64,000 nucleotides of DNA. Source: Cinnamomum chago (lineage: Eukaryota; Streptophyta; Magnoliopsida; Laurales; Lauraceae). The notes below the pieces were generated by a model that made no database searches, was not told the DNA's origin, and was given only the letters and a program-made list of their open reading frames with translations. Positions 1 to 64,000 of this stretch are shown piece after piece. The stretch's first letter is position 1; the number at the start of each line of letters is the position of its first letter. The stretch covers positions 34,320,001 through 34,384,000 of the forward strand of contig CP142460.1 of assembly GCA_038049695.1 (NCBI GenBank). Direction: 5' to 3'. Both the position numbers and the translations under genes were made by a program.

Positions 1-53
1 AGAAAGGAAAGAACTTGTGGTCCAAGTAATGGGCCTAAAATAATTTCCTTACA
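1..53 (-). repeat. end of the copia 3' LTR (partial)
   Basis: These 53 bases repeat 5752-5804 and end in CA directly before the polypurine tract. The rest of this LTR lies upstream of the window. Confidence 0.93.
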
Positions 54-66
54 GTCTCCCACTTGG
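54..66 (-). other. copia polypurine tract
   Basis: On the minus strand this reads CCAAGTGGGAGAC immediately before the LTR. It matches the AAGTGGGAGA type of plus-strand primer typical of plant copia elements. Confidence 0.85.
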
Positions 67-442
67 TAAATAGGAAAATTCATTAATGTTTTCATTTTTA
101 GGAATCATAAGGCGCGCATTATATGCTAAACACTCCTTTAGTCGGTTAGCATAAGTGTCTTGGCTAATTCGGTTGTTAATGAGAGTCATGGCGTGCACAT
201 ATTATTTTACAACATGTTTACTTCCATGTACTACGTCATTTACAACCGTCATAACTAGACCATAAGATGAGATTTACATAATGGTCTCATAATGTCTTTG
301 TGTAAAGACTGTTTCTGTTTATCATTTATCCAAACATAATTATGTACACAATGGAAAAACAGAAATTGTAGATGTAGATTTGCATTAAGAGCTCAATAAA
401 TGTCAAATATAAGTACAGAAATAAAAAGGCAGAAAATGATAA

Positions 443-3400
443 TTAAGAACTATCCTGAAGACCCATGCTTTCAGTATGTCCCTGAAAGGTCTTTGAAGGT
501 AGTCCTTTCGTAAATATGTCTGCGACCATGAAATCTGTACGTATAGATTCAATGACAAATTTTTGTAATCTAACATCTTGCTTCAGTGATAGATATTTAA
601 GGTCCATGTGTTTGGATCCCTTAGATATCCTGTCATGCTTAGAGAAGAAGGTTGCAGCGTCATTGTCACAATAAATAATTAATGGCTTAGAGATGAAACT
701 CAAAGCTCCAAACTGAGTGATAAAATTACGCAACCATGTTCCCTGGATTGCAGCCTTATAGCATGCCACATGTTCAGCCATCATGGTGGATGTGTAAAGC
801 AACTCGGACTTTTGGCTTTTCCATGATATTGCTCCTCCACATAATAGATACACATAGCCAAGAGTGCAAAGTCTGGTGTCAGGACATCCAGCAAAATATG
901 AATCCGAATAACCAGTCACCTGTAGGTGACTTGATTTTCTGTATGTGAGCATATACTTTCTTGTTCCCTTGAGGTATCTCAATACTTTCTTTGCAGCTTT
1001 CCAATGAGCGATTCCTGGGTTACTTTGAAATCTACCCAGCATGCCAACAGCATGACTAATGTCAGGTCTTGTACAGACCTGTGCATACATCAAACTTCCT
1101 ACAAGATAAGCATAAGGATATTTTTCCATTTCTTTACGTTCCAATTCGTTATGTGGACACTGCGTAAGATCAAGCTTGTCTCCTTTATGCAGTGGAACAG
1201 GACTAGAGGAACATGCTATCATGCCAAATCTCTCTAGAACTTTGTCAATATATGCTTGCTGAAACAATCCCAAAATACCAAGTGACCTGTCACGGAATAT
1301 TTCTATTCCTATCACATAGGAAGCCTCACCCATATCTTTCATTTCAAAGTTCTTAAAGAGATAATCCTTTGTGTCATGTAACAGACCAAGGTCGCTTCTA
1401 GCCAGTAATATGTCATCAACATACAGAACCAAAAATATGAACTTACTCCCACTGATCTTGAGGTATATGCAAAGGTCAACTATGTTTTCTTTGAAATCGA
1501 ATGCAGTAATGATTTCATGAAACTTTAGGTACCATTGCCTCGAAGCTTGCTTCAGTCCATATATTGATTTCTTAAGTTTGCAAACCATGTCTTCCTGACC
1601 TTCAATTATGAAGCCTTCAGGTTGACGCATGTAGACTTCTTCTTCCAAGTCTCCATTAAGAAATGCAGTTTTCACATCCATTTGATGTATCTCGAGGTCA
1701 TAGTGAGCTACTAATGCCATGATAATTCTAAGAGAACCCTTCCTGGACACAGGGGAAAAAGTCTCAGTATAATCAATGCCTTATTTCTGATTAAAACCTT
1801 TGGCAACAAGTCTGGCTTTATGTCGTTCAATATTGTCTTTGCAGTCGCGTTTGGTCTTGAAGACCCATTTACAGCCAACTGGTTTGTGTCCTAAAGGCAA
1901 TTGAACAACTTCCCATACTTGATTTTCATCCATAGATTTCAATTCTTCCTTCATGGCATCAATCCATTTACTAGAATTAACATCCTTAATGGCTTGTGAA
2001 TAAGAAACCGGGTCTTTAATTGTCCCTTCTTCAGATTCTACTTGGTAAAGCATGTAATCATCGGAAATAGCTGATCTCCTTTGTCTTTGAGACCTTCTTA
2101 ATGCTGGTTCCTCTGGTGCTTCATCCATATGTTCATTGGTGACAATCTCATTATGGAGTTGTTGATCATTTATTGGATTTTCCTCATTGTTAAAGGGTTC
2201 AACAACGGAAGAATATCCAACATCTTTCGGAATAGAGGGTAAAGGGATAGGTACCCTGATTTCCTGAATGATCACATCTTTCAGTTTATTACTCCCACTG
2301 ATTTCACCATTTTCAAAGAATCTAGCATTACCGGTTTGAACAATTCTCGTACTATGGGTAGGGCAGTAAAACCTAAATCCTTTGGACTTTTCTGGGTAAC
2401 CTATAAAGTAACCACTGATCGTTTTAAGGTCCAATTTCTTTTCATGTGGATTGTAGACTCTAGCTTCAGCTGGGCAACCCCAAATTTGGAGATGTCTTAA
2501 ACTAGGTTTCCATCCTTTCCACAGTTCAAAAGGTGTCTTTGGAACTGCCTTACTAAGAACCCTATTCAAGATATAAACAGCTGTGCGTAGAGCATCCATC
2601 CACAAGGATATAGGTAAGTTGGCATGACTCATCATGGATCTAACCATTTCCATGTATGTACGATTTCGCCTTTCAGCTACACCATTCTGCCATGGAGAAC
2701 CAGGTGTTGTGTATTGGGCAACAATTCCAAGCTTTTGGAAGAGTTTTGCAAAAGGTCCAGGATGATGTCCTGTTTCATCATACCTACCATAAAACTCACC
2801 ACCTCTATCTGATCTTATGATTTTCACTTTTCTATCTAGTTGCCTTTCGACTTCAGTAATGAATACTTGTACAGCATTCACAGACTGAGATTTGTCATGT
2901 AACAAGTATAGGTAACAGTAACGTGAGTAATCATCAATAAAGGTAATGAAGTACTTTTCTCCCCCAAAGGTTAAAACATCAAAGGGTCCGCAAATGTCTG
3001 TATGAATTATTTCAAGAAGCTGAGTACTTCTTGTGGCTCCTTTCTTTGTGTGTTTTGTTGTTTTACCTTTAATACAATCCACACATACTGTAATATTAGT
3101 AAATTCTAGATCCGGAAGGACATCATCTTTTACTAATCGTTTGATTCTTTCACTGGATATGTGACCCAGTCTTTTATGCCACAAGATATAAGAGTCATTT
3201 TTAGATGACTTTCGTTTTATTTCCTTACAATGCAGGGTAAGATGGGTTTCAGTAAATGGACTATTAAGATGTAACTTGTATAGCCCGTCAATCAATATTC
3301 CAGAACCAATGCGACTGGAATCTTTAAATAAACTGAAATTACCATTTCCTACTTCAAACGAATAACCAACTTTATCAAGTGCGCTTACAGAAACCAAATT

Positions 3401-3514
3401 ACAAGAAATAGACGGAATATAAAGAGTTTGACATAAGTCTAACTGATAACCGCTATCTAAAACAAGACGAAAAGTGCCAATAGCTTCAACTGGAGCTTTG
3501 TCTTTGTTCCCCAT
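443..3514 (-). pseudogene. copia pol: protease remnant, integrase, reverse transcriptase, RNase H
   Basis: This is the polyprotein for processing, integration and reverse transcription of the copia element. The N-terminal part keeps only the tail of the protease and lacks the D-S/T-G active site. It is followed by the GAG-pre-integrase zinc finger (LWHKRLGH and CVDCIKGK), then the integrase core with its acidic triad in [15 protein letters not shown] and [10 protein letters not shown]. The reverse transcriptase starts near [10 protein letters not shown] and carries the catalytic YVDD (LYVDDILLARS). RNase H follows (GYSDSYFAG, CDNDAATFFSKH) and ends in the usual DIFTKGLP tail. One in-frame TAA at 1781-1783 interrupts the reverse transcriptase; the same frame continues on both sides, so this is a point lesion. 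With the protease deletion it makes the copy non-autonomous. Confidence 0.93.
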
Positions 3515-3527
3515 AAAAAGGAAGTTC

Positions 3528-4373
3528 TCACTTGGGTTTATGGTTTGGATCGTAAGGAATCCCTTTCTTTTTCCCAGCTTTATGTCCAGCTCCTTGAACG
3601 AGATGAGCTACTTTAATACCTTGTTGATTCAGCCTGGCCTCCTCTTGAACCAGTTTGGTAGCCAATTCATTCACTGTCCACTTGTCCGTAATAGTGTTGT
3701 AGTGAATTTGGAAAGGCCCGTACTGAGGAGGTAAACTATTTAGGATAAATTGGACGAGAAAAGCCTCATCCACTGATAATCCCAAATTCTTGAGTTTAGC
3801 AGCAAGGTTGGTCATCTCAATGACATGCTCGTGCATTGAGCGGGTGCCATCAAACTTCATGGTTGTAAGATCTGCCATTAGTTTCCCAGCAAGGGATTTG
3901 TCTGCAGTCTTAAACCTATCTTCAATGGCCTTCATATAGTCCTTAGCATTCTTATGTTTAGGAAGTGATGTTTTGATGTTGGTGGCAATAGTCATTCGCA
4001 TAAACATGGTGCTTAGTCTGTCAGACCTCTCCCAAGCATTAAAGAGGGCCTTTTCCTTAGGGGTACTTTTTTCAGTGAGTGGAGCTAGCTTATCTTTAAG
4101 AAGAGCCATATCCAGTTCGAGTACCCCCAATGTGAACTCAACTTGCTCTTTCCATTCTGAAAAGTTGGTTCCATTAAGCTTAGTGACAGAAGTAGCATGC
4201 GAATTCAGATTAGTGGGTGCAACAACTGTAATAGAGAAACAACAATAAGGCTTCAATAAAAATAAGACAACACATGCATAAGATATGAATATATACGACA
4301 TAAAATTTAGGTGCTCCTGTGGGTAGTCACCATAATTTCTACACATTATACCATCTAAGGTCGTCATATTCAA
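3528..4373 (-). pseudogene. copia gag (UBN2-type capsid), C-terminally truncated
   Basis: The capsid-like Gag of the element. From about residue 65 the protein follows the plant copia UBN2 pattern: KLNGTNFSEWKEQVEF, then WERSDRLSTMFMRMTI, then LMADLTTMKFDGTRSMHEHV and ILNSLPPQYGPF. The true start is uncertain, because the first roughly 60 residues of the open frame look like leader sequence. The frame closes 14 bp before the pol frame, which is in a different phase. The CCHC zinc knuckle and the protease D-S/T-G motif expected between them are absent, which indicates an internal deletion near 3515-3530. Confidence 0.88.
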
Positions 4374-4741
4374 AGTGGTGTTAATGAGTGATGTTATTCT
4401 TAATTATGAACAAACACTCCTTAATTATTGTTCAAAGGTATGAATATAATCCACATGTGGGCGACTAAATGTTTCATGCGCTTGAACAATATGTAATATA
4501 AACATCATGATGGTACTATTAGGGCCAAATATCAGTGTTAAATTGTTAGGATCACTGTGGTGAGACCTAACCCTAAGCATATAACGTTGGTGATCAAAAT
4601 TAGCTTAATATGAACATAAACTTAATATGTTGCAAGCATTCATGATAGATCATATATAAAAAGTACTGAAAGAGAAGGCCGAGCCCCGGAGGGCTGTAAG
4701 ATGGCTCTTTGGGGCGGTAGGCTGTTTAATCCAAGGGGGAA

Positions 4742-5097
4742 TGTTATAAAATATGGATCTTGGGTGGATGCCCACTTAAGATGAGTTAGAGTTAAGTTTA
4801 TGGTTTCTATATTATGAGACTACTTTACCTATAAATAGGCATCTCCCTATTGTATTTGTATACACATAATGAGATAATAGAAAACTCCCTCTTCTCCCTC
4901 CTAATCTTCTTTCTCTTGTCAAAAAGAACAGAAATCCTTTCCTGCACGGATTTTCACAGCGAAATCATTCCCAGTGCGGATTTTCATCGCGGATTCCCTG
5001 CGCAGATTCCTTCCCAGCACGGATTTTCATCACAGATTCCTTCCCAGCGCGGATTTTCATCACAGATTCCTTCCCAGTGCGGATTTTCATCGCACAT
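4742..5097 (+). mobile_element. probable copia-type LTR relic in the leader of the minus-strand copia element
   Basis: A purine tract (CCAAGGGGGA, 4731-4740) is followed by TGTTATAAAATATGG, the usual arrangement of polypurine tract and LTR start on the plus strand. A TATA box (CTATAAATAG) lies about 90 bp further on at 4829-4838. The fragment lies between the primer binding site and gag of the surrounding element. Its right boundary and any target-site duplication are not visible. It may be an old insertion or a recombined leader. Confidence 0.45.
4947..5092 (+). repeat. 30-bp tandem repeat, about five units
   Basis: Units begin at 4947, 4977, 5020, 5050 and 5080, each starting CGGATTTTCA and ending TTCCCAG(T/C)G. 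The third interval is 43 bp because of a 13-bp internal duplication. Thirty is a multiple of three, so an open frame survives through the array, but the encoded peptide resembles no known protein. Confidence 0.85.
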
Positions 5098-5313
5098 AAA
5101 TCATGATCAAACAGAACTTTACATAAATCACAATCAAACAGTCGTGCTCAAATCAAAATTGCGGAATAACATAAATCTAAACCATTCATGCAGGCTATAA
5201 TAATTGGATCAATAAATTGTTGCAGAACAGAGTCATAAACGGATCTATATTTGCCGATTATGGCGATGCAAAAATTACCCTAATTAATGGACGATCATGT
5301 GTTCTAAAACCAT

Positions 5314-5325
5314 GCTCTGATACCA
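5314..5325 (-). other. copia primer binding site (tRNA-Met type)
   Basis: On the minus strand this reads TGGTATCAGAGC, complementary to the 3' end of initiator tRNA-Met. It lies 2 bp inside the LTR at 5328. Confidence 0.9.
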
Positions 5326-5327
5326 CA

Positions 5328-5804
5328 TGTTATATCATTATTAACATGAACCCTAAGATCGTGAACAACATGATAGTCACATGTAAGATTTAATCTTAAA
5401 TAAGTTAAAGAGTACCTCCAGACATCCTGATGCAGAGAGCTTTCCGATACTGCTGTCTGGCACTGTTGTTGAGATCCGTCGAAGAAGAGGCTGGGTGAAT
5501 GGTTTCGGTTTCTCTCTCCTTGCCTATAAATCTTAATGTGTTGATTTTGTGTGTAGCCTTTGTGATGGATGAAAGGCTTTATTTATAGGTGGAGAGAGGA
5601 CCGAATTCCCAATTAGGTTTACTTTAGATTTAATCTCAACCGTCCATCAAAGTAGAGAATATTAAGGAAACTATCTCATTAGGAAACCGTTTTGAGTAAT
5701 TATAGCATATGTATCCTATGAAAACAGAATTCCTATTATGACCACACTTCTAGAAAGGAAAGAACTTGTGGTCCAAGTAATGGGCCTAAAATAATTTCCT
5801 TACA
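5328..5804 (-). repeat. copia 5' LTR (477 bp)
   Basis: Starts TG and ends CA, bounded on one side by the primer binding site. Its outer 53 bp are identical to 1-53. Transcription of the element would run leftward, away from the P450. Confidence 0.9.
5577..5588 (-). promoter_or_regulatory. TATA box in the copia LTR
   Basis: Minus-strand CCTATAAATAAA, the only strong TATA box in this LTR and placed as expected for the U3/R boundary. Confidence 0.6.
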
Positions 5805-6210
5805 TAAGATATATAATTAATAATAAAATGTGCTAATTACGTTATTAGTCATAGCTCAACTTAGTGTGGGACCGACTCCTATTCAAGTTAAATAGGAAGG
5901 GATGACATTCAGCTTGAGCAACCCGAAGTATCATTACGTGGGCCTCACTTTGAAGTTCATTAAAGCTACATATACGGACTACAGGAGATCCGACCTTATA
6001 AAAACTATACTCCAGAAGTAGCTATTCTCGCCGTTAGACTGGTCAAATAAAAAACACATAATTAAAATAAGAAGAAAAAGTCAAATCATGTATATTAGAT
6101 GCATTCAATAATAGAATTGTAGCTAAACACTGAGAGAATCTCTCACAATCGCCCTCAGGAATATTGATCACAACAAACAAATTAACCATACCACCACCTT
6201 CCTTCTTTCC

Positions 6211-6219
6211 TATAAAAAA
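6211..6219 (+). promoter_or_regulatory. TATA box of the P450 gene
   Basis: TATAAAAAA lies 54 bp upstream of the start codon, within a pyrimidine-rich leader ending in CACCATGG, a good plant start context. Between the copia LTR (ending 5804) and this box the 400 bp are AT-rich, and I recognise no other element in them. Confidence 0.6.
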
Positions 6220-6264
6220 ACTCTCAGAAACTCATTACACCCCCTCATATCTCTCTTTCTCACC

Positions 6265-9200
6265 ATGGCCCCGGACATGGCCTCTGTTGTCTCCTGGCCC
6301 TTTTCCTTCTCCATCCTCTCCTTATCAATCTCTCTACTCGTCTTTCTCCTCCTAGCAGTCAAAACCAAATCATGCAAGAAGAAGAACCTCCCTCCTGGAG
6401 ACATGGGCTTGCCATGGATAGGCGAAACAGTCCAGTTCTACCAAGCCCAAGTCAAAAACCGCCTCTACCACGAATTCGTCCTCCCCCGCATGGCAAAGCA
6501 TGGACCCATCTTCAAAACCCGGCTCATGGGGGAGCGAACGGTGGTCGTGATTGGTGCAGAGGCCAACCGGTTCTTCCTCTCCAACGAGTTCAAGTTCGTC
6601 ATCAGCTCATGGCCGACCGCCTCAGTGGAGCTCATGGGCAAGGACTCAATAATGGGAAAGGGCCCAGAGCTGCACCGGTGGCTCCGAGGCGCCTTCGCCT
6701 CTTGCCTCAACTGCGCAGCCCTCGAAGCACTGGCGCCGAAGGTATGTGGGTTGGTCACGGCTCATCTTGATACAAGCTGGCGAGGGCGAGAGTCCGTTCA
6801 TCTATTCCACTCGGCCAAGCTCCTCGCTTTCTCCATCGTTTGCGAGTGCTTGCTTGGGATAAAGGCAGAGAAAGGGCTGGTTGACACCTTCGAGAGAGTG
6901 CTCGGTGGGGTGTTTGCAGTGGCGGTGGAAGTGCCCGGAAGCGAGTTTTGGAAGGCAAAGAGGGCAAGGAAGGAGATAGGGAAAGTGTTGAGGGGTGTGG
7001 TGAGGGAGAGGAAGGAGGAGATGGAGAGGGGGTTGAGGGAAGAGGAAGAATTGATGCTTTTGTCTCGCTTGGTGTTAGGGTTGGTGAGAGGAGAGGTGAG
7101 TGAGGAAGAGGTAGTTGACAATGTGGTGCTTTTGATCTTTGCAGCTCATGATACCACTGCTCTTGCCATTTCTATGATCTTTAGGATGTTGGGACGCCAC
7201 CCCCACTGCTATGATCGCCTCTTGCAAGGTATGGATGCATTTCCTGTACACCTTTATTGCTTCAAGGATCCAATCTAATTAGCTGAATATACTTCTTTAA
7301 TTTATATTTAATTTTTTAAATAAAAAAATGCAGCTGGGTTGCAGGCTTGCAGCGGTTCATACATTAGATAAATGTTTCACCCGTTACCGTGGGCGGACCC
7401 AAGTATAAGGGGCTGGGGCCATACATGAAAAGAGCTTAAAATTAAAAAAATAAAAAACCTTGCAAACTCTATAAATTATTATATATATTTTTAAATTTTC
7501 CCATTCTCTTAATATTTCTTTTACATAGAGCGTCCCATTCATTTTCTTGGTTCCGCCCCAGCGTGTTACACATGAGTTCATGTGAAGGTCACGACCGAAC
7601 ACATTATGAGTGCAGGGCAGCTAGAGAATTCAGCTCTCCTCGGACTTTCATTTCCATGATAGGCAAATCTTGCATTCCGGCCTTCCCTCATATAGAAAAT
7701 TTAAATAATATCTAAAGTGGGAAAACCAATTTATTTTTTATTAAAGGAAATTGTGTGGCCCTGAATGACAAAAAAGGGGCTGCATAGAAAAGTGGAAAAT
7801 CTTCTTGTGGGTAGAGGATTCATCTTATTGTACAAAGGTACATACCTTTTTTTGCTAGCTAGGTTGGACCAGTGATCTTTTAAATTTGAGGAGTGTGATA
7901 TTCAGTTGCCAACACCACTAAACTATGAGTGTGTTTGCAAGCACCCCATATATTTGGAAATTTGGACGGGTTAATTTTACTAATACAGTCAATGATCAAT
8001 TACAAACATGTTGATCTAAGTTTTGAGATGTCATTAACATGCTAGGATAATAAGATTTGACCTTACTCGCATTTATGGTTAATTTGAAGTGTCAGGGAAG
8101 GAAATTCCTTGTTATGTAGTGTGGTGTTCGATACCCAAATCTCTAAATACACGCATCCTCAACTCTGGACTACATCAACATGCCTCCAGATAACTCTCGA
8201 GGTGAGTGTCAGCTCAAACATTACCCCACTAGGTATCAAGTCTAATGTTTTCGGTTGAGTCCAAGTTCTAAGCTGGGCACCAGCTAGACGAGTACGATAA
8301 ACTCCATGAAGGGGGTTGAGCTCAACGATTGATGAGCTCGCTGGGGGTGCATGGGGCAATGCGCCCCTGCTTTCGAGGGAAATTCCCCCAAAACAAAGAT
8401 GAATATTTTTATCACGTTTTCTAAAGATCTTGGTGAAAATTCAAAGGGGAAGGTCAAGATCCCAAGTAAAATCCAAAATATAGGGTCTAAGTTTCTTGGT
8501 TCTATCCCAAAAGAACTAGGTCTTGTCATATACATTAATTGATCATTTGGAGTGACTAAAAATCCTCTTAAAATGATTCGGGAAGAGTTTTAACTCAAAT
8601 GGGGTGAAAAGGCATGAAAAACAGATCAAAATGGGAAAAACAGGGCGGATAGCTTGGCGCCTGACCGGAACCGGTAGGTGCCTCACGGCTAGCTATGGAC
8701 CCATATGGCTGGTTATGTGTGCTCCCGGCGGTTCACTTCAGGGGGCTCTTTTTGGGGTCCTCTGGCCTTGGATTTTTGGGCAATCTTTGGGTGAGGTTCC
8801 TAGTGGTCCCAACACCCATTATTAGTCCAATTAAATACCTAAACAACTACCATTAAGCCATTAAACAGAAGAGCAACGACATATAACTATACATTAATAA
8901 GTAGAGTTGGGAAATTCATGAAAACATTGCATGCATGTATAATAATTCAAATTAAACAGTTGCCTCAGGTCTCTAAGCTTCCAAAATCACTTCTTGGACC
9001 CTCCAAAGCTACTGGAAATTCCTAAAGAAAAAACCCCCAAATTCTACCCATAAAATGCAACGAACATGGAAATTAAAGAAGGGGTTGGTGAGGAATCATT
9101 GAGTGTTGATGTGGTTAAAGCACACTCGCTCCCATAGCTCTATCTAGGGATGGATCCTTGGGTGGGCAGTTTTACTCCACCTCTCTTGGCCACTAAATAG

Positions 9201-12200
9201 CAAAAAAAAAAAAACGGTGTTTATGAAATGACTTGCTTGTGTAGATTTGGAGTCTATAAAGGCTTTAGATTCGAAATGTAAAACGAGAGGGGTTTGCCAA
9301 CCTGTAAGTGGACTATCCAAGCTTTCAATGGTGAATGGGGCTGCCAAGCTTGGAAATTGATGGAAGATGTCTATGGAGTACGAAGAGCAAGAGGAACTCG
9401 ATGGCAAATAAACCCTCAATCTTTTTCAAAATTACAAATAGGCCCTAAAGGTTCAAAGGCCCTTAAAACTTCCCATAGCTATAAAAACCTACTCTAATCC
9501 TCAAATGAAGACGATTAGCTTCTAATCCCACTTATTAAACTAACAATGCACTTAATTAGCACTAATCACGTGAATTTGGGGTCAGGTCTAAGATAAGGGC
9601 CAGTATGTTATGCATGAATTTTTTTTATGGAAAATGAAAATGAAAATTATTTCCAAAGCAGAGTGATTGTTTTTTAAAAACTTTTGTAAGTGTTTTCTGT
9701 AAGTTTCTTTTTGGCAGAGATGGTGGTATCTTTCGTGAAATGTAGCGTACAACAAGTGGAAGTTTAATTTTTATTCGACAGTGATCAATTCCAATTCCTT
9801 GGATCAAGTAGCGGCCAATGTCTTTTGAGTGAGTTTTGATACATGGACAATTTATCATCCTCCCATAAATTTCATGGGATCAATATTCAGTAGTCCACAA
9901 ACTCAACACCATCAAGTATATTGTTAAGTATATGACCGACTGTATATTGTGAAGTACATTGTGAAGATAGTTTGGTTCCTCTACTGGCTCTGGTGGAAAA
10001 AAGAACCTAAGCCAAGTTTGTGTCCCAACTGGCGGTCAAATAATTAGAATACGAACTTATTTAATCATTATTTAAGAATATGAATTTTTTGGATTGATGT
10101 CGAGTTTGTATCATGTGAGAGGAAGATTATCAACTTTATTATTAATATTATTATTCAAAAACTAAAGATTTGTTTGTGTAGCCCTTGTTTCTGCAGAAAA
10201 GGTAGGGGATAGGGGGCCTGATTTTCCGGTGCCTTCCCCCTCACGTTTGGTGCAGCGAGGATTCTCTCCTCTAGGATTTTCAGGTGCGGTTTTGAGGCCT
10301 ATTTTCTGTAGCAGATTTCCCTATCACCCTGCTAAGGAATCAACTGCCTTCTGCGGCCGTGCACAAACAGACCCTAAAGGGAGTAGCTACTCCTCGGAAA
10401 ATCGCATTTAGAAGGAAATATTTTGAACTTAAAAGTGGCGAGAATTAATTAGGGCGGCTAATGGATTAGGCCTGGTAAAAAAAGGGTTGGTAAACATGGC
10501 TAAAGTCTATTGTTAAAACAGCTGAAGCAACTTCGATCTGCACCCATCGCAGATCAACCCCATCTAACTCCGCATAACCAGCATTCAATGCTGGTAAACC
10601 TGTTTAATCTGACCCAACATGCAGAAGGTTGGCCAAGCCCCAATTTATTTTAAATTGGAAGATTTTATTTTATTTAAATTGCTGGCCAGAAAAATGGATA
10701 ACGCAGGCTTGGCTCATTCCATATAAAATGAACTATTCTAAGTATGAAAATGTTAAACCACCAAACTGATTGCAGGGAATGTAGAATTAAACTATACCTT
10801 TAAATGAAAAAAAGTTTCAAGTCGGATTCCAAATTTGAAATAAGTTGGTTTGGATTTGACTCCAATCCTCAAGATCCCAACAATACCCGTTCTCATGAGA
10901 ATGGATTACATTTAAGTCTAAATGTTATAAAAGGATAATATTATGGTGAATTCGTAAATAACTTTGGTTTTAACAATAACAGAACCCTAGTGTCAATTTA
11001 ACATAATCCGGCTTACTTGGATCCTCGGATTGGGGCAAGTGTATTTAGTTAGGTCATAGTTAGGGTCAAATTGGACCCAACCATCTATAGATATCTCTTC
11101 AACACTAGGAAATGTCTTTTTTCTATTTAAACCATTCCTCTTTCCCCTCACGGTAATGTGAAATGTGCCTTAGAAATTCTAGCAATAGAGGGCATATATA
11201 AGCATTTTGGTTTTAAAAAAAAAAAAAACCTTGTTTCCAGTCACTTCCCCCCACCTTATACTCTGTTTCTAGGAATTAGTCACTGCACCGACCATTTTAG
11301 GGGTATGAGTATCAAAGTAAGACCCACATGGATTTTTGCTGTCAACACTTTCTTCCTGCAAGTAAATATGCGGGCTGACATGACTGTAAGTTGCATGCAA
11401 GTTATCATATTCCAAAACAAGAAAAAGAAAATTGCAGCTATTCTAGTGTAGTAGTTAACTAAAATACATAGCCATATTAGAATATTATGCTTGTAATAGT
11501 CATGACACTATCCCTACAAGTAGAATGTATCCCATATATGGTGCGGCAATGAGATTTGGAGGTGTACGAAATATCAACTTACGCCTTCATCTAGGATCCT
11601 CAAGTTCAATGATTTGATTTTTATCCAGAGGTGCAAATTGCGGGATGAGTGTCAGATTTGGACTTCGGTAATTCCAAGGAGAGGAGGCATATGAGAAGCT
11701 GACAGTTCTCATCTAAATATTTATGCTAGCTTTGTCTTGGTTGAAACCATGGATTCCAGACTTAACTAATCTTTCATAATATTTTGCTATACTATTCCAT
11801 GCAGAACATGTTGAAATCAACAAAGGCAAGAGAGATGGTGAAAGTCTGACATGGGATGATGTACAGAAGATGAAATATACATGGCAAGTTGCTCGAGAGA
11901 GCATGCGGCTCTTCCCTCCTATATTCGGTTCTTTCAGAAAAACAATTGTTGATATTGATTACAAAGGGTTTACAATTCCCAAAGGATGGAAGGTTATTTT
12001 CTTTCCCTTTCTCAATGCAGTATTAATCACTAGGCCTTGCAGTAAACATTGATTAACTATCCAAAGAATATGATACAACAAGAGGCAACATAGTTTCACT
12101 CTTTTCTCGAGGTTCACCTACTGTGAATCTAGGCAAATTCATTTTTGACCATCCATTCATTGCCTCAAATTGAATAGCTAGAGATGACGAATGAGACTGA

Positions 12201-13198
12201 TTTTTGTCACGTGTCTTTAGCAATTATCATGACTTATCTATTGGAGCAAATGATCCTATCTAAATGCTCGAGTGGTCTATTATGTGTTTGCCTCAAGAAG
12301 TTACCTGAATTTCCACCAGAAATGATCTACACCACACTTATGCTCCTATTAGAGATATTTAGATCCATTTTTATCCCTAGATTTAGGGCCCTTTTGCATC
12401 TTAATAATTCCTAGGAATCCAAATAAAGGGGATAATGCAAAAGGAAAATTAGAGGGATGAAGTGTGAAATGTGAAAATGTAGATGGGACTATCTCTTTCC
12501 TACATTTATAATGGATCTGTTACCATTCTTAACAAAGGCAAGCAAACCATGCCATGACAAATTGTAGTTTGCTTTGTGGTTCACACTTGGAACGATCACT
12601 AATTATAGTGTATTGGATGATCGTAGTCCTCAGTTTAGTGGGAACTAAGATTTAAACAGTGCAGACTTAGGTTTCTTCAATCTAACAGTGAACATCTATC
12701 CAATCAAGATCATTCTTCGTACAATGCCAATTATGTAAGAAGTGTGAAGAGGTAGGATTAACTTGTTAAGAAAAGATAGTACATGCAGCTGGCTCTTACT
12801 GTATCATCTTCCATTAGAATTTAATTTGAACCTAACCTGATTTTTTTGAATCATTGTACTTTTTTCATTGAAACATTGAAAATTAGTTACTTGTGGTGCA
12901 GGTATTGTGGACTATGCATGGTACTCACTATGATCCTCAATGCTTCCCACAGCCTGAGATTTTTGACCCAAGCAGGTTTGAGAAGCCCATGCCCCCTTAT
13001 GTATTCATACCTTTTGGAGGAGGACAAAGATCATGTGCTGGGTACCAATTGGCTAAGTTAAACATACTCATCTTCATTCACTACATTGTCACAAGATTTG
13101 AATGGTCCTTGCTTGATCCTCATGAGCCCATTGTTGTAGATCCCCTTCCATTTCCCTCGAAGGGAATGCCCATCAAAATCTACCCAAAGCTTTTATAA
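6265..13198 (+). CDS. cytochrome P450, CYP85 clan (CYP716/CYP728-like), three exons, apparently intact
   Basis: Exons 6265-7228, 11805-11992 and 12902-13198 join to 482 codons plus phases that match: intron 1 interrupts a codon after its first base, intron 2 falls between codons, and both have GT...AG ends. This is the only apparently intact host gene here. Seen: an N-terminal membrane anchor (residues about 13-32), a proline-rich hinge (LPPGDMGLPWIGE, 42-54), the oxygen-binding I-helix motif AAHDTT (293-298), the K-helix ExxR (E353, R356), FDPSRF (405-410) and the heme loop FGGGQRSCAG with ligand Cys429. It should be an endoplasmic-reticulum haem monooxygenase reduced by NADPH-P450 reductase. 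CYP85-clan members oxidise triterpenoids, sterols, brassinosteroids and related terpenoids. The hinge and I-helix regions resemble what is often labelled 716B1-like and in my judgement are closest to CYP728; substrate and subfamily are inferences. Confidence 0.93.
7229..11804 (+). other. P450 intron 1 (4.6 kb)
   Basis: It begins GTATGG after exon 1 and ends CCATGCAG before exon 2. It is long for this family. Besides the MITE at 10168-10371 it contains A/T-rich filler, a homopolymer A run near 11217-11228, and a block around 8100-9620 with scattered short frames that resembles decayed repeat DNA but has no boundary I can define. I see no second gene. Confidence 0.85.
10168..10371. mobile_element. 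small MITE, hAT-like (about 204 bp)
   Basis: The termini are inverted: TTTGTTTGTGTAG on the left and, on the other strand, TCTGTTTGTGCAC on the right, followed inward by similar GCAGAA blocks. The flanks AACTAAAG (10160-10167) and CCCTAAAG (10372-10379) match at 6 of 8 positions, consistent with an aged 8-bp target-site duplication. There is no coding capacity. Confidence 0.45.
11993..12901 (+). other. P450 intron 2 (909 bp)
   Basis: GTTATT...GTGCAG separates KGWK from the VLWTMHGTHYDP block of the P450. The intron is A/T-rich and I recognise no embedded element. Confidence 0.85.
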
Positions 13199-14064
13199 AA
13201 TTAAACCAGAGTTCCTGTTGGCTATTTTATATTTTGTATCTAATGTTGGCTAATGTGATGGAATACAGACTGTTTGTCTGTGAATTCATATGTACACTAC
13301 GAAAGTAATATAGTGATGTTCAGCCTTAATCTGTTACTCGTCAAATTCACTTTTTTATTTTTTTTCTGCTATAAGGTAATTTGTATTAAGATGGAAAAAG
13401 AATACATGGACCAATAGAGACCAGCCCCCATAAACAACAGAATTGCTGAAGGATCATCAAGCAAAGACCCAAAACAGGGAACTTCTATACAACAAAAAAA
13501 GAAGGCTATCATAAGAGAAAAACGGTTGCTTAGCTTTACAAAAGCTGTGTACATTGCTTGATGGAACCAAGTCACTTCACAACCCCACTGTACTCTTTTT
13601 GAGAGTAATAAAGTGGTGAAATTTAAGGAGAGTAAAATGCATTCAGAGCAGGATGCAACTCGGGCTGGGCTTAGTCTTGGGTGTGGCCTACTGTTCGAAG
13701 CCCAAGTTTCATATTTGTGAATCAATTCAATTCTAAAGTGACATATCTACTAGAGTTTGAAGATGAGAGTTGAGTAATGATTAAAATATAGACGTAATGT
13801 TTGGAAAGAAGGTGATCAATTGAATCTAGGGATGCGACTTTTGGCAGGTGAAACCCAAACTCACACGGCCAGACCTGGGCAAAGGTGAAATTCAGTAAGG
13901 GCTAGTTTGAGTTTGACCCATGTGCCACCTTGATTAGATGATGAGAACTATCTTGGTGGTAATATAACGCATGTTCCAAAGGAGAACATGGTGACCTTCC
14001 TTTTGGGCCAAGTGCCAACCGCCATTTCATCTATCCAAATTATACTTTAGAATACATGTATCTT
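13199..14064. other. P450 3' flank, no recognised gene
   Basis: The A/T-rich 3' UTR and downstream sequence contain only short unconvincing frames. I see no repeat boundary and no RNA gene. Confidence 0.5.
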
Positions 14065-15522
14065 AGGGGCCATTTGGAGATTCTAATCTAATTAATAAAA
14101 TCTAGTTAGATTACAGTCTAAAACAAAAGCTCCACCTTTTAAGTTCTAATTTACAGGGGGCTTTTACGAAAAAAATGAAACTTAAACCTTAATTAAATGA
14201 TTTTGCGGATCAAAAATATAAAATGACGATATAATTGTTAGTATATATTATTGGACGAAATCACCGCACTTGACGATATCATCAACTCAATTGACAATAT
14301 CGTCAATTGGTTGACGTCGTCAATCTTCATTGTAAAAAATGATATTTTGATCCATTTTTTTTCTACCTAATGATGGAAAGGTTATAAAAATCATTACATT
14401 TTGTATTCCAGTAGTCTTCCTTAAGTAGTCTCGGCCATCTTCCTTAGGTGTGTGGGTCTTATGCCTTGTTTCTATACATTTATCGCCTCAGTTCACATGA
14501 GTCTGAGAGTTCGTATTTGGAGCGCAAGGTGTTCGATGAAATGCCTAAATAAGAACTTTCTCTCAATTTGGTGGTGGCTTCGAGCGAGGGTTGAGGGGAT
14601 GAGTTTGGGTATGCTTTTATGAATTAAAGTTTGAATCCATTTATTTGGGAGACTTTCATAAGTTTTGATGTTTATGAGCAATACGTAGGGAGCCATATTG
14701 GGCAATCTTTGAGTAGTAAATATGAGATTTTCTCCTAGGTATTATTGTATTATTTGCGTGGAGTTTTAGATTGGAAGAGTGTTTTTTGTTTGATTAAATT
14801 GGAATCTTTGAACCAACTTTAAGAATGAATTTTACGGTGGATGGACTGTCAAACCCTTTTTCTTTGATGCATTCATAATCTCCTTTCGATTTTTTTTTTC
14901 ATTTGTTTGAAATGAATATTCATCTTTCTCCAAATTTTTGCATCATTACCTCCAAACCTTAGACAATTAGGCATGAAAACCATCAAAGAAGAAGAAAAGT
15001 TGCAGAAGGTTGACGATATCATCTCATCAACTGGATTGATGATATCGTCAATTGGGATAATTTTTTCCAAAAACATGTACGAACAATTATCTCGTCGTTT
15101 TATGTTTTTTTTTCAAAAAACTGTTTAATTATGATTTAAACTTAATTTTTTTTGTAAAAAATCCCAATTTACAATTAGTGTGTTTGATAAAATTATAAAA
15201 AAAATCACTTATTTCATGAGCTAATTGGAGCCCACCTTATAAAAACTACAGTGTAAATCCTCCATCTACGCCATTTTGGAGACTTATGAGGTTATTTTCA
15301 TCAACATAATTCTTGCATTGTCCACCTTTATCCATTTCCCTAAAAAACTCTAAAATAATAAGCATCCTTCCTTGGCTTATTTTTCTTAGAGGCAAAAAAT
15401 CTAATTTGTAAATAAACTCTAAAACTAGAAGATTAATTAGAGGTTTACCAAACACTCTAATGTGTAAATAAACTCTAAATCACAAAATAAAAGCTTATTT
15501 TTAGAATTATCAAATGGGACCT
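14065..15522. mobile_element. probable non-autonomous DNA transposon, hAT-like
   Basis: The ends form an imperfect inverted repeat: AGGGGCCATTTGGAGATT on the left against AGGTCCCATTTGATAATT on the other strand at the right, continuing into TCTAA in both (17 of 22 matched). Near-palindromic words of the TTGACGATATCGTCAA type cluster in a left block (14268-14330) and a right block (15008-15058), as transposase-binding subterminal repeats often do. There is no transposase frame. A target-site duplication is not evident, so the call is tentative. Confidence 0.35.
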
Positions 15523-17654
15523 TTGAAAGTACAAATTCTTATTACTGGCCACCTTGGTGACTAACAATCACTTAAATCTATAATTTTGAACTTGAATTGA
15601 GTTGTGCTAGTCTTTTAAACCTCATGTGCTTGCGGATACTTTATCTAGTTCTGCATGTTACTACCCCTTGTCCAAGCTAATCTTTGTAAACTAATTCTCT
15701 TATGGCATGTCATTGGCCTCAAATGTCGTATTATATTTGTTAGTTTGTGTGGTCTCAATCCATCAGATGATGTAATAAATCAATTAATTTCTTTATTTAT
15801 CATTAAAATCATGCTTTCTTTTCATGAGATGAATGATGTTTTATTACTTAATGCACATGACCAATACATATGACATGATGGTTCAAGAGATGAACCAGGT
15901 CTCATTAGTGTATTAGATGTGATATATGTATATGGATGAGATCCACATACGGGAGACATGTGTCACAAATCTTATACTTAAATATGTTCACAACCAATGA
16001 TGAGACTGGGCATCTCATCTAATAAGATTGCAGCACTTTGATCACTATGAGATAGTGTGATTTGTCTCGATCATCAGAATGTAAGATTCTTTATCATGGT
16101 GCTGGTACATTGAATGTATTGAAGGACCATGAGAAACACCTTATGGAATACTGTCTCGATTTTAAGGACTGCTCTCATAATTCCCTAGCAATAGGCTCTC
16201 AATCCTGAGACATTGATGAACTCAAGTTTCTGTCTATTCATTTGCTTTGTGTCACCAATGAGTGAGGTCAACTGTAGGTCAACACCTCGGTATCTTAGGT
16301 ACGTGGTGGTAGGACTGTGGGAAAATCCAATGGTCAAGATGGAATCTATCTATATTATCCCCTTGTGTCAATTAATTGATTTGTCATTAGTAAGTGCACA
16401 CCCATCTCGATTAAGAGTTAATTAGATGGTACTGATGATCACTGTGATTAATTAGGCACAAGGATAATAAGATGTGGATCTAAGATTGGATGAGGCAAAT
16501 TTATTCCAATTGATCCATGGATATTGATATAGGGGCTACTTGTGATAATTGAGAAGTTTAGGGTCTTCTTTGTAATATATTCCTAAGACTTGTAGTAATT
16601 GGAGTGCAATTGCAATTATATAGTGGTGTTATTTGCAATTAACTGTGAGCCCGGATTGCACATGATATGTGGGGTCGCGGTGTCCCAGTTGGAGCCAGTT
16701 TTTTATGGAATCCGTAGTGGTCCTCACACTAGCCCAGGTTATTAGAAAGACAATAATCATACTTGAACTCTAAATGGAAGGAATTAGAAAGTTACTATTT
16801 CTATTTGAAGTGGGACTCCTAATAGTGGTAATTATAAGATGTGGATCTACTAGTTGTTGTGGAAGTGTGACTTCTATAATAATTAGAAAGGAGAAAGTTG
16901 CTAATTGTTTTGGAAGTAGGACTTCTAATTAATTAGTAAGAGGAGGTTAGCAAAAGCTATAAAAGGGAAGCACCCCTTGGACGTCCCATACATGTAATCC
17001 ACGCCCAAGCTCCCCAATTGTGCAAGTTGCACAATTCCTTTTTTATTTCTCTTCTCCTCTCTCTTTTAGTTCCTTGGAGTTTCTAGTAGGGTTTTCTCTT
17101 GAAGTTTCCAACAATCTTCTTGAGAAAAGAGATCTGATACGGGTCATAGCATGGAAGGCTAAGAGGTCTTGGAGATCCTAAGTTTGCTTAAAGAAAGAGT
17201 TTCTTCATCAAGCAAGTCTTCTTTTCCATTAGAGCACTACCGTGCTCCAAAGGTATAATCTACTTATCTATTTGTTGTGGATTGTTTTTGGATGCATGGT
17301 GTTGCTGATTTCTATCTTTTAAATAGGTTTTATTGCTGTACATGATTGATGGGATGGAGGGATTGTTAGATTGTATGGTCTCAATCCATCAGTTGATGTA
17401 ATAAATTGATTAATTCCTTTATTTATCAATAAAATCATGCTTTCCTTTCATGAGATGAATGATGTTTATTGCTTAATGCACATGACCAATACATATGGCA
17501 TAATGGTTCATGAGATGAACTGGGTCCCATTAGTATATTAGATGTGATATATGTATATGGATGAGATCCACATACGAGAGACATGTGTCACAAATCTTAT
17601 ACTTAAAATGTCTTCACAACCAGTGATGAAACTGGGCATCTCATCTGATAAGGT

Positions 17655-19891
17655 TGTTAGGAATTTTGTAGATTGCAATTTGTTGGATGCATTATCATTC
17701 AAGCATCATTTGATTTACACACATATGCATTGTTTTAAGAAATCTTGAAATCTTATTTTATAATTGCATTGTTTTTAAGAGTTGTAAAAATATTGACTTA
17801 TGCATGTTTTGTTTTTAATCTTGGATGCATTTGTTTTAGAAAAGAGTTTTTAGAAATCAAGCAAGCCTTTGGTTTTAAACTATTGAATCATTTTAGGCTT
17901 TTTGTGTTTCATGTTTTTAAACATCTTAATTTGATTTAAAACATGTTTCCAAGCTTGATTTATTGGCCTAAAAAATCCTCTCCAAGAATAGCCTTCAAAT
18001 GTGGAAAAAATAGGATTTTTGGTCCCAGGCAGTTAACCTGCAGTGTGGCAGGTCGACCTGCCCAGGGACCCGGGTCGACCTACCACATTGCAGGTCGACT
18101 GGGTTTCTGAAGCTCCAACGGATCTTTTTATGACCGTTGTGTGGAGCAGGTCGACCCGGCCCTGTTGGCAGGTCGACCTGGGACTAGCCGTTGGGCATTT
18201 TTCTCTATAAAAATGAGTTCTTTCCTTTGCCAAAAGTTGAAAATTTTAAGGCCCTCCTTGAGGGGTTTTGAGGCAAATAGAAGGGAAATGAACTAAGGGA
18301 TGAAGGGGATCATTAGGAAAGCTAAAGCTTGGATTAATGAAGTTAAATCACCAAGTAGGCTCTACTTTCCTTAATCATATGTTTTCATGCTTTGTTTTAC
18401 TTTTGGTAAATCTTGTGTAGCATGATAAACTATGTATGAAGTATTGTGTCCTTAACATGTTTTATGTTTTGAGTTGATTTATTGTTTTGGATACAACACC
18501 ATTTGATTCAATCCAAGTAGTACTTTATCTTTGGTAAATCTAAGTAGATCATGTTAATGGAAGAACCTTTGAAATTATATGTAACATGATTCCTATACTT
18601 GGGTGAATCTATGGTTGTTGTTTTTCAACATAAGAAAATCACTTTCAAAACTATCTTATGTTTTGGATTCAACAACTTTACAAATCATATGTTTTCATGT
18701 TTTTGTTGTATCTTTGGTAAATCTTTAGTAGCATGTTAACCTATGATGTGTTGAGTCCTTAGCATGTTTTATGTTTTGAATTGATCTATTGTTTTGGATG
18801 CATCACCATTGATTCAATCCAAGTAGTATTTTATTTGGTAAATCTAAGTAGATCATATTAATGAAAGAATCTTTGAAATTATATGTAACATGATTCATAT
18901 ACTTGGTTGAATCTTTGGGTGTTGTTTTTCATCATAAGAAAATCTCTTTCAAAATATATCTTATGTTGTGGATTCAACAACTTTACAAATCATATGTAAA
19001 TTTGTTTTAAAGTTTCACAACTTGCTTTGCATTGATTGGTATATCAAATTCAAGTTGTATTTATAATTACATATGATTTGTCCCCTAATTTCAATCAAAT
19101 CTATTTTTATGTTTTATGAGCTACATTGTTGATTTGATTGACATCCCTATGCATCACATGTTTAGAGCTAATTAATTTCATACAACTTGTGAATCTTTGA
19201 CATCATTAACAAGTTGTTACTTTTAACATGTGACTTGCATTCTTTCCTCAATCATAAATGTTTTTATGAGCTAAACTTTCAAAAGCCTTAGGCATACATT
19301 TATGAGCTTTCATTTTCAAAATGATTGAGGACATCACACACACACACACATCATGTACTTTCATCTTTGCATTCATAGTGTGTGTGTATTAGATTTTCAT
19401 TTTCATATCCGCCTATTTTAGAGGCAAATGTAATGAGCTTAATTGAATCTCCATCAAGTGTATTATAGACACTAACTTAGTGAGATAACCAACCTTGTGG
19501 TTGAAGAGGTTATTGCTTAGCCTATAAAAGCATAATGTATAGGTTGATGTTAAGCCTTGAAAAACATCATTGTGAAGGTTATTGCTTAGCCTTGGAAAGC
19601 ATATTGTAAAGGTTATTGCTTAGCCTATTGAAAAACAAAAATAGTGGAAATCCGGTGGGGTGTTGGATCACAAGCCGGTAGTGGATGTAGGCATTGAGGC
19701 CGAACCACTATAAATCCTTGTGTGATGGTGCTTGCTTTGTGGTGATTGTTTTTGTTATGCTTCCGCATTTTGTTTGATAATCATCACTTGTGACTAGTTT
19801 ATGTTAAGAAGTTAAATTTGATTAAAATTGGTCATAATTGAAGCTCACCCTATTCACCCCCCGTCTAGGGTTCGGATCCCTAGGACTTTCA
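17655..19891 (+). repeat. B 5' LTR (2,237 bp)
   Basis: Starts TGTTAGGAATTTTG and ends GGACTTTCA. It contains a palindromic GGTCGACC island (about 18030-18190), a TATA box (TATAAAAAT, 18205-18213), a tandem duplication of about 300 bp (18372-18670 and 18679-18985), and a (CA)n run facing a (TG)n run near 19333-19390. Inverted-repeat pairs occur here too, for example CAATCAAATC at 19092-19101 with GATTTGATTG at 19131-19140. Confidence 0.92.
18205..18213 (+). promoter_or_regulatory. TATA box in the B LTR
   Basis: TATAAAAAT lies a few bases downstream of the palindromic island. The same arrangement recurs in the 3' LTR near 25489. Confidence 0.5.
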
Positions 19892-19893
19892 AT

Positions 19894-19905
19894 TGGTATC
19901 AGAGC
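19894..19905 (+). other. B primer binding site (tRNA-Met type)
   Basis: TGGTATCAGAGC, 2 bp after the 5' LTR end. Confidence 0.9.
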
Positions 19906-20039
19906 GGGTTACTCCATTTTAGGGCTTAACAACCCGGAGTTGATCCTTGCTAGATTAGAACCCTAGTGTTGTGTTTTATTGCATATCTTTGTGTTGATTT
20001 CCACTATGTTTAAAAATGGGATTTCCCCTAGCTTCTTTG

Positions 20040-21053
20040 CACCACTCTTAGACTTTTTCAAGTTATATCTCCAAGAGTTGGTGAGTCCTCAAGTGATCTC
20101 TCAAGGACATCCTTTTCAAGACCTTAGGTGAATCTTCATTGGTACACATTTAGACTAACCTTAAGGCCTTGATCCTCTCTAGACCAACCTATTCTTTTTA
20201 GTTATATCTTTGTGTTGGTCATGTTACATTTGCATTTTGTTTCTTTATAGTCACATCTTTTAAAATGCAATGTTTCTTTGTGATCATTTGATTTTGTCTT
20301 CATTAACTTTTAAAGTTATATCTCATGGTTCTCAAAATCCTTTGATTGCAATAATTTCATGATGGATTTGCATTTTGTTCATATAGTCATATCTCTTGTA
20401 GTGCATATCTATTCATGATCAATTGATTGTGATTACAAATGCTTTCATAGCTAGTTTTTTCATGATCAATTGATGTTGGAAAATCATTTGATGATTGTTA
20501 TAGTTAGATCCTTTTTGTAAATCAAATGATTTGAAGCAATTTAAGTTTTCCATTGATTTTCAAGTTATATCTCTTGGTATGGAAAATTTGTGAGTGTCTA
20601 TTGTTTTACAAATTGAAAATTTACAATAGTACACTTCTTGTTTTTCAAAATCACTTGCTCATAACTCTATAAATGATTCTTTGTTGGAATTTCAAATATT
20701 GAAGTGATTTGAAAAACTTTGGAAAATGTTCTAAGCTTTATTGGTGGTATTTATAGAAGCATTTTCCTTGAATCTATTTCCTTGTGCCTAATTATGATTA
20801 TATCATTTGGAAGGAAATAATTTTTACAAACAATTTGCATCTTTGCTCATTTAGTTACATTCTTTATGCAAATTGATTTTGATGTCTTACATTGCTTGGT
20901 TGGATATGGTTTCATTGATTTGCATGTTTGTGCCTAACTTGGTATATATTTTCATTAATGCAAATTGATGATTGTTTATGTGCTTTATAGTAAAATCTTT
21001 TGTTTTATTATCATTTGAGCCTAATAAGTACATATGTGATTTAATGTGATAAG
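20040..21053 (+). repeat. dyad array, left half, in the B internal domain
   Basis: Successive inverted-repeat pairs, each with different arms. Examples: GACCAAC/GTTGGTC (20182-20188, 20214-20220); TTGCATTTT/AAAATGCAA (20230-20238, 20262-20270); AAATCATTTGAT/ATCAAATGATTT (20481-20492, 20521-20532); TTTTCCAT/ATGGAAAA (20546-20553, 20579-20586); GGAAAATG/CATTTTCC (20721-20728, 20760-20767); ATTTCCTT/AAGGAAAT (20776-20783, 20811-20818); CAATTTGCAT/ATGCAAATTG (20831-20840, 20866-20875). Most loops hold a relative of AGTTATATCTTT. The one-gap pair GTTTTTCAAAATCACTT/AAGTGATTTGAAAAAC (20640-20656, 20702-20717) is the longest. There is no protein frame. Confidence 0.8.
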
Positions 21054-23060
21054 TGAAAGTTCATGCTATACTGATCTGAACTTGGACTTCCATGGCTGAT
21101 TTGGTTTTTCAAGTTTTTAAAACAAGAACACAGATCTGATTTTCCAGCCATGAATCATGCATAAAAACTCCATGAAATCATGATCAACATGTGTATAATG
21201 CAAGGAGATGATAGAGGACTAATACCTTGATGATATGAATGCCTCAAATCTCTGAAAAGAAAGCCTTCAAAGGTCTGGACTCAGCCTGCAATCAGCAATG
21301 TATGTTGCAGGAATTTCTGCAATAGCTTCTCCTTTGATCTTCTCTTCTATTCCACAACCTAATCTAATTGGCTTTGATTGTGGGATCAGAATATGGATTC
21401 CAAGAAGGGTTTTCTGAATCTACAATTTGTGGAAAAAGCCAGGACTTGATCTCCTCTCTCCAATGAAGAAAAAGAAGAGAGCAATGGCTGGGCGTGAGTT
21501 TCTCTCTTGTTGTCTTGGGCGGCCAATGGAGTTACAAGAACAATCCACGCCTAGGGTTTTTATTCCAGCACTTGTTTCTTCCTTGTTGCACGCCTAGGGT
21601 AGGGAGGGGTATATATAAATAGTTCTCATTCCTTTAAGAGTTCTATCTCTAATAGGAATGACCATCCCTAAAAATTAATAGCAACCAGCCACCTTAGTTG
21701 TGCAACACTTTCTAATTAAAGATACTAAAAATTAGTAAACTTTAATTATAGGAACTCTTACCCAAAGAGGAGTTCTTCCTTCCAAGTAAAGATACCTAGT
21801 TAAACTAGGAAACCTCACACAAGGGGCTCCCCTTATGGCTGGCCCACAAGATAGATAAACACACCATGGCCCACTAGTTAATAATTTAGCTAGAGTTAAA
21901 TTCATGTATGCCATCAAAAGCCTATTTGAATTTAAACTCAAAATTATTCTTCCACAAAAATTAATTCAACCACATATCATTTAATTAAATTAGGAAACCA
22001 TGCCAATATAGGAAAGTGGCTAGAAGAGGGACCAAAAGACATATTTGCCCTTGGCTCCCAAAATGACCAAAATGTCCATGCTAACCCCATAGCAACATTA
22101 AGATCATTTTAACCTTAACTCATTCCACTAGAGAGTTATGGTTGCACTCCAGGGACAAATATTAAATTGCAAATTAAGCTCATCATAAACTGACGATTGT
22201 CTTTGACCTACCAAGTACAATGACCATAATGCCCCTCTATGTAACATCCATAATCAAGTAGGTTAACCGATGTATTATCTACCTTCTTGATTACATCTCA
22301 TCCTTAGAACTTCATACCCTTGACTTAATCATCATCCGGATATCATTCTCTTGATCCAGGGAGCGACCCACAAGTTCAATATCCATATGGAACATCCATA
22401 TACTAAGATCTTAGATTCTGATGATTAATCGGATAATTCTAAGGGGACGATCATTCCATCACACGATGACATAAATTCCATATTGCATTTGCACGTCCCA
22501 ACTAATCAAGCCCGAGTACCCAAAACACAGAGCTGTTGACCCATGAACAGGATCTCACCCATAGTGAATTAAAGTACAAGAACTCGACTTCGTCAGTTCA
22601 TCCACAAATGCTCAAGATTAAGAGCACTGGTCACTCAGTAGCAAGAGGTGACTTGATCTCTCTCTGTGATAGTACTATTTTAGAGATCACACCTTCAAGT
22701 GGTCCTGTTCAATGCATGACACATGCACTAATGAGATAAATCCGGAAAGGCCTCCGTGACTAAGGTAAGTCACCCTGAATACAGGAGAGTATCTCATTAT
22801 AACTTATACCAAGATGAAGTGCCCAACTCCATCTCTCAGTTATGAACGAGTTTATTGTTTTAAGTGTCCATGACTCAGACCTTACTGTGTGTAGCCACTA
22901 CACACCTAAGTCATTTACTAGAAAACAATGGGCCTTACACAACCATACATATACACAAGCAGAAAGATAAAGATGTCATTCTATTAAATAACCAATAAAT
23001 ATCCAGTAACAGAGATGTAAGTGCAGTCAGTGGGCTTTAGAGCATACACCAATCCCAACA
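21054..23060 (-). mobile_element. solo LTR E (2,007 bp), minus orientation, inside B
   Basis: Read on the minus strand it starts TGTTGGGATTGGTGTATG and ends GCATGAACTTTCA. The flanks ATAAG (21049-21053) and CTAAG (23061-23065) match at 4 of 5 bases, consistent with a slightly diverged duplication. It interrupts the dyad array of B. The minus-strand TATA-like sequence TATTTATATATA lies near 21610-21625. No internal retroelement sequence is attached. Confidence 0.75.
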
Positions 23061-24330
23061 CTAAGTTCATTTGGTATAGACCTCATATCCTTTTCCATTG
23101 CATTGTAAGCTTAGTACATTTGCTAAGAGTGGAGATGTTACATGATAGATTGTCCCTCTAACTCCATACCTATTTGTGCTTGCATAGTTATATCCTTTAT
23201 TGATGATATGGTATGAGTTAGATCTTGAGTGTTGATTGATCCTCTCTATGCAAATGTCAAATTGTTCTATGTATGGTTGTGATCTTAGTTATATTTGAAG
23301 AAACCATACTAGAACTAAAATCCATCCTCTATGCACTCTAGTCATATCTTTTTGGATGGTTATGATGTTAATTCATGTATATTCTCTAAGTGATATCATC
23401 CTTATACATGTTTCAACTTCATAGTAGTGTTCTTGATCATATAAAACTCTTTGAAATCTATTCCTCATATTTCTATATGTTTGATGGATATCTTAGATGT
23501 TGAATTCATATGATTTTGACACTTTGGAAATTGCATGCATTACAAAGTTATATCCTTTTGCATTGCAATTTATCTTGTTCATCACTATGCTCATTAGTTA
23601 TATCTTTAAAAGTGATGAATATCCATTTATGATGCTTGATGGAATTTTGTGTTTGTCACATCCTTGCTCTTTATCATGTTGTCAAATTCAATTGGTTTCT
23701 ATTGGTAAAATTTTCGATTAATTTGATTTCTTGTGAATGTGATAGACCATGTGTACATTGGTTTGAACTTGATAGTTATATGTTTTCATTCCATGTCACA
23801 TTCCATTAGCATCATAAATTTCATGTTTGCCACCTCTTTTGGTCATATAGGTATATCTCATGACCACCATGTTTATGTATTCATAATCTTGGTTGGTTAT
23901 TAGTTGAGGTTGGCTTCATGTTTGAATTTCATTTCACTCATCTTGCACTTTAATAAGTCATATTTATTGATTGAATGAAATGATTTTCAAATCCTTCATA
24001 GCATATGTTTTCCATAGTTAGATTATTTGATGCTATGATTAATAAACCCCATTTCATCATGGATAGCTCTAATTTGGATTTTTCCTAATAGGTATATTTT
24101 TAAATCCATTTTAGAGTGATTGCTTTAAAAGACTTATCTTTGAATCTCAATTGGTATTCTTTGTTTTTCCAATTGGTATCCATGATTGCTTTTCTCATTG
24201 ACCTTGCTCTCTTTTGGTAATTTGATCATATTGTGCTCTATTGTTAAATGAATCTAATCCTTTCCTTGAAGTTGACCCTCATTTGGTTAAACCATCTTCT
24301 TCTTGCATCTAATAGTTAAATCTTTGTCAA
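23061..24330 (+). repeat. dyad array, right half, in the B internal domain
   Basis: The pattern continues beyond E. Pairs include GTATGGTT/AACCATAC (23271-23278, 23302-23309); CCATCC/GGATGG (23322-23327, 23354-23359); CATGTATA/TATACATG (23374-23381, 23403-23410); AAATTGCA/TGCAATTT (23528-23535, 23564-23571); TTCATCACT/AGTGATGAA (23578-23586, 23611-23619); GAATGTGA/TCACATTC (23735-23742, 23796-23803); TGGTCAT/ATGACCA (23840-23846, 23860-23866); ATTTCATT/AATGAAAT (23926-23933, 23974-23981); CATAGCAT/ATGCTATG (23997-24004, 24030-24037); and a 15-nt pair with two mismatches at 24067-24081 and 24102-24116. Loops again carry AGTTATATCTTT-like words. Confidence 0.8.
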
Positions 24331-24357
24331 AAGTTTGACAAAAGGAGAGAATGGATT

Positions 24358-24937
24358 GAGGGGGAGTGTAAACCTTCTTAGGAAGTATTAGTTTTGATCA
24401 AATTGACCCTTGGATTGCCTTTGAACCCTTAGAGATAACTTCCATACATGAAAACCTGTTATGTATTTCATTTTCGATTTCTTATGATTAACAGGTGCTT
24501 CTAAAGGTATTTTCCTTGTTTCATGTGTGTAGGTACCTTTGCAATTTAATGTCAAAGGGGGAGAGAGCATTCAAGTTCTCAAAAGGGTGAAGAGAATGTC
24601 CAAGCTTCCTAAGGGGAGGTTTTGTATGATCTTCTACAGGGGGAGAGAATACATACCTTGCCAAAGGGAGAGAGGGGCATGGTCAAAGGGGGAGAGCAAA
24701 TAGAAGAAAGAAAGCTTGGGAGCTAAAGAAGATGCTTGGCTAAAGAAAGAAAGATTGAAGAATGATCAAGCTACAAGCATCAAGAAGAATGAAGAAAAGA
24801 GCCCAAGAGCCCAAGCTAAGAGAAGCATCCAAGAAGATTTCAAGACTTGTCCAGCTGAGGGGGAGCTGAAGACTAAGTGTGTTTATTCAGTGGTGAGTGT
24901 GGTGAGTGAGTTGCCATCAAATTGCAAAGGGGGAGAT
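24358..24937 (+). repeat. array of polypurine-tract-like G-rich runs ending in the B polypurine tract
   Basis: GGGGGAG or GGGGAGG words occur near 24358, 24554, 24611, 24638, 24668, 24684, 24857 and finally 24927-24937 (AAAGGGGGAGA), which directly abuts the 3' LTR. Only the last is positioned to prime plus-strand synthesis. The stretch between is purine-rich and carries a short open frame of low complexity that I do not regard as a gene. Confidence 0.75.
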
Positions 24938-25552
24938 TGTTAGGAATTTTGTAGATTGCAATTTGATGGATGCATTATCATTCAAGCATCATTTGATTTA
25001 CACACATATGCATTGTTTTAAGAAATCTTGAAATCTTATTTTATACATGCATTGTTTTTAAGAGTTGTAAAAGTATTGACTTATGCATGTTTTGTTTTTA
25101 ATCTTGAATGCATTTGTTTTAGAAAAGAGTTTTTAGAAATCAAGCAAGCCTTTGGTTTTAAACTATTGAATCATTTTAGGCTTTTTGTGTTTCATGTTTT
25201 TAAACGTCATAATTTGATTTAAAACATGTTTCCAAGCTTGATTTATTGGCCCAAAAAATCCTCTCCAAGAATAGCCTTCAAATGTGGAAAAAAATAGGAT
25301 TTTTGGTCCCAGGTAGTCAACCTGCAGTGTGGCAGGTCGACCTGCCCAGGGACCCGGGTCGACCTACCACACTGCAGGTCGACTGGGTTTCTGAAGCTCC
25401 AACGGATCTTTTTATGACCGTTGTGTGGAGCAGGTCGACCCGGCCCTGTTGGCAGGTCGACCTGGGACTAGCCGTTGGGCATTTTTCTCTATAAAAATGA
25501 GTTCTTTCCTTTGCCAAAAGTTGAAAAATTTAAGGCCCTCCTTGAGGGGTTT

Positions 25553-28535
25553 TGTTAGACCCCGACCCAGACCAATCCTATTAGTGTGTGATTAGTATGT
25601 GTTTAGTCCTAAGTGGGTTTAGTTATTGTTGGGTTAGAAGTGATTAGTTTTAGTCTTGGATATAGCTTTGGTAATTTTGAGAACGTTTAATATTGGTTAG
25701 ACACACTCAGGATGGCCTGAGTGCACGTGTGAGCTTGGGAAGATCGTATCGATTTCCGTGTGATTGTGATTTTGATTTCATTTGATTGATATTTCGACGT
25801 GTTACAACTTTCGTATTAAGCCCATTCATGTTTGAAGCCCAAAAACCCAAGTTTTGGCCCAAAGAGGGTAAAATTGTCTTTCTTGCACAAATCTGGACAC
25901 AATTTTCGAGATCTCAAAACCATGTCAAAAATATACTTTTTGGAAACTAGATATTTCGACGATCATTTTATCCTTCTTCGTCGAAGTCATCCGAGGCCCA
26001 CAAGACCATGTTTTAGTCACTTCAAGTTCAAGCCAAATGGGGCCCATGAGTCATCACTTAATCCCCTTTCCCCTCCCTTTTCATTCATTTCCCAATCTCT
26101 GCAACTTTTGAGTCTAGGGCAAGAGAGAAAACCTCTTTTCTCCTTCATCTTCCTCACTTGGTTTGATCTAGCTAGAGAGCTCCAAAGGAAATTCTAAGAC
26201 TACCATTTTCTTCATCTCCTTGCAAGCTCGCCATTGATACAAGTTTCTTGAGTTTTCAAGTTGGGCAAGAGCTCCTTTTTCTTCCCTCTCTCTTGTTTGA
26301 CCTTCTCTAGGTAAGAGCTTCAACCCATATTTTTCATGGAGTCATTTTAGTTCCTTAAGATCATGTTTTTCATGTTTTCAAACCCTATTTGGAAAATGGG
26401 TTCCTTGTTTCCATTTTGAGTGAGTTTTGTGTGTTTTCTTGTTTTTGCTTGTAGTGTGAGATTAGCTTGTGTGAAGAGCTTGGAGGAGAGTGTTTAGCAT
26501 TTGGGCAAGGCAAGTAATCTCTATAGGATCATTGTGCATGTTTATTTTAAGCTACATTGTTGTTTGAGAAGTTTTGTACATGAATATGTTTACAAGTTTC
26601 ATACTCATGATTTCCTTTGTGTTGGATGTTTAAAGTTTGGAAAAATATATGTTTTGTCCCTTGGAGAGTATGTAGACTCAGGGAATATAAGTGGAATGAG
26701 AATGAATGGAAGGGAAGAAGAGAAATGTGAAAAATCTGTGCTGAAACGCATTCCCGTGCACTGGCGGTCAGCTCGCGGCTAGCCGCCTGTGCCCACTGCG
26801 GCTAACCGCAGGCTGACCGAACCAAGCGGTTCCTTTTCCAGAAGCTAGCATTTTTGCCTGGGTTCAGCGGTCAGCCCACGGCTAACCGCCAGTCCCACTT
26901 GCGGTTAACCGCAAGCCAACCGAGGATTTCGGTTCCTTTTCCAGAAGCTGACATTTCGACCATGTTTCACGGTCAGCTCCACGGTTAGCTAGCGGCTAGC
27001 CGCCTCATCCCATCACGGCTAACCGCTGGCCAACCGCGCATGCGGTTCCTTTTCCCGAGAGCTAAACACAGAATTTCATTCCAGCGGTCAGCCTGGCGGT
27101 CACCTTGCGGCTAGCCGCCAGACCCCAGTTCGGCTAGCCGACACCTGACCGCGAGGTGACCGAATTTGACAAGTTTCCTATTTTGAAGAGTTTTGCAAGA
27201 AGGAAAAACTAGAACATGTTAAGTGACCTCTAGCCTGATTTTGTGCACTCGAAACCCAAAATGTCTTTGAACTTCTGGGGCACCAATCCTTTCCTAAAAT
27301 TCTACTATTTGGGTCTCAATTGCACAAAGATAAATCAAAGGTCCTTGCTTGTGCTTGATAGGCCTTGTGTTCGTGCTTTGGTTTTTGATATGATGAATAT
27401 CATCGTGAACTTGTTTTGAAGTGTTAGTACAAGCTTGTTTTGAAGTTTTGTTAAGAAAAAGGGGATCACTTCCTAACCGTGTTTTGCATAAATATTATGC
27501 CTCGTGCTAGTCGTGCTCGTCGTGTTGTGATAAGTGATTTCCCCCTTTTTATCTCGACGTGTTTGATCGTGCTTCGCGTGTTTTGTGCATTCATGAATTA
27601 AGTAAACACCACTGAGCTTAGACTGCCCTTTCGGTTTGATCCACTGTCTGGGGGTCTTTAAACATGTGGACTGTCTGCAGACTGGTCGTGTATTTATTAC
27701 ACATCGTGCGTGTCCGGTTCCGCGGCCGGAATTCCCGTCTTTGTGGGAAATCGTGTCGTGCTTATATTATGTATATCGTGCTTGTCGTGCGTGCTTGCTC
27801 TTTTCATTATATAAATGATAGAGAAAGGATGGGCTCTTTGTGGTTGATAACTATTCATGATATATTATGTACTCATGCTAGATTATTTTGTATCTCAGCT
27901 TTGTTCGTACTCTTGAAAATGTATCTCAACTTTGATAGTACTTCATACCAAAGATTTGCTCACATGTTTTCTCTAAATGTTATTGTTCATGTTCATGCCT
28001 AAATTGATTACCTGCCAAACCGTCGTGTTTGACCCTTGTTTATTGGTGCCCAGGTGCAGGAGACGTTGCCTTTGAGGAGGAGCGTCAGGAGGAGGCTTGT
28101 GAGCCAACTCCCGTGAGAGAGTGGCAGCCCGACGATGTCATTTAGATGTCGGTCTGGTTCTCGAGTTTCGTCACCCTTAGTCTTGGGGTTTCTTTTGACT
28201 ATTTTGAGATTGTATTGACCTTTATTGGTCTCTTATGGGTCGTACTAAACTTAACTTGTTTTTGTATTAGTTCTATAACTTGAATATTAATGGGAATGCT
28301 TGATAGCTTCTTTCTATGATACCATGCCTTGTGATCATTTGTTATGGCACCCAAATGTTTTGTTGGGCTCATCTTGATGTGTTTTGCTACACGCTTCCGC
28401 ATACTTGTACGTGTGAGCCAGATTCCGCGTGTCTTTGGGAATCCTCACCGCGGGAACCTGTGGGAAAGCAATTAACAACACCGAATGCAATGGAACACTC
28501 GTCGCGGGCCCGGGATCCGTTCCGGGGTCGCGACA
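25553..28535 (+). mobile_element. solo LTR C1 (2,983 bp) of the G1/G2 gypsy family
   Basis: Starts TGTTAGACCCCGACC and ends GGGGTCGCGACA, flanked by GGTTT at 25548-25552 and 28536-28540. It is the same LTR as in G1 and G2, but with no internal sequence attached. It contains a palindromic hairpin island at about 26755-27170. Confidence 0.93.
26755..27170 (+). repeat. palindromic hairpin island in C1 (GGCTAGCC type)
   Basis: Four units of about 100 bp. In the first, 26766-26786 and 26798-26818 form 21-nt arms pairing at 18 of 21 positions around an 11-nt loop; each arm contains GGTCAGC/GCTGACC and CGGCTAGCCG or CGGCTAACCG words. Units are separated by a spacer close to GCGGTTCCTTTTCC. Confidence 0.85.
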
Positions 28536-30243
28536 GGTTTTGAGGCAAATAGAAGGGAAATGAACTAAGGGATGAAGGGGATCATTAGGAAAGCTAAAGC
28601 TTGGATTAATGAAGTTAAATCACCAAGTAGGCTCTACTTTCCTTAATCATATGTTTTCATGCTTTGTTTTACTTTTGGTAAATCTTGTGTAGCATGATAA
28701 ACTATGTATGAAGTATTGTGTCCTTAACATGTTTTATGTTTTGAGTTGATTTACTGTTTTGGATAAAACACCATTTGATTCTTTCCTCAATCATAAATGT
28801 TTTTATGAGCTAAACTTTCAAAAGCCTTAGGCATACATTTATGAGCTTTCATTTTCAAAATGATTGAGGACATCACACACACACATCATGTACTTTCATC
28901 TTTGCATTCATAGTGTGTGTGTGTGTATTAGATTTTCATTTTCATATCCGCCTATTTTAGAGGCAAATGTAATGAGCTTAATTGAATCTCCATCAAGTGT
29001 ATTATAGACACTAACTTAGTGAGATAACCAACCTTGTGGTTGAAGAGGTTATTGCTTAGCCTATAAAAGCATAATGTATAGGTTGATGTTAAGCCTTGAA
29101 AAACATCATTGTAAAGGTTATTGCTTAGCCTTGAAAAGCATATTGTAAAGGTTATTGCTTAGCCTATTGAAAATCATAAATAGTGGAAATCCGGTGGGGT
29201 GTTGGATCACAAGCCGGTAGTGGATGTAGGCATTGAGGCCGAACCACTATAAATTCGTGTGTGATGGTGCTTGCTTTGTGGTGATTGTTTTTTTTATGCT
29301 TCCGCATTTTGTTTGATAATCATCACTTGTGACTAGTTTATGTTAAGAAGTTAAATTTGATTAAAATTGGTCATAATTGAAGCTCACCCTATTCACCCCC
29401 CCCTCTAGGGTTTGGATCCCCAGGACTTTCAAAGGTTTCAGGACTTTGATCACTATGAGATAGTGAGATTTGTCTCGATCATTAGAATGGAAGATTCTGG
29501 ATCACGGTGCTGGTACATTGGATGTATTGAAGGACCATGAGAAGCACCTTATGAAAAATTGTCTCGATTTAAGGACTGCTCTCATAATTCCCTAGCAATA
29601 GGCTTTCAATCCTGAGACATTGATGAACTCAAGTTTCTATCTATTCATTTGGTTTGAGTCACCAATGAATGAGGCCAACTGTAGGTCAACACCTCGGTGT
29701 CTTTGGTACGTAGTAGTAGGACTGTATGAACATACAATGATCAAGATGGAATCTATCTACATTATCCCCTTGTGCCAATTAATGGATTTATCATTAGTAA
29801 GTGCGCACCCATCTCGATTAAGAGTTAATTGAATGGTACTGATGATCACTGTGATTAATTGGGGCTCAAGGATAATAAGATGTGAATCTAAGATTGGATG
29901 AGACAGAGTTATTCCAATTGATCCATGGATATTGATAGAGGGGCCTACTTGTGGTACTGTGGAAGTTTAGGATCTTCATTGTAATTTATTTCTAAGACTG
30001 GAGTGCAATTGCATTTATATAGTGGTGTTATTTGTAATTAACTGTGGGCCCGGATTGTACATTAGATGTGGGGTCGCGTGTCCCAGTTCGAGCTAGCTTT
30101 CTAAGGAGTCCCTAGTGGTCCCCACGCTGGCCCAAGTATTAGAAAGATTCTATTCTTATTTAAACTCTAATAGGAAGGAATTAGAAACTTACTATTTCTA
30201 TTTGAAGTGAGACTTCTAATAGTGGTAATAGTAGCATGAGAAG

Positions 30244-33033
30244 TGTTAGACCCCGACCCAGACCAGTTCGATTAGTGTGCGATTAGTGTGTGTTTAGGTC
30301 CTAAGTGGGTTTAGTTGTTGTTGGGTTTGAAGTGATTAGTTTAGTCTTGGACATAGCTCTGGGAATTTTGAGAACGTTTAGTATTAGTCAGACACACTCA
30401 GGAAGGCCTGGGTGCACGAGTAAGCTTGGGAAGATCGTGTCGTTTTCCGTGTGAGTGTGATTTTGATTTCATTTGAATGATCTTTTTATGTGTTACAACT
30501 TTCATTTTTAAGACCATTCGTGTTTGAAGCCCAAAAACCCATGTTTTGGCCCAAAGAGGGTAAAGTTGTCTTTCTTGCACAAATCTGGACACAATTTTCG
30601 AGATCTCAAAATCATGTCAAAATTATACTTTTTGGAAACTAGATATTTCGACGATCGTTTTATCCTTCTTCGTCGAAGTCGTCCGAGGCCCACAAGACCA
30701 TGTTTTAGTCATTTCAAGTTCAAGCCAAATGGGGCCCTTTGGGTCATCACTTAATGCCTTTTTCCTCTCTTCCCATTCACTTTACCAAAATCCTGCAACT
30801 TCTTAACCTAGGGCAAGGAAGAGTCTCTTTTTCTCTCCATCTTCCCCATCTTGTTTGATCTAGCTAGAGAGCTCCAAAGAAGATTCTAAGACTACCATTT
30901 TCTTCATCTCCTTGCAAGCTCTCCATTGATACAATTTTCTTAAGGTTTCAAGTTGGGAAAGCTCTCCATTCTCTTCCATCTCTCTTGTTTGACTTTCTCT
31001 AGGTAAGAGCTTCAAGCCATGTTTTCCATAAAGTCTTTTTAGCTCCTTAAGATTGTGTTTTCTTGTTTACAAACCCTAATTGTAAAATGGGTTTCTTGTT
31101 TTCAAGCTTGAGTGAGTTTTGTGTGTTTTCTTGGTTTTTCTTATAGTGTGGGATTAGCTTGAGGAAGTGCTTGAAGAAGAGTATTGTTAGCTTTGGTCAA
31201 GGCAAGTGATCTCTATAGGAATGATGCATGTGTATTTGGATTTCATTGTATTTTAGAAATTGTGCATTTATCTTGTTTATAAGCTTCATGTTTATGTTTT
31301 CGTTTGATTTGGATGTGAAATGGTGATAAATGAACCCTTGGTGAGCATGAAGGCTCAAGGGATGATATGTGGTTGATGGATGAGAAGAAGGAGAAGAATG
31401 TAGTGAAAGATGTGCAAAGGAAAGGAGATTTCTGCACTCGGCGAGCTCAGGCAGCAGCCTGTTCGCTTGAGCGACCCCTGGGTCCGCTCGAGCGAACAAG
31501 CCACTGTCTGCTATGGAACGAGGCAGAGAGTCATTCGTTCGAACCCATTTTATTATCCGCTCGAGCCAACATTCGCTCGAGCGAACGGTCTACGCCTTGT
31601 AATGTTCGCTCGAACGAACGGTCTCGCTCGAGCGAAGTGTCATCAACGTGGCAGGTCCGCTCGAGCGAACCTGCCAGATTCAGGAAGATGAGTTTTTTTC
31701 CCATTTTGTGTATTTTCTTGAGGGTTGAAAACTAGACTATGTTAAGGGTTTTAACTTGACATTGTGTAAATGGAACTTTGAAATAAAGCCCAACTTCGGG
31801 GACACCAATTCTTGTATTTTATGACGTTTGGGGTTTCAATTACACAAAAGTCAATTAGTAGCCTTAGCACATGCTTGTCAGATTTTGTATTTGAACTTCC
31901 GTCTTGGTACGATAAGTATAAACGTGCACTTGTTTTGAGTTTCAAGTATAAGCTTGTTTTGAAGTTTTGTTTCAAGAAAAAGGGGATCACTTCCTAAGCG
32001 TGTTATGCATAATTATTATGCCTCTTGCTAGTCGTGTTCGTCGTGTTTTGATAAGTGATTTCCCCCTTTTTATCTCGACATGCTTTGATCGTGTTTCACG
32101 TGTTTTGTGCATTCATGAATTAAGTAAACACCACTGAGCTTAGACTGCCCTTTTGGTTTGATCCACTGTCTGGGGGTCTTTAAACATGTGGACTGTCTGC
32201 AGACTAGTCGTGTATTTATTACACATCGTGCGTGTCCGGTTCCGCGGCTGGAATTCCCGTCTTTGTGGGAAATCGTGTCGTGCTTATATTATGTATATCG
32301 TGCTTGTCGTGCGTGCTTGCTCTTTTCATTATATAAATGATAGAGAAAGGATGGGCTCTTTGTGGATTGTAACTATTCATGATATATTATGTACTCATGC
32401 TAGTTTGTTTTGGTATCTCAGCTTTGATAGTACTTCATACCAAAGATTTGCTTACATGTTTTCTCTAAATGTTATTGTTCATGTTCATGCCTACATTGAT
32501 TACCTGCCAAACCGTCGTGTTTGACCCTTGTTTGTTGGTGCCCAGGTGCAGGAGACGTTGCCTTTGAGGAGGAGCGTCAGGAGGAGGCTTGTGAGCCAAC
32601 TCCCGTGAGAGAGTGGCAGCCCGACGATGTCATCTAGATGTCGGGCTGGTTCTCGAGTTTCGTCACCTTTAGTCTTGGGGTTTCTTTTGGTTATTTTGAG
32701 ATTGTATTGACCGTTATTGGTCTCTTATGGGTTGTACTAAACTTAACTTACTTTCGTGTTAAACTTATAACTTGAACTATGTTTGGGAATGCCTTGATAA
32801 CTCTTTTCTTTGATGCTATGTCTTGTTATTAAATGTTATAGCACTTAAAGATTTGATTGTGCTTATCGTGATGTGTTTTGCTACACGCTTCCGCAATCGT
32901 GTACGTGTGAGTCAGATTCCGCGTGTCTTTGGGAATCCTCACCGCGGGAACCTGTGGAAAAACAAAATCTTCAATAGTAGTAATCATCACCAATCGCGTC
33001 GCGGGCCCGGGGATCCGTTCCGGGGTCGCGACA
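30244..33033 (+). mobile_element. solo LTR C2 (2,790 bp) of the G1/G2 gypsy family, inside A2
   Basis: Same terminal sequences as C1, flanked by AGAAG at 30239-30243 and 33034-33038. It is colinear with C1 except for the hairpin island, whose core word is different and which is shorter. This accounts for most of the length difference between the two LTRs. Confidence 0.93.
31436..31680 (+). repeat. palindromic island in C2 (CGCTCGAGCG type)
   Basis: Repeated TTCGCTCGAGCGAA-type palindromes, at least four copies (for example near 31485, 31574, 31627 and 31660), at the LTR position where C1 has GGCTAGCC hairpins. The flanking LTR sequence is alignable on both sides. Confidence 0.85.
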
Positions 33034-33732
33034 AGAAGTTACTAATTTGTATGGAAGTGAGACTTCTTATGCAATTAGTAAAAGAAGTAAGAAAAGGAGG
33101 TTGCATGAGGACTATATAAGGGGAAACAGCCCTTCGACGTCCAACACACACAACCCATGCCCAAGAGCTTCTAGTGCAAGTGTTGCACAACTCTTCTTCT
33201 CCTCTTCTCTCTTCTAGTTGCCTTCTAGTTCCTTAGAGTTTCTAGTAGGGTGTTCTCTTGGAGATCCCACACATCTTCTTGAGAAAAGAGATTTGATAAA
33301 GGGTCATAGCGTGGAAGACAACAAGGTCTTGGAGATCTCTAATTGCTTCAAGAAGAGTTCTTGTTCTAGTTAATTGTCTTCTCCTCGATTAGAGCACTAC
33401 CGGGCTCCAAAGGTATAATCTACTTCTCCTCTTGTGGTAGATTATTTTGTTGCATGTAGTTCTGATTTCTATCTTCTAGATAGGTTATATTACTGTACAT
33501 GATTGATGAGAAGGAGGGATTGTATCCTGGATTGGGTTATAGCCTTCTGGATAGTTGATCCCTGAGTCAAGTGGGTCAAAAAGTTTTGAAAACCTATCCA
33601 CGAGGCCCACCTACTTCCAACAGGGATTGCATCCTAGATGTGGTTTATGGCCTTATGGGTACTTGATCCCTGAGTCAAGTGGGTCAAAAAGTTTTGAAAA
33701 CCTATCCACGAGGCTCACCTACTTCCAATAAT

Positions 33733-33743
33733 TGGTATCAGAG
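33733..33743 (+). other. A1 primer binding site
   Basis: TGGTATCAGAG, 2 bp after the end of the resumed A1 LTR at 33730. It shows that the A repeats are LTRs of a tRNA-Met-primed element. Confidence 0.85.
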
Positions 33744-35548
33744 TCATACCTCATCTCTAATCATGCTAGATCAGCAATCTAGATCTAATCTTTGCATGAG
33801 ATGCGAAGAGGATAAACTTAAGGCTATGTAAGGATCAATTATGATTGGGTTTGCTTACCTTTTAGATCCATGTTTGGAATGTCACGAAAGGGTTTAACTA
33901 TGATGGAAAGATGGTAGGAAGTCATTTGATGGTATTTGGAATCATTAGAAAGAGTTTGAGATCAGTTGGTTGAGATTTGTGAAAAACCCAATTTTTGGTG
34001 GTCGTCAGGTCGGCTAACGGACTTGGTCAGGTCGGCTAGCCGACTGCTGAAAAAAAATTTCTAATTTTTTAATCCGAGTTTTCTTTTGGGATCCTATCTT
34101 TCCACTATGGTTTGGCATCCTGGTTTTGTCAGTTTCTTGGTTGTATGTGATACTAACTTGCAGGTGATTTTGTCCTCTCCATGTGGCCCGCAAGTCTTTT
34201 ACCATCTTTATATGGTTGATGGTTATTTTGGGCAACTTGTAAAGAGCATCAAGGTTTCCTTGGTTTCCCGTGAAAGGGCAAGGCATGATGAATTTCCCTA
34301 CAACCCTTTTATTTCCATGTAAGTCTCATAATTGAGGCATAGAAATTTATGTAATTTTTCTAAATTTGTAAATTCTGGCAATGTCCGAGACGAAGAATGT
34401 CGCGACCCCGGATCGGGCCCGCAGGCCTAATCCGGGATCGGGACGCTAATGAAAGGGATAAGATGATGAATGATGGATTGCCATTGTACACATAACATAA
34501 GTGTATTTATTTACCTCTACGTACACAAGTCATCGAAAAATGAGATACTACCCGTACACGTGATTTCCCACAGGTGTCCGCATTGAGGATATCACATCAA
34601 CATAATATATTTTTTGTAAACTGCGGAAGCGTGTAGCAAATCTAATTCACACATACATATCCAAATAGCAAGACTGATAACACATTTATATAACAAAATA
34701 TCAGAGTGAGTAATGATCATTAGTGCTTTCCCTAAAATTAACATTAAGGTTTATACAAAAGATCAATTAGCTTTTCAATCCCCAAAAGAAATAAAGGCCA
34801 ACAACGGCCAATACTTCTCAAACAATAACCCAAAAGAATGGTTAATCACGATCCCCAAAATGTGTCGTAACTCAAGCAACCGAATGTCTAGACAACATCA
34901 TCGGCGTGCCACTCAACTAAGCACTGCGGTTCACCGACCGCCTCCTCAAGCTCCTTGTCAAGGTAACCGGCAATTGGACCTGAGTATAAAAAATTGGGTC
35001 AAACGCAATGGTTTGGTAGGTGGGTGAAAGGATATAACAATATAACAATAATTAGATTTACTTTGGAAAAGCATTGTAACCTGTCTGAACAATAATCTCT
35101 ATGAAAGGAATAAACATTTATTCAAAACATGTATGCAATATAAAAGCATGAGAAGGTATCTAAGGAATCAGGGAACAAGCAAGATGACAGCCACACAAAG
35201 TTAAGTCTTCTATCACTGAAGTGACAAGAGCATATCGGGGCGTTGATCTCAGTCACACAATGGAAAGAGATTCAATGAAATACACATATACATATAATAA
35301 TACGGGACATGACCACGGTAGTGAGTCGGGCATTAGGAACTACGGGACAAGACCACGGTAATAAACCGGGTAGCAGGATCCAAACTGCAGCTGGCGGGAC
35401 AAGAGGGGGATCTCCAAGTCGGTGGATCAAACCGACAAGGTTATCCAAGTTTAGTGGTGCAGACTCATAGGTCAAGTAATAGAAATCGGGACATGTATAA
35501 AATCTGTCAAGTGTAAGTACATAGACGGCGGTGCTCAAAAGCATAATT

Positions 35549-38381
35549 TGTTAGACACCAACCCAGACTAATTCGATTAGTGAGTGTTTAGTGTGTGTTT
35601 CGTCATAAGTGGGTTTAGTTATCGTTGGGTTAGAAATAATTAGTTTTAGTCCTGGATATAGCTTTGGGAATTTTGAGAACGTTTAGTGTTAGTCAGGCAC
35701 GCTCAGGAAGGCCTGAGTGCACGTGTAAGCTTGGGAGGATCGTATTGGTTTTTCCGTTTCTAATTGCGATTTTGATTTCATTTGAATGGTTTTATTAGTT
35801 GTTACGACTTTCATATTTAGTCCATTCGTGTTTGAAGCCCAAAATCCAAGTTTTGGCCCAAAAAGGGTAAAATTGTCTTTTATGCACAAATCTAGACACA
35901 AATTTCAAAATCTCAAACCATGTCAAAAATATACTTTTTGGAAACTAGATATTTCGAGGATCATTTTATCCTTCTTTGTCAAGTTCATTCGAGGCCCGCA
36001 AGATCATGTTTTCAATAATACAAGATTTGGCCATTTGGGCCCCATTTGCTAGGATTTAAGTCAACTCTTTCCCTCTTTCCCTCTTTTCACTCTCAAACCC
36101 TAACCCTAGAGCAGCCAAGAAGAGAAAGCCTTTTCTTTCCACTTTATTCTCTTAAATGATCAAGCTAGAAGACTCCAAATGGAATTCCAAGACCATCATC
36201 TTCTTCCTCTCATCCCAAGCTTTCCATTGATACAAATTTCTTGAAGTTTCTAGTTGGGCAAGAGCTCCATTTTCTTCCTTCTCTCTTGTTTGGCCTTTTT
36301 TAGGTAAGAGCTCCAACCCATCTCTTTAACGGAGCCTTTTTGGTTCCTAAAGATCTTGTTTTTCATGTTGCAAACCCTTTTGTGAAAATGGGTTCCTTGT
36401 TTTCAAGTTTGAGTGAGTTTTGAATGGTTTTCATGGGTTTTGTAGTCTTTGGATTAGCTTGAGTGGAAGTGCTTGAAGGAGGTTGTGACATCTTGGACTA
36501 AGACAAGTAACCAATCTAGGATGGATGATAGCATTTGTGCATTTGATTTGTTTTCTTTTCATTCTTCTCATTTCATTGGAAATCTCTGTCTTGAATGGAA
36601 ATTTGGGAATTTTGTTGTAGATTGAAGAATGGGAATGTGATGTCTCAAGTTGTGCTATGAAATGTGTGTTTTATCCCTTGGAGAGCTTGTAGGCTCAGGG
36701 AAGTGCAGGTTGAAGGAGAAATAAGAAGAAGAGAAGAAGAAAATGTGAAAATCTGACTTGAAATGCACTGTCCATGCAGTGTCGGTCAGCTCGTCGGTCG
36801 ACCGACAGCCCACAGAACTCAGTTTGCTCCTTTTCCCGACACCTACATTTAGCCGAGACAGACTTCGGTCAGTTGTCGGCTGACCGACACTTTCACTTCG
36901 GTCGACCGACAGCCAACCGAAGCCAGTTCGGCTCCTTTTCCCGAGAGCAGAGGTTTTCGGGGCAAATCTGTCTGTCAGCTCGTCGATCAGCTGTCAGCTA
37001 GCCGACATACCCCACCTCGGTCGACCTAGAGGTGACCGAAACTCCATTATGAGATGTTTTAGAAGGATTTCTACAAGAATGAAAACTAGAATATGTTATG
37101 GGACTTTTAGCCTGACATTGTGTGATTGAAACCGAAGATGCCTTTAACTTCGAGGGCACCTACTTCTCTTACAATTTCAATAATTGGGTTTCAATTACAC
37201 AAGGGTCAACCAGAGGTCCTAACATATGCTTATAGACTTTGCTTTCGAACATTAGTTTTGATGCAATAAGTATTATCGTGTACTCGTTTTGTAATTAAGT
37301 ATAAGCTCGTTTGAAAATTGTTTTGCGGATAAAAAGGGGATCACTTCTTAAGCGTGTTTCGCATATGTATACTTATGCCTCTTGCTAGTCGTGTCTTGTT
37401 TAGTTCTGACAAGTGATTTCCCCCTTCAAGATTGATTTGTTTTAAGACGTGTTTCGTTGTGTTTCGTGCATTCATGAATTTAAGTGAACACCACTGAGCT
37501 TGGACTGCCCTTTCAGTTTGATCCACTGTCTGGGGGTCCTTAAACATGTGGACTGTCTGCAGATTGGTCGTGTATTTTATTACACATTGTGTGTGTCCGG
37601 TTCCGCGGCCGGAATCCCTGTATTTGTGGGAATCATGTCGTGATTTATTATGTATATCGTGCCTGTCGTGCGTGCTTGCTCTTTTCATTATAAATGATAG
37701 AGAAAGGATGGCCTCATTGTAGAATGTGACTATTCATGATATTATAAGTATTCATGCTAGCTTTGCTCGTATTTTGAAATGTACCTTAGTCATGTAACTG
37801 TTTACAATTTAATAAAATGTCTTTACATGATTCTTTAAACACTTACTTACATGCTCATACTTAAATTGATTACCTGCCAAACCGTTGTGTTTGATCCTTG
37901 TATGTTGGTGCCCAGGTGCAGGTGACGTTGCGTTTGAGGAGGAGCATCCGGAGGAGGCTCTTGAGCCACCCCTAGTCCGAGAGTGGCAACCCGACGATGT
38001 CAACTAGACGTCGGGCGGGTTCTTGAGTTGCGTTTCATTTTGTCATGGGTTCCTTTTGGTTATTTTGAGAATTGTATTGGCCCCTATTGGCCTCTTATGG
38101 GATGTAACTAAACTTAATTACCTTTTTGTGTTAGTCTCATAATTACCATGTTAACTCCTTTCTTGTGATAATATGTCTTGATATTATTTTTTCATAGCAC
38201 TTAAAGTTTTATTGGTGCTTATCTTGATGTGACTTGCTATACGCTTCTGCAAACTTGATCGTGTGAGACAGATTTCGTGTGTTTCGGGAATCCTCACCGC
38301 GGGAACCTGTGGGAAAACACCAAACCACAAACACCAAACTATCAACGTCGTGGGCCCAGGATTCGTTCCGGGGTCGCGACA
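35549..38381 (+). repeat. G1 5' LTR (2,833 bp)
   Basis: Starts TGTTAGACACCAACCC (other copies have GACCCCGACCC) and ends GGGGTCGCGACA. It is colinear with C1, C2 and both G2 LTRs. A palindromic island lies at about 36775-37040. Confidence 0.93.
36775..37040 (+). repeat. palindromic island in the G1 5' LTR (GGTCGACC type)
   Basis: CGGTCGACCGACAG, CGGTCAGTTGTCGGCTGACCG and related words, separated by GGCTCCTTTTCCCGA-type spacers, at the LTR offset of the C1 and C2 islands. It is about 45 bp shorter than the same island in the 3' LTR of this element. Confidence 0.82.
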
Positions 38382-38384
38382 GGA

Positions 38385-38396
38385 CTGGTATTAGAG
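38385..38396 (+). other. G1 primer binding site
   Basis: CTGGTATTAGAG, 3 bp after the LTR; one base differs from the tRNA-Met-type site of the sister copies. Confidence 0.85.
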
Positions 38397-38548
38397 TGGG
38401 ACTTGTTTCAGGCACTTAAAAGAAACTAGAAAGGTCTTAGGAACGTGACGAGGATTCATGAGTTCGATAGATTCGTTTGGTATAGGACCTTAGAAACCCT
38501 TATACCATGTTTATTGTGTACTGACACCTTGTTTTACAGCATCATGCC

Positions 38549-40567
38549 ACAATGGATTGTTTTAGTAAAACCATAACATTCAGATTCCAAGGACCACAAG
38601 CATAATTGATATTTCAGGGCAATAGGAAGAAAACTTAGGCAGGATTTATTTCAGTGTTGAAAGTAAACTGATTAGTTCAGAGTGGGTGTCAGGCTTTTAT
38701 TGCGTTTATCACGGAGGATAAATAGTCACAAGGGGTGGAGGATATCCCCATTGTGTGTGAATTTCCGGATGTTTTTCCAGAAGAAATCCCGGGATTACCA
38801 CCAATTAAAGAAGTTGAGTTCACGATTGAGCTCCTTCCAGGGATGGCTCCGATCTCTATTGCACCATACAGAATGGCTCCAGCAGAAATGGGTGAATTAA
38901 AACTCCAGTTGCTGGATTTGTTGAGCAAAGACTTTATTAGGCCAAGTGTTTCACCTTGGGGAGCACCAGTGTTATTTGTGAAAAAGAAAGATGGAAGTCT
39001 GAGAATGTGCATTAACTACAGAAAATTGAACCATGTGACCATGAAGAACAAGTATCCATTGCCAGGGATAGATGTATTATTTGATCAATTGCAAGGAGCA
39101 GCCTATTTTTCCAAGATAGACTTGAGATTAGGGTACCATCAGTTGAGAGTTAGAGACTCAGATGTTCAGAAAACGGCTTTTAGAACAAGATATGGGCACT
39201 ACGAGTTCTTAGTGATGCCCTTTGGTTTGACGAATGCACCTGCAGTCTTTATGGCTCTTATGAACAAAGTCTTTGCACCCTATTTGGATCACTCTACAGT
39301 AGTATTCATTGATGACATCCTTGTGTATTCCAAGAGTAAGAAGGAGCATGAAGAACATTTGAGGACAGCGTTATAGCTTTTGAGGGACAACCAGCTTTAT
39401 GCAAAACTTAGTAAGTAAGAATTCTGGTTAGAGCAAGTTGCTTTTCTAGGCCACATCATCTCCAGAGAAGGTTTAACAATTGATCCAGCCAAGATAGAGG
39501 CAGTTGTTAATTGGGTGAGACCAAGCAGTGTAACTGAAATCAGAAGCTTTTTGGGGTTAGTAGGCTACTACAGAAGATTTGTCCAAGGTTTTTCATCCAT
39601 CGCAGCACGATTGACGAAGTTGACCAGGAAGAATGTCCCATTTGTTTGGACCGAAAGTGTGAGACAAGTTTTCAAGAGTTGAAAGGAAGGTTAGCCACAG
39701 CTCCAATCCTTACATTACCATCGGGCATTGGCGGATTTATTGTTTATATAGATGCTTCGAATGTGGAACTAGGTTGTGTATTGATGCAGGATGGCTAGGT
39801 TGTGTATTGATGCAGGATGGCAAGGTGATTGCTTATGGCTCGAGACAGTTGAAGGATCATGAGAAGAACTATGCGACTCATGACTTGGGATTGGCGACAG
39901 TTGTTTTTGCTTTGAAGATGTGGAGACACTACCTGTATGGAGGGAAATTTGAAGTCCATTCAGATCACCGAAGTTTGCAATATTTGTTCTCGCATAAGGA
40001 TTTAAATATGAGACAGAGATGGTGGATGGAGTATATCAAGGATTATGATTTCCCAATCAAGTATCATCCAGGCAAAGTGAATGTTGTAGCTGATGCATTG
40101 AGCAGAAAATCAGTGGTCATGGCCAGTTTGGGAGGAATTGGTGTTTTACAGCAGATTGAAGAGTTGGGTGTGGAAGTGCAAACCCTGAAACTGGGTGCAA
40201 TGTTAACAAACATGACAATATTAGAACCTACCTTCATCCAGAGGATCAAGGAAAGTCAGTTGCAAGACCAAGACTGGGCAAAGATAGTAGAACATCCCAT
40301 AGAACATCTAGATTTCAAGATGGTGAATGGGGTACTGTATTTTCGTGACCGGTTGTGTTTACAAAATGTGGATGATTTGAAGAGTGAAACAACGAATGAA
40401 GCTCACAACACAAGGTACTCGATGCATCCGAGTAGCATGAAGATGTACCACAATTTGAAGAATAGATTTTGGTGGAACAACATGAAGAGAGAGATAGCAG
40501 CTTTTGTGTCCCGTTGTCTGACTTGTCAGCTGATTAAAGCAGAGCATCAGAAGCCCCCATGTTTGTT
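38549..40567 (+). pseudogene. G1 pol, first part: reverse transcriptase, RNase H, start of integrase
   Basis: Reverse transcriptase core from about 38735 ([32 protein letters not shown], catalytic FIDDILVYS). RNase H follows ([16 protein letters not shown], then [15 protein letters not shown]), then the integrase HHCC-type finger ending CLTCQLIKAEHQKPP. Lesions: stops at 38603, 38636, 38723, 39374 and just after (AKLSK stop EFWL), and a 26-bp tandem duplication (39771-39796 and 39797-39822) that shifts the frame. Everything upstream from the gag start codon to the protease/RT junction is missing, with the junction in ATCATGCC at 38541-38548. The gene resumes at 54708 beyond G2. Confidence 0.92.
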
Positions 40568-41187
40568 ACAACTGTCGCGACCCCGGAACGGATATCGGGC
40601 CCGCGATGATTATTTTTCTGTTGTTATGTTTGTTTGTTTTCCCACAGGTTCCCGCGGTGAGGATTCCCGAAACACGCGGAATCTGTATCACACGATCAAG
40701 TTTGCGGAAGCGTGTAGCAAGTCACGTCAAGATAAGCACCAATAAATTTTTAAGTGTTATGGCAAATAATATCAAGACATAGTATCAAAAGAAATGAGTT
40801 AACATGGCATTCCCATCATAATTCAAGTTATGAGACTAACACAAAAGTAAGTTAAGTTTAGTTACATCTCATAAGAGGCCAACAAAGGCCAATACAATTC
40901 TCAAAATAACAAAATGAACCCATGACAAAATGAAACGCAACTCAAGAAACCGCCCGACGTCTAGTTGACATCGTCGGGTTGCCACTCTCTAACTAGGGGT
41001 GGCTCAAGAGCCTCCTCTGGACGCTCCTCCTCAAAGGCAACGTCACCTGCACCTGGGCACCAACATACAAGGGTCAAACACAACGGTTTGGCAGGTAATC
41101 AATTTAGGCATGAGCATATAAGTAGTAAATGTTTAAGGAAACATATAAAGACATTTTCCTAAATTGTAAACAGTTACATGACTAAGG

Positions 41188-42791
41188 TGTTGGAATATAG
41201 GTGGGCCTTCCATACAGGTTTCAAAAACTTTTGACCCACTTAATGCAGGGATCAATTGTCTAGAATGCAACAAACCCAATCTAGGATGCAATTCCCTCAA
41301 TCTCATAGCCATGTACAGCAACAAACACTATCTAGAAGATAGAAAACAGAACATAAACATGCTCCCACGAAATACACAACATACAAGGATGTAGATATAC
41401 CTTTGGAGCTTTATTGTGCTCTAATGGAGGATTTGATTTCTTTACTTTGGTGATGAACAACTTCACAATCCAAATCAGAATCTTCAACTCCTTTTGATCT
41501 TCCAACGCTATGTCCCGTATTAGATCTCTTTTCTCAAGAAGATGGTGGAATCCTCAAGAGAAAACCCTACTAGTAACTCTAAGGAACCAAAGGTGAAAGA
41601 GAGGGGAACTTTGAGAGGAAGATGACTTGTACAACTCTTGCACAAGGGGCTGAAAAGTGCTCTTATTATTATACACGAATTTGAGAGGAGTATTCCTCTA
41701 TTTATAGCCCTCCATAAATCCTCTTTTCCTATTTGAAATAGAAGTTTAACTCCCATTACAAATTAGTAAACATCTCCCTTACTAATTGCCATAGAAGTCT
41801 TACTTCCACAACTATTAGTAACTTTCTCCTTTCTAATTAAAATAGAAGTCCTACTTCCATTATTAATTAGTAGCTTACCATTACCACTATTAGAAGTCTC
41901 ACTTCAAATAGAAATAGTAACCTTCCTTTTAGAGTTTAAGTAGAATTAGTATCTTTCTAATATATTGGGCTAGCGTGGGGACCACTAGGGATTCCTTAGA
42001 AAGTTGGCTCCAACTGGGACACGCGACCCCACATCTCATGTGCAATCCGGGCCCATAGTTAATTGCAAATAACTCCACTAAATAAATGCAATTGCACTCC
42101 AGTCTTAGGAATAAATATCAATGAAGACCCTAAACTTCCACAGTACCACAAGTAGGCCCCTCCATCTATATCCATGGATCAAATGGACCTGTCCACCAAA
42201 TTAGATCCATATCTTATTATCCTTGAGCCCCAATTAATTATAATGATCATTTGGTACCGATCCAATTAACTCTTAATCGGAATGGGTGCACACTTACCAA
42301 TGATAAATCCATTAATTGGCACAAGGGGATATTAAAGATGGATTCCATCTTGACCATTGAATGTTCCCACAGCTCTACTACCACGTACCCAAATCACCGA
42401 GGTGTTGACCTACAATTGGCCTCACTCATTGGTGACTCAAAGTAAATGAATAGATATAAACTTGAGTTCATTAATGTCTCAGGATTATGAGCCTATTGCT
42501 AGGGAATTATGAGAGCAGACCTTAAATAAAGACAGTGTATATAAGGTGCTTTTCATGGTCCTTCAATACATCCAATGTACCAGCATCATGATCAAGAATC
42601 TTACATTCTGATGATCGAGATAAATCACACTATCTCATAGTGATCAAAATGCTGCAACCTTGTCAGATGAGGTGTCCAATCTCATCACTGGTTGTGAAGA
42701 TATTTAAGTATAAGATTTGTAATACATATCTCCTGTATGTGGATCTCATCCATACACATGTATTACATCTAGTATACTTGTGGACTCCGGT
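41188..42791 (-). mobile_element. solo LTR A3 of the A family (1.6 kb), inside the G2 3' LTR
   Basis: Window-strand start TGTTGGAATATAGG matches the reverse complement of the A LTR end. The body aligns with A1 and A2, and TAAGG flanks it at 41183-41187 and 42792-42796. The other end (GGACTCCGGT) does not match the TGTTAG start of A1 and A2 and lacks a clean CA, so that terminus is altered. Confidence 0.82.
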
Positions 42792-43534
42792 TAAGGTACA
42801 TTTCAAAATACGAGCAAAGCTAGCATGAATACTTTTAATATCATGAATAGTTACAATCCACAATGAGCCCATCCTTTCTCTATCATTTATAATGAAAGAG
42901 CAAGCACGCACGACAAGCACGATAAACATAATATAATCACGACACGATTCCCACATATACGGGGATTCCGGCCGCGGAACCGGACACGCACGATGTGTAA
43001 CAAAATACACGACCAATCTGCAGATAGTCCACATGTTTAAGGACCCCCAGACAGTGGATCAAACTGAAAGGGCAGTCCAAGCTCAGTGGTGTTCACTTAA
43101 ATTCATGAATGCACAAAACATGCGAAACACTGTCTAAACATGTCGAGATAAAAGGGGAAAATCACTTATCAAAACACGACAAACACGACTAGCAAAAGGC
43201 ATAATTAATATGCATAACACGCTTAGGAAGTGACCCATTTTTTTCACTTTTGGAACAAATCTTCAAACAAGCTTGTACATAACATTCAAAACGAATACAC
43301 AATGATATTCATTGTATCAAAAGTTAAAGTACAAACACAAAGTCTATCAAGCACATGTAAGGACCTTTGGTTGATCTTTGTGTAAACGAAACCCTAAATG
43401 TTGGAATTAAAAGAGAATCAGTGCCTTGGAAGTTCAAAGACATCTCAGGTTTCGAGTGCACAATATCAGGCTAAAGGTCACTTAACATGTTCTAGTTTTC
43501 ATCCTTACAAATATTCTTCAAAATGGGCAATGGT

Positions 43535-43860
43535 GTCAATTCGGTCAGCTCGCGGTCAGATGTCGGCTAGCCGAACTAGGATCTGGCAGCTAGCCGCTAG
43601 CTGACCGACAGGTTGACCACTGGAAATCCAGGTCCAAATGCAGCTCTCTGGAAAAGAAACCGAATTGACTTCGGTTGGCTTGCGGTTAGCCGAAATGGGA
43701 CTTGGCGGCTAGCCGTAAGTTGACCGTAGGGCTGACCGCTGAACCCTGATGCACATGCAAGCTTCTGGAAAAGGAACCGCCGAGCTCGGTCAGCTCGCGG
43801 TTAGCCAAAATGGGGATTTCGGCTAGCCGCCAGCTGACCAACGGCTGACCGAAACTGCAC
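43535..43860 (-). repeat. palindromic island in the G2 3' LTR (GGCTAGCC type)
   Basis: CGGTCAGCTCGCGGTCAG, GTCGGCTAGCCG, CGGCTAGCCG and GCTGACCG words in three to four units with TCTGGAAAAG(G/A)AACCG spacers, the reverse complement of the spacer in C1. Confidence 0.82.
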
Positions 43861-45073
43861 GGGAAGTGCATTTCCATTCAAATCTTCACATTTTCTTCTT
43901 CCCTTCTTCTTATTTCTCCTTCAACCTGCACTTTCTTGACCCTACAAGCTCTCCAAGGGATAAAACACACATTTCATAGCATAAATTGAGACATCACATT
44001 CCCATTCTTCAATCTAAAACAAAATCCCAAAATTTTCCATTGAAGACAGAAATTTCCAATGAAATGAGAAGAATGAAAAAAAATCAAATCAAATGCACAG
44101 ATGCTATCATCCATCCTAGATTGGTTACTTGCCTTAGTCCAAGATGTCACAAACTTCTCCAAGAACTTCCACTCAAGCTAATCCAAAGACTACAAAACCC
44201 ATGAAAACCAAACAAAATTCACTCAATCTTGAAAACAAGGAAATCATTTTCACAAAAGGGTTTGCAATATGAAAAACACGATCTTTAGGAACCAAAAGGG
44301 CTCCATTAAAAGGATGGGTTGGAGCTCTTACCTAGAAATGCGTAAACTTGAGAGAAGGAAGGAAATAAAGATCTTGCCCAACTAGAAACTTCAAGAAATT
44401 TGCATCAATGAAAAACTTGGGATGAAAGGAAGATGATGATGGTCTTGGAATTCCATTTGGAGTCTTCTAGCTTGATCATTCAAGAGAAATAAAGTGGAGA
44501 GAAAGGGTTTCTCCTCTTGGCTGCTTTAGGGTTAGGGTTTAAGAGTGAAAGAGGGAAAGAGGGAAAGAGTTGACTCAAACCCTAGCGAGTGGGGCCCAAT
44601 GGCCAAATCTTGCATCAATGAAAACATGATCTTGCCGGCCTCGAATGAACTCGATGAAGAAGGATAAAATGATCATCGAAATATCTAGTTTCCAAAAAGT
44701 ATATTTTTGACATGGTTTTGAGATTTCAAAATTTGTGTCCAGATTTGTGTATAAAAGACAACTTTACCCTTTTTGGGCCAGAACTTGGGTTTTTGGGCTT
44801 CAAACATGAATGGGCTGAAAACGAAAGTTATAACACATAGTAAAATCATTCAAATGAAATCAAAATCACAATTAAAAAAGGAAACCGATACGATCCTCCC
44901 AAGCTTACACGTGCACTCAGGCCTTCCTGAGTGTGTCTAACACTAAACGTCCTCAAAATTCCCAAAGCTATATTCAAGACTAAACTAATTATTTCTAACC
45001 CAACGATAACTAAAACCACTTAGGACTAAACACTTACTAATCACACACTAATCGAATTAGTTTGGGTCGGGGT

Positions 45074-48000
45074 CTAATATCCTCCACCCTTAGGATATTT
45101 GGTCCACCAAATAAAACAAACATTTACCTCTGGTAAAAGCTGTGGATACTTCCTCTGCACTTGATCTCTCAATTCCCATGTGGCTTCCTCTGACTCGTGA
45201 TTTTCCCAAAGTACCTTGACCCAATGAATGGTCCGATTTCTCAATTCTTGCTCTTTGGTATCAATGATCTTGATCGGCTTTTCCACATACGAGGCATCTT
45301 CTCGAATCTCCAAAGGCTCGTACTATAGTATATGTGAAGGACTAGAGACGTATTTCTTGAGCATAGAAACATGAAATACGTTGTGCACCCCGGAGAGTTC
45401 CGGCGGTAATGCAAGTCTATATGCGACATCTCTAATCTTGCTCAAAATCTCATACGGACCAATAAACGTCTTTGACAATTTGCCCTTCTGACCGAACCTT
45501 AGAGTTCCTCTCACTGGTGAGATTTTCAAGAAAACTTTATCACCCATTTGAAACTGCAATTCTCTTTGGCGAGTGTCTGCATAACTCTTCTGCCTACTTC
45601 GGGCGATCTTTAAATGTTCCTGAATCAGCTTGACCTTGTCACTTGTCTCTCCAACTATCGTCGGTCCATGAAAACTATGCTCACCGACTTCTTCCCAACA
45701 AACCGGAGTTCTGCATCTTCTGCCATAGAGTACCTCGAAAGGTGCCATACCGATGCTAGAGTGGTAACTATTGTTATAAGAAAACTCACAAAGTGGTAAG
45801 CACTCATCCCACTGAACCTTGAAATCTAATACGCAAGCACGCAACATGTCTTCAAGAGTCTGTATCGTCCTTTCTGACTGACCATCTGTCTGAGGATGAT
45901 ATGCTGTGCTGAACTAGAGTTTGGTACCCATGGACTCGTGAAGAGTTTTCCAAAACTTTGAAACAAACCTGCTGTCTCTGTCTGAAGTAATGGAGATGGG
46001 CTGACCATGTTTACTAACAATCTCATCAACAAATAACTTTGCAAGTGGTGTCATGTGCATCATGTTCCATGTCTTTATCGGAATGAAATGAGCAGACTTT
46101 GTCAGACGATCTACAATAATCCAAATTGCATTACTTCCCTTCTTGGTATTCGGCAAACCGGAAACGAAATCCATGGTGATGTGCTCCCATTTCCACTCCG
46201 GAATCTCCAACGGTTGTAACAAACCTGGGGGCTTTTGATGTTCTGTTTTAATCAACTGACAAGTCAGACAACGGGACACAAAAGCTGTTATTTCTCTCTT
46301 CATGTTGTTCCACCAAAATCTATTCTTCAAATTGTGGTACATCTTCGTGCTACCCGAATGCATCGAGTACCTTGTGTTGTGAGCTTCATTCATGATTTCA
46401 CTCTTCAAGTCATCCACATTTGGCACACACAACCGATCACGAAAATACAGTATCCCATTCACCATCTTGAAATCTGGACGTTCTGTGAGATGTTCTACTA
46501 TCTTTGCCAAGTCTGGGTCTTGCAACTGACTTTCCTTGATCTTCTGGATGAAGGTAGGTTCTGATATTGTCATGTTTGCTAACATTGCACCCAGTTTCAG
46601 GGTTTGGACTTCTACACCCAACTCTTCAAACTACTGTAAGACACCAATTCCTCTCAAACTGCCATGACCACTGATTTTCTACTCAATGCATCAACTACAA
46701 CATTCACTTTGCCTGGATGATACTTGATTGAGAAATCATAATCTTTGATATACTCCATCCACTGTCTCTGTCTCATGTTTAAATCGTTCTGCGAGAACAA
46801 ATATTGTAAACTTCGATGATCTGAATGGACCTCAAATTTCTCTCCATAGAGATAGTATCTCCACATCTTCAATGCAAATACAACTGCTGCCAATTCCAAG
46901 TCATGAGTTGCATAGTTCTTCTCATGATCCTGCAACTGTCTCGAGCCATAAGCAATCACCTTGCCATCCTGTATCAATACACAACCTAGTCCCACATTCG
47001 AAGCATCTGTATAAACAATAAATCCACCGCTGCCCGATGGTAATGTAAGGATTGGAGCTGTGGTTAACCTTCCATTCAACTCTTGAAAACTTGTTTAACA
47101 TTGTTCGGTCCAAACAAATGGGACATTCTTCCTGGTCAACTTTGTCAACGGTGCTGCAATGGACGAAAAACCTTGGACAAATCTTTTGTAATAGCCTGCT
47201 AACGACAAAGAGCTTCTGATTTTGGTCACACTACTTGGTCTCACCCAATTAACAACTGCCTCTATCTTGGCTGGATCAACTGCTAAACCTTCTCTGGAGA
47301 TGATGTGGCCTAGAAAAACAACTTGCTCTAACCAGAATTCGCACTTACTGAGTTTTGCATAAAGCTGGTTGTCTCTCAAAAACTGCAACGCTGTCCTCAA
47401 ATGTTCTTTATGCTCCTTCTTACTCATGGAATACACAAGGACATCATCAATGAATACTACTGTAGAGTGATCCAAATAGGGTGCAAAGACTTTGTTCATA
47501 AGAGCCATAAAGACTGTGAGTACATTTGTCAAACCAAAGGGCATCACTAAGAACTCGTAGTGCCCATATCTTGTTCTAAAGGCTGTCTTCTGAACATCTG
47601 AGTCTCTAACTCTCAACTGATGGTACCCTGACCTCAAGTCTATCTTGGAAAAATAGGCCGCTCCTTGCAATTGATCAAATAATTCGTCTATCCTTGGCAA
47701 TGGATACTTGTTCTTCACGGTCACATGGTTCAATTTCCTGTAGTCAATGCATATTCTCAGACTTCCATCCTTCTTTTTCACAAACATCGGTGCACCCCAA
47801 GGTGAAACACTTGGCCTAATGAAGCCTTTACTCAACAATTCCTGCAATTGGAGTTTTAGTTCACCCATTTCTGCTGGAGTCATTCTGTATGGCGCAATGG
47901 AGATCGGAACCGTCCCTGGTAAGAGCTCAATTGTGAACTCAACTTCTCTGATTGGTGGTAATCCAGAGATTTCTTTTGGAAAAACATCCGAAAATTCACA

Positions 48001-48384
48001 CATAATGAGGATATCCTCCATCCCTTGGGACTGTTTATCCTCCGTGATAAACGCAATAAATGCCTGACATCCACTCTGAACTAATCTGTTTGCCTTCAAC
48101 ACTGAAATAAATCCTGCCTGCGTTTTCCTCTTGTTCCCCTGAAATATCAATTCTGCTTGTGGTCCTTGGAATCTGAATGTTATGGTTTTACTAAAACAAT
48201 CCATGGTGGCATGATATGCTTCTAACCAATCCATGCCTAAGATAACATCAAAATCATGCATGTCTAAAACAATGAGGTTGGCCGGTAAATTAACGTAACC
48301 TAACAAAACTGTACAGCTAGGGTAATAGGTTCTACACACAACTTGTTTCCCTACTGGTGTGGTTACTATCAGAATATAATCCAA
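45074..48384 (-). pseudogene. G2 pol: reverse transcriptase, RNase H, integrase, chromodomain
   Basis: Reverse transcriptase in the frame of 47095-48384 ([15 protein letters not shown], catalytic [18 protein letters not shown]). A stop at 47095-47097 separates it from RNase H in the same frame ([27 protein letters not shown]). A one-base deletion near 46650 moves the reading frame for integrase: HHCC finger (HNTRYSMHSGS, CLTCQLIK), first acidic residue in WEHITMDFVSGLP and second in ITSDRDSRFVS. A stop at 45914-45916 precedes the third, in HPQTDGQSER. After another stop at 45323 comes the chromodomain block (YVEKPIKIIDTKEQELR, then WENHESEEATWELR). All catalytic motifs are visible but distributed over broken frames. 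Confidence 0.92.
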
Positions 48385-49775
48385 TTCACTATGTGGTGCA
48401 CAATCATCTTAGCAAAACTAGGAGATGAAAACGAATGTGTGGATCCATGATCAAATAAAATTTGAGCTTCTACCCTACAAACAAGAAGTCTACCTTCCAC
48501 CACGCCTCTTGCAGCTTCAGCATCTACACAGTTGAGATAATATAAACGTCCATGCATCTGTAGTCTATTCGGTGCTTGATTTTGTCTTCCTTGGCCATGT
48601 CTATTCTGTTGTGGAGGACGAGCATTCTGATTCTGTGCTGGTGGCCTAGCCTGTTGCTGCTGCTGAAGTGGTCTAACCTGATTCTGAACTGGTGCTTGAT
48701 TCTGAGGAGCTGCTTGTCTCTGCTATTGGTTTCTGTTCCCTTGGTTCTGAAGTTATGGGCAATCCTTGATTGCATGGTTCATAGCCCCACATTTGAAACA
48801 TGCACCTGTGACCTTACGACATTCATGAGTTTCATGGTTCTTGCCACAGTGGCCACAACCTTGTCTCACTTAACTGTGCTCTTGCTTCGGTTTCTTGTTA
48901 TGGTGTTGCTTCTGATTTTGCTGCTGGTAGTGCTGCTTCCAGTCTTGAACGATCAGGTTGTTAATATCTTCAAACTTATATTCTCGTTTGACTGCCTCAT
49001 CATATGTAGCTGGTGGAACTACTCCTATAGCATCTCTCATGATAATCGGGTTCAGTCCTTCCAAAAACTTTGTTATCTTTTTCTGCTCAGTGTCAATCAA
49101 CTCGGTAGCATGTCTAGCCAACCTTTCAAACTTGGTGACATTATCTAGTACGGTCATACTTCCTTGCTTGAGCTGCTGGAATTCAATAGCCTTCTGCCTC
49201 TTAACATGGGAAGGAATGTACTTATCCTGGAATTGTATCTTGAATGCTGCCCATGTATCTTCATTAGCCATTATCGTGTATGGATCCTTAACTATTTGCC
49301 AGCACCGATCTGCAAGCTCATAAAATAGTGAAGCTGTGAGGTTGACTTTCTGTGTCCCCGTGCACGTAAAGACATCAAAGATTTTCTCGGTATTAGCTAA
49401 CTAATCATCTGCAACTAACGGGTCCTCATTGCCCGAAAATTCCTTCGGTGCTCTCTTCCTGAACCTCTCAAACAACGCATTGGGGTCATGATCCCTATTG
49501 TGGATAACAATCTGTGGACCCAAAGGTTGAGGCTGTGGAGCTTGATTCCTGTTCTGAAGAACTTCCAAGAGTTGCCACTGAACTTGTGCCATTTCTTCAT
49601 CCTTCTTTGCTAGTTGTTCTTGAAATTTGGCTTGAGTCTCATTTACTTGCCTTTGTTGTTCTATCATAGTTTGCATGAGTTCTTGGAATTGTGTAGCTGT
49701 TGGCGTATTGGTCGTGTCTGACTCATTATGATTACTGTCTGAAGCATTATTGTTTGGAAATTTTCTTGGAGGCAT
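48369..49775 (-). pseudogene. G2 gag and protease
   Basis: The Gag start is the ATG at 49773-49775 (MPPRKFPNNN). A glutamine-rich coiled-coil-like stretch is followed by the retrotrans_gag capsid domain (ANEDTWAAFKIQFQDKYIP, EFQQLKQGSMTV, FLEGLNPIIMRDA), then two zinc knuckles, the second being CFKCGAMNHAIKDC. In the same frame the protease reads ILFDHGSTHSF. The expected catalytic D-S/T-G is here D-H-G, so activity is doubtful. Stops lie at 49401 (a TGG-to-TAG change judged from family pattern), 48870 and 48753. The reverse transcriptase uses another frame and overlaps the end. Confidence 0.88.
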
Positions 49776-49923
49776 GATGCTATAAAACAAGGTGTTTGTA
49801 CACAATAAACATGGTATAAGGGTTTCTAAGGTCCTATACCAAACGAATCTAACGAACTCACGAATCCTCGCCACGTTTCTAAGACCTTTCTAGTTTCTTT
49901 TAAGTGCCTGAAACAAGTCCTGC

Positions 49924-49935
49924 TCTGATACTAGT
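49924..49935 (-). other. G2 primer binding site
   Basis: On the minus strand CTAGTATCAGAG, 3 bp from the LTR, aligned with the CTGGTATTAGAG of G1. Confidence 0.82.
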
Positions 49936-50482
49936 CCTATCGCGACCCCGGAACGGATCCCGGGCCCGCGACGATTGTTTTTCTGTTGTTATGTTTGTTT
50001 GTTTTCCCACAGGTTCCAACGGTGAGGATTCCCGAAACACGAGGAATCTGTCTCACACGATCAAGTTTACGGAAGCGTGTAGCAAGTCACGTCAAGATAA
50101 GCACCAATAAATTTTTAAGTGCTATGACAAATAATATCAAGACATAGTATCAAAAGAAAGGAGTTAACATGGCATTCCCATCATGAGACTAACACAAAAG
50201 TAAGTTAAGTTTAGTTACATCCTGTAAGAGGCCAACAAAGGACAATACAATTATGAAAATAACAAAATGAACCCATGACAAAATGAAACGCAACTCAAGA
50301 ACCCGCTCGACTTCTAGTTGACATCATCGGGTTGCCACTCTTTGACTGGGGGTGGCTCAAGAGCCTCCTCCGGACGCTCCTCCTCAAAGGCAACGTCACC
50401 TGCACCTGGCCACCAACATACAAGGGTCAAACACAACGGTTTGGCAGGTAATCAATTTAGGCAGGAGCATATAAGTAGTAAA

Positions 50483-52417
50483 TGAAAGTCCGAGGATCCG
50501 AACCCTAGAGGGGGAGGGGGGGGGGTGAATAGGGTGAGTTTCAATTATGACCAATTTTAATCAATTTTAACTTCTTTAAATTAAACTAGTCACAAGTGAT
50601 GATTATCAAACAAAATGAGGAAGCTTAATAAAAACAATCACCACAAAGCAAGCACCGTCACACAAGGATTTATGGTGGTTCGGCCTCAATGCCTATATCC
50701 ACTACCGGCTTGTGATCCAACACCCCACCGGATTTCCTCTATTTATGCTTTTCAATAGGCTAAGCAATAACCTTTACAATGATGTTTTTCAATGCTTAAC
50801 ATCAACCTATACATTATGCTTTTCTTAGGCTAAGCAATAACCTCTTCAACCAAAGGTTGGTTATCTCTCTAAGTAGTGTCTAAAATACACTTGAATGGAG
50901 ATACAATTTATAGCTCATTACAATGCCTCTTAAATAGGCGGATATGAAAGTGAAAAACTAAATCACACACACACTATGAATGCAAAGATGAATGCACAAT
51001 GTGTATGTATGATGTCCTCAATCATTTTGAAAATGAAAGCTCATAAATGTATGCCTAAGGCTTTTAAAAGTTTTAGCTCATAAAAACATTTATGATTGAG
51101 GAAAGAATGCTAATCACATGTTAAAAATAACTTGTAAAAGATATACATATGTATCCTAAACAAGTTGTGAAAATCTAAGCACAAAAACATGTGATGCATA
51201 GGGATGTCAATCAAATTATCAATGTAGCTCAATATGTGTATGCTATAAGCATAAAACATAAAAATAGATTTGATTGAAAATAGGGGACAAATCATATGTA
51301 ATTATAAATTCAACTTGAATATGATATACCTATCAATGCAAGGCAAGTTGTGAAACTTTAAACCAAAAGTACATATGATTTGTAAAGTTATTGAATCCAA
51401 AACATAAGATATATTTGAAAAAGATTTTCTTATGATGAAAAACAACAACCATAGATTCAACCAAGTATATGAATCATGTTACATATAATTTCAAAGATTC
51501 TTTCATTAACATGATCTACTTAGATTTACCAATTAAAGTACTACTTGGATTGAATCAAGGTGATGCATCCAAAACAATAGATCAATTCAAAACATAAACA
51601 TGTTAAGGACACAACAAATCATAGTTTATCATGCTAGAAAAGATTTACCAATAATTAAAGCAAAGCATGAAAACATATGATTAAGAAAAGTAAAGCTTAC
51701 TTAGAGATTTAACTTCATTAATCCAAGCTTTAGCTTTCCAAATGACCCCTTTCATCCCTTAGCTCATTCCCCTTTCATTGGCCTCAAAACCTCTCAAGGA
51801 GGGCCTTAAAATTGCTAACTTTTGGGAAAGGAATGAACTAGTATTTTTAGCCAAAAAGTGCCCAACGGCTTTTCCCCGGTCGACCTGGCCTTCAACGGTC
51901 ATAAAACTGACCGTTTGAAACAGGCACAACAGCTCTTTCTCGGTCGACCCGCAGTGAGCTCGGTCGACCTGGTCCCCTGTTGTCCCGGTCGACCTGGCCT
52001 TCTGTTGGGCAGGTCGACCTGGCACACTGCGGGTTGACCTGGCCTGGGACCAAAATCCCCTAAACTTGCATTTTTCAAAGTATTTTTATATGGGGACTTT
52101 TGGGTCATTGAATCAAGCTTGGAAACATGTTTTAAATCAAACTAAGTGGTTTAAAAACATGAAACATAAAAAGCCTAAAATGATTAGAAAGATTTAAAAA
52201 AATAGGCTAGCTTGATTTCTAAAACTTATTTTAAAAAACAAATGCATCCAAGTTTAAAAACAAAACATGCATAACTCAATACTTCTACAAATCTTAAAAA
52301 CAATGCATGTATAAATTAAAATTACAAGTTTTTCTAAATCAATGCAAATGTGTGTAAATCAAATGATGCTAGAATGCTGATGCATCCATCAAATTGCAAT
52401 ACACAAAATTCCTAACA
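50483..52417 (-). mobile_element. solo LTR B3 of the LARD B family, inside the G2 5' LTR
   Basis: Window-strand start TGAAAGTCCGAGGATCC and end AATTCCTAACA are the reverse complement of the B LTR ends. GTAAA flanks it at 50478-50482 and 52418-52422. Its GGTCGACC island (about 51868-52045) differs in arrangement from those of B. It lacks one of the two tandem 300-bp units of the B 5' LTR. Confidence 0.92.
51868..52045 (-). repeat. palindromic island in B3 (GGTCGACC type)
   Basis: CGGTCGACCTGGCC, CGGTCGACCCGCAG, CGGTCGACCTGG and CAGGTCGACCTGG within 180 bp, at the same LTR position as the islands at 18030-18190 and 25318-25478. Confidence 0.82.
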
Positions 52418-53164
52418 GTAAATGTTTAAGGAAACATATAAAGACATTTTGCTGAATTTTAAACAGTTACATGACTAAGTAAGGTACATTTCAAAATATG
52501 AGCAAAGCTAGTATGAATACTTATAATATCATGAATAGTTACAATCCACAATGAGCCCATCCTTTCTCTATCATTTATAATGAAAAGAGCAAGCACGCAC
52601 GACAATCACGATATACATAATATAATCACGACACGATTCCCACAAATACGGAGATTCCGGCCCTGGAACCCCCAGACAGTGGATCCAACTGAAAGGGCAG
52701 TCCAAGCTCAGTGGTGTTCACTTAAATTCATGAATGCACAAAACACGCGAAACACTGTCTAAACATGTCGAGATAAAATGGGAAAATCACTTATCAAAAC
52801 ACGACAAACACGACTAGCAAAAGGCATAATTAATACACATAACACGCTTAGGAAGTGACCCCCTTTTTTCACTTTTGGAACAAATCTTCAAACAAGCTTG
52901 TACATAACATTCAAAACGAATACACAATGATATTCATTGTATCAAAAGTTAAAGTACAAACACAAAGTCTATCAAGCACATGTAAGGACCTTTGGTTGAT
53001 CTTTGTGTAAACGAAACCCTAAATGTTGGAATTAAAAGAGAATCAGTGCCCCAGAAGTTCAAAGACATCTCAGGTTTCCAGTTCACAATATCAGGCTAAA
53101 GGTCACTTAACATGTTCTAGTTTTCATTCTTACAAATATTCTTCAAAATGGGCAATGGTGTCAA

Positions 53165-53490
53165 TTCGGTCAGCTCGCGGTCAGATGTCGGCTAGCCAAA
53201 CTAGGATCTGGCGGCTAGTTGCCAACTGACCAACAGGCTGACCGCTGGAAACCCAGGTCCAAACGCAGCTCTCTAGAAAAGAAACCGAACTGACTTCGGT
53301 TGGCTTGCAGTTAGCCGAAATGGGACCTGGCGGCTAGCCGTAAGCTGACCGTAGGGCTAACCGCTGAACCCTGATGCACATGCCAGCTTCTGCAAAAGGA
53401 ACCGCCGAGCTTGGTCAGCTCGCTGTTAGCCGAAATGGGGATTTCGGCAAGCCGCCAGCTGACCAGCGGCTGACCGAAACTGCACGGGAA
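53165..53490 (-). repeat. palindromic island in the G2 5' LTR (GGCTAGCC type)
   Basis: Closely matches the 3' LTR island at 43535-43860, with scattered substitutions inside stems (for example GGCTAGTTGCCAACTGACC where the other copy has GCTAGCCGCTAGCTGACC). Confidence 0.8.
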
Positions 53491-54707
53491 GCGCATTTCC
53501 ATTCAGATCTTCACATTTTCTTCTTCCCTTCTTCTTATTTCTCCTTCAACCTGCACTTCCCTGAGCCTACAAGCTCTCCAAGGGATAAAACACACATTTC
53601 ATAGCATAAATTGAGACATCACATTCCCATTCTTCAATCTAAAACAAAATCCCAAAATTTTCCATTGAAGACATAAATTTCCAATGAAATGAGAAGAATG
53701 AAAAGAAAACAAATCAAATGCACACATGCTATCATCCATCCTAGATTGGTTACTTGCCTTAGTCCAAGATGTCACAAACTTCTCCAAGCACTTCCACTCA
53801 AGCTAATCCAAAGACTACAAAACCCATGAAAACCAAACAAAACTCACTCAATTTTGAAAACAAGGAACTGATTTTCACAAAAGGGTTTGCAATATGAAAA
53901 ACAAGATCTTTAGGAACCAAAAAGGCTCCATTAAAAAGATGGGTTTGAGCTCTTACCTAGAAATGCACAAACAAGAGAGAAGGAAGGAAATAGAGATCTT
54001 GCCCAACTAGAAACTTCAAGAAATTTGTATCAATGGAAAACTTGGGATGAGAGGAAGAAGATGATGGTCTTGGAATTCCATTTGGAGTCTTCTAGCTTGA
54101 TCATTCAATAGAAATAAAGTGGAGAGAAAGGGTTTCTCCTCTTGGCTGCTCTAGGGTTAGGGTTTAAGAGTGAAAGAGGGAAAGAGGGAAAGAGTTGACT
54201 TAAACCCTAGCAAATGGGGCCCAATGGCCAAATCTTGCATCAATGAAAACATGATCTTGCGGGCCTCGAATGAACTCGACGAAGAAGGATAAAATGATCT
54301 TCGAAATATCTAGTTTCCAAAAAGTATATTTTTGACATGGTTTTGAGATCTCGAAATTTGTGTCCAGATTTGTGTATAAAAGACAACTTTACCCTTTTTG
54401 GGCCAAAACTTGGGTTTTTGGCTTCAAGCATGAATGGGCTGAAAACGGAAGTTATAACACATAGTAAAATCATTCAAATGAAATCAAAATCGCAATTAAA
54501 AATGGAAACCGATACTATCCTCCCAAATTTACACGTGCACTCAGGCCTTCCTGAGTGTGTCTGACTAACACTAAATGTCCTCAAAATTCCCAAAGCTATA
54601 TTCAGGACTAAACTAATTATTTCTAACCCAACGATAACTAAAACCACTTTGGACTAAACACATACTAATCACACACTAATCGAATTAGTCTGGGTCGGGG
54701 TCTAACC

Positions 54708-55811
54708 ACAACCGTTGGAGATTCCGGAGTGGAAATGGGAGCACATCACCATGGATTCCGTTTCCGATTTGCCAAATACCAAGAAGAGAAATATGCAATT
54801 TGGATTATTATAGATCGTCTGACAAAGTCTTCTCATTTCATTCCGATGAAGACAGGGAATATGATGCACGTGGCACCACTAGCAAAGTTATTTGTTGATG
54901 AGATTGTTAGTGAACATGGTCAACCCGTCTCCATCACTTCAGACAGAGACAACAGGTTCGTTTCAAAGTTTTGGAAAACTCTTCATGAGTCTATGGGTAC
55001 CAAACTTCAGTTCAGTATAACTTATCATCCTCAGACCGATGGTCAGTCAGAAAGGGCGATACAGACTCTGGAAGACATGTTGCATGCTTGCGTATTAGAT
55101 TTCAAGGTTCAGTGGGATGAGTGCTTACCGCTTTGTGAATTTGCTTATAACAATAGTTACCACTCTAGCATCGGTATGACACCTTTCGAGGCACTCTATG
55201 GCATAAGATACAGAACTCCGGTTTGCTGGGAAGAAGTCGGTGAACGTAGTTTTCATGGATCGACAATAGTTGGAGAGACAGGTGACAAGGTCAAGCTGAT
55301 TCAGGAACGTTTGAAGATCGCCCGAACTAGGCAGAAGAGTTATACAGACACTCGTCGAAGAGACAAAGTGTTCTTGAAAATCTCACCAGTTAGAGGGACT
55401 TTGAGATTCAGACAGAATGGCAAATTGTCTAGAAGATTTATTGGTCCATATGAAATTTTGAGCAAGATTGGAGATGTTGCTTATAGACTTGCGTTACCGC
55501 CGGAACTCTCCAAGGTGCACAACGTATTTCATGTTTCTATGCTCAAGAAATACGTCTCTAGTCCTTTACATATACTACATCATGAGCCTTTGGAAATTCG
55601 AGAAGATGCCTTGTATGTGGAAAAGCCGATCAAGATCATTGATACCAAAGAGCAAGAATTGAGAAATCAGACTATTCATTGGGTCAAGGTACTTTGGGAA
55701 AATCACGAGACAGAGGAAGCCACATGGGAATTGAGAGATCAAGTGCAAAGGAAGTATCCACAACTTTTACTAGAGGTAAATGTCTATTTTATTTGGTGGA
55801 CCAAATATCCT
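54708..55811 (+). pseudogene. G1 pol, second part: integrase core and chromodomain
   Basis: It resumes at the G2 target site with the coding sequence for PLEIPEWKWEHITMD in a frame that breaks shortly after. From 54729 an open frame runs to the LTR: IDRLTKSSHFIPMKTGNM, second integrase acid in ITSDRDNRFVS, third in HPQTDGQSERAIQ, then the C-terminal LKISPVRGTLRF and PPELSKVHNVFHVSMLKKY, and the chromodomain WENHETEEATWELRDQV. The frame runs through the polypurine tract and ends in the LTR at 55847. Here the integrase third acid is not separated by a stop, unlike in G2. Confidence 0.92.
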
Positions 55812-55824
55812 AAGGGGTGGAGGA
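55812..55824 (+). other. G1 polypurine tract
   Basis: AAGGGGTGGAGGA directly before the 3' LTR start TGTTAGACCCCG. Confidence 0.85.
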
Positions 55825-56545
55825 TGTTAGACCCCGACCCAGACTAATTCGATTAGTGAGTGTTTAGTGTGTGTTTAGTCATAAATAGGTTTAGTTATCG
55901 TTGGGGTAGAAATAATTAGTTTTAGTCTTGGATATAGCTTTGGGAATTTTGAGAACGTTTAGTGTTAGTCAGACACGCTCAGGAAGGCCTGAGTGCACGT
56001 GTAAGCTTGGGAGGATCATATTGGTTTTTCCATTTTTAATTGCGATTTTGATTTCATTTAAATGGTTTTATTAGTTGTTACGACGTTCATATTTAGCCCA
56101 TTCGTGTTTGAAGCCCAAAATCCAAGTTTTGGCCCAAAAAGGGTAAAATTGTCTTTTATGCACAAATCTGGACACAAATTTTGAAATCTCAAACCAAGTC
56201 AAAAATATTCTTTTCAGAATCTAGATATTTCGAGGATCACTTTATCCTTCTTCGTCAAGTTCATTCGAGGCCCGCAAGATCATGTTTTCATTGATACAAG
56301 ATTTGGCTATTTGGGCCCCATTTGCTAGGGTTTAAGTCAACTATTTCCCTCTTTTCACTCTCAAACCCTAACCCTAGAGTAGCCAAGAAGAGAAAGCCTT
56401 TTCTTTCCACTTTATTCTCTTGAATGATCAAGCTAGAAGACTCCAAGTGGAATTCCAAGACCATCATTTTCTTCCTCTCATCGCAAGCTTTCCATTGATA
56501 CAAATTTCTTGTAGTTTCTAGTTGGGCAAGAGCTCCATTTTCTTC

Positions 56546-59500
56546 TGTAAGACCCCGACCCGAGTGAACCCGATTAGTGCTAATTAAGCAGTGTGTTAGT
56601 TCTAAGCTTGATTAGTGATTTTGGCTAAGTTGGGTTTGGATTAGCTTTTGGGATAGTTTTGGGGGATTTTGATTGCTTTGGGTTAGTAGGGCCCTTTGGG
56701 GGTTCCTTTTCATGACATTGCATATGTTTGAGGATTTATCGGAGATTTTTGCATCCATTGTTTTAATCTCTTCTTATTCGTATTGATATACTCTACAACT
56801 TTCATGTTGGTCCCGTCCCCGTTTGAGATCCCGAAACCCGATTTCATAGCCTTGAGGGTAAAACAGTCATTGCACACAAAAATCTGTACCCAAAACTTGA
56901 TATTCCCGAAACCCGTGAAACATATACTTTTTGGAAACTAGATATTTCGGCGATCATTTCTTTCTTCTTCGTCGAATTCATTAGAATCCCCGAAAGACAA
57001 GATTTCAGCCCTTGAATGTCTTTAGTAGTGGGACCCATTCCCATTTGCCATATAAGGAGAACCCATCTTCCCATTCCCTTTTTCCAGCACAAAAAGAACC
57101 TAAGGTTTGCTTTTGGCAACTTTTCTTCTTCTTCTTTCTCTCTCCACCTCCAATCCACACCAAACTTGCATCAATCAAGAAATGGAGATCATCTTCTTCT
57201 TCCTCTTCACCATGGCTCTCTATTGATACCATTTGTGAAGAAAACCCTCCATTCCAAGACCTTCATTGAGCTTACTCTTTGCCATTAGAGGACCTTAAAA
57301 GTAAGTAATCCTTCCTTTCTTCTAGATTTGCATTCTTCTAGCCTTAGAGAAGCTTCATTTCCATTATTGTAAGGTTTCCCTTCCTATTTCTTGTTTTCAC
57401 CCATTTTAGGGTTTGTTTTGGGGGATTTTTGTTATAGCTAGGATCTTTGGCTTGGAAGAGTATAGGAGTTTGATTTCTTGATTTGAAGACACAAGGCAAG
57501 TGGATTACTTGATTTTTTTTATGAGCTTTCAATGGTTTCCATGAGGAATGTGGTTGACTTGTCATTTCACTCATATTTATTGGCTTGCATTTATTTTTGA
57601 AATGAATGCTTGAATGCATATTGGCTAAGTCATTTAATGTTTTGTAAACATGTTGGTTTAGCATTTATTGTCTTTTGGTTATATCCTAAATGAATGTTTG
57701 TGAAATGGTTTCCTTCCTCCTTCCTTTGTATTGGACTTGATGTGGAAGAATGAGGTGATGAATGATCACAAGTTGGAGTTTTGGAGAAGTATAGATAGAT
57801 GTATTGGAGGAGTTCTTAGCTCAATTTTATTGCAGGGACTAAGTGGAAGTAGGGAGAATGATTTTGAGGAGGAGAAATGGCTCAAAATATGAACACAGTG
57901 GGTGTTTCCCGCACCTGGCGGTCAGCCTGCGGTCACCTGGTGTCACCTGGCGGCTAACCGCCAACTAGCCGAAATATCACGGTGGCTTTTCCAGAGAGCA
58001 CACTTCTCCACCTGAAACTCAGTTAGCTCCACGGTCAGACTACGGCTAGCCGCCCATCCCAGCGGCGGCTAACCGCCAGCTGACCGCACCTTGGCGGTTA
58101 GCTTTCTAGTAAGCTGCATTTTTGCAGCCTAGCCGCGGTCAGCCAGCGGCTAGCCGCCCATCCCAGCAGCGGCTAACCGCCAGGTGACCAAAATTTCCCA
58201 GGTTTCGGAGAGCTCCTCGCTCGAGCAAACTCTCCGGTTCGCTCGAGCGCTGAGCTTTGTCAATCAAAAGAGATTCACTAGGCATTGTATGAGGCCATTC
58301 GAGAAAGAAACCATATCACGAAGATGTCATTCGAAGTTCTGAAAATTCAAAGTGTATAAGGAGCCCGGAATGTCCCCAAACTCAAAGAGTACCAAGTTTT
58401 TATCAGATCGACATACGGGGTCCCTATTCACGTTGAACTATTTTTGAACCCCGATACTTGTCTTGAGATTTCAAAAGCTCTATAGTATTTCATTGTTCCC
58501 TAGATTTATACTACATGCCTTGTTTTCCCGAAAGTATTGAATTACACTTGAAATAGTTACTTGTCTTGAAGTGCATTGCACCACATGAAATGACAGTGTG
58601 CCCTTGAGCACCCCCGTCTTGCCCGTTTATTCATTGTACTTGATTTACTTGCATATGTCTCGATTTGGTATTTGACCTATTAGTCGGCACCACTAAGCTT
58701 GGATAACCCTGTTGGTCTGATCCACCAACTTGGAGATCCCCCTCTTGTCCCGCTAGCTGCAGTTTGGATCCCGCTACCCGGTTATTACCATGGTCTTGCC
58801 CCGATGCCGCAGATTGCTACTGTGGTCCCCGATGCCCGGCTCGCTACCGTGGCCATGTATAGTATATGTATTTATAAGATCCACTGTTTCTCCTCACCTC
58901 GAGTGACTGAGATCAGTGCCTAGTGCTTGCTCTATCACTTTAGTGATAGAGGACTTAGCTTCGTGTGGTTGCCATCTTGATTGTTTCCCGTCTCCTTGGT
59001 TACCTTTACATGTTTTATAATGCATACTCGTATTTGAATAAATGTTTTATCTTGTTTAGAGAAATTGTCATTTAAACAGGTTCAAATGTTTTGGAGGTAA
59101 ATTCATGTATTTTCATATTGTCATTGTGTTTTATCCATTTGCCAAACCGTCGTGTTTGACCTACTCTTTGGTACTCAGGCCCCGTTGTCGGTTACCCCGA
59201 GGAGGAGCCCGAGGAGGCGGTCGTAGAACCACAACAGTTAGTGGAGTGGCGTGCCGATGACGTCATGTAGACGTTTGATGGTTATGAGAGACTTTATATT
59301 TTGGGAAACTGTTTAACCATTCTTTGGATTAGTATTTTGGTTATATTGGCCTGGTGGGCCTCTATTTTTGGGAAATGTAATTAAATGATAATTGTATAAA
59401 CTTTAACTTACTTTGGGTAAACATGCTATAGATCATTGCTCATTCTGATACAATATCTTTATACTTGTGATATTGTTTTATGACCAAGGATGGTTGACAT

Positions 59501-59692
59501 TTTGATTTGCTACACGCTTCCGCATTTAATAGAAATATTCATTTATAGTTGTGATATCCTCACCGCGGACACGTGTGGGAAATTAAATAAACATATGTTA
59601 TTATTAAACTGTTGATGTAGATTGTTATCATTATGTCATTATCACCACCATCACTAGTCCCGATCCCGGATCCCCGGTCTGGGGTCGCGACA
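56546..59692 (+). mobile_element. solo LTR D1 (3,147 bp), a related gypsy family, inside the G1 3' LTR
   Basis: Starts TGTAAGACCCCGACCCG and ends GGGGTCGCGACA, flanked by TCTTC at 56541-56545 and 59693-59697. It shares the terminal sequences, the CTACACGCTTCCGC and CTCACCGCGG blocks and a hairpin island with the G1 family, while most of the body differs. It therefore belongs to a sister family, with D2 as its second copy here. Confidence 0.9.
57905..58250 (+). repeat. palindromic island in D1 (mixed GGCTAGCC and CGCTCGAGCG types)
   Basis: Several CGGCTAACCGCC, CGGCTAGCCGCC and GGTCAGC words are followed at 58205-58250 by CGCTCGAGC and TTCGCTCGAGCGC, so both core types seen separately in C1 and C2 stand side by side. 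Confidence 0.82.
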
Positions 59693-60192
59693 TCTTCCTT
59701 CTCTCTTGTTTGGCCTTTTCTAGGTAAGAGCTCCAACCCATCTCTTTAATGGAGCCTTTTTGGTTCCTAAAGATCTTGTTTTTCATGTTGCAGACCCTTT
59801 TGTGAAAATGGGTTCCTTGTTTTCAAGTTTGAGTGAGTTTTGAATAGTTTTCATGGGTTTTGTAGTCTTTGGATTAGCTTGAGTGGAAGTGCTTGAAGGA
59901 GGTTGTGACATCTTGGAATAAGGCAAGTAACCAATCTTGGATGGATGATAGCATGTGTGCATTTGATTTGTTTTCTTTTCATTCTTCTCATTTCATTGGA
60001 AATCTATGTCTTGAATGGAAATTTGGAAATTTTGTTGTAGATTGAAGAATGGGAATGTGATGTCTCAAGTTGGGCTATGAAATGTGTGTTTTATCCCTTG
60101 GAGAGCTTGTAGGCTCAGGGAAGTGCAGGTTGAAGGAGAAATAAGAAGAAGGGAAGAAGAAAATGTGAGAATCTGACTTGAAATGAACTGTC

Positions 60193-60485
60193 CATGCAGT
60201 GTCGGTCAGCTCGTCGCTCAGCTGTCGGCTGACCAAAATTCCCATTTCGGTCGATCGACAGCCCACCAAACTCAGTCGGCTCCTTTTCCCAAGACCTGCA
60301 TTTCGCCCGGACAGACTTCGGTCAGCTGTTGGCTGGCCGACACTTTCACTTCGGTCGACCGACAGCCAACCGAAGCCAGTGCGGCTCCTTTTCCCTAGAG
60401 CAGAGGTTTTCGGGGCAAATCTGTCGGTCAGCTGTTGGCTAGCTGACATACTCCACCTTGGTCGACCGACAGGTGACCGAAACTC
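60193..60485 (+). repeat. palindromic island in the G1 3' LTR (GGTCGACC type)
   Basis: CAGCTGTCGGCTGACC, CGGTCGATCGACAG, CGGTCGACCGACAG words with GGCTCCTTTTCCC spacers. It includes a unit missing from the 5' LTR of the same element. Confidence 0.82.
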
Positions 60486-61954
60486 CATTATGAGTTGTTT
60501 TAGAAGGATTTCTACAAGAATGAAAACTAGAATATGTTATGGGACTTTTATCCTGACAATGTGTGATTGAAACCGAAGATGTCTTTAACTTCGGGGGCAC
60601 CTACCTCTCTTACAATTTCAATAATTGGGTTTCAATTACACAAGGGTTAACCAAAGGTCCTTACATACGCTTGATAGACTTTGCTTTCGAACTTTAGTTT
60701 TGATGCAACAAGTATTATCGTGTACTCGTTTTGTAATTAAGTATAAGCTTGTTTGAAAATTGTTTTGAGGATAAAAAGGGGATCACTTCTTAAGTGTGTT
60801 TCGCATATGTATACTTATACCTCTTGCTAGTCATGTCTTGTTTAGTTCTGACAAGTGATTTCCCCCTTCAAGCTTGATTTGTTTTAAGACGTGTTTCATT
60901 GTGTTTCGTGCATTCATGAATTTAAGTGAACACCACTGAGCTTGGACTGCCCTTTCAGTTTGATCCATTGTCTGGGGGTCCTTAAACATGTGGACTGTCT
61001 ACAGATTGGTCGTGTATTTTATTACACATCGTGTGTGTCCGGTTCCGCGGCCGGAATCCCTGTATTTGTGGGAATCGTGTCATGATTTATTATGTAATCG
61101 TGCTTGTCGTGCGTGCTTGCTCTTTTCATTATAAATGATAGAGAAAGGATGGGCTCATTGTGGAATGTGACTATTCATGATATTATAAGTATTCATGCTA
61201 GCTTTGCTCGTATTTTGAAATGTACCTTAGTCATGTAACTGTTTACAATTTAATAAAATGTCTTTACATGATTCTTTAAACACTTACTTACATGCTCATG
61301 CTTAAATTGATTACCTGCCAAACCGTCGTGTTTGATCCTTGTATGTTGGTGCCCAGGTGCAAGTGACGTTGCCTTTGAGGAGGAGCGTCTGGAGGAGTCT
61401 CTTGAGCCACCCCTAGTCCGAGAGTGGCAACCCGACGATGTCAACTAGACGTTGGGCGGGTCTTTAGTTGCGTTTCATTTTGTCATGGGTTCCTTTTGGT
61501 TATTTTGAGAATTGTATTGGCCCCTATTGGCCTCTTATGGGATGTAACTAAACTTAATTAACTTTTTGTGTTAGTTTCATAACTGGAATTAAGATGAGAA
61601 TGCCATGTTAACTCCTTTCTTGTGATACTATGTCTTGATATTATTTTGTCATAGAACTTAAAGTTTTATTGGTGCTTGTCTTGATGTGACTTGCTACATG
61701 CTTCTGCAAACTTGATCGTGTGAGACAGATTCCGCGTGTTTCGGGAATACTCACGCGGGAACCTGTGGGAAAACACCAAACCACAAATACCAAACTATCA
61801 ACGTCGCGGGCCCGAGATCCGTTCCGGGGTTGCGACATAATTATCATTACATTTCGAGAATGCACATCGGTGCTAGCACAATGCAACAATTGCAATTTCA
61901 ATATTTTCGGAGTGCATATAAAATTCAGGAACAATGAAATACGATTGAACTTTT

Positions 61955-63107
61955 TGTCATACCCCCAAACCGAAACCCTGGGGGGTGCGAATGAGATTAA
62001 GGATAATTATATTTTTCTCCCAAGATCGGTGTGTGTAAAGACAAAACATTCCAACACACTCTGAATATTTTGTGGAAGCTTTCGTGGCGTTGTGACCCAG
62101 AGTCCGTGGCCATCGGATTCCATGTCGCATTCAACCGCTAGCATATAGCTATTATATCAAGAACCATATCAGACTGGAATAAACCATCACAACCAAGTAT
62201 AGAGCTAACAGTAACAGAATAATCATTCCCACATGTGTTCAAGTTAGAAATTATCAATGTGCATTATCATATCAAACGCACAATCTTCAATGTGAACTCT
62301 TGCTAGGTCTAACTCTTTCTATTCGTTGCTCTTGATCCACTGCACAACAGTCGGTCTCTGACACTATCATCCTTGTCCCTTCACCATTCTTCAACATTTG
62401 AAGCACTGCACTCACTCTTACAACTGTTTGCTAAGTCTGCTTCCCCCAACAAAACCAAAATAATTGACTTTCTGCTCCATGTATCTGTGCGTAATCCGAT
62501 GTTCCTCATGTCGATAAAATTCACAAAATCTTTAATGTTAGGCAATTTAGTAGAGATCCTTTCTACAGTCAACTCCTTTATCAACTGCTGGAATCTGACT
62601 TCCAATGCTTCTAGTCACACAAACAACGCATCCTACAGGGTCTACTTCACCACATGGCTGTACTTCTTGGAAATTCCCAAATAGCTCTCTGACAAAACTC
62701 ATCAAATTCCCAATGGCTTGTTGGCTCGGTCGACCGGGGGCAGGGGTCGGTCGACCGGGTAAACTGGCATGGGTTGAGTTCCTGCAGAAATTGCGATTTT
62801 CCAAAGATGAAACTTGGAACTCATGGCTAGTGTGATTTAAGCATAATAACAATATTCTAAAAATGAGGAATGTATGCAAATCACAAACCTAGATGTCTAA
62901 CTCGATTTTCCAAAAAAATGCATGAAGAACTAGGTTTTCAAAATTGCATTTTAAGTTCTAAAACATGCATGATTAAATCATTTGAAAATCAAATGCAAAT
63001 GCAAGGTAGAAACTTAGATTTCAAAGTCAAAACTAAGATGCAAGAGTGTGTGATCAAATGACCGTGAAAGTGATAGTGAATCCATCATATTAGCAACAAA
63101 CGAAAAC
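61955..63107. mobile_element. unresolved LTR-like block F
   Basis: It starts abruptly within D2 with TGTCATACCCCCAAACC, a typical plant LTR start, and contains a GGTCGACC island at about 62725-62765. No matching end, duplication, primer site or protein motif is visible before the TRIM array. A minus-strand frame near 62381-62605 is not recognised and is probably chance or decayed. Confidence 0.4.
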
Positions 63108-63288
63108 TGTAATGCCCCACCCTTCACGCATGCATGATATTGACCGCTTTGGCCCACGGACCTCAAGGTTTTGAATCTGATGGGCCTCAACCCATCAAAA
63201 GGCCTCATGCAAGGTAAGGGTGTAAGCTCTACATATAACCCCATTCACTTTCCTTTTTATAATCGATGTGGGACTCCGGGGCGTCACA
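63108..63288 (-). repeat. TRIM LTR 1
   Basis: 181 bp; TGTAATGCCCC to GGGGCGTCACA; contains the block GGGCCTCAACCCATCAAAAG shared by all three copies. Confidence 0.85.
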
Positions 63289-63449
63289 AACCACGCCCCT
63301 TAAGGCTGCACGTCCCTGCGAAGTAGCCTGCCAGTCTCTGTAGCCTGCCAGCCCTCTTGGCCCGCCCACATGGAAACCCGGCAAGTTGCACCAGGCCACG
63401 GCAGGGGACCCACACTCAAACTAGTTGAGAGTTGGTTTTGATACCATTC

Positions 63450-63631
63450 TGTCACGCCCCACCCTTCACGCAAGCATGATATTGTCTGCTTTGGCCCACC
63501 GGCCACACGGTTTTGCTTCTGATGGGCCTCAACCCATCAAAAGGCCTCATGCAAGGTAAGAGTGTAAGCTTTACATATAACCCCCATTCACTTTCCTCTC
63601 TATAGTCGATGTGGGACTCCGGGGCGTCACA
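63450..63631 (-). repeat. TRIM LTR 2
   Basis: 182 bp; TGTCACGCCCC to GGGGCGTCACA. Confidence 0.85.
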
Positions 63632-63774
63632 ATCCACCCCCCTTAAGGTTGTACATCCATGTCCAGTAGCCTACAAGTCCTCTTGGCCCGCCCATATGGA
63701 GACCCGCCCACTTGCACCAGGCCACGACATGGAACCCACACTCGAACTAGTCGAGAGCCGGCTCCGATACAATT

Positions 63775-63955
63775 TGTAACGCCCCGCCCTCCACGCATGT
63801 ATGATATTGTTCGCTTTGGCCCACCAGCCTCATGGTTTTGCCTCTGATGGGCCTCAACCCATCAAAAGGCCTCATGCAAGGTAAGGGTGTAAGCTCTACA
63901 TATAACCCCATTCACTTTCCTCTCTATAGTCGATGTGGGACTCCGGGGCATCACA
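63775..63955 (-). repeat. TRIM LTR 3
   Basis: 181 bp; TGTAACGCCCC to GGGGCATCACA. Confidence 0.85.
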
Positions 63956-64000
63956 ATCCACCCCCCATAAGGCTGCACGTCCCTGTGCAGTAGCTAGCAA

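Follow-up and report, generated by a model that had tools for sequence, protein, structure and literature searches.

Inverted repeats around a shared word in the interior of a noncoding, LARD-like retrotransposon of Cinnamomum chago

Dispersed packaging signals of RNA viruses comprise many stem-loops of differing sequence with a common recognition motif in the loop (PMC6281560). HBV core-protein sites are likewise stem-loops with a common loop motif (PMC7612645). Among plant LTR elements, TR-GAG elements can move in Arabidopsis (PMC8704663), and one review sets the internal region of LARDs at more than 4 kb (PMC9033089). LARDs carry two LTRs, a target-site duplication, a primer binding site, a purine tract and a long noncoding interior and are present in high copy. 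The passages of the LARD literature compared here contain no serial layout of hairpins with a loop word, and an open-licence literature search of titles and abstract openings returned no description of such a hairpin array.

In this study, we analysed a window of 64,000 nucleotides of C. chago (contig CP142460.1, positions 34,320,001 to 34,384,000), which harbours element B, a non-autonomous noncoding LTR element that resembles LARDs in all the features listed above. It spans 17655-29431 between copies of the target-site duplication AAGGT (17650-17654 and 29432-29436). LTRs, purine tract and a primer binding site, which we take to be of the tRNA-Met type, are all present (Table 1). There is no gag/pol coding capacity, the longest ORFs overlapping 19894-24937 being 74 and 75 aa. 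Since the 3' LTR starts at 24938, 24363-24937 still belongs to the interior. Subtraction of the 2 kb solo LTR E leaves an interior (19892-24937) of about 3.0 kb, unlike LARDs below the 4 kb limit (PMC9033089). The LARD label of the first-pass annotation therefore holds for the non-autonomous LTR character of element B, but not for its size. Element B is probably of Copia type; this superfamily is assigned through relatives, as element B has no reverse transcriptase or integrase of its own. The array under study lies in block A (19895-21056) and block B (23061-24362), interrupted by solo LTR E as previously noted; in 19 of the 20 copies L009-L028 the blocks are contiguous without it, and L028 has no match to the second block. 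A known structured RNA was rejected as identity of the array, because an Rfam search of 15000-30000 gave no match at gathering score.

Table 1. Parts of element B and dyads of its interior (positions within the window; dyads given as 5' arm/3' arm)
Feature	Position	Strand	Word at	Remarks
5' LTR (TGTTAGG...TTTCA)	17655-19891	+		TATA-like box at 18206
Primer binding site TGGTATCAGAGC	19894-19905	+
Dyad ACTCTT/AAGAGT	20044-20078	+	20061	6 bp
Dyad GACCAAC/GTTGGTC	20182-20220	+	20200	identical arms in L042, L082-L085
Dyad TTGCATTTT/AAAATGCAA	20230-20270	+	20249
Dyad GATTTTG/CAAAATC	20290-20339	+	20314
Diverged duplicate of 20219-20296	20357-20431	+	20385	holds one of the two dyads whose covariation is significant (listed as 20365-20408)
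Dyad AAATCATTTGAT/ATCAAATGATTT	20481-20532	+	20502	counterpart in L042: AATCATTTGT/ACAAATGATT
Dyad TTTTCCAT/ATGGAAAA	20546-20586	+	20563
Dyad GGAAAATG/CATTTTCC	20721-20767	+		word lost here, present in L083 and L085 (AGTTATATTTAT)
Dyad TATTTCCTT/AAGGAAATA	20775-20819	+	20796
Dyad CAATTTGCAT/ATGCAAATTG	20831-20875	+	20853
Dyad ATTTGCAT/ATGCAAAT	20918-20965	+	20940
Solo LTR E inside array	21054-23060	.		flanks ATAAG/CTAAG
Dyad GTATGGTT/AACCATAC	23271-23309	+	23287
Dyad CATGTATA/TATACATG	23374-23410	+	23389
Dyad AAATTGCA/TGCAATTT	23528-23571	+	23546
Dyad TTCATCACT/AGTGATGAA	23578-23619	+	23596	exact word
Dyad TCATAGCAT/ATGCTATGA	23996-24038	+	24016	ACATAGCAT/ATGCTATGT in L074, L077, L078, L080
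Dyad TGGATTT/AAATCCA	24075-24108	+	24090
Dyad ACCTGTTA/TAACAGGT	24454-24496	+		outside word array; related ACCTG...CAGGT pair behind pol in autonomous piece L076
Last of several purine tracts (AAAGGGGGAGA)	24926-24936	+		ahead of 3' LTR
3' LTR	24938-29431	+		broken by nested insertion, about 25554-28535

The layout of hairpins with a loop word in element B is far beyond chance. Allowing up to three mismatches, the word AGTTATATCTTT occurs 27 times in the two blocks, and an unsupervised word scan of the window recovers the same word and nothing comparable in 41 other segments. In a fixed register, defined by gaps between word and arms of 6-18 nt on the 5' side and 0-8 nt on the 3' side, stems of at least 7 bp stand at 14 of the 27 words as compared to 1.08 after permutation (0 of 20,000), and stems of at least 6 bp at 16 as compared to 1.96. 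Arbitrary anchors in the same DNA have in-register stems in 5.6-6.4% of cases, the words in 52%. The longest stem spanning the word averages 7.26 bp versus 5.15 bp with exchanged flanks, a value reached in none of 100,000 permutations. Irrespective of the word, there are 23 perfect stems in block A (shuffled mean 7.4, maximum 13 in 100 shuffles) and 17 in block B (mean 7.9, maximum 16) when a length of at least 7 bp and a loop of 8-70 nt are required; with at least 8 bp the numbers are 14 and 11, with 2.0 and 2.3 in shuffled DNA. Chance pairing in AT-rich DNA, picked by eye, would supply about 15 of the 40 stems counted at the 7-bp threshold, some of which overlap one another. As origin of the array it is nonetheless practically out of the question, being refuted by the shuffles, by the in-register permutations and by the other 41 segments, where the best word of each forms 0-2 dyads versus 8/13 and 5/16 in the array blocks.

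The array of dyads with a loop word seen by the first-pass annotation is thus real, even though its size was overstated: instead of more than twenty, 14-16 word-dyads are firm, and it is not most stems that hold the word in the loop near the second arm. That every pair has its own sequence is largely correct. Arms are mostly private, but TTTGCAT recurs in several of them, and 20219-20296 is duplicated at 20357-20431 with 74% identity (best self-match, 78 bp). A tandem-repeat origin of the whole array was rejected, since this is the only clear internal duplication; same-strand self-matches number 13 (0-6 in shuffled controls). Scanning with a profile of the loop word placed it on the sense strand: a PWM built from 22 of the 27 sites gives 11 matches with a score of at least 9 in each block and none on the reverse strand of either. 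Two LTR stretches, the second of which (24370-25500) is partly interior, also exceed shuffled DNA in stems (13 vs 2.0 and 14 vs 1.6) and do so without the word.

Comparison with shuffled sequence had been suggested as a check; stem counts exceed the controls in both blocks, but the folding energy is ordinary. Mean z is -1.03 and -0.72 in the two blocks, comparable to solo LTR E (-0.90) and the gag ORF (-0.89); a strong thermodynamic structure of the array is not seen. In sense RNA with 50-nt flanks, 17 of 23 dyads have a mean pairing probability above 0.5; antisense RNA folds equally well (20 of 23). Nor is there a sign of strand polarity via G-U pairs, one-sided G-U and A-C changes being equally frequent (26 vs 26). 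Perfect Watson-Crick arms without G-U polarity, both strands folding alike and an oriented word would fit an array that acted as DNA, offering oriented sites to a chromatin or recombination protein for which the word must lie between inverted repeats. We consider this improbable, as the 5' gap and the loop length vary, nothing links the array to insertion or expression, and such a protein is purely putative.

Comparison between copies reveals constraint on the arms and on the word's fixed positions. With rows L015, L019 and L023 left out of the simulation, arm substitution events amount to 32 versus 46.9 expected in block A (10 of 2000 simulations as low) and to 34 versus 42.6 in block B (184 of 2000). 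Motif information correlates inversely with variability across copies (rho -0.74 over positions -8 to +11; -0.62, p 0.033, inside the word). Across 20 copies, the 12-nt word as a whole varies no less than the loop, in a comparison without the first dyad and, in the second block, without L015, L019 and L023, which have non-homologous tails there. Substitutions tend to spare pairing: the mean rank is 0.663, with 23 of 27 dyads above 0.5, and 0.771 for dyads with at least four substitutions, as compared to 0.554 (10 of 16) and 0.516 for distant control stems, a control itself slightly above 0.5. This test took 27 of 28 dyads and 16 of 32 distant stems, the other distant stems overlapping real arms, and skipped haplotypes with gapped arms; under that rule the majority of copies have a disrupted dyad 23840 (rank 0.254).

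The first-pass annotation had concluded that pairing, not sequence, was kept. This is not established, in view of the ordinary folding energy, the parity of G-U and A-C changes and covariation that is significant in 2 of 27 dyads. Among up to 43 copies, arm changes comprise 2 double Watson-Crick events versus 118 single mismatching ones. Shuffling 3' arms among copies gave a mean z of -0.16 with 14 of 27 dyads in the right direction (29 of 30 distant stems, sampled from 32, were scored as control), and general covariation across dyads is not seen. The outer pair of dyad 23996 is changed on one side, nearly always as T.T, at up to 1,275 genomic sites versus 1,144 with T-A. In an energy comparison of arms, chimeras paired better than the relatives did with their own arms; it was set aside, being biased by dyads defined on the window element. 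Arms that diverge without compensation, which the first-pass annotation had named as refuting its view, are hence found in part, although divergence is low and the test weak.

The scarce covariation, the tolerated T.T, arms conserved largely as sequence and the stem excess of LTRs lacking the word would fit dyads written by mutation rather than kept for use, e.g. by template switching or fold-back copying at a recurring word during reverse transcription, with young copies retaining them. We regard this as rather unlikely, if the foremost of the rivals, given that it explains neither the lowered arm variability in both blocks, nor why fixed positions of the motif are constrained, nor the dyads common to element B and its sibling L042.

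In L042, 10 of 18 words form in-register dyads (0.88 permuted). The figures are 4/11 in L082, 11/19 in L083, 6/15 in L084, 9/16 in L085 and 4/7 in the deletion derivative L079; in these six, 0-17 of 5000 permutations score as high, the copies being related and not independent. L042, whose LTRs are 99% identical, carries the array directly behind an ORF with a zinc knuckle (zf-CCHC above the Pfam cut-off); the Pfam search found no Gag domain in it. To judge by dN/dS (0.29 for L042-L059; 0.35-0.67 in the other five pairs, the frameshifted L068 among them), this ORF is under purifying selection. A gag-pol relative shares LTR end, primer binding site and purine tract with element B; its Gag, integrase and RVT_2 domains are of Copia type. 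No in-register dyads occur in the pieces L056 and L076 of this relative, and the array hence does not serve the lineage as a general packaging signal.

Tentatively, we favour the explanation that the interior of element B is a cluster of sense-strand RNA recognition hairpins for a putative Gag-like protein that comes in trans. Each stem of the sense transcript, 7-12 bp long and with its own sequence, would close a loop of about 20-28 nt and keep the word AGTNANATCYTT in a constant position close to the 3' arm, while differing arms would prevent mispairing between neighbouring hairpins. A Gag-like RNA-binding protein not made by element B would bind the loop word many times per molecule, and the bound RNA would be drawn into a particle built by relatives. 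From the sequence we infer that the array is transcribed, folded in the cell, bound by protein and packaged, and likewise which partner it has; packaging, dimerisation, docking and small-RNA functions are all candidate roles. The layout and constraint data also fit hairpins that serve the RNA otherwise, without Gag, by shielding it against decay or small-RNA silencing, or through dimerisation via the loop word. In favour of dimerisation, AGTTATATCT is nearly self-complementary (8 of 10 positions), but the motif table shows no joint retention of the positions expected to pair in such a word, and we think these other uses unlikely.

A further-reaching version of the trans-supplied Gag-like partner, to which we likewise give little credence, is that the array is a multivalent packaging module: a noncoding lineage would have evolved its own system of dispersed packaging signals, made of orthogonal stems and one word and bound by an L042-type zinc-knuckle protein. 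A protein-less element would thereby capture another's particle and so spread, and the gag-pol relative would do without the array. Should the loop word prove to be a binding site, element B would provide both a defined, repeated RNA ligand and, from its own genome, a candidate partner protein. The way in which RNA of noncoding LTR elements enters particles that other elements build could then be tested with purified parts, and the concept of packaging signals, worked out on RNA viruses, would reach plant retrotransposons as well. Were the dyads mutational in origin, they would illustrate how inverted repeats are written during reverse transcription.

With regard to known systems, the gag-pol relative presumably belongs to the SIRE/Maximus-type Copia lineage and appears alike in Gag, integrase and RVT_2 domains, with no array in its two pieces. 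TR-GAG elements resemble L042 in having two LTRs and a single ORF with a Gag-type zinc knuckle (PMC8704663). L042 differs in the missing Pfam Gag domain and in the hairpin array behind the ORF, and element B has no such ORF. Unlike viral packaging signals, the hairpins of element B sit together in a noncoding stretch of a retrotransposon, their protein partner is a candidate, and the autonomous pieces L056 and L076 lack in-register dyads. Behind the CCHC ORF of L042 the array is present. What the array has in common with dispersed packaging signals is several stem-loops, differing stems and a common loop motif.

Inverted-repeat pairs (dyads) follow each other in the interior of element B, a noncoding LTR retrotransposon, and a number of them enclose a recurring word in their loop. 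This layout, first proposed from the sequence alone, proved to be real, since shuffled, exchanged-flank, permuted and unsupervised-scan controls all scored far lower. Stems of at least 8 bp number 14 in block A (19895-21056) and 11 in block B (23061-24362), the two interior halves, as compared to 2.0 and 2.3 in shuffled sequence. The longest stem spanning a copy of the word has a mean length of 7.26 bp (27 copies), versus 5.15 bp with exchanged flanks (0/100,000). A stem of at least 7 bp lies in register (5' gap 6-18 nt, 3' gap 0-8 nt from the word) at 14 of 27 words versus 1.08 when permuted (0/20,000), and the in-register dyad rate is 52% of words versus 5.6-6.4% of other anchors. When the 12-mer recurring most often was picked automatically in every segment and its dyads were counted, TAGTTATATCTT and AGTTATATGTTT emerged in the array (8/13 and 5/16 dyads), the best 12-mer in each of 41 other segments gave 0-2 dyads and an LTR stretch 0/15. 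Within the array the word has a strand orientation (sense).

The solo LTR said to interrupt the array was located (see table); 19 of 20 genomic copies (L009-L028) are contiguous there, and the second block is unmatched in L028. No ORF longer than 75 aa was found in the host-element interior. Six GGGGGAG tracts precede the 3' LTR (24360-24937), more than one purine tract requires. A hairpin ACCTG...CAGGT ahead of the purine tracts (24454-24496) is recognisable in L076, a piece of a gag-pol relative, where the loop contains TTATATCTCTTAT. Upstream of a TATA-like box, at 18050-18180, the LTR has GC-rich GTCGACCT inverted repeats, a palindrome cluster of another kind than the array. The LTR at 18380-19400 is likewise dyad-rich and has recurring loop words of its own (ATGAGCT and AATCTTT, four times each); therefore, serial dyads may run on across the element's transcribed part.

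Coordinates of the host element and of tandem arrays of its family
Feature	Location	Remark
Complete LTR element with hairpin array inside	window 17655-29431	TSD AAGGT at 17650-17654 and 29432-29436
PBS of host element	window 19894	
Solo LTR within host interior	window 21054-23060	
Last purine tract of host element	window 24926	
3' LTR start	window 24938	not near 24369
Head-to-tail array of host-family elements	genome (G000) C10:6676280-6729627	period about 5.27 kb
Head-to-tail array of host-family elements	genome (G000) C5:42005033-42016224	period about 5.29 kb
Head-to-tail array of host-family elements	genome (G000) C8:50219869-50266354	period about 5.09 kb
Head-to-tail array of host-family elements	genome (G000) C1:59407086-59427469	period about 4.94 kb

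Twenty copies (block A: mean pairwise identity 95.7%) were compared, and the figures overstate independence because the copies are related. Arms are less variable than loops in block A (0.0073 vs 0.0325 per cell) and block B (0.0241 vs 0.0522); the whole word is not less variable than the loop (0.0301 and 0.0572, respectively). The gap shrinks when stems are defined on each copy in turn, arms and loops of the two blocks then giving 0.0138 vs 0.0238 and 0.0160 vs 0.0327 at A/T sites and 0.0200 vs 0.0215 and 0.0177 vs 0.0357 at G/C sites. Distinct arm substitutions numbered 32 versus 46.9 expected (10/2000) and 34 versus 42.6 (184/2000). In a larger copy set variability was 0.0355 at fixed and 0.0657 at free motif positions, 0.0765 in the loop before the motif and 0.0267 in the stretch after it. 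Variability falls as motif information rises, with a correlation of -0.74 over 20 positions, a value inflated by choosing sites for likeness to the word, and of -0.62 within the word. Substitutions in or beside arms are milder in their effect on pairing than identical changes at random positions (rank >0.5 in 24/28 dyads; 23/27 versus 10/16 distant stems, p = 0.006).

The first-pass annotation had concluded that pairing, not sequence, was kept or generated repeatedly. That it was kept is not borne out by the event counts, with 2 double Watson-Crick events versus 118 single mismatching ones, besides 4 double mismatching and 34 single G-U events. Exchange of 3' arms among copies had an effect at dyads 20365 and 23996 only (control, distant stems: 1/29). 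Four copies share one of the two double Watson-Crick events, a change from T-A to A-T at dyad 23996; genome-wide this dyad has 1,144 T-A and 1,275 one-sided sites, the latter being T.T, as judged by eye, in all but one of about 100 places listed. From the few double events, the arm exchange and the one-sided sites it follows that pairing is tolerant of change and covariation unproven. The dyads may also be of mutational origin, via template switching.

L042, a sibling element, has LTRs of 99% identity, a PBS, a zinc-knuckle open frame and then an array 77-78% identical to that of the window in its first half and 94% in its second, which passes the same layout tests (18 words, 0/50,000). The best comparison puts the frame under purifying selection (dN/dS 0.29). 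The array onset (1148-1369) falls in the apparent end of a gag frame (motif RWIPK), and the arrangement looks as if pol had been replaced by the array. The gag frame itself (1-1194) contains a single word enclosed by an in-register stem of 8 bp.

We favour reading the array as a set of candidate protein-binding RNA hairpins, given that the word has sense orientation and sits at a fixed loop position, that arms and motif are constrained and that a zinc-knuckle frame adjoins the array in L042. The word would be displayed at a fixed loop place of a sense-RNA hairpin for protein binding, and mutually different stems would allow many hairpins to fold side by side; beyond the sequence evidence, we infer every step of this mechanism. 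Ordinary folding energies, equal folding of the antisense strand and the absence of G-U polarity count against an RNA role.

Exact LTR-end-plus-PBS junctions of host type (4,356) and purine-tract-plus-LTR junctions (7,210) in the genome are each shared by several families. Reading from the PBS side covered fifteen junctions, some chosen for lying in tandem arrays and L071 left out: one is of window type, three are of L042 type, three of one gag-pol family and six have other Copia-like gag frames, with L066 and L069 left unclassified. On the 3' side, array sequence was present in 5/10 (L074, L077-L080), the gag-pol family in 1/10 (L076) and others in 4/10. Pieces of the gag-pol family (L056, L076) carry Copia domains and contain no in-register dyads. 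In L079 (C1:39943246-39953462), a deletion derivative that retains 7 words, the first array part is joined to the region of the purine tracts; four purine-tract junctions lie there, 3,400 bases apart.

The head-to-tail arrays of the host family, each of constant period, resemble the tandem Cassandra arrays described in PMC7215508. The same paper bears out the earlier statement that LARDs are known to have conserved RNA structure. A serial array of hairpins with a loop word in a retrotransposon had been thought undescribed, and none was described among the papers listed in the literature searches. Stem-loops with a common loop motif are known as viral packaging signals (PMC6281560, PMC7612645).
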